DNA of 47,261 bases from Chloroflexota bacterium (GTDB lineage Bacteria; Chloroflexota; Anaerolineae; Anaerolineales; UBA11579), in the NCBI GenBank assembly GCA_023485685.1, contig JAMCZK010000032.1, forward strand, positions 8,062-55,322, given 5' to 3'. Of this stretch, positions 1-47,261 are shown piece by piece. The notes under the pieces are model-generated. The model searched no databases. It worked only from the letters and a program-made list of their open reading frames with translations, and was not told the origin of the DNA. The position numbers and the translations under genes are program-made. Each line of letters begins with the position of its first letter. The stretch's first letter is position 1.

Positions 1-83
1 GAGGGGTTTTCTGGCGCAGCCTACACTATCGACACCATCGCCGGAATCGACGACATCTGCTCAACCGACACACGCCGAGGGTC

Positions 84-167
84 AGCCTTGCGAAGAGCCT
101 GCCCTGAGCGAAGCGAATGGGTTGGACTTGAAGTCAACGTCGATTTGTATCCAACCTTCGCAAGGCT
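84..167. repeat. Palindromic repeat, CCTTGCGAAG family, copy A
   Basis: The arms AGCCTTGCGAAG (84-95) and CTTCGCAAGGCT (156-167) are perfect inverted repeats, and a second inner pair (GTTGGA near 121, TCCAACC near 150) continues the stem. This copy is longer than the other three because it carries an extra module, CCTGCCCTGAGCGAAGCGAA, inside its left half at about 98-117. The same arms recur at 539-597, 17096-17153 and 18220-18275. Confidence 0.85.
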
Positions 168-175
168 TAACCTTG

Positions 176-202
176 CAATGAAATGCATTCTGCATTTCAT
201 TG
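176..202. repeat. Short perfect hairpin (12-bp stem, TTC loop)
   Basis: CAATGAAATGCA (176-187) is followed by TTC and then its exact reverse complement (191-202). There is no U-tract, so it does not look like a terminator. It is probably another small dispersed palindrome in the repeat nest. Confidence 0.7.
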
Positions 203-219
203 TCATTTCGACGAGGTGC

Positions 220-326
220 AACCGAGGAGAAATCCCTTTGGATCTGCTAACGGACGCGGTTTCCAGAATCCGTTTGCAAAGGGATTTTTCCCTCGTCGCC
301 GCAAAGCGGCTCGCTCGGGACAAGCC
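220..326. repeat. Compound palindromic repeat related to a segment inside nusA
   Basis: AAATCCCTTTG (230-240) pairs with CAAAGGGATTT (277-287), and AACGGA (249-254) with TCCGTT (269-274), giving a long interrupted hairpin. Its right flank (about 284-320, containing CCTCGTCGCCGCAAAGCGG) matches, in reverse complement and with about two mismatches over some 36 bases, the stretch 45190-45225 within the nusA coding sequence. This is therefore a dispersed repeat with one intergenic and one in-frame coding copy in the window. Confidence 0.75.
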
Positions 327-408
327 TTCTCATCTTCGGCCGAAGATGGCTGCGGGCAAAAGAAGCTCGCTATCGTCCGGCCTCATGCTCGAATCCCTGC
401 CTATCATC

Positions 409-439
409 TGTATGGGCGGGTCTTAGACCCGCCCATACA
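409..439. repeat. Perfect GC-rich hairpin (14-bp stem)
   Basis: TGTATGGGCGGGTC (409-422), loop TTA, then the exact reverse complement (426-439). No run of T follows on either strand, so I class it as a dispersed palindrome, not a terminator. Confidence 0.75.
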
Positions 440-538
440 ATACCTACAACCTATACAACATTGACAACATCTACAAAACCTACAACATCTACAATTTCGA
501 CTGAATCGATAACATCTACTCAACCTACAACGCTCCAC

Positions 539-597
539 AGCCTTGCGAAGGTTGGATACGAAACAACCTTGTCTTCAAGCCCAACCTTCGCAAGGCT
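539..597. repeat. Palindromic repeat, CCTTGCGAAG family, copy B
   Basis: The 59-bp unit has 17-bp perfect terminal inverted repeats: AGCCTTGCGAAGGTTGG (539-555) and its reverse complement (581-597). It is the best-preserved copy of the family and defines the likely ends of the element. Confidence 0.9.
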
Positions 598-601
598 AAA
601 C

Positions 602-631
602 AAAAAAGCCGCCCGTTCCCGAGCGACTTTT
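602..631 (-). terminator. Intrinsic terminator of the dnaJ-like/protease operon
   Basis: Read on the minus strand, AGTCGCTCG, the tetraloop GGAA and CGGGCGGCT form a 9-bp stem (two G-U pairs) followed directly by six T. It sits about 35 bases after the protease stop codon. Confidence 0.7.
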
Positions 632-664
632 ATCCTTTTGCCATTCTCCTTAAATCCTTGCTTC

Positions 665-1783
665 TCACGGTCTTGCGCCGAGCACCAGATCGATCTGCAT
701 TTCCTGTTCATCTCGAATCAAGGTTAGCGTTACGGTTTCCCCCGGACTCTTGTGGGTGAACAGGTACGAGATCAGTTCGTCGAAATTCTTGACGGCGATG
801 CCATCGATGGCGGTAACGAAATCGCCCGCCTGCACGCCCGCCTCGTCCGCAGGCCCACCGTTGGCTACCGATTCGATCAGCGCGCCGTCGGTGCGGTCCA
901 AGCCCAGTTGCTGCGCTTCGGCCAAGCTGAGTCCGCTGACGCTGGAGATGCCCAGATACGGATAGGCAAAATCACCTTGGGTGATCAGACTGGGAACTAC
1001 TCTCGCCACGATATTGCTGGACACAGCAAAGCCGATGCCGGTGTTCAGTGCATCACCGCCCTCCGTAGAAGCAAACGAGCGAATGGCGCGGTTCACACCC
1101 ACCACCTCGCCGTTAAGGTTCAGCAACGGGCCGCCAGAGTTCCCAGGATTGATGGCCGCATCCGTTTGAATCAAATCGCCGGCGCTGAAAAATTGGCCGG
1201 TTTCCGAGGGGTTCATCGATTCCATGCTGCGCCCCAGACTGGAGACAATGCCGGTGCTCATGCTGCCGTTGAGACCAAACGGGTTTCCGATCGCCACCAC
1301 GTACTGGCCTACTTGCAGCGCTGAAGAGTCGCCGATTTTCAGGGGATGCAATTCGGAAGGGGGCGCCTCCACTTTGATGACGGCCAAATCGGAATCCGTA
1401 TCTTCGCCAACTACTTCCCCCACCGCCTTGAACCCGGAGGTGAAAGCAACTTCGATATACGTTGCGCCTTGAACCACATGGTAATTGGTGACGATATGCC
1501 CTTCGGTGTCATAAACCCAGCCGGAAGCCTGCCCCCCGCCCAGGTCCGTCGCCACGTTGATGGAAACAACGCCGGGGCTGACTGCTTCGTATAGCGAGAC
1601 CAAAGCTTCTTGTTGCGAAACCAGATCACTGGAAATTTGAATCGTCTGAACAGTTGGTGAAACATTATCTGCTGCGCCCGAGGTCAGCTCACTGAGCGGG
1701 CCGACGGCGAACTGGCAGGCGGCTGCGCTCAGCACCAATATAGAGAGCAGCAGGGCGATGGGGCGAATTGTTTTGCGTGTCAT
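665..1783 (-). CDS. HtrA/DegP-type S1C serine protease with PDZ domain, predicted lipoprotein
   Basis: Extracytoplasmic quality-control protease of the HtrA family, 372 residues from the start used here. A lipoprotein signal peptide ends in a lipobox (LSAAAC, Cys23). The chymotrypsin-like domain carries the full triad: His102 in TNYHVV, Asp132 in DSDLAV and Ser216 in NPGNSGGP. One C-terminal PDZ domain follows (GPADEAGVQAGDFV). I chose ATG at 1783 because AAAGGA lies just upstream and the lipoprotein signal begins there; an in-frame ATG at 1825, overlapping the upstream stop as ATGA, would add 14 charged residues. It is co-transcribed with the DnaJ-like gene, which suggests a protein-folding and proteolysis unit. 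The family is certain; degP/degQ/htrA orthology is not resolved, so no symbol is given. Confidence 0.93.
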   Translation of the reverse strand: MTRKTIRPIALLLSILVLSAAACQFAVGPLSELTSGAADNVSPTVQTIQISSDLVSQQEALVSLYEAVSPGVVSINVATDLGGGQASGWVYDTEGHIVTNYHVVQGATYIEVAFTSGFKAVGEVVGEDTDSDLAVIKVEAPPSELHPLKIGDSSALQVGQYVVAIGNPFGLNGSMSTGIVSSLGRSMESMNPSETGQFFSAGDLIQTDAAINPGNSGGPLLNLNGEVVGVNRAIRSFASTEGGDALNTGIGFAVSSNIVARVVPSLITQGDFAYPYLGISSVSGLSLAEAQQLGLDRTDGALIESVANGGPADEAGVQAGDFVTAIDGIAVKNFDELISYLFTHKSPGETVTLTLIRDEQEMQIDLVLGARP

Positions 1784-1821
1784 TGCGTGTCCTTTTCTTT
1801 GTCCTCTTTCATCATGGATGT

Positions 1822-2751
1822 TCATGTTTTCGAGCCGCCAGCCAGCTCTTGGAAAAATCTGCGCTGTTCGTCGGTTAGATTCTTGGGCAGGCGTACGTTG
1901 ATCTTGGCGAACAGGTCGCCGCGTTGTTTGTTGTTCTTGAGCAGGGGCATGCCGCGCCCTTTCAGGCGAATGGATTGCCCGGGCTGGGTTCCCGCGGGGA
2001 CCTTGAGTACAACTTGTCCATCGAGTGTGGGCACGCGGACTTCGCCTCCTAGCACGGCTGTATACAGATCGACTTCGACTTCGGTATGCAAATCATCGCC
2101 TTCGCGCTTGAAGCGCGGGTCGTCTGCCACCTCAATGACGAGGTAAATATCGCTGGGTTGCCCGCCGCGGCCTGCCGGCCCGACGCCGGCCATGCGAACC
2201 TTGGTGCCGCTGCGCGCCCCGGCAGGGATCTTTACCTCCAGGCGCCGGCCATCCAACTGCATCAGGCGCGTGCCGCCGCGAAAAGCCTCTTCGAGACTCA
2301 CGGTTACCGGCTGCTCATAAACAGGCTGCCGCGCAACCCGGCCGCGACGCCCTCTGGGTTCAAAGCCGCCCAGGCCGCCAAAGACCTGCTGGAAGAAATC
2401 GGAGAAACCGCCCTGGCCAAATAGGTCGTCGATGTTGCCGCTGTATTCCACATGGACACCGCCGGGTTGGCCCGTGGTCCATTGGCCCCAGTCAAAACCG
2501 CCGGATGGCGCACCCTGGCGCTGCCAGCGCGAGTAATCCGCCCCCAGGCGGTCATAGTGGGCGCGTTTTTCAGGGTCGCTGAGCACCTGGTAAGCCTCAT
2601 TGGCTTCCTTGAATGTATTTTCGGCGTCCTTGTTATTCGGATTGCGGTCGGGGTGATATTTAAGCGCCAGTTTCCGATAGGCTTTTTTTATTTCGTCCTG
2701 GCTGGCTTGCCTGCCCACCCCTAGTATCTGGTAATAATCCTTGTATTCCAT
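1822..2751 (-). CDS. DnaJ/CbpA-type co-chaperone (type II Hsp40)
   Basis: Stimulates the ATPase of DnaK and delivers unfolded clients. The N-terminal J-domain (residues 4-70) contains the essential HPD tripeptide at 33-35. A Gly/Phe-rich linker follows (about 75-140), then two C-terminal beta-domains for peptide binding. The CxxCxGxG zinc repeats of classical DnaJ are absent, so this is the CbpA-like type of about 310 residues. It is first in a two-gene minus-strand operon; its TGA overlaps an ATG of the protease frame. A strong promoter lies at 2787-2814. No dnaK or grpE is present in the window, so its partner must lie elsewhere. Confidence 0.93.
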
Positions 2752-2786
2752 GGGGGCTAATGGCTAACCATTCGATTGGCATCCGT

Positions 2787-2814
2787 ATTGTAAGACTCGC
2801 TGATTTGGAGTCAA
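2787..2814 (-). promoter_or_regulatory. Sigma70-type promoter of the dnaJ-like/protease operon
   Basis: On the minus strand TTGACT (2814-2809) and TACAAT (2792-2787) are separated by 16 bases, about 35 bases before the start codon. Both hexamers are near consensus. I see no CIRCE operator. Confidence 0.7.
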
Positions 2815-2856
2815 TAACTCCCATTTCGAATTAATAGAACTCTAACTACTCATCCG

Positions 2857-2865
2857 TGCTAAGAT
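2857..2865 (+). promoter_or_regulatory. Candidate extended -10 promoter for the histidine kinase
   Basis: TGC-TAAGAT matches an extended -10, and transcription would start only a few bases before the TTG at 2875. No convincing -35 is present. The same arrangement recurs at 38342 and 43262. Confidence 0.35.
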
Positions 2866-2874
2866 TCCCACGCC

Positions 2875-4296
2875 TTGCCCAAGCGATTGCTTCTTGCCGT
2901 GGCCGACCCCGCAGTGGCTGCGCAGGCGGCCGATGAGATTTTCAGCCCCGCGGGTTACAGCGTTACCCAGGTGCATGATATAGCCGCCCTGCGGGCTTCG
3001 TTGCGTCGCGGCAAGCTTCCTGACCTGATCTTCATTGGAAATCCACTGCCCGGGGGCGACGCGTTTAAGCTGGTCGCGGACTTGAAGGCAGAATACCCCA
3101 CTTTGCCCATTATCATGCTTGCCAAAAAGGCAACCACCGGAGACCTGCTGCGCAGCATGCAGGCTGGGCTGGTCGATTACATCGGATTGCCCCTGGAGCG
3201 CGAGGCGGCCTTGAGCGCCGCGCGGCGCGGCATGGAGCAGAAGAAGCTGTGGGAAGGCTGGCTGAAGCGGGAGACTGGGCGCATCACCGGTTCCTTGAAC
3301 CAGCGCCTCTCTGAAATGGAGGCCATCCTGCGACAGGTGAACGACGGCGTATTGGTGGTCGACAAGGCCAATCGCATCTTGATGGTGAACCAGGCTCTGC
3401 GTCAGACGTTTGGTTTGGGCGATGCCGATTTCACTGGGATGTCCATAGAGCAGGCCGTGGCAAATCCTACTCTGGTGGAGGCGCTCAAAGCGGACGGCGA
3501 CCGCCACGAAGTACAAAACAAAGCCGGCCGCGTATTCCATGTACGCGTTTCGCGCATCCCCGAAGTGGGTACGGTGGCCAGTTTGCATGACATCAGTTAC
3601 CTGAAGGAACTGGACCGGCTCAAGGGAGATTTTGTCAACACGGTTTCCCACGATTTGCGCTCCCCGTTGACTGCCATCCTTGGATACGTTGAACTCATTG
3701 AGCGCGCTGGCAAAGTAAATTCCCAACAGTCTGAATTCATCAATCGCGTGAAATCCAGCGTCTATGCCACCACGACGCTGATAGACGATCTACTGAAATT
3801 GGGCCGGGTGGAGGTTGGGGCGCTGGATGAAGTGACCCCGGTAAACATGAAACTGATCGTGGTCAACGCGCTGGCGGCCTTTCAGCCACAGGCGCAGGAA
3901 AAGGGGCAGACCCTGCGGCTTCGCAAAACAGGCGATCTGCCGGCGGTGCTCGGCAGCCGCACCCAGTTGAGCCAGATGGTGGATAACTTGATCGGCAATG
4001 CAGTCAAGTACACGCCGCCGGGTGGGCAGATCCGAGTGATGCTGCGCGAAGAGCAGAACCAGCTAATCTTGCACGTGGCCGACAACGGACCCGGCATCCC
4101 ACTGGAAGAACAAGGGCGCATCTTTGAGCGGTTCTACCGGGCCAGTAATGCTCCCAGCGGAGTTTCCGGTACTGGGCTGGGATTGGCCATCGTGAAGACC
4201 ATTGTGGATAATCATCGCGGCCGCATTTGGGTGGATTCGAAAGCGGGAGGGGGAGCGGTCTTTACGGTGGTGCTGCCGGTGGCGAAGGAAAAATAG
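2875..4296 (+). CDS. Soluble PAS-type sensor histidine kinase with degenerate N-terminal receiver
   Basis: 473 residues, no membrane segment. Residues 5-115 resemble a response-regulator receiver, but the phospho-acceptor position is Gly55 (PDLIFIG where the family has PDLxxxD), and the usual Thr and Lys positions are Ala and Leu (IMLAKK, YIGLP). It should not accept phosphate and may be a pseudo-receiver. A PAS domain spans about 145-240. The kinase core follows: HisKA with His259 (VSHDLRSPL), N-box (NLIGNAVKY, Asn375), G1 (DNGPGIP, 403-409), F-box (IFERFYR) and G2 (GTGLGLAIV). The start is TTG; a stop lies 12 bases upstream in frame. No cognate regulator is adjacent. Confidence 0.92.
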   Translation: MPKRLLLAVADPAVAAQAADEIFSPAGYSVTQVHDIAALRASLRRGKLPDLIFIGNPLPGGDAFKLVADLKAEYPTLPIIMLAKKATTGDLLRSMQAGLVDYIGLPLEREAALSAARRGMEQKKLWEGWLKRETGRITGSLNQRLSEMEAILRQVNDGVLVVDKANRILMVNQALRQTFGLGDADFTGMSIEQAVANPTLVEALKADGDRHEVQNKAGRVFHVRVSRIPEVGTVASLHDISYLKELDRLKGDFVNTVSHDLRSPLTAILGYVELIERAGKVNSQQSEFINRVKSSVYATTTLIDDLLKLGRVEVGALDEVTPVNMKLIVVNALAAFQPQAQEKGQTLRLRKTGDLPAVLGSRTQLSQMVDNLIGNAVKYTPPGGQIRVMLREEQNQLILHVADNGPGIPLEEQGRIFERFYRASNAPSGVSGTGLGLAIVKTIVDNHRGRIWVDSKAGGGAVFTVVLPVAKEK

Positions 4297-4310
4297 GGCT
4301 GCTGTAACGC

Positions 4311-4337
4311 TTGACGTTTAGCGCAACACGCTATAGA
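4311..4337 (+). promoter_or_regulatory. Candidate promoter of higBA, -10 abutting the start codon
   Basis: TTGACG (4311-4316) and TATAGA (4332-4337) are 15 bases apart; an overlapping TAGAAT (4334-4339) gives the optimal 17. Either way the -10 touches the higB ATG at 4338, so the transcript start would lie inside the proposed start region. Confidence 0.35.
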
Positions 4338-4622
4338 ATGGCGATTAAGAGCTTTGCTGATAAAGAAACCGAAAAGATATTTGCTCGGGTTCGTTCTTCA
4401 AAACTGCCGCAGGACATGCAACAGTTAGCCTATCGGAAATTGCGAATATTGCACAACGCGTATTCGATCCAAGACCTTCGCGTCCCACCCTCCAATCGCT
4501 TGGAGAAATTGCGTGGCGCGCGGGAAGGGCGGCACAGTATCCGCATCAATATCCAATGGCGTATTTGCTTTATCTGGGAAGACGGCAATGCATATCGAGT
4601 AGAAATCGTTGATTACCATTAG
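4338..4622 (+). CDS. higB: HigB-family toxin (RelE superfamily mRNA interferase)
   Basis: Toxin of a type II toxin-antitoxin pair; family members cleave mRNA on the ribosome. The 94-residue product matches the family closely: KSFADKETEKIF at the N-terminus, LRVPPSNRLEKL in the middle, and HSIRINIQWRICFIW then VEIVDYH at the end. I use ATG 4338 because family members begin directly with the (A)IKSF segment; a TTG at 4311 would add nine residues and overlap the putative -35. It lies 7 bases upstream of its antitoxin, the toxin-first order typical of higBA. Confidence 0.92.
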   Translation: MAIKSFADKETEKIFARVRSSKLPQDMQQLAYRKLRILHNAYSIQDLRVPPSNRLEKLRGAREGRHSIRINIQWRICFIWEDGNAYRVEIVDYH

Positions 4623-4629
4623 GAGAATA

Positions 4630-4935
4630 ATGCCTGCTAAATTGCATCCTGTTCACCCCGGTGAAGTTCTGCTAGACGAATTTCTTAATCCTATGGGTAT
4701 AAGCCAGAATCGCCTGGCTTTGAGCATTGGTGTTCACCCACGCCGAATCAATGAAATCGTTTTAAAGAAGCGATCGATGACTGCAAACACCGCTCTTCGT
4801 TTAGCTCGTTTCTTTGGTAATTCTCCACAATTCTGGCTGGGCTTGCAAATGGATTACGATTTGGATGTTGAAAGCGATGAGCTGGGGGGAAAAATTGAAA
4901 AAGAAGTACGGACTCTGGCTTCTGCAAAACGTTAA
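4630..4935 (+). CDS. higA: HigA-family antitoxin, XRE helix-turn-helix
   Basis: Neutralises HigB and usually represses the operon by binding its promoter. The 101-residue protein has the HigA hallmark HPGEVLLDEFL followed by an HTH (about residues 20-75: SQNRLALSIGVHPRRINEIV). The ATG at 4630 is preceded by AGGAG (4621-4625), which overlaps the end of higB; an in-frame upstream ATT/ATA-type extension is not supported. Its stop lies 6 bases from the stop of the convergent minus-strand gene, with no terminator between. Confidence 0.93.
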   Translation: MPAKLHPVHPGEVLLDEFLNPMGISQNRLALSIGVHPRRINEIVLKKRSMTANTALRLARFFGNSPQFWLGLQMDYDLDVESDELGGKIEKEVRTLASAKR

Positions 4936-4941
4936 TTGGAA

Positions 4942-5364
4942 TTACGTCGTGAGATTTTTAACAAAACCGCGCATGATTTCCACTCCTTCACCAATATCCC
5001 CATAATCTGTAACGGTCATTCCCGGCATCGTGTTGCCCGTCAGCATTTTCGATACGCGGACGCCGCGTCGATAAATGCACAGCACCGGCTTGTCGCGCTC
5101 GAGTGCGTAACTGATTTCGTAGCCCACGCCATGTGATGGCGTGCTGACTTCGGCGATCAGGACCTGGCTTTCATCGATCCAGCTCGTGTCGCGGCGATAG
5201 ACTTCGTCAGGCTCGGGTGAACCTTCCATGGCCTGCCAGGCAGGTCCGGCGTTTATGGCAGTGGGAATTTCATGTCCATCCGCCAACAACGCGTCCACGA
5301 GCTGTTGGTATACGGCTTCGTCCTGGCGCCCGCCCACGATGGCGCAAGCGAAGTAGATTTTCAT
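4942..5364 (-). CDS. Nucleoside 2-deoxyribosyltransferase-like protein (DNPH1/RCL-like)
   Basis: 140-residue cytosolic protein of the nucleoside deoxyribosyltransferase superfamily, whose members cleave or exchange the N-glycosidic bond of deoxynucleosides or deoxynucleotides. Visible signatures are MKIYFACAI..GGR at the N-terminus, VYRRDTSWI, and AEVSTPSHGVGYEISYALE, which holds the catalytic Glu region. The residues do not let me decide between transferase and deoxynucleoside-5'-monophosphate N-hydrolase activity; the RCL-like GGR and STPSxGVGYE motifs favour the hydrolase. It is the last gene of the pcrA-galE unit, 12 bases after galE. Confidence 0.85.
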   Translation of the reverse strand: MKIYFACAIVGGRQDEAVYQQLVDALLADGHEIPTAINAGPAWQAMEGSPEPDEVYRRDTSWIDESQVLIAEVSTPSHGVGYEISYALERDKPVLCIYRRGVRVSKMLTGNTMPGMTVTDYGDIGEGVEIMRGFVKNLTT

Positions 5365-5376
5365 CCCTCGTCACCG

Positions 5377-6384
5377 CTAACTAGCGGCTCCTCGGGACGG
5401 CGTTTTCGTGTCTGAATATCCGCGAGGATGCTTATGGTGCCAATCCCAGGCGCTGCTGATGATTTCTTCCAGGCCGGAGTGTTTGGCTTCCCAGCCAAGC
5501 TCTTTCTGGATGAGCGCGGGTGAGGCGACCAGGCGGGCAGGGTCACCGGGGCGGCGCGGCGTCTCCAGCGCGGGGATCGGGTGCCCGGTCACTTTACGCG
5601 CCATCTCCACCACCTCGAGCACGGAATAGCCGTGCCCGCTGCCCACGTTGTAGACAACCCTTTCCTTGCTTTCCAGCGCGCCCAAAGCCAATAGGTGCGC
5701 TGAGACCAGGTCGGCCAGGTGGATGTAATCGCGAATGCAGGTGCCATCCGGCGTTGGGTAATCGGCGCCGAAAATCGCTACGCTTTCGCGCTGCCCCAGG
5801 GCTACCTGCAGAGTCAGGGGAATGAGGTGGCTTTCAGGATAATGGGCTTCGCCGCGGCCCGGCAGGGCGCCGGCGGCATTGAAATAGCGCAGAGCCGCAT
5901 AGCGCAGTCCGTGGATTTGCTGGTAGCGGCCTAGGATATGTTCGATCATCAGCTTGGTCTGGCCGTAGGTATTCTGTGGATCCAGCGGCGACTCCTCATC
6001 GAGAGCCGATTCACTGGTGCGATATATGGCCGCTGAAGACGAGAACACAAATCGGCCGATACCCGCCTGATGGACTGCCTCGATGAGTCGTAGCGAACCT
6101 TCCAAATTGTTACGAAAATATTTGCCGGGATTCTGCATACTTTCCCCGGCTTCAATGAAAGCAGCGAAATGCAACACCGCGTCAACCTGTTTCGCCTTCA
6201 ACGCGCTATCCAATGATTTGCCATCCGACAGTTCGGCTTCGATGAACTCGGCCCCCTTTGGGATTGCCGCCCGGTGGCCGGTGACCAGCGAGTCGTAAAC
6301 GGTTACCTGGTGGCCTTGCGCCAGTAACTCGGCGGCCACCGCCGACCCGATGTAGCCCGCCCCGCCAGTGACAAAATACCTCAT
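5377..6384 (-). CDS. galE: UDP-glucose 4-epimerase
   Basis: Interconverts UDP-glucose and UDP-galactose with bound NAD+. The 335-residue protein is an extended short-chain dehydrogenase: GGAGYIG at 7-13 binds NAD, the SSSAAIY segment supplies the catalytic Ser, and YGQTK (Tyr140, Lys144) is the YxxxK pair. The family-typical RYFNAAGA and TPDGTCIRDYIH segments follow. ATG lies 3 bases after the helicase stop, with AAGGA in the end of that gene, so the two are translated from one message. It probably supplies UDP-sugars for envelope glycans; the glycosyltransferases at 32-38 kb are possible users. Confidence 0.95.
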   Translation of the reverse strand: MRYFVTGGAGYIGSAVAAELLAQGHQVTVYDSLVTGHRAAIPKGAEFIEAELSDGKSLDSALKAKQVDAVLHFAAFIEAGESMQNPGKYFRNNLEGSLRLIEAVHQAGIGRFVFSSSAAIYRTSESALDEESPLDPQNTYGQTKLMIEHILGRYQQIHGLRYAALRYFNAAGALPGRGEAHYPESHLIPLTLQVALGQRESVAIFGADYPTPDGTCIRDYIHLADLVSAHLLALGALESKERVVYNVGSGHGYSVLEVVEMARKVTGHPIPALETPRRPGDPARLVASPALIQKELGWEAKHSGLEEIISSAWDWHHKHPRGYSDTKTPSRGAAS

Positions 6385-6387
6385 TAG

Positions 6388-8568
6388 TTAGTCCTTGTTC
6401 TTCTCTACAAGCTCCAGTTTGGCAAAGGCAGCCATTACCTTTTTAAGGCCGACATCCTCGAAGAAGATATCGACTACCTCGTCATCATCCTGGATACGGC
6501 TGTTGAGCACCATGCCTTGACCCCAGGCCGGGTGGCGAACGTTCATTCCCGGTTTGAATTGTGGCTGCAAAATGGGCGCCGATTCTTTTGGCGGCAGCTC
6601 CCATCGATCCGGGCGGAAGGGATGCTCCAGTCGCGTCTGGTTTCCGCCTTGGATGAGTTCATCAGGCAGGTCGTCCAAGAAACGGGATGGGATCACGGCC
6701 TCCGAATACCCATGGCTGTTGCGATAGATGTCGTGCAGCAAAATGAGTTCGTTCTTGGCGCGGGTGATGCCCACGTAGAAGAGTCGGCGTTCTTCCGCCA
6801 TTTCTTCCGGGTCATCGAAAGAGCGCGAGTGCGGCAGCATGCCATCATCCAGCCCAGTAATGAAGACCACAGGGAATTCCAAACCTTTTGCCGCGTGTAG
6901 TGTCAGTAAAGTGGGCACCTCAGCGGTTTCGTCTAGTGTGTCCTGGTCGGAGATCAGGGCAATGTTCTCTAGGAACTCACCCAACCCGCGGTCTTTGTAT
7001 TCGGACGCCAGGCGGCGCAATTCCTGCACGTTATCCCAGCGGTCAACGCCTTCTTCTTCGGGACCTTCAGCCAACAGGTGACCGTGGTAATCCACGTCGG
7101 CCAGGATGCGGTCCATCAACTCCATGGGGTCGGCCTCCGCGGCCAGCGCGTGCCAACGCGCCAGCAATTTGCCAAATGACGTCATGGCTTGCAAAGCGAG
7201 CGAAGACAATGTCGAAAAGATTGGATCGTGGGGGTTTTCTCCGAGTCGCATCACTAACAAGCCGGGCGTAGTCTTCTGCGCCAGTGCCAGAGTGCGCAGC
7301 GCGGCTTGTGCTTTCATGCCGATGCGACGGGTCGGCACATTGATGACGCGGCCCAGGCTGGCTTCGTCACTCGGGTTGTAAGCCAGCCGCAAGTAACAAA
7401 GCATATCTTTCACTTCGCGGCGACCATAGAAGCGCTGAGCGCCCACCAGCTTGTAGGGTAGATTGGCTTGTAGGAAGGCTTCTTCGATTACGCGAGACTG
7501 CGCGTTGACGCGATACATCACGGCGAACTCGCCTGGCCTGGCTTTTTTGTTGGCTACTGCGGCCGCGATAGTGTCCACAATAAAACGCCCAGCCTCTTCT
7601 TCGTTCAATACCTGGTGCAGTTCGATCTTCTCACCGGCGCCGCGCTCGGTGAATAGCTGTTTGCGCGTGCGATGCGGATTGCGGTCGATCACTGCCATCG
7701 CCGCGTCCAGAATGCGCTGGGTGGAGCGATAATTCTGCTCGAGCAGGATCACTTGTGCGTCCGGAAAATCTTGTTCGAAGCGCAGCACATTGCGATAATC
7801 GGCGCCTCGCCAGCGATATATGGATTGGTCCGTGTCGCCCACTACATACAGGTTGTGGTGGAAACATGCCAGGTGCTTCAATAGCACATACTGCGCCTGG
7901 TTGGTATCCTGGAATTCGTCCACCAGGACGTGCTCAAAACGCTGAGCATACTTCTTGCGCGTCTCGACATTGTCATCCAATAGTTTGGCTGTCCACAGCA
8001 GCAGGTCGTCGAAATCGACCGCGTTGCTAGCCAGCAGCATTTGCTGGTAGCGCTGGTAAACACGCGCGATCACCTCGTCGCGGTAACTATTGATGGGGAG
8101 ATCCTCGGGCAGTTGCAATTCATTCTTTGCCTGCGAGATGCGCGCGTGCACACCCACAGGACGGTGCATCTTCTCGTCGATGTTCATTTCCCGGATGGCA
8201 TTGCGAACCAGGCTGACCTGGTCATCCGTATCGTAGATGACAAAGTTTTCGTTAAAAGGCAATGAGGCCGCCTCCACGCGCAGGAGCCGAGCGCAAATGG
8301 AGTGGAAGGTGCCCAGAGTTAGGCCACGGGGTTTGCCGCCCAGCAGGCTTTCTACCCGGGAAACCATTTCCTTGGCTGCCTTGTTGGTGAACGTGACCGC
8401 AAGGATATGGTACGGTTGGACGCCTAATTGGCTGATCAGGTAGGCGATTCGGTGGGTGAGTACCCGTGTCTTTCCCGAACCCGGCCCCGCCAATACCAGA
8501 ACAGGCCCCATACCAGCGGTCAGCGCCTGCTGCTGCTGGGAGTTTAGTCCCGTTTTCAGGTCGACCAT
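6388..8568 (-). CDS. pcrA: ATP-dependent 3'-5' DNA helicase, UvrD/PcrA type (SF1A)
   Basis: Unwinds DNA in repair and replication restart. The 726-residue protein has the SF1 motifs in order: Q-motif (LNSQQQQAL), Walker A GPGSGKT (28-34), TFTNKAAKEM (Ia), VDEFQDTN (II), GDTDQSIYRWRGA (III), QNYRSTQ (IV), TLHAAKGLEF (V) and LFYVGITRAK (VI). The C-terminus ends in a short PcrA-like tail (VRHPAWGQGMVL, then a beta-rich end) which binds RNA polymerase in PcrA/UvrD. The start at 8568 lies about at the predicted transcript start, so the message may be leaderless. It is first in an operon with galE and the deoxyribosyltransferase-like gene. Confidence 0.95.
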   Translation of the reverse strand: MVDLKTGLNSQQQQALTAGMGPVLVLAGPGSGKTRVLTHRIAYLISQLGVQPYHILAVTFTNKAAKEMVSRVESLLGGKPRGLTLGTFHSICARLLRVEAASLPFNENFVIYDTDDQVSLVRNAIREMNIDEKMHRPVGVHARISQAKNELQLPEDLPINSYRDEVIARVYQRYQQMLLASNAVDFDDLLLWTAKLLDDNVETRKKYAQRFEHVLVDEFQDTNQAQYVLLKHLACFHHNLYVVGDTDQSIYRWRGADYRNVLRFEQDFPDAQVILLEQNYRSTQRILDAAMAVIDRNPHRTRKQLFTERGAGEKIELHQVLNEEEAGRFIVDTIAAAVANKKARPGEFAVMYRVNAQSRVIEEAFLQANLPYKLVGAQRFYGRREVKDMLCYLRLAYNPSDEASLGRVINVPTRRIGMKAQAALRTLALAQKTTPGLLVMRLGENPHDPIFSTLSSLALQAMTSFGKLLARWHALAAEADPMELMDRILADVDYHGHLLAEGPEEEGVDRWDNVQELRRLASEYKDRGLGEFLENIALISDQDTLDETAEVPTLLTLHAAKGLEFPVVFITGLDDGMLPHSRSFDDPEEMAEERRLFYVGITRAKNELILLHDIYRNSHGYSEAVIPSRFLDDLPDELIQGGNQTRLEHPFRPDRWELPPKESAPILQPQFKPGMNVRHPAWGQGMVLNSRIQDDDEVVDIFFEDVGLKKVMAAFAKLELVEKNKD

Positions 8569-8575
8569 GCCGAGG

Positions 8576-8602
8576 ATTGTACTGTATAGGTTAAAGCTGC
8601 AA
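8576..8602 (-). promoter_or_regulatory. Candidate promoter of pcrA
   Basis: On the minus strand TTGCAG (8602-8597) and TACAAT (8581-8576) are 15 bases apart. The predicted transcript would begin at or next to the ATG at 8568. Confidence 0.4.
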
Positions 8603-8613
8603 GCCGAGTCCTA

Positions 8614-8642
8614 TTGAACGCTTGCGCATGTCGTTGTATCAT
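8614..8642 (+). promoter_or_regulatory. Sigma70-type promoter of the EF-Tu-domain-2-like gene
   Basis: TTGAAC (8614-8619) and TATCAT (8637-8642) are separated by 17 bases, about 32 bases before the ATG at 8675, whose ribosome site is GGAGGT. It is divergent from the pcrA promoter. Confidence 0.7.
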
Positions 8643-8674
8643 GGGTGCGAGAATCGACCCTTTCGGAGGTCATC

Positions 8675-9214
8675 ATGGAGAGAAAGATCGGAGAAGTAAC
8701 CCATTTCTTTGCCGGACCCAGCGCCGCGGTACTACGGCTTTCGTCGGAGCTGAAGATCGGCGATGAAATCCACATCGTTGGATTCACTACGGACTTAAGC
8801 GAAAAAGTGATGTCCATGCAGATTAACCACAACGATGTGAACAGCGCCAGACCTGGCGACGATGTTGCCATCCTGGTGAAGGACCGCGTGCGGGAAGGTG
8901 ACGAGGTCTTTATGGTGGAGAAGGAGACCATGGCAGAGGCGCCCAAGATGCTGGCGCCAGAGGCGAAGCCGGTGACACCCGAACCGGTTGCCCCGCCGAC
9001 ATCAGCCCCGCCTATGGTTACGCCAAAGCCCTCAACCCCGAAAAGGGTTGCCCAGGTAGCCAAAGCCCCGGCTAAACCCAAGGCCAAGCCCAAGGTGAAG
9101 GCGAAGCCAAAAGCAAAAGCCAAGGCGAAGCCCAAGGCGAAAGCCAAGAAGGCTAAACCAAAAGCGACAAAGGGCAAGGCGAAGGCCAAGCCGAAGAAGA
9201 AATCACGGCGATAA
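8675..9214 (+). CDS. EF-Tu domain-2-like beta-barrel protein with a lysine-rich, histone-H1-like tail
   Basis: 179 residues in two unlike parts. Residues 1-82 resemble domain 2 of translational GTPases (GEVTHFF, LKIGDEIHIVG, V.SMQ..H..V..A.PGDDVAILV, RVREGDEVFMVE), without any GTPase domain. After a Pro/Thr-rich linker (83-125), residues 126-179 are almost only Lys, Ala and Pro (KPKAK/KAKA repeats), like bacterial histone-H1-type tails that bind nucleic acid. The matching DNA is a degenerate tandem repeat. The true start is ATG 8675 behind GGAGGT; an in-frame GTG at 8645 lies almost at the promoter. The stand-alone barrel is known as an elongation-factor-like protein; its fusion to this tail suggests an RNA- or ribosome-linked role, which is inference. 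Confidence 0.8.
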   Translation: MERKIGEVTHFFAGPSAAVLRLSSELKIGDEIHIVGFTTDLSEKVMSMQINHNDVNSARPGDDVAILVKDRVREGDEVFMVEKETMAEAPKMLAPEAKPVTPEPVAPPTSAPPMVTPKPSTPKRVAQVAKAPAKPKAKPKVKAKPKAKAKAKPKAKAKKAKPKATKGKAKAKPKKKSRR

Positions 9215-9277
9215 CGCCAATTGAGTGGGGGTAGGGAATTATCTCTGGGTACAATACCCGCCTCTGGGTATTTAAAT

Positions 9278-9841
9278 TTGCCTCGCTTAATTATCCTTTT
9301 TGGATCTCTCCTGGTCATCTTGTTTTTGGTCTCCTGCGGCTCCGCACCCAGTCTGGAATCATTGGCTGTAACAGCTGAGCATATGGCAGGCACTGGCGTG
9401 GCGCTCACACTTACTGCCGCGCCTACAAGCACGCCAATACCCAGCGCGACTTTCACCGCCACATCTGCGCCAACGCAGATCCAGACCCCGGCAATAGAAT
9501 TCCCCACAACGACAGCAACTGTTTTCATTGCAGTGGGTACTCAAGCCAACGCGCTTCCCACAGCGGTTTCCGCCGAGGGACGGGCAGATAAATCAGATAG
9601 CCAGACTTACTTGCTCCTGCAAAATAATACCGACCAGGTTATTTGGTTTATTATCGACAGTCCCATTTATCTCGAATACCGATTTTCGGATACGTTTGGA
9701 ATACTGATCCCCCAAGGCGATTATCATTACCGCGCCTACATTGGAAGCAAAGGGCCAATCGAAGGAAGTTTCCATATTGGCAACCAGGACAAACACACCC
9801 TCGCCTTCACTGCAGGAAAAGTTCTTTTTCAAGGACCATGA
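9278..9841 (+). CDS. Small lipoprotein with Thr/Pro-rich linker, paralogue 1
   Basis: 187 residues. The signal peptide ends in a lipobox (FLVSC, Cys20). A mature-start helix (SLAVTAEHMAGTGVALTLTAAPTST) is followed by a Thr/Pro/Ala-rich linker and a C-terminal globular segment of about 70 residues (TYLLLQNNTDQVIWFII, PQGDYHYRAYIGSKGP, EGSFHIGNQDKHTLAF). I do not recognise the domain. The next gene is a diverged copy with the same three-part plan. The start is uncertain: TTG 9278 gives a normal signal peptide and follows a TACAAT box at 9250, while the longer frame from TTG 9221 would begin upstream of that box. Its TGA overlaps the next ATG (ATGA). Confidence 0.7.
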   Translation: MPRLIILFGSLLVILFLVSCGSAPSLESLAVTAEHMAGTGVALTLTAAPTSTPIPSATFTATSAPTQIQTPAIEFPTTTATVFIAVGTQANALPTAVSAEGRADKSDSQTYLLLQNNTDQVIWFIIDSPIYLEYRFSDTFGILIPQGDYHYRAYIGSKGPIEGSFHIGNQDKHTLAFTAGKVLFQGP

Positions 9842-10419
9842 CGTTGAAAAAAACCCTCGTACTTTTGTTTTCTTCGCTGTTTTTTTTGCTTTCTGCTTGC
9901 GCTCCTGGGAGCTTGAGCGCTGACCAGTTGGAGGCTACCGCCAAAGATTTGTCCTCGACATGGATTGCGCTCACGTTGACTGCTCTGCCCACCAACACAG
10001 CGCTGCCCACAGCCACCTCACAACCCAGCTCCACGTTCACTCCGCTACCATCTCCATCACCCAGCGGAACAGCGCCTGTCTCGCCCACCTCGGCACCCAC
10101 GTCTCTCCCTACCTGGACACCATATGGCCAGGCCGAGCCTGAGGCCTTTGCCAGCGCTCAAGCAAATAAATCCGACCTGAATGCGCCTTTGTTTTTTGAA
10201 AATAAAAGCGGAGAAGAGATTCAATTTGTCTTTCTATCGCCGCGCTACCAGGAATACAAATTCAAGGGCAACATGACGCTGATTTTGCCCGAAGGCCAAT
10301 ACAGCTACCGCGCCTGGATCGGCAAAGCCGGGCCATTCAATGGCAGCTTCAGTATCACCAATGGGGATAAACACGTTCTCACCTTCTACGCCGATAAGAT
10401 TCATTTCTCAACGCCTTAA
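9838..10419 (+). CDS. Small lipoprotein with Thr/Pro-rich linker, paralogue 2
   Basis: 193 residues, with lipobox LLSAC (Cys21), a helix DQLEATAKDLSSTWIALTLTALPTN close to that of its neighbour, a Ser/Thr/Pro linker, and a C-terminal domain (LFFENKSGEEIQFVFLSPRYQEYKF, PEGQYSYRAWIGKAGP, NGSFSITNGDKHVLTF) that aligns along its whole length with paralogue 1. This is a tandem duplication. The conserved GxYxYRAWIGxxGPxxGSFxIxNxDKHxLxF block suggests a small beta-sandwich displayed on the membrane surface; function is unknown. It is translationally coupled at both ends: ATGA with the previous gene and TAATG with holB. Confidence 0.78.
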   Translation: MTLKKTLVLLFSSLFFLLSACAPGSLSADQLEATAKDLSSTWIALTLTALPTNTALPTATSQPSSTFTPLPSPSPSGTAPVSPTSAPTSLPTWTPYGQAEPEAFASAQANKSDLNAPLFFENKSGEEIQFVFLSPRYQEYKFKGNMTLILPEGQYSYRAWIGKAGPFNGSFSITNGDKHVLTFYADKIHFSTP

Positions 10420-11411
10420 TGTCTGGGAACTGGGGCTTGCTCGGTCATGAATGGGCGGTGCAATTGCTCAAAGGGCAGATTGGCTCTGGCCGCTTGCGCC
10501 ATGCATATTTATTCACCGGGCCAGACGGCGTTGGCCGCCGCACGTTGGCGCTGCGCCTGGCCCAGGCGTTGAATTGCACTAACCCACCTGCGCCCGGAGA
10601 ATTCTGCGGCGACTGCCGCGCCTGCCGGGGTTTTGCGCGCGCACAGCACCCCGACCTGTTAATTATCGAGCGTCAGGAGGGAGATCGCGAAATCAAGATC
10701 GCCGCGGTAAGAGAGCTGAGCCGCTCCCTATCGCGCACTCCGCTCGAGGCCCGCTTCCAGATTGCCCTCTTGTTGGATTTCGAGTTTGCCAGTGAAGAAG
10801 CGGCCAATGCCTTATTGAAAACGTTGGAAGAGCCAAGCCCCTCGGTGGTGCTCTGCCTCACCGCGCCCGACGCGGACAGCCTGCCAACCACTATCGTTTC
10901 GCGCTGCGAATTGCTGCGTCTGCGACCGGTGCCTGTCGCGCAATTGGCATCTGCTCTGGCAGCCCGTCTTTCCGTCCAGGTTGATAAGGCGGGGCTATTA
11001 TCCAGTCTCAGTGGTGGGTGCCCCGGTCTGGCTCTCAAATGGCATCAGCAGCCTGAAGCCCTGGAACAGCGCACCGAATGGCTGGAGGCCGGGGAGAAAC
11101 TGCTCTATGTCAATCGCGTGCAGCGATTTGCCTTCGCGGAAAAGGTCAGCAGGGATCGTGAAGCCCTGCGCGGTCTTCTGTTTGTGTGGCTGACTTTTTG
11201 GCGAGACCTGGTAATCTGCACAGGCCACTCTTCGGCGCCGATTTCCAACATGGATAAACAAGAAGCGCTCGACAATCTAGCGGCGCGTCTGACCCTGACG
11301 ATGGCACAAAAGGCGCTCAGAGCCACCGAACGCGCCCTGGGGCAACTAAATACCAATGTGAATGCCCGGTTGGCAATGGAAGGGCTTTTACTTCAGCTTC
11401 CCGCGCTCTGA
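10419..11411 (+). CDS. holB: DNA polymerase III, delta' subunit
   Basis: Clamp-loader subunit that opens the beta sliding clamp together with DnaX and delta. The 330-residue AAA+ protein begins WGLLGHEWAV..L. It has a P-loop-like GPDGVGRRT in which the Walker Lys is Arg, four zinc-binding Cys (CTNPPAPGEFCGDCRAC), NALLKTLEEPS, and the sensor-1 SRC motif (TIVSRCELLRL). Loss of P-loop function is normal for delta'. Placement behind two lipoprotein genes is odd, but the start codon overlaps the preceding stop, so it is co-translated with them. Confidence 0.93.
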   Translation: MSGNWGLLGHEWAVQLLKGQIGSGRLRHAYLFTGPDGVGRRTLALRLAQALNCTNPPAPGEFCGDCRACRGFARAQHPDLLIIERQEGDREIKIAAVRELSRSLSRTPLEARFQIALLLDFEFASEEAANALLKTLEEPSPSVVLCLTAPDADSLPTTIVSRCELLRLRPVPVAQLASALAARLSVQVDKAGLLSSLSGGCPGLALKWHQQPEALEQRTEWLEAGEKLLYVNRVQRFAFAEKVSRDREALRGLLFVWLTFWRDLVICTGHSSAPISNMDKQEALDNLAARLTLTMAQKALRATERALGQLNTNVNARLAMEGLLLQLPAL

Positions 11412-11430
11412 GGTGCCCGAGAACCCCGAA

Positions 11431-11449
11431 AGTATAGCTATGCTATACT
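11431..11449 (+). promoter_or_regulatory. Palindrome with extended -10 upstream of the GAF-GAF-PAS kinase
   Basis: AGTATAGC-TAT-GCTATACT is an 8-bp perfect inverted repeat. Its right half contains TGC-TATACT, an extended -10 that would start transcription near 11456, about 44 bases before the ATG. The symmetric sequence over a promoter could be an operator. Confidence 0.45.
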
Positions 11450-11499
11450 GATTTTGAAGCGCATATTTTTAAAAAGAGACACTAAAACTACCCTTTAAG

Positions 11500-13617
11500 A
11501 TGATGTCCACGAATGTTATCAGGGAAGGAGGGCGCACCAAGGCTTCCCTTGACCTGCTCTATCATATTAGCCACGAGCTGGCATCGGCGTTGGAGTTGCG
11601 CACGGTGTTGGAGCGTGTCATTAAGCTCTCCCTTGAGAATGTGAGCGGCGGTCGCGGCAGTATCATCGTGTTGGACGATAAGGGCAACCCGGTCGATTCC
11701 ATTATCGTCGTCGGGAACAAAGTCATCCAGGAGACTACAGAACAACTTAAATTCACATTGGACCAGGGCCTGGCCGGCTGGGTGCGTAAAAACCATCAGG
11801 CAGCCCTGATACCGGACACCAGCCTCGACAAACGCTGGCAGCGTCCTGCCCGCGGCGAGGAAGCCAAGGCGGGGCCCAAATCCGTAGTAAGCGCGCCGCT
11901 GATCGTGCGCGACCAACTGGTGGGTGTGATGACGCTTACCCATCCCGAGATCGGTTTTTTCACTGAAGAGCATCTTAGTTTGGTTCAAACCATCTCTGAT
12001 CAGGCGGCCTTCGCCGTGCTCAACGCCCGCCTGTATGCTGAGACCAAGCGCCGGGCCACTATTATGACGGCCATCGCCGATAGTGCTCGCGCCATTGGCG
12101 CCAGCTTACAGCTCGACGAAGTACTGCAGACTATCCTGGAACAGACCACTAAGGCCCTCGAGGTGGAGGCCGTATCCTTGGCGCTGGTGGAGCCGGGTGG
12201 CAAAGACCTGGTCTTCCGCGCCGCTACCGGCAAGCAAGGCAAGAAGGTGATCGGTTTACGCATCAGAATGGGGCAAGGAATCGCAGGGTGGGTAGCCAAA
12301 GCCGGAGAAGGCCTCATTGTCCGGGATGCACAGTCGGATCCGCGCTTTTTCGCTAAGGTTGACGAAGCGACCGGCTACAAAACGCGTGCCGTTGCTTGCG
12401 CCCCCATCCGGGCCAGGAAGAAAGTCATCGGCGTGCTGGAGGCGCTCAATCCCACGACGGGAACTTTCGACAACAATGACTTGCCGGTGCTGGAAGGCAT
12501 CGGAAACCTGGCAGGCACCGCGATTGAGCACGCCCAATTGTTTGAGCAGATGGAAGCAGCCCGTACCCGCTATCTCGATTTGTTCGAGGATAGCATCGAC
12601 CCCATCCTCATTACTGACTTAGATGGCAACATTATCGAGACGAACAAGCAAGCCGATTTTTTGATTGGTTTCGACAAAAAAACGTTGCAGCAGATGAATG
12701 TGCATACGCTGCATCAGGCCGATTACAAGGTGTTGGGCCAGGATATGGCCAAGGTCAAGGAAGGAGCCTCGGTTTCGTACGAATCGGTATTACAAGGCAA
12801 GGATGCAGACCAGATCTTCATCGATGTCTATGTCCACCGCATTACCGTGGATGGCGTGGAACAGTTGCAATGGATTCTGCGCGACATCACCGAGCGCAAG
12901 AATCTAGACACATTGCGTGAAGACCTGGCTTCCATGATTTACCACGACCTGCGCTCGCCATTGGCTAACGTGGTTTCGGGTTTGGACGTGCTCGAAATGA
13001 TGTTGCCCAAGGACAAGGACCCTACCATTCGTTCTGTGCTCGATATCGCTATGCGTTCCACGGAACGCGTGCAGCGCCTGGCAAATTCGTTGCTGGACAC
13101 CTCCCGCATGGAAGCCGGTCAGCGCATCGGCAGCCCGGAACCTACTCAGGTCATCGACTTGGTGCAAATGGCACTGGAGGCCGTGACGCCCGCTGCTCAG
13201 GGCAAGGAAGTGAAGATGGAAGCCGCGGTCCCCAAGGGTTTGCCGCGAGTAATGGCGGACGCGGAGATGATTCGCCGCGTGTTCATCAATCTCATCGAAA
13301 ACGCCATCAAGTATTCCACTGAAGGGATGGTCGTCACTGTGGGCGCCAGGCGCGCCGGGGATTACGTGGAAATGTGGGTGCAGGATCAGGCACGCGGCAT
13401 CCCCAAAGCAGACCAGGAGCGCATCTTCGAAAAATTTGCGCGCGTGCAAGTCAGCGCTGGGGCCACCGGTAAAACCAAAGGCCTCGGATTGGGGCTGGCT
13501 TATTGCAAGCTGGCGGTGGAAGGGCATGGGGGCAAGATTTGGGTGGAGAGCGAAGTGGGTAGAGGTTCACGATTCGCCTTCACCATTCCAATCGCACGTA
13601 CAGGCCAATTGCAATGA
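11500..13617 (+). CDS. Soluble sensor histidine kinase with two GAF and one PAS domain
   Basis: 705 residues without membrane segments, so it senses a cytoplasmic signal. Order: GAF1 (about 18-178), GAF2 (about 190-348), PAS (about 355-465, ending in the usual DITERKNL), HisKA with His482 (IYHDLRSPLANVV), then the ATPase core: N-box NLIENAIKYS (Asn601), G1 DQARGIP, F-box IFEKFARV and G2 GLGLGLAYC. In G1 the first Gly of DxGxG is Ala, a mild change that may still be compatible with ATP binding. The start is one of two adjacent ATGs. Its stop overlaps the ATG of the next gene (ATGA). No response regulator is adjacent. Confidence 0.92.
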   Translation: MMSTNVIREGGRTKASLDLLYHISHELASALELRTVLERVIKLSLENVSGGRGSIIVLDDKGNPVDSIIVVGNKVIQETTEQLKFTLDQGLAGWVRKNHQAALIPDTSLDKRWQRPARGEEAKAGPKSVVSAPLIVRDQLVGVMTLTHPEIGFFTEEHLSLVQTISDQAAFAVLNARLYAETKRRATIMTAIADSARAIGASLQLDEVLQTILEQTTKALEVEAVSLALVEPGGKDLVFRAATGKQGKKVIGLRIRMGQGIAGWVAKAGEGLIVRDAQSDPRFFAKVDEATGYKTRAVACAPIRARKKVIGVLEALNPTTGTFDNNDLPVLEGIGNLAGTAIEHAQLFEQMEAARTRYLDLFEDSIDPILITDLDGNIIETNKQADFLIGFDKKTLQQMNVHTLHQADYKVLGQDMAKVKEGASVSYESVLQGKDADQIFIDVYVHRITVDGVEQLQWILRDITERKNLDTLREDLASMIYHDLRSPLANVVSGLDVLEMMLPKDKDPTIRSVLDIAMRSTERVQRLANSLLDTSRMEAGQRIGSPEPTQVIDLVQMALEAVTPAAQGKEVKMEAAVPKGLPRVMADAEMIRRVFINLIENAIKYSTEGMVVTVGARRAGDYVEMWVQDQARGIPKADQERIFEKFARVQVSAGATGKTKGLGLGLAYCKLAVEGHGGKIWVESEVGRGSRFAFTIPIARTGQLQ

Positions 13618-14468
13618 AGAAAATTAAGAACCACATCTATTACGAAAACAATTTTACCGGCGCGACCGTGGGCGCGTTACTGTTCTCGAGCGATACAGTG
13701 TTGATCGACGCGCCGTTGAAGCCCGAAGACAGCCGCGCCTGGCTCTCTGATTTGCACAAAGCCGGGGCCAAGCCACGGCGCCTCGCCATAAATCTCGACT
13801 CGCATCCGGACCGCACACTTGGCACGCAAGCACTGGATGCACAAGTGTTGGCACACCGGGAAACCATACGCCAGTTCCGCCGCCGGGCGGCCATCTTCAA
13901 GGCGCTCAAGCAGGAGAGCGGCGCCGAATGGGAAGAGACGCCCGGACTCAGCGGGCTGCGCTGGGTGCTGCCGCGCATCACCTTTACGGATCACACTCTG
14001 CTGTATTTTGATGACCGCGAGCTGCGCCTGGAACTGCACCCGGGTCCTGGCCCTGGCGCCTGCTGGCTGGTTTCCCCCATGGACAAAGTCGTCTTTGTGG
14101 GGGACGCAGTTGTCATTGGGGAGCCTCCCTTCCTGGGGCAAGCCGATATCCCCGCCTGGCTCAAGCAATTGGATGTGCTAAGTTCGCGAACCTTCAAGGG
14201 TTTCACCATCATTGCCGGGCGCGGCGGCAAGGCGACAAGTAAAGACATTGCAGCCATGCGCCGTTTCCTGAAAACCGTGGAAGACAAACTGCGCCGCCTT
14301 GCCAAACGGAAATCCGCGGCAGCCGAGATCGACAAACTGGCGCCAAAGCTGGCGGACAAATTCAAAGCGCCGGCCAAGCGCAAGCTGCTGTATGTGCAGC
14401 GCCTGAAATACGGCATGCAGAATTATTTCACTCGTCGCTACCACCCCGCCAAAGCTCGCACCAACTAG
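13614..14468 (+). CDS. Metallo-beta-lactamase-fold protein with degraded metal site
   Basis: 284 residues with the outline of the MBL fold: ATVGALLFSSDTVLIDAP at the start, the site-defining loop at 60-67, VLAHRETIRQF (79-87), an HPGPGPGACWL loop and VVFVGDAVV (Asp164). The metal ligands are largely lost. The HxHxDH motif reads DSHPDR (62-67), so two His are Asp and Arg; the GH of the second loop is GP; the final GHG-like loop is AGRGGK. It may bind ligand without hydrolase activity, or use another metal set. The C-terminus (from about 215) is rich in Lys/Arg and helical. Start overlaps the kinase stop, suggesting coupled function. Confidence 0.75.
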   Translation: MKKIKNHIYYENNFTGATVGALLFSSDTVLIDAPLKPEDSRAWLSDLHKAGAKPRRLAINLDSHPDRTLGTQALDAQVLAHRETIRQFRRRAAIFKALKQESGAEWEETPGLSGLRWVLPRITFTDHTLLYFDDRELRLELHPGPGPGACWLVSPMDKVVFVGDAVVIGEPPFLGQADIPAWLKQLDVLSSRTFKGFTIIAGRGGKATSKDIAAMRRFLKTVEDKLRRLAKRKSAAAEIDKLAPKLADKFKAPAKRKLLYVQRLKYGMQNYFTRRYHPAKARTN

Positions 14469-14480
14469 CCTGATCTCGCC

Positions 14481-15530
14481 ATGTCTAACTCAGCCTATCA
14501 ACCTGTCTACTCGGTGAGTAGGGGCGGGCATCAGGAGTCCTTGCACTACGGCGCAATCGCTGTGGTCGCCGCTTCCGGTGAACTCCTGGCGGCTTGTGGC
14601 GATGCGCACTTATCGACCTTCCTGCGCTCTTCAGCCAAACCCTTCCAGGCCCTTCCCCTGATACTGGCCGGAGGTGTGCAGCATTACGGGTTCACTGCCC
14701 GCGAACTAGCGTTGATCTGCGCTTCACATTCGGGCACTGATGAACACGTAGAAGTAGCTGCCTCCATTCAAAAGAAGGTCGGCATTGACGAAGGCTTTTT
14801 ACGCTGCGGAGTGCATCCACCGATGCACAAAACGACCGCCGAACGCCTGGAGAGGAGCGGTCAAGCATCATCGCCGAACCGGCATAATTGCTCCGGCAAA
14901 CACAGCGGCATGCTGGCGTACGCCAAGCTGCGCGGCTGGCCGCTAGAAAATTACATCGATCCTCAACATCCAATGCAGCAGGAAGTTTTTGCGCTATTCG
15001 CCGAGATAGCCAGCCTCTCCGTAGACAAGTTGGCCATAGGCGTCGATGGCTGCTCCGCGCCCAATTGGGCTGCGCCGCTGTACAACACTGCTCTGGCCTA
15101 CGCCCGCCTGATGGATCCCGCTGGGCTGCCCTTGGCCCAGCAATCAGCCTGCGAGCAGGTGCGCGAAGCTATGCTCGCCCACCCTGACATGGTGGGCGGT
15201 CCCGGACGCTTCGATACCGTCCTAATGCAGGTTGCCTCCGGGCAGATCCTTTCCAAGGGCGGCGCCGAAGGCTATCAGGGCCTAGGTCTCCGAGCAGGCG
15301 CGCTTGGCAAGGGATCTCCCGCCATGGGCGTCGCCCTTAAGATCGCCGATGGCGATGCCCGCGGCCGGGCCGCTCACGCTGCCTCTCTGGAAGTCCTGCG
15401 GAAACTGGGCGCGTTGTCTGGCGAGCAATTGGAACAATTGGCAGCCTTCGGCCCTCGCTGCACGGTTACTAATTGGCGCGGCCTGGAAGTTGGATACTCG
15501 GAACCCATCTTCGATTTGGAGAACCAGTAA
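14481..15530 (+). CDS. L-asparaginase II-type (Rhizobium AnsA/thermolabile family)
   Basis: Predicted to hydrolyse asparagine to aspartate and ammonia. The 349-residue protein belongs to the Rhizobium etli-like asparaginase II family, unrelated to the E. coli enzymes. Signatures: RSSAKPFQALP (Ser50 and Lys53 match the proposed catalytic Ser and Lys), CASHSGTDEHV, NCSGKHSGML (with the family's metal-linked Cys) and SKGGAEG near the end. The length is typical. Its stop and the next start overlap (TAATG), coupling it to the nth-like gene. Confidence 0.9.
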   Translation: MSNSAYQPVYSVSRGGHQESLHYGAIAVVAASGELLAACGDAHLSTFLRSSAKPFQALPLILAGGVQHYGFTARELALICASHSGTDEHVEVAASIQKKVGIDEGFLRCGVHPPMHKTTAERLERSGQASSPNRHNCSGKHSGMLAYAKLRGWPLENYIDPQHPMQQEVFALFAEIASLSVDKLAIGVDGCSAPNWAAPLYNTALAYARLMDPAGLPLAQQSACEQVREAMLAHPDMVGGPGRFDTVLMQVASGQILSKGGAEGYQGLGLRAGALGKGSPAMGVALKIADGDARGRAAHAASLEVLRKLGALSGEQLEQLAAFGPRCTVTNWRGLEVGYSEPIFDLENQ

Positions 15531-16216
15531 TGCAGATGGCGCGGCGCGCCAGGGCGGTCCATCAGCGTCTGTTGGATTTCTACGGCTATCCCCAATGGCG
15601 CAACCCTTTCCCGCCTTTGGATGAATTGGTTTCCACCATTCTGTCGCAAAATACCAACGACGCAAATCGGGACGTCGCTTTCAACGCTCTCAAACAGCGC
15701 TTTCCCACTTGGGAAGCACTGCGCGATGCGCCGGTAAAACAGGTGAAAGCGGCTATCCGCCCGGCGGGGCTGGCGAACCAGAAGGCGCCGCGCATCCAGG
15801 CCGTGCTGCGCTCCATCACCAAGGCGCGCGGTGAGTTATCGTTAGAGTTCTTGCGCGACCTGCCCGCCGAGGAAGCCAGGGCATGGCTGACGCAATTCAA
15901 AGGCGTGGGCCCCAAGACGGCGGCCATCGTGCTGCAGTTCTCGCTGGGCAAGCCTGCCTTCCCGGTGGACACGCACATCTACCGCGTCACCGGCCGCATC
16001 GGCCTGCGCCCCGCCAAAATGAACGTAGAAAAGGCCCATGCATATTTTGAGAACTTGTTCTCGCCTGACAGTTATTATGCCGCCCACCTGAATATCATCC
16101 GTCTCGGACGTGAGATTTGTGTGGCTCGCAAACCCAGATGCCCCGAATGCCCACTGAAAAACTTGTGCGATTATTACGAGAACGTCTATAAGCCTGCCGC
16201 AGCCAAATCGCCTTGA
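15530..16216 (+). CDS. nth: Endonuclease III-like DNA glycosylase/AP lyase with 4Fe-4S cluster
   Basis: Base-excision repair enzyme of the HhH-GPD family, 228 residues. The helix-hairpin-helix is FKGVGPKTAAIVL, with the Lys used in the bifunctional glycosylase/lyase reaction; the catalytic Asp lies in PVDTHIYRV. Four Cys in the pattern Cx6Cx2Cx5C (CVARKPRCPECPLKNLC) form the iron-sulfur loop. I start at ATG 15530, which overlaps the asparaginase stop; the in-frame extension to 15473 would run inside that gene. The closing TGA lies inside the -35 box of the thiamine operon promoter. Substrate preference is not visible, so nth is used in the family sense. Confidence 0.9.
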   Translation: MQMARRARAVHQRLLDFYGYPQWRNPFPPLDELVSTILSQNTNDANRDVAFNALKQRFPTWEALRDAPVKQVKAAIRPAGLANQKAPRIQAVLRSITKARGELSLEFLRDLPAEEARAWLTQFKGVGPKTAAIVLQFSLGKPAFPVDTHIYRVTGRIGLRPAKMNVEKAHAYFENLFSPDSYYAAHLNIIRLGREICVARKPRCPECPLKNLCDYYENVYKPAAAKSP

Positions 16217-16241
16217 CGTTCTTTGTTGCGCGCTTTATACT
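16213..16241 (+). promoter_or_regulatory. Promoter of the thiamine operon
   Basis: TTGACG (16213-16218) and TATACT (16236-16241) are exactly 17 bases apart. Transcription would begin near 16248, just before the riboswitch. The -35 overlaps the stop codon of the upstream gene. Confidence 0.8.
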
Positions 16242-16255
16242 CAATTCAAATCACA

Positions 16256-16412
16256 TTGCACGGGGAGCGTGCGACCTCATTTGGCCAAGCCAAATATCGG
16301 TCGCGTTGGAGAATCTACTCGGTTTCACCGAGTAACGATTCTCCAGCAAGCTGAGAGGCAGGCAGACACCTGCGACCCGCACACCTGATCCGGGTAATGC
16401 CGGCGGAGGAAT
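16256..16412 (+). promoter_or_regulatory. TPP riboswitch (THI element) with a greatly extended P3 arm
   Basis: Conserved core segments are all present: CGGGGAGC (16261-16268), CTGAGAGG (16351-16358) and ACCTGATCCGGGTAATGCC with CGGAGGAA (16383-16411). It precedes a thiamine pyrophosphokinase and thiamine transporter genes, which fits. Where most bacterial copies have a short P3 loop, about 80 bases hold two strong hairpins. The first is 16271-16304 (GCGACC/GGTCGC plus ATTTGGC/GCCAAAT). The second is 16308-16344 (GGAGAATC/GATTCTCC plus TACTCGGT/ACCGAGTA). Confidence 0.95.
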
Positions 16413-16429
16413 GCCAAAACGTCATCTCC

Positions 16430-16457
16430 ACCTCCGGCGCCCGCCGGAGGTTTCGTT
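16430..16457 (+). promoter_or_regulatory. Expression-platform hairpin holding the thiN ribosome site
   Basis: ACCTCCGGC (16430-16438) pairs with GCCGGAGGT (16443-16451). The right arm contains GGAGG (16446-16450), the only ribosome site for the TTG start at 16458. The left-arm CCTCC (16431-16435) could pair instead with GGAGG of the aptamer (16405-16409). The hairpin is followed by TTCGTTTTG, so a terminator role is also possible. Confidence 0.65.
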
Positions 16458-17093
16458 TTGCAGGCTATCGTCTTGGCCAATGGGGATTTCCTTGCACCAC
16501 CCGATCTGAGTGACCGGCTGGCGGCCGCTGACCTCTTCATCGCCGCCAATGGCGGAGCGCAGCATTGCCGCGCCTTGGGCCTGCGGCCCGATGTCATCAT
16601 CGGGGACCTGGATTCTCTGGACGCATCGACCCGCGCCGATTGGGAAACGCAAGGTGTGCGCATCATCTCTTATCCTGTAGAGAAGGATCAGACCGACCTG
16701 GAACTGGCAATGTTATATGCCAAGGGTGCGGGCGCTGAGAAAATCTTGGTGCTCGGCGGCCTTGGTCGCCGCTGGGATCACAGCTTTGCCAATTTACTGT
16801 TGGCCGCGCATCCTCAATTCGATGGCGTCTCAATAATCTTTTTGCATGGCGATCAACGCCTGTTTATCATCAAAGGGAAACTGCACTTGCAGGCCGCGAC
16901 AGGCGATCGTGCTTCCTTGTTGCCGTTAGGCGGCGATGCCAAGGAGGTCACCACGCGTGGACTGAAATACCCACTCAAGGGCGAAACGTTGATCTTCGGT
17001 AGCAGCCGCGGAGTGAGCAACGTTGTAATCAGCGAGGATGCCGAAGTCGAGCTGCAATCAGGAATTTTGCTCTGCGTAATTTCACCCAGCTGA
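16458..17093 (+). CDS. thiN: Thiamine pyrophosphokinase
   Basis: Transfers pyrophosphate from ATP to thiamine, forming TPP, the riboswitch ligand. The 211-residue protein shows the family motifs: NGDFLAPPDL, AANGGAQHC, VIIGDLDSLD, EKDQTDLELA, LGGLGRRWDHSFAN and, near the end, SSRGVSNVV for thiamine binding. The start is TTG behind GGAGG buried in the platform hairpin, so translation should fall when TPP is high. It is first in the operon with the ABC transporter genes, making a salvage unit: import thiamine, then pyrophosphorylate it. Confidence 0.95.
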   Translation: MQAIVLANGDFLAPPDLSDRLAAADLFIAANGGAQHCRALGLRPDVIIGDLDSLDASTRADWETQGVRIISYPVEKDQTDLELAMLYAKGAGAEKILVLGGLGRRWDHSFANLLLAAHPQFDGVSIIFLHGDQRLFIIKGKLHLQAATGDRASLLPLGGDAKEVTTRGLKYPLKGETLIFGSSRGVSNVVISEDAEVELQSGILLCVISPS

Positions 17094-17095
17094 TC

Positions 17096-17153
17096 AGTCT
17101 TGCGAAGATCAGTTGAGCGGAACTTTGGTTACACATCAAACCTTCGCAAGGCT
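17096..17153. repeat. Palindromic repeat, CCTTGCGAAG family, copy C
   Basis: AGTCTTGCGAAG (17096-17107) and CTTCGCAAGGCT (17142-17153) pair with one mismatch. The element starts 3 bases after the thiN stop and ends 14 bases before the thiB start, so it forms an RNA hairpin between the two cistrons. Confidence 0.85.
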
Positions 17154-17167
17154 TAAAAGAGGTTCAT

Positions 17168-18214
17168 ATGAAAATTTCTTTGAAGTTCTTACTTTGTAGT
17201 TTGCTTCTGGGCGCCCTGGCCGCCTGTGCGCCCGCTGTCCCCGAAGGGCCGCGCACGCTTACCGTGATGACCCACGATTCCTTTGCGGTCTCCGAAGAGG
17301 TGGTGGCAGCCTTCGAGGCCGAGCATAATGCGGACGTCGTGTTCCTTAAGCTGGGCGATGCGGGCGAGGCCACCAACAAAGCTGTGCTGGCCGCCGACGT
17401 GCCGCTGGCGGATGTCTTCTATGGCGTGGACAATACTTTCCTGAGCCGCGCCCTGGACGGCGGCATCTTCGAACCTTACCAATCGCCGGTGCTGGCCGAC
17501 ATCCCTGATGAATTCGAATTGGACCCTGAGCATCGAGCCCTACCCGTGGACTATGGCGATGTCTGTTTGAATTACGACATCGCCTATTTTGCAGATAACG
17601 ACACGGCTCCGCCTGCTAATTTGGAAGACTTGCTCAAACCCGAATATGCTAGCCTGTTGGTCGTGGAAAATCCGGCCACTTCATCTCCCGGCCTGGCGTT
17701 CCTGTTCGCCACCATCGGCCATTTTGGCGAGGATGGCTACTTGGATTACTGGCGAGGATTGGTGGCCAACGATGTGAAAGTAGTAAATGATTGGGAGACA
17801 GCCTTCTTTACCGAGTTCAGCCGCTGGGGAGGGGAGCGGCCGATCGTGGTTTCCTACGCTTCCAGCCCGCCCGTGGATTTGATCTTCGCCGAGGAGCCGG
17901 TGGACGCGCCGGTCACCGCTGCGGTGGTTTCTGACGGGTCTTGCTTCCGCCAGATCGAATTTGTTGGAATTCTCAAGGGCACGCAACAGCGCGAGTTGGC
18001 TGAAGACTGGATCGACTTTATGCTTTCCACCACCTTCCAGGAAGACTTACCCTTGCAGATGTTTGTCTTCCCCGTTAATCCCAATGCGCAGCTTCAGCCT
18101 GAGTTCGTGAATTTCCTCATCGAGCCTGAGGAAACGGCCCTCGTCAGCCCCGCAGACATCGCCGCCCATCGCGAAGAATGGATCGAAGCCTGGACGGATA
18201 CAGTATTGAGGTAA
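17168..18214 (+). CDS. thiB: Thiamine ABC transporter substrate-binding lipoprotein
   Basis: Captures thiamine outside the membrane and hands it to ThiP. The 348-residue protein has a lipoprotein signal with lipobox LAAC (Cys20), then a periplasmic-binding-protein fold of the ThiB type: LTVMTHDSFAVSEEVVAAFE, GVDNTFLSRAL, VDYGDVCLNYD, PATSSPGLAFLF and VSYASSPPVD. ATG lies behind AGAGG. Palindromic repeats flank it on both sides. The TPP riboswitch, thiN and thiP/thiQ in the same operon make thiamine (or TPP) the ligand with good confidence. Confidence 0.93.
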   Translation: MKISLKFLLCSLLLGALAACAPAVPEGPRTLTVMTHDSFAVSEEVVAAFEAEHNADVVFLKLGDAGEATNKAVLAADVPLADVFYGVDNTFLSRALDGGIFEPYQSPVLADIPDEFELDPEHRALPVDYGDVCLNYDIAYFADNDTAPPANLEDLLKPEYASLLVVENPATSSPGLAFLFATIGHFGEDGYLDYWRGLVANDVKVVNDWETAFFTEFSRWGGERPIVVSYASSPPVDLIFAEEPVDAPVTAAVVSDGSCFRQIEFVGILKGTQQRELAEDWIDFMLSTTFQEDLPLQMFVFPVNPNAQLQPEFVNFLIEPEETALVSPADIAAHREEWIEAWTDTVLR

Positions 18215-18219
18215 TCTTC

Positions 18220-18275
18220 GCCTTGCGAAGGTTGGAGTAAAAGCAGGTATGACGTATTAAAACCCTTCGCAAGGC
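18220..18275. repeat. Palindromic repeat, CCTTGCGAAG family, copy D
   Basis: GCCTTGCGAAGG (18220-18231) and CCTTCGCAAGGC (18264-18275) are perfect inverted repeats. The element starts 5 bases after the thiB stop and ends 15 bases before the next start. Confidence 0.88.
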
Positions 18276-18290
18276 TGCGAGATAATTACG

Positions 18291-18767
18291 ATGAAACCCA
18301 AACAATCCCGACCACACATGCCCGGCTACGGCATCGTTGCCGAAAACGAGGGCGCAGGGCTGCTGGCCTGGCCCTTCATTGAGGAGCGCATGAGCACCTC
18401 GCGCAATTACTGGGTTGCCAGCACCCGACCCGATGGCAGCCCGCATGCCGCGCCCGTGTGGGGCCTATGGCATGAAGGCAGGTTCTACTTCAGCACGGGC
18501 GAAAATTCGCGCAAAGGCCGCAATCTGAAGGCAAGCCCCGCAGTTTCTGTGCATCTGGAAAGCGGTGATGAGGTCGTAATCCTCGAAGGGGAAGTGTTGG
18601 AGATCAACGACCAAAAATTGCTGAAAGCGCTCGACAAGGACTACAAAGCCAAATATGGTTTGGCCATGCAGGGCCCCGGCATTATTTTTGGACTGGCCTT
18701 GCACCGTGCCTTTGCCTGGCGGGAAAAGGATTTTCCAGAGAGCGCCACGCGCTGGATCTTCGAATAA
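18291..18767 (+). CDS. Pyridoxamine-5'-phosphate oxidase-like split-barrel protein
   Basis: 158 residues of the PNPOx-like split beta-barrel superfamily, which binds FMN or F420. Visible features are YWVASTRPDGSPHAAPVWGLWHEGRFYFSTG, SRKGRNLKASPAVSVHLESGDEVVILEGE and a C-terminal RAFAWREKDFPESATRWIF. In related proteins these residues form the flavin or deazaflavin site and the dimer face. It is embedded in the thiamine operon between thiB and thiP, which would be unusual for a housekeeping PdxH; a role in thiamine or vitamer chemistry is inference. Cofactor and substrate cannot be read from the sequence. Not pdxH: the full PdxH C-terminal region is missing. Confidence 0.8.
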   Translation: MKPKQSRPHMPGYGIVAENEGAGLLAWPFIEERMSTSRNYWVASTRPDGSPHAAPVWGLWHEGRFYFSTGENSRKGRNLKASPAVSVHLESGDEVVILEGEVLEINDQKLLKALDKDYKAKYGLAMQGPGIIFGLALHRAFAWREKDFPESATRWIFE

Positions 18768-18768
18768 T

Positions 18769-20469
18769 TTGCGCAACAACCTTGTTTCCGCAACGCTTTG
18801 GTTTCTGCCCCTGGTTTTTCTGGGTCTCTTTTATTTCTATCCTCTTGGCAGCATCCTGGCTCTCAGTTTCAACCGTAGCGGCTCTCTGCTCCAGCCATTC
18901 CTAGATCTACTCGCCAGCGCGCCGCTGCGCGGCGTGATTGGCTTCACCTTCTGGCAAGCCTCACTCTCCACGCTACTCACCCTGGCTGTCGGTTTGCCCG
19001 CCGCCTACCTGCTGGCTCGTTACCGTTTTCCCGGCAAGAGTTTCCTGCGCGCTCTCAGCGGAGTCCCTTTCGTCCTGCCAACCCTGGTGGTTGCCGCAGC
19101 TTTCGACGCATTACTGGGACCACGCGGCTGGCTGAATTTGGGTCTGAGGCAGCTCTTCGGCCTGGATGCGGTTCCGATTCATTTCGTCAACACCTTTGCA
19201 GCCATCCTCATCGCTCACATCTTCTACAACACCACCATCGTTTTGCGCCTGGTGGGCGATTTTTGGGCGCGCCTCAGCCCGCGCATTGAACAGGCCGCCC
19301 GCAGCCTGGGCGCCAATTCCTGGCAAACCTTTCGCCACGTCACTTTGCCCTTGATTTCGCCGGCTCTGGCGGCTGCCGCGCTGCTGGTCTTTATCTTCGA
19401 TTTCACTTCATTTGGCGTGATCCTGATCTTGGGCGGACCCCGCTTTGCCACCCTGGAAACTGAGATCTATTACCAAACCACGGCGCTGTTCGATCTGCCC
19501 ACCGCCGCTGCACTGGCGCTCGTCCAACTTCTCTGCACTCTGGCGTTAACGTTGATCTATACGCGCCTTACATCACGGCTCTCTCGGCCTGTGGAGCTGC
19601 GTGCCCCGAGTGTCATAACGCGGCCTTTCCCATCGCGGCGCGCCCGTTTCCTGGCTTCCGTCTTCCTTTTGTTTCTCGCGCTTTTCTTCGCCGCGCCGCT
19701 CGGCGGACTGGCCGCTCGGTCTGTTACCCGCCTTGAAGGTGACCGCGGCCAGGCGACATCCGTCCAACCGGGCCTCACCTTGGACTACTACGCAGCATTA
19801 GGTGAAGACCAGCGCGGCAACATATTCTTTGCCACGCCAACCGAGACCGTCCGCACCTCGTTCCTTTACGCTGGTTCTACGGTCTTCCTGGCGTTAGTCA
19901 TCGGGCTGCCCGCGTCTTGGGCGCTGGCGCGCCGCGGCGATGCGCTGTTGAGCCGGCTGCTCGATCCCTTGTTGATGTTGCCGCTGGGCACCTCTGCCGT
20001 CACCCTGGGCCTGGGATTTATCGTTGCCCTCAATAGCCCACCTTTGGATTTGCGCGCATCGCCTCTACTGGTGCCTCTGGCGCACACACTAGTGGCGCTG
20101 CCTTTTGTGGTGCGCAGCCTGGCGCCCGCCCTGCGCAGCATCCGCCCGCGCCTGCATCAGGCCGCCGCGGTTCTGGGGGCCGCGCCCGCGCAGGTAGTTC
20201 GCCATGTCGATGTCCCGCTGGTGGGGCGCGCCCTCATCGTCTCGGCGTTGTTTGCTTTTGCCCTTTCGATTGGCGAGTTCGGCGCCACGGCCATGATCGC
20301 CCGCCCGGAATATCCCACGATTCCAGTGCTCATTTACCGGCTACTTTCGCAGCCCGGCGCACTGACCTATGGACAGGCTATGGCGTTGAGCACCATTTTG
20401 ATGCTGGTGACCGGCGGCGGGATGTTGGCCATTGAGAAATTGCGCGTGGTAGAGATTGGGGAATTCTGA
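18769..20469 (+). CDS. thiP: Thiamine ABC transporter permease, two fused MetI-type domains
   Basis: Membrane pore of the thiamine importer. The 566-residue protein contains two binding-protein-dependent permease domains, each with about six membrane segments. Each has its EAA coupling loop: EQAARSLGANSWQTFRHVTL in the first half and HQAAAVLGAAPAQVVRHVDV in the second. The start is set at TTG 18769, one base after the preceding stop, giving a normal first helix (LWFLPLVFLGLFYFYPLG); the longer frame from 18655 would lie inside the upstream gene. Single-chain fusion is the usual ThiP design. Confidence 0.9.
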   Translation: MRNNLVSATLWFLPLVFLGLFYFYPLGSILALSFNRSGSLLQPFLDLLASAPLRGVIGFTFWQASLSTLLTLAVGLPAAYLLARYRFPGKSFLRALSGVPFVLPTLVVAAAFDALLGPRGWLNLGLRQLFGLDAVPIHFVNTFAAILIAHIFYNTTIVLRLVGDFWARLSPRIEQAARSLGANSWQTFRHVTLPLISPALAAAALLVFIFDFTSFGVILILGGPRFATLETEIYYQTTALFDLPTAAALALVQLLCTLALTLIYTRLTSRLSRPVELRAPSVITRPFPSRRARFLASVFLLFLALFFAAPLGGLAARSVTRLEGDRGQATSVQPGLTLDYYAALGEDQRGNIFFATPTETVRTSFLYAGSTVFLALVIGLPASWALARRGDALLSRLLDPLLMLPLGTSAVTLGLGFIVALNSPPLDLRASPLLVPLAHTLVALPFVVRSLAPALRSIRPRLHQAAAVLGAAPAQVVRHVDVPLVGRALIVSALFAFALSIGEFGATAMIARPEYPTIPVLIYRLLSQPGALTYGQAMALSTILMLVTGGGMLAIEKLRVVEIGEF

Positions 20470-20470
20470 G

Positions 20471-21514
20471 ATGCTTGAACTGCGCCATATTTCAAAATCT
20501 TTTGAGGGAAAACCAGCGCTGGCGGATGTATCATTTCGAGTGAAGACTGGGGAGATCGTGGCTTTACTTGGCCCCAGTGGCAGCGGCAAATCCACATTGC
20601 TCAATGTTGTCGCCGGCTTGGAGACGCCCGATCGCGGCCGTGTACTTTGGGATCGGAAGGACTTATCCAGGGTTCCAGCGCACCGTCGCGGCTTCGGGCT
20701 CATGTTTCAGGATTACGCGTTGTTCCCGCATCGGGATGTGTATGGCAACGTGGCGTTTGCGATGCAGATGTCCCATCAGTCTTCTGCGTACATAACAAAG
20801 CGCGTTCGCCAGGTTCTCCAATTAGTAGACCTTTCTGTCGATTTCGAACATCGCGACGTGAACAGCCTTTCAGGCGGGGAACAGCAACGCGTGGCGTTGG
20901 CGCGCGCTCTGGCGTCGCAACCCGGGCTGTTGATGCTCGACGAGCCGCTGGGTTCCTTGGATCGGGCCCTGCGCGCCCGCCTGCTCGAGGATCTCTCTAT
21001 CATTTTGCGCAAGGCGGGGCAGACCAGTCTCTACGTCACTCACGATCAGGAAGAAGCCTATGCGATCGCTGATCGCATTGTGCTGCTGAATATCGGTCGG
21101 GTGGTGCGGGTTGCCACGCCCGAGCAGCTTTACTGGCATCCCGCCTCCGCGTTCGTGGCGCGCTTTCTTGGGTTGGAGAATCTATTTCCGGCCCGCGTAG
21201 TTCGCTCCGGACGCCGTGTTTGGCTGGAGACCCCCATAGGCAGATTACCAGCGCCAAATAAGGCGCTGAATGGAGATCTGACAGTCTTGCTGCGTCCAGA
21301 TGCCTTGCATTTGGGCCGGAGTGGAGCGGTGAAATTAAAAGGCAAGCTTCTCAAGAAACGCTTCCGCGGCAAGACCCCGCAGGCTCGCGTCGATGTGGGC
21401 GGGACACAACTGGTATTAGAGTTGCCGTCTGTCGCCCAGTTGCCTGCGATAGGGCAGACCGTACAAATCAGCTTTAATCCGAAAGAAGCGCTACAGGTAT
21501 TTCCCCGTGAGTGA
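20471..21514 (+). CDS. thiQ: Thiamine ABC transporter ATP-binding protein
   Basis: Energises thiamine import by ATP hydrolysis on the cytoplasmic face. The 347-residue protein has Walker A GPSGSGKST, Q-loop (MFQDYALFPH), signature LSGGEQQRVALARAL, Walker B LLMLDEPLG with D-loop SLD, and switch His (VTHDQEEA). A C-terminal TOBE-like extension (about 240-347) makes it longer than E. coli ThiQ and closer to spermidine/iron-type importer ATPases. ATG lies one base after the thiP stop. The name rests on operon context. Confidence 0.9.
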   Translation: MLELRHISKSFEGKPALADVSFRVKTGEIVALLGPSGSGKSTLLNVVAGLETPDRGRVLWDRKDLSRVPAHRRGFGLMFQDYALFPHRDVYGNVAFAMQMSHQSSAYITKRVRQVLQLVDLSVDFEHRDVNSLSGGEQQRVALARALASQPGLLMLDEPLGSLDRALRARLLEDLSIILRKAGQTSLYVTHDQEEAYAIADRIVLLNIGRVVRVATPEQLYWHPASAFVARFLGLENLFPARVVRSGRRVWLETPIGRLPAPNKALNGDLTVLLRPDALHLGRSGAVKLKGKLLKKRFRGKTPQARVDVGGTQLVLELPSVAQLPAIGQTVQISFNPKEALQVFPRE

Positions 21515-21962
21515 AAGCACCGTGATCAAATGCAATCACCTGGGGGAGGAGGTGTTTCGCTGGTCGGCCAGGGTCATTGAGCGAAGTGCGACACATGTTC
21601 TCGCCGAGGCGTATTTTGGGTTAGAGAACCATTTTATGGGCGAGATTCCCCTGGAGCCCGGGGATCGTTTTATCGAAACATATTATTCAGATCGTTGGTA
21701 CAACCGCTACGAAGTCCATGCCCGCCAGGATGATCGCCTGAAATGTTGGTACTGTAATCTGGCTTACCCGACGGATCTCGGCGAGGAAGTCATCTCCTTT
21801 CGCGATCTGGCGCTCGATTTGTTGGTCCTTCCCGACGGCCGTCAGCAGCTTCTGGACGAGGCTGAATTCGAAGCGCTAGACATCTCGCCCGAAGATAGAC
21901 AGACAACGTTGACTGCTCTGGATGAAATAAGGAGCGTGTTTCGAAGGCAGTTTACGAAATAA
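21507..21962 (+). CDS. DUF402 domain protein
   Basis: 151 residues with the DUF402 pattern: DRFIETYYSDRWYNRYEVHARQDDRL.KCWYCNLAYP followed by VISFRDLALDLLVLPDG and LDEAEFEAL. The family has the fold of nucleotide phosphatases and the FAU-1 ribonuclease-like domain; the acidic positions after SFRDLALD are its active-site region. The GTG start lies 8 bases inside thiQ, so it is translationally coupled and is the last gene of the thiamine operon. A link to thiamine phosphate metabolism is possible but not shown. A strong terminator follows. Confidence 0.82.
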   Translation: MSESTVIKCNHLGEEVFRWSARVIERSATHVLAEAYFGLENHFMGEIPLEPGDRFIETYYSDRWYNRYEVHARQDDRLKCWYCNLAYPTDLGEEVISFRDLALDLLVLPDGRQQLLDEAEFEALDISPEDRQTTLTALDEIRSVFRRQFTK

Positions 21963-21982
21963 AAAAACTCCGCGGAGTTTTT
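21961..21982. terminator. Bidirectional intrinsic terminator
   Basis: A perfect palindrome: six A, ACTCCGCGGAGT-like core, six T. It ends the thiamine operon on the plus strand and can serve the DUF4126 gene on the minus strand. Confidence 0.85.
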
Positions 21983-22144
21983 TTATTTCCCGGATCTTCT
22001 ATTGAACTATCGACCTGAAGAGTTCGACAAAAAAGTCACCGGTAAACCAGGCGAAAACCAAACTGCAAAGACAGCAAAGCACACCTAGTCCGTGGACGCT
22101 GAATATGTTTTGTTGGATGAATTCTTGATCGTCATAACGGTTCC

Positions 22145-22729
22145 TTAATTCGGGCGAGTTCGTTGCGCCATTGTACGCCGAGATCGGCGCCATGCAATCC
22201 AGATAATAAAAGCTACCACGGGCAAAAGGATGATCCCCACCAGGATAGGGATCAGCACCGAGATAATGGATAACCCCGTGGCAATAATGTCCTCCAACGT
22301 GCTCACCGCCACATTTCCCAGACCGCCGGTGGCCGTGGTCACGGCCGGGCGCAGGGCGCCCGCCTTGGCGGCGTGTACACTGCCGGCGATCAGCAAACCG
22401 GCCGCCAGCGCCAGTACCGGATGGATGTCGGTGATTACCTGCGCGCTGGCGGCGAACAAGATGGCGCCGGCCGCCGGGCGCACGAAGCTCTGGATCAAAT
22501 CGTTGAGGTGGTTGACTAGTGGGACTTTGTCAGCGAAGAACTCGATGAGGGTTAGACCCACTAGCAGAACAATGATCCACTCGTTGGTCAGGGTGTCCCA
22601 CGGTGAACCAAGTTTGATCAGGCTGGTAGAACGCGCGAGCAGCGCCACGACCAGCAGCGGGATATAAGCATTCAATCCGGCGCTGGCTGAGAGACCAAAA
22701 GCGGAAAATACTCCCGGGAGCCACTCCAT
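22145..22729 (-). CDS. DUF4126 integral membrane protein
   Basis: 194 residues with four or five hydrophobic segments. The features fit DUF4126: GLNAYIPLLVVALLAR at the N-terminus, LVGLTLIEFFADKVPLVNHLND, RPAAGAILFAA, GLLIAGSVHAAKAGALRPAVTT(A)TGG and a basic C-terminal end (WRRSRRTMAQRTR). The function of the family is unknown. It is 36 bases downstream of surE on the same strand and probably shares its message. From 21983 to 22144 there is no supported gene. Confidence 0.85.
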   Translation of the reverse strand: MEWLPGVFSAFGLSASAGLNAYIPLLVVALLARSTSLIKLGSPWDTLTNEWIIVLLVGLTLIEFFADKVPLVNHLNDLIQSFVRPAAGAILFAASAQVITDIHPVLALAAGLLIAGSVHAAKAGALRPAVTTATGGLGNVAVSTLEDIIATGLSIISVLIPILVGIILLPVVAFIIWIAWRRSRRTMAQRTRPN

Positions 22730-22765
22730 TGGGCATGGATTCTATCACCGGCAATATAGGCATCA

Positions 22766-23545
22766 TTACTCGCCAGGGTTCCCCCACTTCCATTCGGAAA
22801 TTTCCGCCATCATGTTGTAAGCAGTCATATCCAATTGGATGGGTGTGACGGAGACAAACCCGTCGTTCAGGGCGCCTACATCCGTACCCTCTTCGGGCAC
22901 GCCGGTGGGCGCTTCGCCGCCGATCCAGTAATAAGGATTGCCCTGGGGATCGTCGCGCCGTACCAGTTCATCGCGATACACACGTAGGCCTAAGCGCGTG
23001 ACACGGATGCCTTTGATCTGCTCCAATGGCAAATAGGGCACGTTTACGTTGAGCAGCGTATTGCGCGGCAAGCCCTCTTTAACTACTTGTTGCGCAACGC
23101 GGGCGGCGATGGCTGCCGCTGCACTGAAGTCTTTCTCGCCCTCCACATTGGCACGCGAATCCAGCGAGACCGCGATTCCCGGCAGACCGCCGATGGCGGC
23201 TTCCATGGCAGCGGTCACCGTACCCGAATAGGTCACGTCGTCGCCGATATTGGCATAAGGGTTTATTCCGGAGACGACCAGATCAAACTTTTTATCTACG
23301 TAGCCGAGGAGGGCCAGCGCCACGCAGTCGGAGGGAGCGCCATCGCTCATGAAGGCCGGGGTGCCATCCGGCATCTTGGTGGGCCTCACGCGCAGCGGGC
23401 GGTGTAACGTTTTCACGTGTCCCGATGCCGACCAGTTGTGGTCCGGGGCCAGCACTGTGATCTCCCCAATGGCCTTCATGCTGGCGGCCAGAGCTAGTAG
23501 ACCGGGATGGTTGATGCCGTCGTCGTTGGTAACCAGAATTTGCAT
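22766..23545 (-). CDS. surE: 5'/3'-nucleotidase SurE
   Basis: Metal-dependent phosphatase that dephosphorylates nucleoside monophosphates, linked to stationary-phase survival. The 259-residue protein has the SurE motifs: ILVTNDDGINHPGL (metal-binding Asp pair), APDHNWSASGH, SDGAPSDCVALAL and SGINPYANIGDDVTYSGTV. Length is normal. ATG at 23545; a shared promoter region lies between it and the divergent gene at 23621. Confidence 0.95.
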   Translation of the reverse strand: MQILVTNDDGINHPGLLALAASMKAIGEITVLAPDHNWSASGHVKTLHRPLRVRPTKMPDGTPAFMSDGAPSDCVALALLGYVDKKFDLVVSGINPYANIGDDVTYSGTVTAAMEAAIGGLPGIAVSLDSRANVEGEKDFSAAAAIAARVAQQVVKEGLPRNTLLNVNVPYLPLEQIKGIRVTRLGLRVYRDELVRRDDPQGNPYYWIGGEAPTGVPEEGTDVGALNDGFVSVTPIQLDMTAYNMMAEISEWKWGNPGE

Positions 23546-23585
23546 AGGAAAAGGGGTGTGTCCGTGGAGTGGGTAAGCAGTTTAG

Positions 23586-23591
23586 TATAAT
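23586..23591. promoter_or_regulatory. Divergent promoter region with a consensus TATAAT
   Basis: TATAAT at 23586-23591 on the plus strand lies about 30 bases before the 23621 gene. The overlapping minus-strand sequence TATACT could serve surE. No clear -35 box is seen in either direction, so sharing is tentative. Confidence 0.45.
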
Positions 23592-23620
23592 ACCCACCCG
23601 TTCACAAGCGAGGTCCGCCT

Positions 23621-25108
23621 ATGCAAGTGTCAAAAGTAGCTCCTGCGTCTACGAATCCCACCCATGCGTGGTTGAAAACTATCGAAGTTTCCTTCGTGCC
23701 CGGTCCGATGTCTTCCATGTTGGAGGAATTGGTGGATGGCATCCTGGATCGGTTTCGGGACCTGGGCCATAAAGTTGTCGAAAAACCCACCGACAGCACG
23801 AAAGTGCTGTTTACCACCGCGCCATTCGGCGAGCCCATTCCCTGGCGCCAGTCGCTCTTCTTTACCGCCCGTCACAAATTTGGTCTCAAGCATTCCCCTG
23901 ACCTGTACACGATCATCCAGATCACTCCGGAAGATTTTAACAAGTGGATTACTAAATTTAGGAACGCATTAGCCAAGAATCCCCCTGACGAGAAGGAATT
24001 CCAATTAGAAGGTTTATCTCCCGCGGCGCCACGCGTGCTGATCGACCAGGGTGCTCGTGGCGGCCCCGTCCTCTCCATGTCGCGTATGCTCCAGGCGCAA
24101 TCCAAGAGCATCCGCGTGCTGCTGGTCGTTGGCGATGAACATCCGGAGCGGGTCTATCACTTTGATCTGGTGGGCGCCTATCCGGTTAGCCTGAACACCG
24201 ACCCGACTGCTTTTTATAGCGACATTGCTTTGCGCATCGTGACCACTGAGAGCACCAAAGAGGTCACCGACCATCAGATCGTGGAACCGATCGTCGAGCG
24301 CGAAATCTGGCAGAGCCTCAGCACCCCGGAAGCCATGCACCGCGCCGGCCAGGAACTGGGCGAACGCGGTTTTTTCACCGACATGGTGCGCATTGAGGAT
24401 CTGGTGCAGGTGCCGGCGGTCAACGAAGGCGTGGCGCGCCAATACAGCGAAGGCTGTTTTGCCACCTGGGACCCGCGCATCGAGGCGCTGGTGGCCACCG
24501 TCACCGGCAGCGCCCGCCCGGTCCACAAGGGCAAACTGACGGATGATGATTTGGCTTTGATCACCGCAGTGCGTCCTGATGGTGCTGGCGCGGTGGTACG
24601 CCATGTGGAAGGCAAGCGCAACGACCCGCCTTCTTCTGAAGCCGTGGAAATGATGGACATGGATAGCCTGTTGCCGCGCATCACCCACGAAACGGTGGGC
24701 GGCGTGAAGAGCGAAGTGCCCGTCATTCGCTCCAAACTGCACGGCCACCGCGGAGTCAAAGCCTTCAATCCGGATTTAGTTGAGTATGTTCCTCTCGATC
24801 CGCCTTATTATCATTACCTGGTATCTTGTGCCACCGAGGCCCAGGCGCGCGGCATCAAAGCGGCCTTCAGCCGCTCCGAGACCTTTCACAATCCTGAAGA
24901 TCCGCGCCAGATCGCCTTCACTGTGTTGCCCGGCCATGGCGTGGTGATGGCAGAGAAGTGGAAAGCGGGCAAGGTCCCCTTCCAGACGATTTGGGAAGCC
25001 ATGGATTCTGGCGACCTGGAGATTGATTCCCACGTGCCGCAGGGAGAGATGAGTTACGTGTCCGCGCCCGATGGCAGACTCGCCTTGAAAGAAAGCTCAA
25101 AGATATAA
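23621..25108 (+). CDS. Conserved-looking 495-residue protein of unknown function
   Basis: I do not recognise this protein. It is soluble, without signal peptide or membrane segment, and its composition resembles that of the neighbouring genes. Notable segments: KTIEVSFVPGPMSSMLEELVDG at the start, FFTARHKFGLKHSPDLYTII, VLIDQGARGGPVLSMSRMLQAQ, EGCFATWDPRIEALVATVTGSARPV, RPDGAGAVVRHVEGKRNDPPS and VIRSKLHGHRGVKAF. The His, Arg and Cys in these blocks look like site residues, but no known catalytic pattern is evident. It has its own promoter, an AGG ribosome site and a strong terminator, so it is a monocistronic gene. Length and full-length coding potential make it surely real. Confidence 0.8.
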   Translation: MQVSKVAPASTNPTHAWLKTIEVSFVPGPMSSMLEELVDGILDRFRDLGHKVVEKPTDSTKVLFTTAPFGEPIPWRQSLFFTARHKFGLKHSPDLYTIIQITPEDFNKWITKFRNALAKNPPDEKEFQLEGLSPAAPRVLIDQGARGGPVLSMSRMLQAQSKSIRVLLVVGDEHPERVYHFDLVGAYPVSLNTDPTAFYSDIALRIVTTESTKEVTDHQIVEPIVEREIWQSLSTPEAMHRAGQELGERGFFTDMVRIEDLVQVPAVNEGVARQYSEGCFATWDPRIEALVATVTGSARPVHKGKLTDDDLALITAVRPDGAGAVVRHVEGKRNDPPSSEAVEMMDMDSLLPRITHETVGGVKSEVPVIRSKLHGHRGVKAFNPDLVEYVPLDPPYYHYLVSCATEAQARGIKAAFSRSETFHNPEDPRQIAFTVLPGHGVVMAEKWKAGKVPFQTIWEAMDSGDLEIDSHVPQGEMSYVSAPDGRLALKESSKI

Positions 25109-25110
25109 GA

Positions 25111-25140
25111 AAAAATGCTCGCCAACCGGCGAGCATTTTT
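25111..25140 (+). terminator. Intrinsic terminator after the unknown 495-residue gene
   Basis: A perfect 13-bp stem, AAAAATGCTCGCC, loop AACC, then GGCGAGCATTTTT, starts 2 bases after the stop codon. Confidence 0.9.
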
Positions 25141-25225
25141 ATTAGGTTTGGTTGCCTTTGGAAGTCAAAAAGGGGTGTGTAGAATAGGAATTAGTCCAAT
25201 TATCCAAACCATCACCTTATACTTG

Positions 25226-25267
25226 TCGTTCCGAGCAACGGCGCTACCCGACGAGGAATTCCTCCGG
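25226..25267. repeat. Intergenic repeat, ACGGCGCT-CCCGACGA family, copy 1
   Basis: Bases 25238-25267 (ACGGCGCTACCCGACGAGGA and onward) match 45461-45490 at about 25 of 30 positions. Nothing else is supported between 25141 and 25319. Confidence 0.6.
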
Positions 25268-25319
25268 CCATTGTTATTCAACCTGACTTCTCTGAATAAA
25301 AATTTAAACAAACAAAAGA

Positions 25320-25994
25320 TTATTTCTTCTTTGGCCTCCGCGGCCACATGAACGGTGTCTTCGCCCTGTAAGCCAAATAGGGTTTACCCAAACGGATTTC
25401 CAGTTCGTGTTCCTCGAAAACTTTGAGAAAGAAGACGAACGCAGGAGTCAGCCAGAACAACACCCAAAGCACAAAGAGAGCCGATTGCAGCCACAAACCC
25501 AGCGCCACCAAAAAGGCCAGAGTGGATAGAACCATGGGATTGCGCGTCCAGCCATAGAGCCAATCTGTTGCCAAGCGTCGCGTAAGGGCGATGGCGAACG
25601 GCGCTCCCCATCCGCGCAGAGCGAGGTTGATCACGGTCATAAAGGCAATCAAGCTGGTGATCGCCATCAACGCCAGGCTGATCCGCGGATCGAGGGGAAT
25701 GACCCAGCCTCGCCACTCATTCGCCGTTATAACAGCAACAATGATGGCGGTACCCAGGAAAAATACAAGTACAAAATGTACGCCTGTGGTCACCCAGTGC
25801 ATGCGTTGTTTCGTAGACTTGGCCTCCAGCAATCTGCGCCCAAGCCAGACGGCTGGGTAGCTGGCCGCCACCGCTAAGATCACGCTGACGAATGTTGCAG
25901 CGGAATCCAGCCTCGCTTGGGCCAGCCATAGCCAATAAGGAATGGATAGTCCAAAAAGCGTGATGCGAAATAGGATCAAGGGAATGGATGGCAT
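25320..25994 (-). CDS. ICMT/PEMT-like membrane methyltransferase family protein
   Basis: 224 residues with about five membrane segments. The C-terminal part carries the family features: LYGWTRNPMVLSTLAFLVALGL for the substrate/cofactor region and FEEHELEIRLGKPYLAYRAKTPFMWP at the end, as in isoprenylcysteine carboxyl methyltransferase and phospholipid methyltransferase families. The substrate is not evident; bacterial members often modify lipids or are uncharacterised. The start is ATG 25994, 8 bases after a strong AGGAGG; the ATG at 26015 has no ribosome site. Confidence 0.82.
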   Translation of the reverse strand: MPSIPLILFRITLFGLSIPYWLWLAQARLDSAATFVSVILAVAASYPAVWLGRRLLEAKSTKQRMHWVTTGVHFVLVFFLGTAIIVAVITANEWRGWVIPLDPRISLALMAITSLIAFMTVINLALRGWGAPFAIALTRRLATDWLYGWTRNPMVLSTLAFLVALGLWLQSALFVLWVLFWLTPAFVFFLKVFEEHELEIRLGKPYLAYRAKTPFMWPRRPKKK

Positions 25995-26100
25995 CACTCC
26001 TCCTATTATTTTCATATTCAGTTTATGTGAAGTTTGTGCTTCTCAAAGAGTGCCGTATACCTAAAAAGGGGTGACAAAATTCCCGCTTGTGGCTCATGTC

Positions 26101-26128
26101 AATAAAAAAGCCCCGAAATTGCGGGGCT
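26101..26128 (-). terminator. Intrinsic terminator of the aconitase gene
   Basis: On the minus strand AGCCCCG, loop CAATTT, CGGGGCT, then TTTTTATT. It begins about 6 bases after the aconitase stop. Confidence 0.85.
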
Positions 26129-26133
26129 CGTGT

Positions 26134-28845
26134 TCAATCGGTGGTTGCTAGTTGCCTTAAGACGGCTTGCAGGATTCCGCCCTGCTTGTACACCTCAATG
26201 TCCTGAGGTGTGTCCAAGCGCGTTTTCGCCCAGAAGGTGATTTCCTTGCCGCCTTCTCCTAGTGCCTGCACTTTGATTTCGCTATTCGGCTTGGCGATGC
26301 CTTCATTCATTCCCGCGATTTCAAACGTTTCGCGCCCATCCAAACCAAGGCTGGCGGCGGTTTCCCCAGCCCTGTATTGCAACGGCAAGATGCCCATGCC
26401 CACCAGGTTCGTGCGGTGGATGCGTTCGTAGGATTCGGCGATGACGGCTTTTACGCCGAGCAGTAACGGACCCTTGGCAGCCCAGTCGCGGCTGGAACCT
26501 GATCCATATTCCTTACCCGCCAGCACGATCAGCGGTGTAGCTTCCGCTTTGTACTTCAGCGACGCGTCGAAGATGGCCATCTGTTCGCCATCGGGCAGGT
26601 GCACGGTGTAGCCGCCTTCCACGCCGGGCACCAGGTTATTTTTGAGCCGAATATTGCCAAAGGTGCCGCGGGTCAGCACGCGGTCATTGCCGCGGCGTGA
26701 CCCATAAGAGTTGAAGTTAGGTACCGTGACGCCGTGCTCGAGCAAGTATTTCCCTGCCGGGCTGTCTGCTGGGATGGCGCCCGCGGGCGAGATGTGGTCG
26801 GTGGTCACCGAATCGCCCAGGGAAACCAGCACGCGCGCCGCATGCAAATCCTGAATCGGCTTGTGTTCGAGAGTCAATCCCTCAAAAAAGGGCGGTTCCT
26901 GCACGTATGTTGATTCGGGATCCCACTCGTAGAGCTCGCCCCCGTGCGCGGTGATGTTGTTCCAGGTCTCGTTGCCCGTGAACACATTGGAATAACGCTC
27001 CGCGAACAATTCGGGCTTCACGTTGGCTTCGATAGCGGCGCGAACTTCCTCGCGACTCGGCCAGATATCTTTCAGGTAGACCGGGTCCCCTAGTTTCCCA
27101 ATGCCGAGAGGTTCTTTGGTGAGATCAATGTCAACAGTTCCAGCTAGTGCATAAGCCACAACGAGCGGCGGCGAAGCCAGGTAGTTAGCCAGCGCATAAG
27201 GATGGATGCGGCCTTCAAAATTGCGATTGCCTGATAGCACCGCCACAGCTACCAAGTCGCCGCCGGTTACCGCCTTCACTACTTCGCCGGCCAGCGGGCC
27301 GGAGTTGCCGATGCAAGTCGTGCAGCCATAACCCACCAGATTGAAGCCTAACTTGGAGAGTGGCTCCATAAGTCCGGCTTTCTTGAGATATTCAGTGACC
27401 ACCCGCGAACCCGGAGCCAGGCTGGTCTTAACAAATGGTTTAACTGTCAGTCCGCGCTCGACGGCTTTCTTCGCCAGCAAACCCGCGCCCAGCATGACCG
27501 CCGGGTTGGAAGTATTCGTGCAGGACGTAATGGCGGCGATGACCAGCGACCCATGCCCCATCTCCGCTTTGGAACCATTGGTGCCGAAACTGACTTTCTT
27601 GTCCAGCGCGCTGGCGTCCAGCGCAAATCCGCGCTCGCTCTTGGGTGACATAAGCGCCTTGCGAAATTCGATCTTCATTTGCCCCATAGGGACGCGGTCT
27701 TGCGGACGCTTGGGGCCCGCCAGGCTGGGCTCCACAGATCCCAAATCCAATTCCAGTGTGTCAGTGAATTCAGGATCAGGTGTATTCCCATCCCGGAATA
27801 ATTTCTGCTCTTTGCAATAGGTTTCCACCAGAGCGACCTGAGACTCGTCACGCGCCGTGAGTCGCAGATAGCGCAACGTTTCCGCGTCTACTGGGAAATA
27901 GGTGATGGTGGCGCCGTTCTCCGGCGACATGTTGCCGATCATGGCGCGGTCCGCCAGGCTGATGGTGTCGAGGCCGGGACCATAGAACTCGACGAACTTG
28001 TCCACCACGCCCTTCTTGCGCAGCATCTGCGTAATGGTCAGCGTCAGGTCAGTGGGGGTGACACCTTCCTTGAGCCGCCCGTGTAGCTTGAAGCCGATCA
28101 CATCGGGTGCCAGCATATCGATAGCGCGGCCCAACATGGCGGCTTCGGCTTCGATACCGCCTACACCCCAGCCGACGACGCCCAAGCCATTGATCATCGT
28201 GGTGTGCGAGTCCGTGCCAACCAGGGTGTCGGGGAAGGCGACTGTCTCAGTGCCCTCCTTCTTGGTTAGCACGACCTTGGCTAGGAATTCTAGGTTGACC
28301 TGATGCACGATGCCGGTGGCTGGAGGTACTACCCGGAAATTATCGAAGGCCTGTTGCCCCCAATGCAGGAACTCGTAGCGCTCGCGGTTGCGCATGAATT
28401 CGATTTCAGCATTGCGCTGCAGCGCATCGGGGGTTGCAAAGAAATCCACCTGGACGGAATGGTCGATAACCAGGTCTACCGGAATTTGGGGATTGATCTT
28501 GCCGGGGTCGCCGCCCAACCGTGCCACTGCGGCACGCATGGCGGCCAGGTCTACGATCGTGGGCACCCCCGTGAAATCCTGCAAGAGAACGCGGCCGGGC
28601 TTGAAGGGCATGGGCAGGCGCTCCACAGTCTTGGGTTGCCAACCGGCTAGGTTGCGTACGTCCCGCTCGAAAATATCTACGTTGTTGCAACCGCGCAAGG
28701 CGGCTTCCAACATGATACGAATGGAAAAGGGCAGCCTGTCTAACCGGGTGAGGCCGTCGGTTTCCAGTTTGCGTAGGCTGTAATACTTGTAATTGTTTTT
28801 TCCAACTTCCAGGGTCTTTCGGGCTTTAAAGAAATCGTTCTGCAT
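26134..28845 (-). CDS. acnA: Aconitate hydratase A
   Basis: Isomerises citrate to isocitrate in the TCA cycle with a 4Fe-4S cluster. The 903-residue protein has the AcnA/IRP1 layout. The cluster Cys lie in [10 protein letters not shown] and [14 protein letters not shown]. Other family motifs are [55 protein letters not shown] and [14 protein letters not shown] good ribosome site (GGAGACAGG) precedes ATG 28845. It is monocistronic, with its own -10 box and terminator. In other bacteria iron-free AcnA can bind RNA; nothing here tests that. Confidence 0.97.
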
Positions 28846-28863
28846 CCTGTCTCCAACGGATGG

Positions 28864-28869
28864 ATTATA
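28864..28869 (-). promoter_or_regulatory. Candidate -10 box of acnA
   Basis: TATAAT on the minus strand, about 20 bases before the start codon. No convincing -35 was found. Confidence 0.45.
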
Positions 28870-28932
28870 CCGTTTTGAAGAAGCCGCTCACCTTTGAGGT
28901 TTGCACAGGGGGGACTGTCTTGGGATTGAAAA

Positions 28933-28941
28933 TGATAGAAT
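28933..28941 (+). promoter_or_regulatory. Candidate extended -10 promoter of the DUF3048/SdrD gene
   Basis: TGA-TAGAAT is an extended -10 about 40 bases before the GTG at 28981, which has a purine-rich ribosome site (AGGTGGAGG). Confidence 0.45.
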
Positions 28942-28980
28942 TAAAACATCTATATCAATTTCGCCTGAAAGAGGTGGAGG

Positions 28981-30921
28981 GTGCGCACTTTGTTTCAACC
29001 GATTTCAAAGAAATCCCATTTCGTTTGGTTGGCTATTGGCGCCGTTTTGCTGGCTGGTTGCGTGGGCGCGGGCAACTTTGTCTGGCTGGATGAAAATGGC
29101 AATGGCGTGCAGGATGGCGCTGAACCTGGCATCGAAGGTGTGTCTGTTACGCTGTTTAAAGCAGATGGCACAGTTCTAGGCAGTACGACAACGGACGCCA
29201 GCGGCAGCTATCAAATCGTTCAGCAAGGGATCGCATCCGGCTCTTTTTACTTAGACTTTGGGCTGCCCGGGGGCTATGAACACACTTTGCAGGATCAGGG
29301 CGGCGACGATGAACTGGATAGCGATGCGAGTCCTTCCAGTGGTGAGACCTCTGTGCTTACCTTATCCGGAATCGACGATAGTGTTGATGCTGGCCTAATC
29401 CTGGTTGATGAAGTTGCTGTGGCTCTCAACGGAGAAGAGCCTACCGCCACTCCCACTCCGACGCCAACCCCAGTCCCTGAACCCGAATCTGGCGCTACCG
29501 GTCTTGAGCAAGTCTGTTACGGGCCAGGCCCCGAAAATTTCCCTGAGGGCATTTCACCGTTGACCGGCTTGCCTGTCAATGATCCATCCCTGTTGGCGCT
29601 CCGCCCCGTTTTTCTGTCGATTTCGATCTTCCCGCCCAGTGTGCGGCCGCCTACCGGCTTGTCCGTTTCACCGATTGTTTATGAACTTTATATCGGCGAG
29701 GGCGATACCCGCTTGATGGCGGGTTTCTATGGTGAATTCCCCCAGCCAGCCTATCAGGGCGAAGGTGGTGAGGGCTCTCCCGCGCCTCAGAATTACGATT
29801 ACTTGATCGGCGACTGGGTTTGGTTCGATTCGAACGGCAATCACCTGCAGGATGAAGGGGAACCCGGCGTGCCGGATGTGCCGGTTAGCTTGTTGGATTC
29901 AAACTTTAACGTCGTGCAGGAAACCACTACGGACGCGTTGGGCAACTATTACTTTGCCCTCAGCGACCTGGCAGTAAATTCTTCCTTCCAGATTCGTTTC
30001 GGCGCGCCGCCTTCCATCCGCGATTACTACTGGGTGAATAAAAACATTGGTGACGACGCCATCGACAGCGATGCCACTGAATTAGGCCGTACCGATTTCT
30101 TCGATCCCACCGATGAAGAACCCGGCCAACAGCTCGATCTCGACGCCGGTTTGCGTCAGGCGTACCGCATCGAGGGCTTACGTTCTGGGCGTGTGGCTTA
30201 CCAGGATCTGCAAATCAACTACTGCGGCTGCCTGGTGACCGCCGGCGCCGACCCAACGGTGGCGGCTCAGATCAATACCTGCGCCTCCGCCTTTGGTAAC
30301 GATCCGGGCAACATCGGTGGCGCCGGGTTGGACGTTAGCCGCCTGCAGGCCATTGCCACCAATAACAGCCAAGGTTCTTGTGCAGAGCCCAACCTGACCG
30401 GTAACCTGTTCTGTACCTTGTCTGGGATCGCAGGGTTGCCGGGCCAGGAACTGTTTGTGGAGTACAACATCAACAATGTGGATCACTTTGTTTACGACCC
30501 CGAATTGGGCGCTTACTCCTGGGCCAAAAACCTGCCTTCAGCCCCCGAAACTTTTGAAGTGATGACCGATAGGCTCACCGGGGAAACGCTGACCTTTGAG
30601 AATGTGATCCTGTTGCTGACTCAGCACACTTCACAGAATTCGGCAGGCACCATCATCAACCTCGATATGAATCACAAGACAGGCACCGCCTTCATCTTCC
30701 GCAATGGCCAGGCGTATGAGGCTCTCTGGACGACCGTGGCCACCGAATATGAGCAAACCAGCGGCCATCCCCTGCCCGTGCGCTTCACGGATTTGGACGG
30801 CAACCCCTTCCCATTGGCGCCCGGGCAAATCTGGGTGAATCTGTTGAATGCATTCGACTCCGTGGAGATGGACGACAGCGGCATCTGGTCGGCCGATTTC
30901 GACGCGCCGCCCAATCCATAA
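28981..30921 (+). CDS. DUF3048 (YerB-like) lipoprotein interrupted by an SdrD-B-like domain
   Basis: 646 residues, secreted and lipidated (lipobox LLAGC, Cys27). Order: SdrD-B-like module 1 (about 30-140, GNFVWLDENGNGVQDGAEPG); a TPTPTPTP linker; the first part of a DUF3048 domain (about 190-255, ISPLTGLPVNDPSLLALRPV); SdrD-B-like module 2 (about 275-392, IGDWVWFDSNGNHLQDEGEPG); then the rest of DUF3048 (from about 396, RIEGLRSGRVAYQDL...VTAGADP, and a C-terminal part with NVILLLTQH and PLAPGQIWVNLL). Module 2 is thus nested inside DUF3048. Each SdrD module has the Asp/Asn-rich calcium-type loop. The GTG start has a good ribosome site. Role in the cell envelope is unknown. Confidence 0.85.
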   Translation: MRTLFQPISKKSHFVWLAIGAVLLAGCVGAGNFVWLDENGNGVQDGAEPGIEGVSVTLFKADGTVLGSTTTDASGSYQIVQQGIASGSFYLDFGLPGGYEHTLQDQGGDDELDSDASPSSGETSVLTLSGIDDSVDAGLILVDEVAVALNGEEPTATPTPTPTPVPEPESGATGLEQVCYGPGPENFPEGISPLTGLPVNDPSLLALRPVFLSISIFPPSVRPPTGLSVSPIVYELYIGEGDTRLMAGFYGEFPQPAYQGEGGEGSPAPQNYDYLIGDWVWFDSNGNHLQDEGEPGVPDVPVSLLDSNFNVVQETTTDALGNYYFALSDLAVNSSFQIRFGAPPSIRDYYWVNKNIGDDAIDSDATELGRTDFFDPTDEEPGQQLDLDAGLRQAYRIEGLRSGRVAYQDLQINYCGCLVTAGADPTVAAQINTCASAFGNDPGNIGGAGLDVSRLQAIATNNSQGSCAEPNLTGNLFCTLSGIAGLPGQELFVEYNINNVDHFVYDPELGAYSWAKNLPSAPETFEVMTDRLTGETLTFENVILLLTQHTSQNSAGTIINLDMNHKTGTAFIFRNGQAYEALWTTVATEYEQTSGHPLPVRFTDLDGNPFPLAPGQIWVNLLNAFDSVEMDDSGIWSADFDAPPNP

Positions 30922-30933
30922 CCGAATAATGTG

Positions 30934-30961
30934 AAAAAGAGCCGCAATCGCGGCTCTTTTT
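30934..30961. terminator. Bidirectional intrinsic terminator
   Basis: AAAAAGAGCCGC, loop AATC, GCGGCTCTTTTT. The flanking A and T tracts allow use from both sides: the DUF3048/SdrD gene and the convergent MFS gene. Confidence 0.88.
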
Positions 30962-30964
30962 GTA

Positions 30965-32194
30965 CTAACTCTCCTTGTTCGTCAGGTTGCGTAGATGTTG
31001 GTACAACGGAACGGTTGTGGCCAGCGTCAGCGCGGATGCCCAGAGTGCAGCCCGTAGCGAAAATAGCCGGCCGATCGCCCCAAGGATGGGTCCGCCGCTT
31101 ACCTGGCCAATGGCATCGATCTGTCCATTCATGGATAGCACAGTAGCGCGCACTTTGGATTCGATCTGTTGATTGACCCAAGTACTTTGTAGTGGGAAGG
31201 TGATTGTTCGCAGACCGTTGAAAAGGACCATGGCTGCGATCGCCACAAAGAAATTCGAGGCAATGATGAACACGATCATTGAAGCCACCATGCCTGCATA
31301 CGAAACCTGAAGTGCCTTCAAGGCCGCGCGGCTCTGGCTCATATCGATCCCGCGTTTAGCCAACTCGTTTGCTCCAATCCCAACCACGATGAAGATCAGA
31401 TTGAGGATCCCGAACCACTCGATGGTGCTCAACTCATAGCCGTTTATAGTCGGGAAGCGAAACCTCTCCAACAGGTGAGGTTGGGCTAAGCGGTCCCAGG
31501 CTTCGCTGTATAGTCCCACGACGAGATCGATCACAGCGAAGGTGATCAAAGCAGGTCGCCCCCGCACCAACCTAATCCCGGCACGGAACGTCGTAAGCAA
31601 GCTGCGCCAGCCTTCGCGCTCTTCAGGTGGTGTGGGCTTGAACCCCTCTTCCGGCATGAACAGGATCAGGAACAGCCCTAGTGCTACATTTATGGCTCCG
31701 CCCACCATGTATGGCAAGGCTAAAGATTGAGCGGCAATGAAAACTGCTAAAGGGATCCCCAAGAGATTGCCGAACAAACTCAGTTGGTCCCCGCGCAGAA
31801 AAACGAGTCCCACTTTTTTCGTGCCAACTTCGTCGGTGATCCAGGCCACAAATGCCCCACTAATAAAGGTGTAACCCAATCCCCAGACGAACTGCGAGAG
31901 CATGATTACCCAAAAGATGGGTGCCATTCCCTCTATCGCATGCCCGATTCCGATGAGCAAGGTGCCGATGATTACCGAGAGTCGCCGGCTATAGATATCC
32001 GCCACAATCCCGGTGGGAATCTCGAATAGAAAAACAGTGCCTTCCAGCAGAGTGCCGAGCAGCACCAATTGCAATGGATCGAGCCCCGCCACATCCACGC
32101 GATAGATCACAAAGGTGGTGAACATGATTTTGCTGGCAAGCCCCGTGGTGAATTCGGAAATGAGAAACACCACTGAGGCGTCAAGCTTTTTCAT
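30965..32194 (-). CDS. MFS transporter, probable drug exporter, controlled by a leader attenuator
   Basis: 409 residues with about twelve membrane segments. Visible MFS signatures are a motif-A-like FEIPTGIVADIYSRRLSV between helices 2 and 3 and an Arg-Gly-Asp region (FLRGDQLSLFGNLLG) in helix 5. The central loop is hydrophilic (GFKPTPPEEREGWRSLL). The fold does not give the substrate. Control does hint at it: a translated leader peptide and an intrinsic terminator precede the gene (32238-32354), as is typical of antibiotic-efflux and resistance genes induced by ribosome-targeting drugs. ATG 32194 is preceded by AAGGAG. Confidence 0.88.
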   Translation of the reverse strand: MKKLDASVVFLISEFTTGLASKIMFTTFVIYRVDVAGLDPLQLVLLGTLLEGTVFLFEIPTGIVADIYSRRLSVIIGTLLIGIGHAIEGMAPIFWVIMLSQFVWGLGYTFISGAFVAWITDEVGTKKVGLVFLRGDQLSLFGNLLGIPLAVFIAAQSLALPYMVGGAINVALGLFLILFMPEEGFKPTPPEEREGWRSLLTTFRAGIRLVRGRPALITFAVIDLVVGLYSEAWDRLAQPHLLERFRFPTINGYELSTIEWFGILNLIFIVVGIGANELAKRGIDMSQSRAALKALQVSYAGMVASMIVFIIASNFFVAIAAMVLFNGLRTITFPLQSTWVNQQIESKVRATVLSMNGQIDAIGQVSGGPILGAIGRLFSLRAALWASALTLATTVPLYQHLRNLTNKES

Positions 32195-32237
32195 TTGAAC
32201 TCCTTGAATAAGCGATTACGACTCGACTCAGCGGCAA

Positions 32238-32264
32238 ACAAAAAGCCGCAGGTGTCCTGCGGCT
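32238..32264 (-). terminator. Attenuator terminator in the MFS leader
   Basis: On the minus strand AGCCGCAGG (32264-32256), loop ACA, CCTGCGGCT (32252-32244), then TTTTTGTTT. It lies between the leader peptide and the MFS start, so transcription must read through it for expression. The left arm can pair alternatively with the upstream CCTGCACGCGGCT (about 32317-32305). Confidence 0.9.
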
Positions 32265-32288
32265 GGCATTCTTGTTGACGTAGGGTGA

Positions 32289-32354
32289 TTAGGAAACGCG
32301 CGAAAGCCGCGTGCAGGGCACGAAACGAGATTGGTGGTAAAACGCGGCTAGCAT
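32289..32354 (-). CDS. Leader peptide of the MFS attenuator (21 residues)
   Basis: A short gene too small for ordinary gene finders. ATG at 32354-32352 follows GGAGGT (32364-32359) at close spacing; the peptide begins MLAAFYHQSRFVP and ends RLSRVS before TAA (32291-32289). Its second to fifth codons contain AGCCGCGT (32349-32342), which pairs perfectly with ACGCGGCT (32312-32305) later in the same gene. A ribosome held on the early codons would free that second segment to pair with the terminator arm. The promoter start, predicted near 32381, excludes the longer in-frame ORF from 32397. Confidence 0.72.
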   Translation of the reverse strand: MLAAFYHQSRFVPCTRLSRVS

Positions 32355-32387
32355 TGGTACCTCCAGGTTTTCCTGTGAGGTTGGGAG

Positions 32388-32416
32388 AGTTTAGCATGAC
32401 CCACGCAACAGGGCAA
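32388..32416 (-). promoter_or_regulatory. Promoter of the MFS attenuator leader
   Basis: On the minus strand TTGCCC (32416-32411) and TAAACT (32393-32388) are exactly 17 bases apart. Transcription would start about 27 bases before the leader-peptide ATG. Confidence 0.65.
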
Positions 32417-32425
32417 GCCGTCGTT

Positions 32426-32431
32426 TATACT
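32426..32431 (+). promoter_or_regulatory. Candidate -10 box of the GT39-like gene
   Basis: TATACT ends 7 bases before the ATG at 32439, implying a leaderless message. The -35 region is poor. Confidence 0.35.
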
Positions 32432-32438
32432 CAAATGG

Positions 32439-34145
32439 ATGCAAACAAAACGAACAAAGCTGCTTGAGCGGTTGAAACCTTATCGCGTCGAGATTTTTTT
32501 CCTTCTCATTGCTCTGCTTCCCGCCCTTTACATTGCGCTTGGCAATCCCAACACCATTTTGGATTGGTATAGCTCGGATGATGGCTTTCTTTATTTCCAG
32601 GTTGCCAAAAACCTTGCAGCCGGCCACGGTTTCACCTTTGACGGCATCAATCCCACCAATGGATTTCATCCCTTGTGGCTGTTCGTCATCACGCCTTTGT
32701 TTGCATTATCCCAAATTAATTTACTATTGCCGCTTCGATTGCTCATTATCCTTTCTGCGCTCTTGAGCGCCGCATCCGCAATCCTTCTTTATCGCATCCT
32801 GAATCGCTACGTATCGACTTGGGTTTCAGCCTTTATCGGTTTGCTATGGATTGTTCTGCCCCGTATTCACGATCTCACCCTGCACACTGGCGTCGAGGCA
32901 GGGATCAACGCGTTTTTTCTCTTGCTTTTTTGGCACCTGCTGGTTTCCTTCAAGCCAAATCCAAAAAAACTTAGTTTGCGTGAACTTATCGCCCTTGGTT
33001 TGCTTGGAGCTTTGGCAATCTTGGCGCGCCTCGACAATGCCTTCCTAGTCGGACTCGGTGGCCTGTGGCTCTGGCTGCGTCTCTGGCACCCTTCAAAGAA
33101 GGCTGGCAGACAGAATCCCTGGTTGTGGCGCCTGCAAACCGGGTTTGCTTTCTTTGGCCCAATCGCCGGGATATTGGCGCTTTACTTTGCCTGGAATTTA
33201 TTTGCCTTCGGCGTCGCCATGCCTATCAGCGGCGAGGTTAAGCTTTGGTGGGGCACGTTAAAGAACACGGTCTACGGATTCCCGGTGAAGGACTTCGTGG
33301 ATTTCGGCGGCCAGTTTTTCACCGATGACCCGGAACTCGGCCCCTGGTCGCTGCTGACTGCCCCCCTCTATGCAAGCGCCGAATGGCTGCTGGCGGCATC
33401 GGGCCAGTCGGTTTCGGTGATGGCTCGGCGCACCGTGTTGCTTGCCATGGGGGCTATGCTGGCCGCGTTGGGCGGGGTGTTGATTTGGCTGCAGCGTGAA
33501 TTCTTGCGCCAGGCCGCCCGCGGCCTGGGCCTGCTGCCTTTCTTCCTGGGCTGCTTCATCCAAATTGCCTATTACAAATTCGCCGGTTCGGTGGCTCAGC
33601 AACCTTGGTATTGGATCGCTGAAATGATCTTCTTGCTGATCGTATTGGGATTATTGATAGAAGCCCTTTTGCGGGTTGCAGCCCGCGCGCTGCCTGTGGG
33701 CTTGAGGCGCCTCGCCAGCGGCGCTAGAGTGGCCCTCTTAGCTGTGGTGAGCCTCCTTTTTCTTGGCTTCATCCAGAGTGCGGTTCGCGCTCCGGGCGAT
33801 GGCGGCAATCATTTCTATATCCATCGCGCCCGCTGGCTCGAAGCGAATACGGAGATGGGTGCGCGGGTTGCCATCACGGGCGCAGGCAACTTGGCTTATT
33901 TCACAGAGGGACGCACGATAATCAACATGGATGGGCTGATGAACACCCACGATTATTTATTGGCCCTGCAAGCAGGTGAAGGTGCGCAGTATTTAGCCAA
34001 CTTGGGCGTGGATTACATCTTTGGCAACGAATACATTCTGACAGAGACCAATCCCTATGCCCCCATGCTGGATGGTCATCTGGAACCTTACCAGGTCTAT
34101 CGTTTCGCCGATAGAGAACTTCCCCTTTGGCGCTTTATTCCTTGA
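32439..34145 (+). CDS. GT-C membrane glycosyltransferase (GT39/PMT_2-like)
   Basis: 568 residues with about ten membrane segments, consistent with a GT-C fold enzyme that transfers sugar from a lipid-phosphate donor outside the membrane. The first extracytoplasmic loop carries an acidic pair (WYSSDDGFLYFQVAKNLAAG) and NPTNGFHPLW; a second conserved segment is ILARLDN. A C-terminal hydrophilic domain of about 120 residues (from HFYIHRARWLEANTEMG) follows, like the soluble domain of such enzymes. Acceptor is unknown. Its 3' end overlaps the convergent sortase gene by 11 bases. It is adjacent to envelope-glycan genes on the other strand. Confidence 0.85.
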   Translation: MQTKRTKLLERLKPYRVEIFFLLIALLPALYIALGNPNTILDWYSSDDGFLYFQVAKNLAAGHGFTFDGINPTNGFHPLWLFVITPLFALSQINLLLPLRLLIILSALLSAASAILLYRILNRYVSTWVSAFIGLLWIVLPRIHDLTLHTGVEAGINAFFLLLFWHLLVSFKPNPKKLSLRELIALGLLGALAILARLDNAFLVGLGGLWLWLRLWHPSKKAGRQNPWLWRLQTGFAFFGPIAGILALYFAWNLFAFGVAMPISGEVKLWWGTLKNTVYGFPVKDFVDFGGQFFTDDPELGPWSLLTAPLYASAEWLLAASGQSVSVMARRTVLLAMGAMLAALGGVLIWLQREFLRQAARGLGLLPFFLGCFIQIAYYKFAGSVAQQPWYWIAEMIFLLIVLGLLIEALLRVAARALPVGLRRLASGARVALLAVVSLLFLGFIQSAVRAPGDGGNHFYIHRARWLEANTEMGARVAITGAGNLAYFTEGRTIINMDGLMNTHDYLLALQAGEGAQYLANLGVDYIFGNEYILTETNPYAPMLDGHLEPYQVYRFADRELPLWRFIP

Positions 34146-35052
34146 GCTCTGCGAAAACTGCAATTCGCTGCGTATCGACTCGATAGGGGTAACAACTAAT
34201 TAACGTCAGCGTCGCGTTGGGGGTGGCTTCCATGACCTCAACCTCCGTTGGCTCCACAATTCGCGTTTCGGCTACTACGTAGGTGTAGTTGTTGTTGGCA
34301 GAGTAGATGACGATCTCGTCGCCCTCTTCGAGTTGATCCAAATCCCGGAACACTTCCCCGTAGATGTCATTGTGCCCGGTCAGCACCAGGTTGCCTGCCT
34401 GCCCCGGGTTGGCGCTGCCAATGTGCTGGCCGACCCCGCGCTTTAATTCTTCCCATCCATCGCCTTGCACGATGGGCGCGTTTACTCCAATGGCTTCAAC
34501 GCGGATGCCTAATGCTTGCTGCGGCCCTGGGGTGGGTATCTCGATGGCCGCCATGTAGGCCTGCACCTGCGGTCGCAGGTGCTCGGGGATCTCGGCTTCA
34601 TTGGGCTGCGCCGGTTGTCCTGCGGTGGGCGGCGTATGCCCGGAAGGCAGTACCACAGGCCCCATCAGCGGCGTCGGGCTGGCGTTGGAAGGCACGGCGA
34701 ACGCCTCCGCAAACTCGCGATTCAACATATTCAACACACTAAGCCCGTCGAAAAAAATGTAGATCAACCCGGCTGCGGCCAGCAATTCGACGGCCAGCAG
34801 CATCCGGTCCACCCAGCTCCGTCGGGACGAAAGGGTGGGGGACTTGAGCTTGAGTTCTGGCGCTTCATGTACCTTAAGTCCCCGTAACGGATCGCCCTCA
34901 GCTCGCTCGGCGCGTTGGGCATCGACGCTCAATAACTCACCGGATTTTGTGAAGGCCTGCAAACGACGCGCACGGTCCGCACGTCGTTTGTCGAGCAACA
35001 GTCTGCGTAGCTCGCTTTCGCTAAGCTCAGGCGTTTTGCTTTTCTTCGCCAT
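34135..35052 (-). CDS. Membrane-anchored sortase (class D/E-like)
   Basis: Cysteine transpeptidase that joins sorted proteins to cell-surface acceptors. The 305-residue protein has a basic cytoplasmic N-terminus (1-80), one membrane segment (about 83-103), a Pro-rich stalk, and a sortase barrel with His227 (LTGHNDIYGEVF), Cys287 (LISCYPY) and Arg296 (DTQRIAV). This is the complete triad. Long cytoplasmic tail and SCYPYR-type active site suggest class D/E; the class is uncertain. I see no LPxTG-type substrate in the window; sorting targets must be elsewhere. It is last in the glycosyltransferase unit on the minus strand. Confidence 0.9.
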   Translation of the reverse strand: MAKKSKTPELSESELRRLLLDKRRADRARRLQAFTKSGELLSVDAQRAERAEGDPLRGLKVHEAPELKLKSPTLSSRRSWVDRMLLAVELLAAAGLIYIFFDGLSVLNMLNREFAEAFAVPSNASPTPLMGPVVLPSGHTPPTAGQPAQPNEAEIPEHLRPQVQAYMAAIEIPTPGPQQALGIRVEAIGVNAPIVQGDGWEELKRGVGQHIGSANPGQAGNLVLTGHNDIYGEVFRDLDQLEEGDEIVIYSANNNYTYVVAETRIVEPTEVEVMEATPNATLTLISCYPYRVDTQRIAVFAELKE

Positions 35053-35061
35053 CCAGTGGGA

Positions 35062-36312
35062 TTATAGCGTTGGCTGGGAACCCTTCGTTGCGACGGTTTC
35101 TTGCAAGACTAGTTCCATCTGTTTTGCAAGCATTGGCCGGTTGAAATGCTGCTCCAGATAAATGCGCCCAGCGCGGCCCATGCGCCGCGCTTCAGTGGGA
35201 TTGGCGGCGAAATTCCGAATGGCTTCAGCCAAGGCCGCCGGGTTGCCCGGGGGTACAAATGCGCCCGCGCTGGCGCCCTCTATCACCTTGCGGATGGCGC
35301 CATCAATCGCCAAAAGCACGGGGCGGCCGGCCGCCATGTAATCGAAAACTTTGTTTGGGTATACCGTCCTATATAGCTTCAACGGCTTCAGGATCGCAAG
35401 GCAGGCATCCGCAGCGGCCAGGGCTGCTCCCATTTGCGCCTTGGGCATGGGCGGCAGAAAGTGAACATTGCTTAGGTTCATCCTGGCTGCCTGTTCTTGC
35501 AACACGGGTTTATCCTTGCCATCACCGAGCAGCACGATACGGATATTTTGATCGCCGCTTAATTCGTCGGCGGCCTGCAACACGATCCCCAGATCATTCG
35601 ATAAGCCATGGGCGCCTGCATACAGCACGATGAATTTGCCTTGCAGTGCATATTGCTTGCGAAAATCAAGACCATCAGCATCAGGGTCGAACATGGCCGC
35701 GTCGGCTCCGTTGGGAACAATGCTGAATTTACGCCCACCTCGCGCTTTCACGTGCTCCTCGAATCCCGGCGAGTTCAGCACCAGGCGATCCGCCCGCCGG
35801 TAAAGGAATCGCTCTAGCCATTCAGACGCGGCGATTAGCAATCGGTTGCGTAGCACGCCCACCGCTACGGCAAACGCCGGCCACAGGTCGCGTACTTCGA
35901 ACAAGAACGGAACGCGCTTGATGCGCGCTAGCGCCCAGGCCGTGGCGGCCTGGAATAATGGTGGCGAGGTTCCCCAGACTAGGTCCACATTTTTAACGCG
36001 CAATCCGGCAAAGAACGCACTAACGGTGAAGCTGAAGAAACTAAGCAGGCGGTGCACGAAACTTCGGTGCAAACCGCGATAAGTTGCGGCTCTAAGAATC
36101 GCCAGCTTTTCTACTTGTTTACTGGCCTCCCGGTCTGCTTTTTCTTCTTCCCCCGTCAAATAACTAACCGGGCTGGTGATTACTGTCACCCGGTGACCCT
36201 GATCGAGAAGGTAGCGGGCGAATTCGTAGTGTCGCGTCCCGCCGGCTTCGTCCAGCGCCACGAAAGCTTGGTGAATTAACAGAATATGGAGCTTTTTGTC
36301 GGTCGTTGCCAT
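35062..36312 (-). CDS. Glycosyltransferase family 4 (WbuB-like)
   Basis: 416-residue GT-B fold cytosolic enzyme using a nucleotide-sugar donor. The N-domain has HQAFVALDEAGGTRHYEFARYL (acceptor side); the donor domain has VLYAGAHGLSNDLG, VHFLPPMPKAQMGAAL, and a conserved PNKVFDYMAAGRPVLLAIDG with the Glu/Asp-type donor site followed by GAFVPPGNPAALAEAI. The start is ATG 36312, which overlaps the upstream stop (TAATG); an in-frame GTG at 36330 also exists. It follows the heparinase-like gene and precedes the sortase in one minus-strand unit, suggesting capsule or exopolysaccharide assembly. Confidence 0.9.
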   Translation of the reverse strand: MATTDKKLHILLIHQAFVALDEAGGTRHYEFARYLLDQGHRVTVITSPVSYLTGEEEKADREASKQVEKLAILRAATYRGLHRSFVHRLLSFFSFTVSAFFAGLRVKNVDLVWGTSPPLFQAATAWALARIKRVPFLFEVRDLWPAFAVAVGVLRNRLLIAASEWLERFLYRRADRLVLNSPGFEEHVKARGGRKFSIVPNGADAAMFDPDADGLDFRKQYALQGKFIVLYAGAHGLSNDLGIVLQAADELSGDQNIRIVLLGDGKDKPVLQEQAARMNLSNVHFLPPMPKAQMGAALAAADACLAILKPLKLYRTVYPNKVFDYMAAGRPVLLAIDGAIRKVIEGASAGAFVPPGNPAALAEAIRNFAANPTEARRMGRAGRIYLEQHFNRPMLAKQMELVLQETVATKGSQPTL

Positions 36313-38249
36313 TACTTGGGAAGGGTCCACGTACTAGTAATCGTGATGGGTAATGGTCCTTCCGCGTCCGCAATGAAAGAAAGCGCCGGAACCTTGACGC
36401 TATAGGTCGGCGATGCCCAACCCAGCACACGGTCGCTGGGTCCGGAACCGTGCAATAACTCACCGGCGCGTATGAGCTTAAGCTCAGTTAAATCGCCAAC
36501 ACTCCCATCCACAGAGATCTCGATTTCACCGTAGGGGGATTTGATGCGAATTTCCTGTGTATCGAATTGCCAGTCCCAGTCCGGTAGCAGCCAGTGCAGG
36601 CGCGCGCGAAATGGTTTTTTCGTTTCCTCAGTCGGCAACAAGTGGTCGGCTACCACCCACCGATCGGCATTCCAACTCGCCTCGCGGCGCTGCAGGACCC
36701 CCAGCCTCCGATAACCGTCGTGTTGGGCCGCCACGGCAGCCAGTCGGCCATCTGGCCCTCGCGAACTGGACACGATTTTCGCTCTTCCCCAATCCAACCA
36801 CAAGAAACGGCCGGCGCGTGTCATCGGCTCCTGTCCGTTTATTGTGACTGTATTATGCACCCGCGCACTGGCTAGTCCATTGTCCCAGGGCGCTGTAGCG
36901 GTGTAAAGGTAGCTGCCCGCATCTTGAGCGATATTCAGGCCGTGCCACCAAATATCCAGATGCAACTGGTCGGCATGCCCCGGCCGCTCTTTGAAATCAG
37001 CTATTCTGAAATAAGCCCAGGTCTTTTTTCCCGCCAGCCGCACCAGTTTGTCTTTTCGTCGAATTCTTCCGCTGCGCTTACCGGGCTTGAGCCCAAGCCA
37101 CAATCCCATCTCGTCCCAAGCACCCGGTTTCAGAACTGTTTCTCCGCCAAAGGCGATGCTGCCTGCCTGTAGCACTGGCCGGTAATCTTCGAATGGCAGG
37201 ACGCTCAGGGGCAGGATATAGGCGCCATCATTGGGGCCCAGGTTCGGGGCGCGGCCGCTTTCTTCATCTAACAGGGCAAGCAGCCACTCGTTTGCCTTCG
37301 CCAACTTGTCTATGGTTGCTGCGGGAAGCGGCTCGCCCAGTGCATTTGCCAATGCGCTGCCCCACAGTCCCAACTGCAACAGAACCCGATGGTAGTTACA
37401 GCTGTGTTGTGCGTAGGCGCCATCTTTGTGAATCTGGGCTCCGATTCCCTCTTGGTACAGTTTCAGACCCAAAGTTTTCCATTCGGCTGCTTTGGGATGT
37501 TCAGACAGCAGGGCGGCCGCCGTTACCAGCCCCAGGGCTTCGCTCAGCAAATGGTTGTTGTTTTGCGCTCGTGCGTAATCTAAAGTCGGTGGAATTCTTT
37601 CCGCGTGGGCCATTACGGCAGTGGCCAGGGCTTGTTTCCGTGATTTCGTCGTGGCCAGTGAATTAGCAATCAGGCTGTAGCAGTAGGCGAGAGAAATCAT
37701 GCGCAGCGCCACTTCTTGCGCTGAGGACCAATGCGGCCCGAGGTTCGGTGGATTGGCCGCCGTGAAATCCTCGAAAAATCTCCAAAAGCCCTCTGCATAG
37801 CGCTCGTCTACACTTAGCCAATAGGCGCGGGCTAGAAACGTAGCCCACGAAAAGCGGCCGGCTTCCCAAACCGGCTTGATATCCCCCCCATTAGGCAACT
37901 GACTGTGGGATCTCGTCCAATGTTGCAGCGGCAGGGGTGGGCGCAAATCCAGCTTCCGCGGCTCGGCGCCGAACAGACGCACTTTGCCATTCAGGATTTC
38001 ATCGGCCTGCCTCAAGACCTCCACAGCCTGTTTGCCAAGCAGCGATCCGAATTCCTGTTTGCCTGCCGGTTTGATAAGGATTCTTAGCTGGATCTCGCTG
38101 GCCTTTGGCTTGCTGCCCCCGGGCGGCGTTTGCAGCCGCAGCCAGCCGCTGGCCAGCTTCAATTGATATTTGGCATAAAGCCAAATAGTTTTAGGTCCGA
38201 GCTGGCGCCACGCTTTTGGAAGTGCTGCGATTTTTTGGGTCAGGGGCAT
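36312..38249 (-). CDS. Heparinase II/III-family protein
   Basis: 645 residues with the two-part plan of polysaccharide lyase-like proteins: an alpha-helical toroid (about 100-370; ARAQNNNHLLSEALGLVTAAALL, HKDGAYAQHSCNYHRVLLQLGLWG) and a C-terminal beta-sandwich with the heparinase II/III motif (PGHADQLHLDIWWHGLNIAQDAGSYLY, VHNTVTINGQEPM). In polysaccharide operons such proteins trim or modify acidic glycans. No signal peptide is evident, which is unusual for a lyase. Starts at 38249 (MPLTQK) and 38276 are both possible; neither has a clear ribosome site. The His and Tyr in the NYHRV and AYAQHSCNYH blocks are candidate active residues. Confidence 0.85.
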   Translation of the reverse strand: MPLTQKIAALPKAWRQLGPKTIWLYAKYQLKLASGWLRLQTPPGGSKPKASEIQLRILIKPAGKQEFGSLLGKQAVEVLRQADEILNGKVRLFGAEPRKLDLRPPLPLQHWTRSHSQLPNGGDIKPVWEAGRFSWATFLARAYWLSVDERYAEGFWRFFEDFTAANPPNLGPHWSSAQEVALRMISLAYCYSLIANSLATTKSRKQALATAVMAHAERIPPTLDYARAQNNNHLLSEALGLVTAAALLSEHPKAAEWKTLGLKLYQEGIGAQIHKDGAYAQHSCNYHRVLLQLGLWGSALANALGEPLPAATIDKLAKANEWLLALLDEESGRAPNLGPNDGAYILPLSVLPFEDYRPVLQAGSIAFGGETVLKPGAWDEMGLWLGLKPGKRSGRIRRKDKLVRLAGKKTWAYFRIADFKERPGHADQLHLDIWWHGLNIAQDAGSYLYTATAPWDNGLASARVHNTVTINGQEPMTRAGRFLWLDWGRAKIVSSSRGPDGRLAAVAAQHDGYRRLGVLQRREASWNADRWVVADHLLPTEETKKPFRARLHWLLPDWDWQFDTQEIRIKSPYGEIEISVDGSVGDLTELKLIRAGELLHGSGPSDRVLGWASPTYSVKVPALSFIADAEGPLPITITSTWTLPK

Positions 38250-38341
38250 TGTGTGCTGGTGCAGGCATCTTACCATTCTGAGAGGCGTGATGCCTTACTC
38301 TAGGTTGGACAATTTGGATTTGTGCTAGTCAGATTTGCGCA

Positions 38342-38350
38342 TGTTAAAAT
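38342..38350 (+). promoter_or_regulatory. Extended -10 promoter of the FHA-PP2C operon
   Basis: TGT-TAAAAT is an extended -10 whose transcript start falls at or just before the TTG at 38358. TTGTGC at 38320-38325 lies 19 bases upstream of the -10. Confidence 0.45.
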
Positions 38351-38357
38351 CGCAGCG

Positions 38358-40208
38358 TTGAAACGAATAATCATCATATTGGCCCTGACCGTGCTCATTG
38401 CCGTGTTGCCCGGCCCGGCGGCGGCCCAAAGTGGGGCAACGCTAACCCTGCGCCACCTCGAAACCGAAGCTTTTCCCCTGATTTCTGGCTACCTGGACGC
38501 GCGGGATTCTACCGGCGCGCCCATCACCGATCTGCAAGCCTCCCGGGTACAGGCGCTTGAAGACGGCCAGCAACGGGCCGTCACTGAATTGCGTACGGTG
38601 CAAACCGGCTTGCGGGTGATCCTGGTCATCAATCCAGCCGAACCCTTCAATATTCGCGATTCCCAGGGAACCACGCGCTTCGATTACGCCAAAGCGCAGA
38701 TCTTGGACTGGGCAAACTCATTGCCCTCGAACTCTGCCACTTCACTGAGTTTGATTACGCCCGATGGCATTATCCTGAGTGACGAATCCGCAGCCCCTTG
38801 GATTGCGGCTTTGGAGGCGATCCAGCCCGATTTTCCCCAACAGGACGTAAATACCCAAACGCTGGTGCGAGCATTGGAGTTAAGCGCTCAAGCCGGGCCC
38901 GAACCCGGAATGGGCACGGCCATTTGGTGGCTGACAGCCACACCTCCACTCGAAACACTCGCTACGCTTCCTGACTGGCAGGCCGTGTTGGCCGAGGGCG
39001 GGATTCCGCTTTTTATTTGGCAGGTGGACGCACGTTCCAATTTCGAGACCGAAGCCACTCAGTCTTTGCAGACACTTGCTCAGGGGAGTGGCGGGCAGTG
39101 GTTTGGTTTTTCTGGTGGTGAAGAATTCCCTCTCCCGGAATCTTATTTCAATCCGTTCCGCAGCGCCTATTTCTTCCTATACAGTTCGCAACTATCCACT
39201 GCGGGTGTTCACCAGGTACAACTACAAATGGATGCGCAGGGAACGTTGGTGACTTCACAAGCCCTCAGCTTTGAGTTGGATATCCAGCCGCCCAATCCCA
39301 TCCTGGTCACTCCGCCGGCGCAGATCGAGCGCAGCCCGTCCAGCCAGGATCCTCGGCAGCTTGCGCCCTTCAGCCAGCCTATTGAAATTATGGTTGAATT
39401 TCCCGATGATTTTGAGCGCAATCTGGTACGCACCGCGTTATTTGTGAATGATGAGCGCGTCGCCGAAAACACTTCGGCGCCGTTTACGCGTTTCGTCTGG
39501 GATCTAAGCGGCTACGAAGTGAGCCAGCAAGCGCTGTTGCGCGTGGAAGCGGAAGACGAACTGGGCTTGGTGGGCTCGAGCATTGAGTTCCCCGTCCAGC
39601 TTCTGGTGACGAATCCTCCCTCAGCGTTCCAGGCCTTCCTGGCACGCGGGGGCCCGGTGCTGGTAGTCACAGGGGTGTTGATCGCGACCGCCACCTTCTT
39701 TTTGGTGATGGTGCTTTCAGGCTGGTTCAAGCCAGCTCGCCTCGGCGCCAAATTATTCAGACGTCCTCAGCCCGCGCCGCAAGCCCCAGATCCTTTGCAC
39801 GACTCTCCTTTGCCTTCAGGTGAGGCAAAGGAGAGGGGTGGTACCCCTGACCCCAAGCACTTCCGAGCAGCCCCTGCCTATTTGCAGAGATTGACGATTC
39901 ATGAGGTAAATGAAGGGCCGCAAATTTGGCCTATCAACCAAGACCAGGTCTTGATCGGTGCTGCCAAAGATTGCACGCTAAGCCTGCAGGAAGAATCCGT
40001 ATCCCCACAACACGCCCGTCTGGTCCGTGGAGATGATGGCACTTACCAGGTCGCGGACCTTGGCTCGGAGGCAGGCACCTGGGTGAACTATGCTCCCGTT
40101 TCTGCCGAAGGCAGCAGCCTGCGAGATGGCGACCTGCTGCACATTGGCCGCGTAGCCTTCCGCTTTCTTTTGCAGTCTTCGAATAGCGACTCGTCTGAGT
40201 CCGCATGA
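38358..40208 (+). CDS. Membrane protein with VWA-like exterior domain and cytoplasmic FHA domain
   Basis: 616 residues. The N-terminal signal (MKRIIIILALTVLIAVLPGPAAAQ) exports a domain of about 400 residues with a von Willebrand A-like outline (LRVILVINPAEPF, then repeated alpha/beta units), but the MIDAS DxSxS is absent (INPAEP). One membrane segment (VLVVTGVLIATATFFLVMVL) leads to a cytoplasmic tail and a C-terminal FHA domain (VLIGAAKDCTLSLQEESVSPQHARLV, DLGSEAGTWVNY), which normally reads phosphothreonine; the usual GR is GA. Start TTG 38358 fits the promoter and the signal peptide. A palindromic repeat encodes part of the linker before the FHA domain. It overlaps the phosphatase gene (ATGA). 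Confidence 0.8.
   Translation: MKRIIIILALTVLIAVLPGPAAAQSGATLTLRHLETEAFPLISGYLDARDSTGAPITDLQASRVQALEDGQQRAVTELRTVQTGLRVILVINPAEPFNIRDSQGTTRFDYAKAQILDWANSLPSNSATSLSLITPDGIILSDESAAPWIAALEAIQPDFPQQDVNTQTLVRALELSAQAGPEPGMGTAIWWLTATPPLETLATLPDWQAVLAEGGIPLFIWQVDARSNFETEATQSLQTLAQGSGGQWFGFSGGEEFPLPESYFNPFRSAYFFLYSSQLSTAGVHQVQLQMDAQGTLVTSQALSFELDIQPPNPILVTPPAQIERSPSSQDPRQLAPFSQPIEIMVEFPDDFERNLVRTALFVNDERVAENTSAPFTRFVWDLSGYEVSQQALLRVEAEDELGLVGSSIEFPVQLLVTNPPSAFQAFLARGGPVLVVTGVLIATATFFLVMVLSGWFKPARLGAKLFRRPQPAPQAPDPLHDSPLPSGEAKERGGTPDPKHFRAAPAYLQRLTIHEVNEGPQIWPINQDQVLIGAAKDCTLSLQEESVSPQHARLVRGDDGTYQVADLGSEAGTWVNYAPVSAEGSSLRDGDLLHIGRVAFRFLLQSSNSDSSESA
39803..39835. repeat. Palindromic repeat inside the FHA gene
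   Basis: CTCTCCTTTGCCT, loop TCAGGTG, AGGCAAAGGAGAG: a perfect 13-bp stem inside the coding sequence of the membrane-to-FHA linker, encoding DSPLPSGEAKERGG. Confidence 0.75.
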
Positions 40209-41212
40209 TCCCCGCTGAGTACTCGCCGTTTCCAGTTTCAATGTCTTCGCATGCAGGCAAGGGCGGGCAAGTAAACGAAGACCGCTATCGTGTCGAATCG
40301 TTTTTCCTCGATGAAGAGGAAAAGGTCGCTTCTCTGTTCGCCATTTTGGCGGATGGCATCGGCGCACACCGCGCCGGCCAGGTGGCTGCCGAATTGGCCG
40401 TGGAGACGATCACGCGCGCCGTGGCCCATAGCGATGCCAGCCAGCCCACGGGCATCCTGCAGGCGGCCATCGTTCAGGCCGGTCAAGCCGTTCTCTACCG
40501 CTCCGAATCGCGGCGCGAATGGAAGGGGATGGGCAGCACTTGCTTGTGCGCCTGGTTGGTGGGTGACCGGCTTTATATGGCCTCAGTGGGCAATTCGCGT
40601 TTGTTTCTCCTGCGCGGCCGCCGCTTGCAGCAACTCAACGTGGTGCATCAACTTCCCCGCGATGTTTCACCCGCGGTAGAACATAAGCGTGGGCGCAAAA
40701 AGGTTGATGACGATCCGCTGCGCGGCTATCTCGGCTCCAAGGCTCCTGTCGAGATCGATTTGCGTTTGGCCTTCGATGCCAGCGGGCAGGGTCGGCGTGG
40801 TTCCCAAAAAATCCAGGGATTGCCCTTATTGCCCAACGACCGGCTGCTGTTGTGTACGGACGGCCTGGGAGACACGTTGAAACCCAATGAGATCCTGGAA
40901 ATATTAGGCGACCGGCAGATGGACTCCGCTGCTCCTGACCTGGTGCAGTTCGCCTTGGAGAAGGGCGCGCATGACAACCTGACGGCAGTGGTGATCGGCA
41001 TTCCCCCTGCATCTCCTCCCTTAAGGGGAGAACCCATCAACTGGCGGCGTGCTCTCGCTTCCGTGTTGTTATTCGGCTTATTGGTTTTCTTGGGCTTGTT
41101 TGCTTGGTGGCTATGGATTAGTCGAATCCTTTCTCTAAACCCACCGACCCTTACTCCCATCGATACGCTCACTCCTGTTGCTACCAATACAGCAATACCG
41201 GATAACGAATAA
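40205..41212 (+). CDS. PP2C-family Ser/Thr protein phosphatase with C-terminal membrane anchor
   Basis: 335 residues. The metal-dependent phosphatase core has its acidic residues: QVNEDRYRV, LADGIGAHRAGQVA, GSTCLCAWLVGDRLYMASVGNSRLFLLR, CTDGLGD and HDNLTAVVIG. A linker (residues about 270-278) and one membrane segment (ALASVLLFGLLVFLGLFAWWLWI) anchor it, with a short Thr/Pro-rich end outside. It overlaps the FHA gene by 4 bases, so phosphothreonine reader and eraser are made together. No Ser/Thr kinase is in the window; one must exist elsewhere if this is a closed signalling loop. Confidence 0.92.
   Translation: MIPAEYSPFPVSMSSHAGKGGQVNEDRYRVESFFLDEEEKVASLFAILADGIGAHRAGQVAAELAVETITRAVAHSDASQPTGILQAAIVQAGQAVLYRSESRREWKGMGSTCLCAWLVGDRLYMASVGNSRLFLLRGRRLQQLNVVHQLPRDVSPAVEHKRGRKKVDDDPLRGYLGSKAPVEIDLRLAFDASGQGRRGSQKIQGLPLLPNDRLLLCTDGLGDTLKPNEILEILGDRQMDSAAPDLVQFALEKGAHDNLTAVVIGIPPASPPLRGEPINWRRALASVLLFGLLVFLGLFAWWLWISRILSLNPPTLTPIDTLTPVATNTAIPDNE
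41013..41030. repeat. Short palindrome inside the PP2C gene linker
   Basis: CTCCCTTAAGGGGAG at 41016-41030 is an interrupted inverted repeat located at the junction between phosphatase and membrane anchor, encoding SPPLRGEP. It resembles short dispersed palindromes of the CTCC-TTAA-GGAG type. Confidence 0.45.
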
Positions 41213-41264
41213 CCCCACCCATCACGTCTCGGCTCGTTACTTGGGCTATGATTGCCCTCTAGAT

Positions 41265-42644
41265 ATGCCTCGCACGAAAATAGCGGCCAAGGCAGCCTCC
41301 GACGCGCGGCCGCCCAAAACGAACATGGCTCTCACCTTGGAGAAAAAACTGCCCGCAGCCACCGTGGCCTTGCTTGGCGCAATAGTCCGGCACGCCGAGC
41401 AGCAAGGCGCGCCCCTTTACTTAGTTGGCGGCTGTGTGCGCGACCTGCTGCTGGGTCGCCGAAACCTGGATTTAGACTTGGTCTTAGAGGGTAGCGCTAT
41501 TCAATTGGGCCGCACGCTGGTTAAACGCTTTGGCGGGCGGCTGGTGACGCACAAGGCCTTCGGCACCGCGGTTTGGCGGTTGCCCGAAGACCAGGCGAGC
41601 CTGTTGCGTGAATTGCGCGTACCAAATCGAAATGCAGGTCGCGCCCGTTTGCCTGACTTCCTCGACCTCATCACCGCTCGGCGTGAAAGCTACCCGCATC
41701 CAGCTGCGCTGCCCAGGGTGCAGTTCGCTGGGATTCGCGAAGATCAATATCGCCGCGATTTCACCATCAATACATTGGCTGTTCGCCTGGATGGTTCCGA
41801 TGCCGGCTGGTTGTTGGATTCTTGGGGTGGCTTGCGGGACTTGCGCGCCGGGGTATTGCGCACGTTGCATCTCCTCTCGTTTTCCGATGACCCTACGCGC
41901 ATTTTGCGTGTCCTGCGTCTGGCGGGTCGCCTGGGCTTCAAAATCGAAAAAGGAACCCGTTCCCAACTTAATACGTTTCTCCCCGTTCTAGACCAAGTCT
42001 CCGGGGAGCGTCTGCGCAATGAATTGGAACTGGCGCTGTTGGAAAAAGAACGCGTTTCCATTTTGCAGTCGATGCAAAGACTGCATGTTCTGCAGTTCAT
42101 TCATCCCCAATTGCGTCTCTCCGGTGGCGCAGTCCGCGCGTTGAACGCGGCGCCCGAAAAATCCATCACAGCTTATTGGGATCTTGATTCTGTTGGGTCT
42201 GCCGACCTGGGATTCGTCCTGTGGCTAATGGATTCCTCGCCCTCGCAGATCGAGAGCATCGCCAGTCGACTCAGCTTTCGCGCGGATTTACGCGAGGCCA
42301 TCTTGGCCGCCGCGCGTCTTCATAATCTGAAAGCGAAAATGCGCAAATTTCCAGCCAGCAAAAGCGTCGAGATTTTGGAAAGAATGCCCGCCCTGGCTAT
42401 CTACGCAGCCTACTTTGCTGACCAAGGCTCGGATTTGGCTGAGCGTCTGAAGCTGTACGTGCGCAAGTGGCGCCACGTGCAACCGCACACGGATGGCAGT
42501 ACCCTGCGTAAGTTGGGGCTGAAACCGGGTCCGAGCTATAAGCGCATCCTGAGCCAATTGCGGGCTGCCTGGTTGGATGGCAAGATTAGCACCGCGAAAC
42601 AAGAGCAAACCTTGTTAAAAAAGTTGCTTGATGGGCACTGTTGA
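41265..42644 (+). CDS. CCA tRNA nucleotidyltransferase / poly(A) polymerase family protein
   Basis: 459 residues of the class II nucleotidyltransferase family, which adds CCA to tRNA 3' ends or A tails to RNA. The head has LYLVGGCVRDLLLGRRNLDLDLVLEG with the metal-binding Asp pair (Asp69, Asp71 from this start), and the neck has RRDFTINTLAV and RILRVLRLAGRLGFKIE. The remainder is an all-helical body of about 200 residues. Family members with CCA, A-only or CC-only activity cannot be told apart here, so no symbol is given. ATG 41265 was chosen as first Met before the conserved core; the open frame extends to 41178 inside the phosphatase gene. Confidence 0.88.
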   Translation: MPRTKIAAKAASDARPPKTNMALTLEKKLPAATVALLGAIVRHAEQQGAPLYLVGGCVRDLLLGRRNLDLDLVLEGSAIQLGRTLVKRFGGRLVTHKAFGTAVWRLPEDQASLLRELRVPNRNAGRARLPDFLDLITARRESYPHPAALPRVQFAGIREDQYRRDFTINTLAVRLDGSDAGWLLDSWGGLRDLRAGVLRTLHLLSFSDDPTRILRVLRLAGRLGFKIEKGTRSQLNTFLPVLDQVSGERLRNELELALLEKERVSILQSMQRLHVLQFIHPQLRLSGGAVRALNAAPEKSITAYWDLDSVGSADLGFVLWLMDSSPSQIESIASRLSFRADLREAILAAARLHNLKAKMRKFPASKSVEILERMPALAIYAAYFADQGSDLAERLKLYVRKWRHVQPHTDGSTLRKLGLKPGPSYKRILSQLRAAWLDGKISTAKQEQTLLKKLLDGHC

Positions 42645-43173
42645 GCTGACCGCACAGACCGCCTGGCTCGCCGAGGCCATTCGGCAAGCGACCCAGACAG
42701 ACCTGGCTGCCCTGGAATGGGAAGGCGCCTTTATCCATTTCCGGCGCGTGTATGCCAGGGCTTTCCAACGCGCTCAGCTCGGAGATGCCTTGCTTTGGGT
42801 TGTAGAACGGGCCCCGGGCTTTCTAATTGCCCAGCTTTTTGTGCTGCTCAAGAGCGAAAAGGAGCCCGCCGTAGCCGATGGCCGCCAACGGGCATTCATT
42901 CATTCCTTCCGTGTTCGTCCAGAATTTCGTTCCCGTGGGCTGGGCAGCGGTCTGCTCAAACACGCAGAACTTGATCTGCTGGAGCGCGGTTTCCGCTGGG
43001 CTTACCTGCACGTCGCCGATGAAAACACTGCAGCCGTCCGTTTCTATGAACGTAGCGGCTATCGCCGCGTCTTCCCGGTCCCGGGTGACTGGTCCTATGA
43101 GGACCATCTGGGAATGGAGCGCCATGTGCACGAGCCTGGCTGGCGGATGAGGAAATCCCTCACCGAAGAATAA
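42631..43173 (+). CDS. GNAT-family N-acetyltransferase
   Basis: 180 residues. The acetyl-CoA loop is RVRPEFRSRGLGSGLLKHAEL (R-x-x-G-x-G/A), followed by AYLHVADENTAAVRFYERSGYRRV, the C-terminal GNAT half. The acceptor is unknown; the class includes RimI-like ribosomal protein and small-molecule acetyltransferases. ATG 42631 overlaps the upstream gene by 14 bases, so the two are coupled. The ATG is immediately preceded by an in-frame TTG. After its stop come a short GC-rich hairpin (43221-43239) and the nusA promoter. Confidence 0.85.
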   Translation: MGTVELTAQTAWLAEAIRQATQTDLAALEWEGAFIHFRRVYARAFQRAQLGDALLWVVERAPGFLIAQLFVLLKSEKEPAVADGRQRAFIHSFRVRPEFRSRGLGSGLLKHAELDLLERGFRWAYLHVADENTAAVRFYERSGYRRVFPVPGDWSYEDHLGMERHVHEPGWRMRKSLTEE

Positions 43174-43241
43174 ATTTTTTACCCGAGGAGTCATTTGTCG
43201 AACAGCCGAACGGCTTCGCTCGCGTTGCTACGCAACGCGCC

Positions 43242-43270
43242 TTGCCATCTCGAATTTTTCATGCTAAAAT
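43242..43270 (+). promoter_or_regulatory. Promoter of the nusA operon
   Basis: TTGCCA (43242-43247) and TAAAAT (43265-43270) are 17 bases apart, and the -10 is extended (TGC). Transcription would start near 43277, leaving a leader of about 217 bases. Confidence 0.75.
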
Positions 43271-43306
43271 CTTCCTGTTCCGTAGCACCCCATAGGAAGG
43301 TTTATG

Positions 43307-43421
43307 GAAAGTGGGCAACCCCCACTTTCTTGCTTATATAGCGATATGGACAAACTGATTACATACTTGAGGAGAACGAGGAAATAAGGATTGTTCTGCA
43401 ATTCGACCTTTCCTCATTCTC
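43307..43421 (+). promoter_or_regulatory. Structured 5' leader of nusA
   Basis: Two hairpins lie in the roughly 217-base leader. The first is GAAAGTGGG (43307-43315), loop CAACC, CCCACTTTC (43321-43329). The second is GAGAACGAGGAAA (43372-43384) paired with TTTCCTCATTCTC (43409-43421), one mismatch, with a 24-base loop. The first resembles the small stem found before rimP-nusA operons in other bacteria. The region between GNAT and nusA (320 bases) holds no gene. Confidence 0.55.
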
Positions 43422-43493
43422 CCTAAAACGGCTGGCGGCACTGTGTCTTTTATACAGGCCGAGTTCAAACCGCAGGCCGTAGGAGTAACGAAA

Positions 43494-45437
43494 ATGAAAA
43501 AAGAATTCTCTCTGGCGTTCAATGAAGTCCTGGATGACAAGCAGTTGCCCCGCGAGGTCATCTTGCAGGCGGTCAAGGACGCGCTGGTCCAGGCGTATCG
43601 GAAGACTGTCAATGCCTCGGCCGCGCAGCTCATTGAGGCCGTTATTGATGAAGCAACGGGTGAAGTGCAGATCTTTGCCGAAAAAGAAGTCGTCGAAGAT
43701 GTCCAGGACGAACGCACTGAAGTCACCCTCGACGTGGCCCGCAAAGCCGACCCCAACGCCCAATTGGGCGACGTTGTCGTCGTCGAGACCACGCCCGAGA
43801 ATTTCGGTCGCGTGGCCGCTCAGGCTGCTCGCCAGATGATCCAGCAGCGCATCCGCGAAGCGGAACGCGACGCCCAAAAGGAACATTTCTCCCAGTTGGT
43901 GGGCGAGGTGGTCAATGGCGTTGTGCAAGCCTCTAACCCGCATATGATCACCCTGGGCTTGGACCGCAAAGCCGAGGGCAAGATGCCGCGCAGCCAGCAA
44001 ATCCCCGGCGAGCGCTTCCGCGTGCATGACCGCGTGCGCGCCCTGTTGCTCGAAGTGAAAGATACCACCCGCGGCCCGGAGATCATCCTCTCCCGCGGCC
44101 ACCGCGATTTCCTGCGCCGCCTGCTCGAAGACGAAGTGCCCGAGATCTATCAAGGTCTCGTTGAAATTCGCGCCATCGCCCGTGAACCCGGCTACCGTTC
44201 CAAGGTGGCCGTGTCCGCGTTGCAGGCCGGCATCGATCCTGTGGGGGCCTGCGTAGGTATCCGTGGCGTGCGCATTCAGGCTATCGTGCGCGAACTCCAC
44301 GAGGAAAAAATTGACGTCATCGAATGGAATCCGGATCCCGCACAGTTCATCGCCAAAGCGTTGAGCCCCGCCCGCGTGACTGGTGTGTATTTAGACGAGG
44401 TTACCGAGGGGAACAAGACCGCGACCGTTGTGGTGCCCGAAGATCAGTTGAGTCTGGCTATCGGCCGCGACGGGCAGAATGCCCGCCTGGCTGCCAAACT
44501 TACCTCCTGGCGCATCGATATCAAGAGTCTCACCGAAGCGGCCGCAGACGCGCTGCACAAGGCGCAAAGCGACGCCGCCTTCATCGAGGAAAATGCGGAT
44601 CTGGTTGATGTATTACTTCAGATTGAGGCCGTCCTGGCTAAGAAAGCCGAAGGACGCCCTGTCACCCCGGAAGAGTACACGCTGCTTAATCGCTTCGTCG
44701 ATCGTGTCGAGCGCGGCGCCCAATTCCGTCGCGAAGCCGTGTTGGATGCCGAGCGCGAAGAGCGCGCCGCGCTGGAATCCACTCTACCGGAAGCCGCCTT
44801 TGACATCCCGCTGGAAGACCTGGGCCTGCCGCCCAGCCTCAGCATCAAGATCTCTGGCGAAGGCTTCTCGACGATCGGTGACCTGATGCTGCAGTTGAAA
44901 CTGGATCCCGACCGGATCTTGGCAATCAACGGCGTAGGCCCCAAAGCTCTGGAAACCATTCAGCAAGCTCTGGATGCCTTCAAGTTCCCCGAACCAGTGA
45001 AACGGAAGCCTGAACCGGTGGCTGAACCTGAGCCGGAACCGCAACCCGAGCCCGAGCTTGTGCAGGTGGTGGAAGAAAAAGTTCCTGCAGCAGAGGAAGT
45101 CGAAAAACCCGTCCAGCTTTCTGAAGAGGACGAAAGGTTGTTGGCTGAAATGCAAGGCAAGACAACCGCTCAGGCGGAAGCCAAGCCCGTCCCGAGTGAG
45201 CCGCTTCGCGGCGACGAGGGAAAACAATCCGTGGATGAAATTTTTGCCCGCTCAGCCGAACAATTACTCGGCAAGAAGAAGACTAGGCCTGCCAAGCCCG
45301 CCCCTTCCGGTGGAGCCAAAGTGCCTGAACCTGAAAAGAAAAAGCCTAAGAAGAAGAAATTCCGCGAGCTGGAATATGATCCCGATCATGATGTGACGAT
45401 CGTGCGCCGCCGCAAAGATGAGTGGGAAGAGGAATAG
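43494..45437 (+). CDS. nusA: Transcription termination/antitermination factor NusA
   Basis: Binds RNA polymerase and controls pausing, termination and antitermination. The 647-residue protein has the N-terminal RNAP-binding domain (1-125), S1 domain (about 135-200), KH1 (about 201-275: [28 protein letters not shown]) and KH2 (about 280-345: [22 protein letters not shown]). A C-terminal extension (about 350-500) includes helix-hairpin-helix-like repeats ([16 protein letters not shown]), then a long Glu/Pro/Lys-rich tail. The start is ATG 43494 behind AGGAGT; the extra 17 residues in the open frame to 43443 are not supported. Residues about 566-579 are encoded by a dispersed repeat (see the separate entry). 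rimP, the usual neighbour, is absent. Confidence 0.95.
45190..45228. repeat. Dispersed repeat embedded in frame in nusA
   Basis: TCCCGAGTGAGCCGCTTCG and the following bases (to GGGAAAACAATCC) match the reverse complement of 284-320, with about two differences over some 36 positions. It is read in the nusA frame as [15 protein letters not shown] within the Glu-rich tail. Confidence 0.75.
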
Positions 45438-45443
45438 GCCCTT

Positions 45444-45495
45444 GCTCCGACTTTGCGAGGACGGCGCTGCCCGACGAAGCAATCCCCCTCACGTA
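45444..45495. repeat. Intergenic repeat between nusA and rnpM, ACGGCGCT-CCCGACGA family, copy 2
   Basis: Bases 45461-45490 match 25238-25267 at about 25 of 30 positions. It occupies most of the 92-base gap between nusA and rnpM. Confidence 0.6.
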
Positions 45496-45529
45496 TAGGG
45501 AATGGTTTGGCAAACAAAGGTATCTAACA

Positions 45530-45832
45530 ATGGCCAAGCGCAAACAGCCTCGCCGCGTTAAACATGTTCCGCAACGTACTTGCGTAGCCTGCCGCGAAGT
45601 CCAGGCCAAGGGCACACTGGTGCGCCTGGTGCGCACTCCCGAAGGCGTGTTCCCCGATACGACGGGAAAACTGGCTGGCCGCGGAGCTTACTTGCACGCA
45701 AAACGCGAATGTTGGGAACGCGGGATCACACACGCTTTGCCCAACGCCTTGCGCACCCAACTCACCGATGAAGACCGACAACGACTAACCCGATATTTCG
45801 AGGAGTTGCCAGCCGGAATAACAATGGGTTAA
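45530..45832 (+). CDS. rnpM: YlxR/RnpM-family RNA-binding protein
   Basis: 100-residue protein of the YlxR family, which in Bacillus subtilis binds RNase P RNA and modulates its activity. Signature: PQRTCVACREVQAKGTLVRLVRTPEG, then GKLAGRGAYLHAKRECWE. The conserved position between nusA and infB supports the assignment. ATG 45530 is preceded by a weak AAAGG; the upstream part of the open frame is a repeat. Confidence 0.9.
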   Translation: MAKRKQPRRVKHVPQRTCVACREVQAKGTLVRLVRTPEGVFPDTTGKLAGRGAYLHAKRECWERGITHALPNALRTQLTDEDRQRLTRYFEELPAGITMG

Positions 45833-45843
45833 ATGGCAGTTAC

Positions 45844-45880
45844 TGTCAACTGTCAACTGTTGACTGACAACTGGTAAAAT
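45844..45880 (+). promoter_or_regulatory. GTCAACTG tandem palindrome and candidate internal promoter of infB
   Basis: CTGTCAACTGTCAACTGTTG and the following GACTGACAACTG form direct and inverted copies of GTCAAC. They end at TGG-TAAAAT (45872-45880), an extended -10 that would give infB its own transcript starting near 45887. The palindrome could be a repeat or an operator. Confidence 0.4.
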
Positions 45881-45925
45881 AATGCGCTCGGGGGACTAGG
45901 GGCGAGGGGAGGAAGGACGGATCTT

Positions 45926-47261
45926 ATGACTGAGAATGTGGCAGAAAACGAAATCAAATCCATTGAATTACCCGCCAACTTAACGGTGCGCGAACTGGCG
46001 GATTTCTTAAAAGCTAGCCCGATCCAGATTATCAAGACTCTGATGGCCAACGGGGTGATGGCCAACATCAATCAGCAGATCGATTTTGATACGGCTGCCA
46101 TCGTGGCGTCTGAGCTCGGGTTTGAGGCCACCATGAAAAAGGTGGCTCAACTAGAGACCAAAGAAGTCGGCGAGATTCCGCTTTGGCGTCTGTTGATTGC
46201 CAACGAAGACAAGCAGACCCTGGTGCGCCGCCCGCCAGTGGTCACCATTCTTGGTCACGTCGACCATGGCAAGACTACGCTGCTAGACGCCATTCGCCAG
46301 AGTAGCGTGGTGAGCGAAGAGGCTGGCGGAATTACCCAGCATATTGGCGCTTACCAGGCGTTGCACAAAGACCGCCTCATCACTTTCCTGGATACGCCCG
46401 GCCATGCCGCCTTCACCGCCATGCGCTCCCGCGGTGCCCAGGGCGCCGACCTGGTTATTTTGGTCGTCGCCGCCGATGACGGCGTGATGCCCCAGACCAA
46501 AGAGGCGCTGGCCCATGCCCGCGCCGCACGCGTTCCCATTGTGGTGGCGCTGAACAAAGTGGACAAACCCAATGCCAACCCGGATCGCGTCAAGAAACAG
46601 TTAGCGGAAAACGGCCTCATTCCTGATGACTGGGATGGCGACACCATCGTAGTGCCAGTTTCCGCGAAACAAAAACAAGGTCTCCAGGACCTGTTGGAGG
46701 CCATTTTGTTGGTGGCCGATAACACCGAAATTTTGGCCAATCCTTCCGGCCAGGTGATTGGTACCGTGATTGAGGCCGAGCGCGATCCGTCTCGTGGTGT
46801 AGTCGCTACCCTCTTGGTTCAAAACGGTACCTTGCACGTGGGCGATACGGTGGTTGTTGGCACGGCCCACGGTCATCTGCGCGCCATGTTCGATTTTGCC
46901 GGCCAACCCATCAAGGAGGCCGGTCCTTCGTCTCCGGTATCCGTCCTCGGACTCAACGACGTTCCCGCCGCGGGCGAACCGTTCCGCGTCGTGGAATCCG
47001 AACGCGAGGCTCGTGCCCTGGTAGCCGAACGCGTCGAGAAGGAAAAACTGGATCGGGCTGGCGGCGCTGTCCCGCTGACTCTGGAAAGCATGTTCGACGC
47101 TTTCCAGGCAGGCGACGTCCGTGAGTTGCGCCTCATCGTGAAAGCTGATGTGCAAGGCTCTCTGGAACCCATTGTCTCCTCATTACAAAACCTCAGCGCT
47201 GGTGACAAGGCCGGCGAAATCGGTGTAAATGTTTTGCATACCGGCACCGGAAACATCTCCT
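45926..47261 (+). CDS. infB: Translation initiation factor IF-2, 5' part (runs off the window)
   Basis: GTPase that brings initiator tRNA to the 30S subunit. The frame is open for 445 codons and continues past the end. A short N-terminal region is followed by the G domain: GHVDHGKT (110-117), the [11 protein letters not shown] switch region, DTPGHAAF (G3), NKVD (G4) and VSAK (G5). Domain II ([31 protein letters not shown]) and the start of domain III follow. ATG 45926 lies 8 bases after GGAAGGA. The N-terminal domain is short compared with that of many IF-2 proteins. Confidence 0.95.

Follow-up and report, generated by a model that had tools for sequence, protein, structure and literature searches.

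Why should the gene for an MFS exporter be preceded by a short reading frame with its own ribosome-binding site and then by an intrinsic terminator? This question is raised by a 47,261-nt stretch of DNA (the window) from a genome that falls within an order of uncultured Chloroflexota and has near relatives labelled Anaerolineales. We propose, with a probability of roughly 0.7, that expression of this TetA(P)-like exporter is coupled to ribosome jamming by its leader, acting as a ribosome-controlled transcription attenuator. Such a leader would comprise 160-190 nt 5' of the exporter gene. When its upstream open reading frame (uORF) is translated normally or not at all, segment 2 would be paired with segment 1 or covered by a ribosome, the 3:4 terminator would form, and transcription would stop some 40 nt short of the exporter gene. 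If a ribosome stalls or slows at codons 1-9, it would instead cover segment 1, leaving segment 2 to capture the nascent segment 3, and transcription would read through into the exporter. The signal would likely be a ribosome-targeting drug, perhaps a tetracycline-like one, that the exporter expels.

A TetA(P)-like exporter and the parts of its leader

That the exporter resembles TetA(P) had been overlooked in the initial annotation. The protein scores 282 bits with the TetA(P) model and 265 bits with the Tet(40) model, reaching neither of the curated cut-offs (750 and 800), and is 36.7% identical to annotated TetA(P) and 38% identical to Tet(40) over 89-91%. It contains a variant motif A, E-x-P-x5-D-x3-R-R (EIPTGIVADIYSRR), which is conserved across the genus; the form E-x-P-x5-D-x3-R-K/R we take to be a marker of TetA(P). 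Judged by its sequence, the exporter is a relative of TetA(P) and Tet(40) and no certified Tet determinant. Searching PDB sequences with the exporter revealed no relative.

All the parts of the leader listed in the initial annotation (promoter, GGAGGT, uORF, segments 1-4 and T-tract) were found on the minus strand by direct reading (Table 1). Promoter, uORF and terminator lie in order between divergent genes, an arrangement that argues for attenuation. As the upstream neighbour, a PMT_2-like gene, is divergent, the terminator can act solely on transcripts entering the exporter gene and ends no other gene; the plus strand of its hairpin lacks a T-run, and it reads toward the exporter only. The window contains only two perfect stems of at least 8 bp with a T-run behind them, of which the leader terminator is one; the other, also a very strong hairpin with a T-run, lies at 16430-16451 on the plus strand. 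The 141-nt leader fold has a z-score of -3.66, and none of 200 shuffles was as stable. A further hairpin at the 5' end, overlooked initially, pairs the uORF's own Shine-Dalgarno (SD) sequence. The promoter hexamers are weak (8/12 matches), falling below the cut-off of the promoter scan and hence uncalled by it, and we count the poor -35 against the attenuator reading; a TGnTAnACT element nonetheless stands at the equivalent position in four relatives (L003 and L004-L006), and the scan found no promoter between the terminator and the exporter gene. An Rfam search of the leader gave nothing near a gathering score, and a DNA search for the leader in the family matched only the leader itself.

Table 1 Features of the exporter locus in window coordinates
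Feature	Position	Strand	Basis or remark
Protein with SdrD_B-like repeats and DUF3048 domains	28981..30921	plus	adjoins the exporter gene
TetA(P)/Tet(40)-like MFS exporter, 409 aa	30965..32194	minus	MFS_1; TetA(P) and Tet(40) models
Exporter Shine-Dalgarno AAGGAG	32200..32205	minus	direct reading
Segment 4 CCTGCGGCT and T-tract, intrinsic terminator	32236..32252	minus	9-bp stem, 3-nt loop; segment 4 stem 32252-32244, then TTTTGTTT
Segment 3 AGCCGCAGG, terminator 5' arm	32256..32264	minus	direct reading, folding
Leader uORF, 21 codons, MLAAFYHQSRFVPCTRLSRVS and stop	32289..32354	minus	direct reading
Segment 2 CCTGCACGCGGCT, codons 13-17	32305..32317	minus	partner is segment 1, or segment 3 if 1 is covered; core 32312-32305, CCTGC immediately 5'
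Segment 1 AGCCGCGT, codons 2-5	32342..32349	minus	pairs with segment 2
uORF Shine-Dalgarno GGAGGT	32359..32364	minus	direct reading; 4 nt 5' of ATG
5' hairpin CCUCACAGG-AAAA-CCUGGAGG	32360..32380	minus	minimum-free-energy fold; pairs the uORF's own Shine-Dalgarno
Promoter TTGCCC-17-TAAACT, extended -10 (TGcTAAACT)	32388..32416	minus	direct reading; -35 32416-32411, 17-nt spacer, -10 32393-32388
PMT_2-like gene	32439..34145	plus	divergent upstream neighbour

Alternative pairings and the position of the ribosome

We folded the leader with a ribosome placed at each uORF codon in turn, its footprint spanning -15 to +15 nt. In the ribosome-free full leader the 1:2 pairing has a probability of 0.99. 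A ribosome with its P-site at any of codons 1-9 abolishes 1:2 and brings 2:3 to 0.70-0.77 before segment 4 is made, whereas at codons 12-19 segment 2 itself is covered and 2:3 falls to about 0. This dependence on ribosome position, together with the stability of the leader fold, supports ribosome-controlled attenuation. The initial annotation had suggested just such masked folds as a check, and its claim that a stall at the first codons frees segment 2 is borne out by them; its further claim that 2:3 then blocks termination does not hold at equilibrium, where, once segment 4 has been made, 3:4 stands at about 0.97 in all ribosome states and 2:3 never wins. Since the terminator prevails in every state at equilibrium, the switch must be kinetic, with segment 3 presumably captured during transcription. 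This dominance of 3:4 counts against the attenuator reading, as does the competition from 2:3 in the ribosome-free transcript ending after segment 3 (0.46, vs 0.35 for 1:2); in the ribosome-free case we infer that the order of transcription alone would favour 1:2 over 2:3.

We compared these pairings with two control sets of 2000 sequences each, synonymous recodings and dinucleotide shuffles, in which the terminator was kept fixed; 39 of the recodings and 24 of the shuffles equalled the leader in both 1:2 energy and 2:3 gain. The combination thus lies at a 1-2% level that is suggestive and not decisive, and we count it against the attenuator. It also lends something to the main rival, in which the terminator would brake transcription constitutively, a role proposed for T1 of tet(P), or would insulate against antisense transcription, while the uORF is incidental or serves in tuning and no ribosome is sensed. 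We regard this as unlikely, although it deserves more weight than the other alternatives, and the leader contains features that it would not predict: the SD of the uORF is strong, and segment 2 resembles segment 4 and overlaps the 3' end of the uORF.

One may also postulate a classic amino-acid attenuator, in which an uncharged early-codon tRNA stalls the ribosome; the four-segment geometry is indeed that of amino-acid operon leaders, and the initial annotation had named scarcity of an early-codon tRNA as a possible inducer. Codons 1-9, however, contain no run of a single amino acid and no cluster of rare codons, so that tRNA scarcity is unlikely on codon content; codon 2 moreover is CTA in the window and CTG in L003, a genus member described below, and the gene downstream is a drug exporter. 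We consider this scenario very improbable. The leader peptide MLAAFYHQSRFVPCTRLSRVS holds no macrolide-type stall sequence resembling M-x-x-x-MRLR.

The leader among close relatives

The exporter is present in all 11 members of the genus, the window's genome included, and among the other genus genomes only L003 has the uORF. Its exporter is 65% identical to that of the window, and its uORF, at the equivalent position, reads MLAVDYATSYAFTRCG and stop. The L003 leader forms the 1:2 hairpin with a probability of 0.95-0.99 in transcripts that extend as far as the 3' hairpin, and can also form 2:3; the 5' hairpin that pairs the uORF's SD was not seen there. That L003 carries a uORF at this position with a 1:2 hairpin argues for the attenuator and against a terminator that brakes constitutively. 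The L003 3' hairpin, by contrast, is weak (5 bp and no proper T-tract), and we count this against the attenuator.

A poor terminator beside a retained uORF and 1:2 hairpin is what one might expect if the uORF and its hairpins acted on ribosome access or mRNA stability, the window's terminator being secondary, and such control at the level of translation would also suit the placement of the uORF's SD within the 5' hairpin and the many uORFs of the wider family that have no terminator. In the window, however, the terminator ranks among the two best of the 47 kb and stands between the uORF and the exporter gene, whose own SD, AAGGAG, lies outside the terminator stem. We hold such translational control to be improbable.

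In L004-L006 the promoter and the divergent neighbour are kept and the leader is gone, such that the exporter begins nearly at the 5' end of the transcript; in L007-L012 the neighbourhood differs and the exporter lies downstream of an apparent sortase gene. A tree of the exporters places L003 outside the group of L002 and L004-L006 (support 91/91). The simplest reading is that the leader was present in the ancestor of the L002-L006 group and later lost in L004-L006. The initial annotation had held that homologues with the exporter gene and without the leader would refute its proposal, and formally nine of the 11 genus members are of this kind. Although we count them against the attenuator, we read them as leader loss or rearrangement and not as a disproof of function; loss of a leader that leaves a constitutive promoter is compatible with an attenuator function. 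For the same exporter, this one genus provides natural cases both with the leader and without it for comparison.

Known attenuators and the wider exporter family

The characterised member of the exporter family, tetA(P), itself has a leader with a terminator and a uORF, and this likeness favours the attenuator reading. In the tet(P) operon, tetA(P) is preceded by promoter P3 and terminator T1, the latter described as a sequence that represses transcription and whose loss may lead to more Tet P transcription (PMC6399922); the same description favours a constitutive brake. In an authentic tetA(P) locus from Paraclostridium bifermentans (L185:400-800) we found an SD-led 8-codon uORF, MRKEVVFN and stop, 498 nt upstream of the gene, with two intrinsic terminators. 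The P3-T1 leader of Clostridium and Paraclostridium thus shares with the window a homologous exporter (37% identity), a promoter far upstream, one or more intervening terminators and an SD-led uORF. Unlike the window's leader, it exceeds 500 nt, is A+T-rich and has a uORF of 8 codons; the likeness is one of layout, and no similarity of leader sequence is claimed.

Several characterised systems follow the proposed logic. In mef(E)/mel of Streptococcus, an MFS drug exporter is under the control of an intrinsic terminator, alternative stems and the leader peptide Mef(E)L (PMC4335068), and all of these elements have proposed counterparts in the window; the mef(E)/mel leader, however, is 327 nt long, and its 8-codon peptide MTASMRLR contains a known macrolide stall motif that the window lacks. 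In bmrB-bmrCD of Bacillus subtilis, a drug transporter is governed by ribosome-mediated transcription attenuation that requires translation of the leader ORF (PMC4191407). The window's leader would by analogy work in the same way, although bmrCD encodes an ABC transporter, its terminator lies within the leader ORF, and AbrB imposes growth-phase control. The tetracycline resistance gene tet(M) of Tn916 is listed as being under transcription attenuator control (PMC5418344), as proposed here for a tetracycline-type gene, but it encodes a ribosomal protection protein and not an exporter. This type of system is therefore already known, and what is new is its place, the Chloroflexota, along with the hint, taken up below, of recurrent leader ORFs in this exporter family. 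If the reading is correct, ribosome jamming is the cue by which uncultured Chloroflexota switch on tetracycline-type pumps, much as Gram-positive bacteria control mef, bmrCD and tet genes.

An alignment-based protein search of genome contigs recovered 164 relatives of the exporter, and viral contigs contained none. We examined the regions upstream of up to 168 exporter homologues, of which a few may be duplicates. SD-led uORFs precede 12 of 38 exporter homologues as against 10 of 127 neighbouring genes (Fisher p = 0.0005); for intergenic regions of at least 300 nt the figures are 10/17 and 3/41. This enrichment argues for the attenuator and against an incidental uORF, and hints that the exporter family repeatedly carries leader ORFs; if the attenuator reading is correct, this excess would open the family's natural inducers to direct testing. 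Under a fixed automated rule, the combination of uORF and terminator shows no excess in the family (2/44, vs 7/136 for neighbouring genes), a result that counts against the attenuator and is in line with a constitutive brake; two of the seven neighbouring-gene cases are operons of an RsgA-like GTPase and an exporter. In several cases, the terminator upstream of a homologue seems to belong to the end of the preceding gene.

Individual leaders combining a uORF and terminator nevertheless occur before exporter homologues, which supports the attenuator reading: SD-led uORFs are accompanied by two terminators in L097 (MQHNRAFTSRQKAGMAALSSAHPVNCPV and stop) and by an intrinsic terminator in L124 (MTSALAYRTRRIIVPCERAC and stop) and L127 (MSVCTHAIAGLLGVGAHLAA and stop), and L140 has a uORF with a poorer SD (MSAFALPVDLDRAGDSRRA and stop) and an intrinsic terminator. 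Further support comes from the uORF pair of L164 and L166 (MSATINVHIGSEYGWGVLTG, MSATIKIHIGSDYGWGVIAG), in which substitutions at codon positions 1, 2 and 3 number 3, 0 and 9 while the spacer has diverged; this pattern is a coding signature. One may generalise that TetA(P)-like exporters of Chloroflexota, Bacillota and other phyla have recurrently come under the control of ribosome-sensing leader ORFs of unrelated and independent origin, which act at translation in some cases and come with terminators in others, with the leader gained and lost within one genus and some operons including an RsgA-like ribosomal GTPase. We advance this tentatively, at somewhat less than even odds.

Some further leaders were observed in the family. 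The L164 and L166 uORFs lie about 295 nt before the exporter, with the pattern MSAT-I-x-x-HIGS-x-YGWGV-x-x-G and the promoter TTGACG-18-TATGCT. L116 (1123 onward) and L118 (1132 onward) contain operons of a TetA(P)-like exporter and a GTPase that we take, from reading its sequence, to be RsgA-like; each operon follows an attenuator-like leader with an SD-led uORF (MSKQTVVVNSRSTSAPVFDR, MTIVFAVVRESNSLSAPVLPR) and strong intrinsic terminators, one or two in number, and a drug exporter is here paired with a GTPase of the ribosome-assembly type. Five related uORFs (L054, L058, L066, L068 and L071), all from one family of the order, lie 40-180 nt before the exporter and share the pattern M[KQ] ... 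[IL]-x-F ... GE-x-[IL]-PA(R); they may also encode a GGGA...UCCC hairpin.
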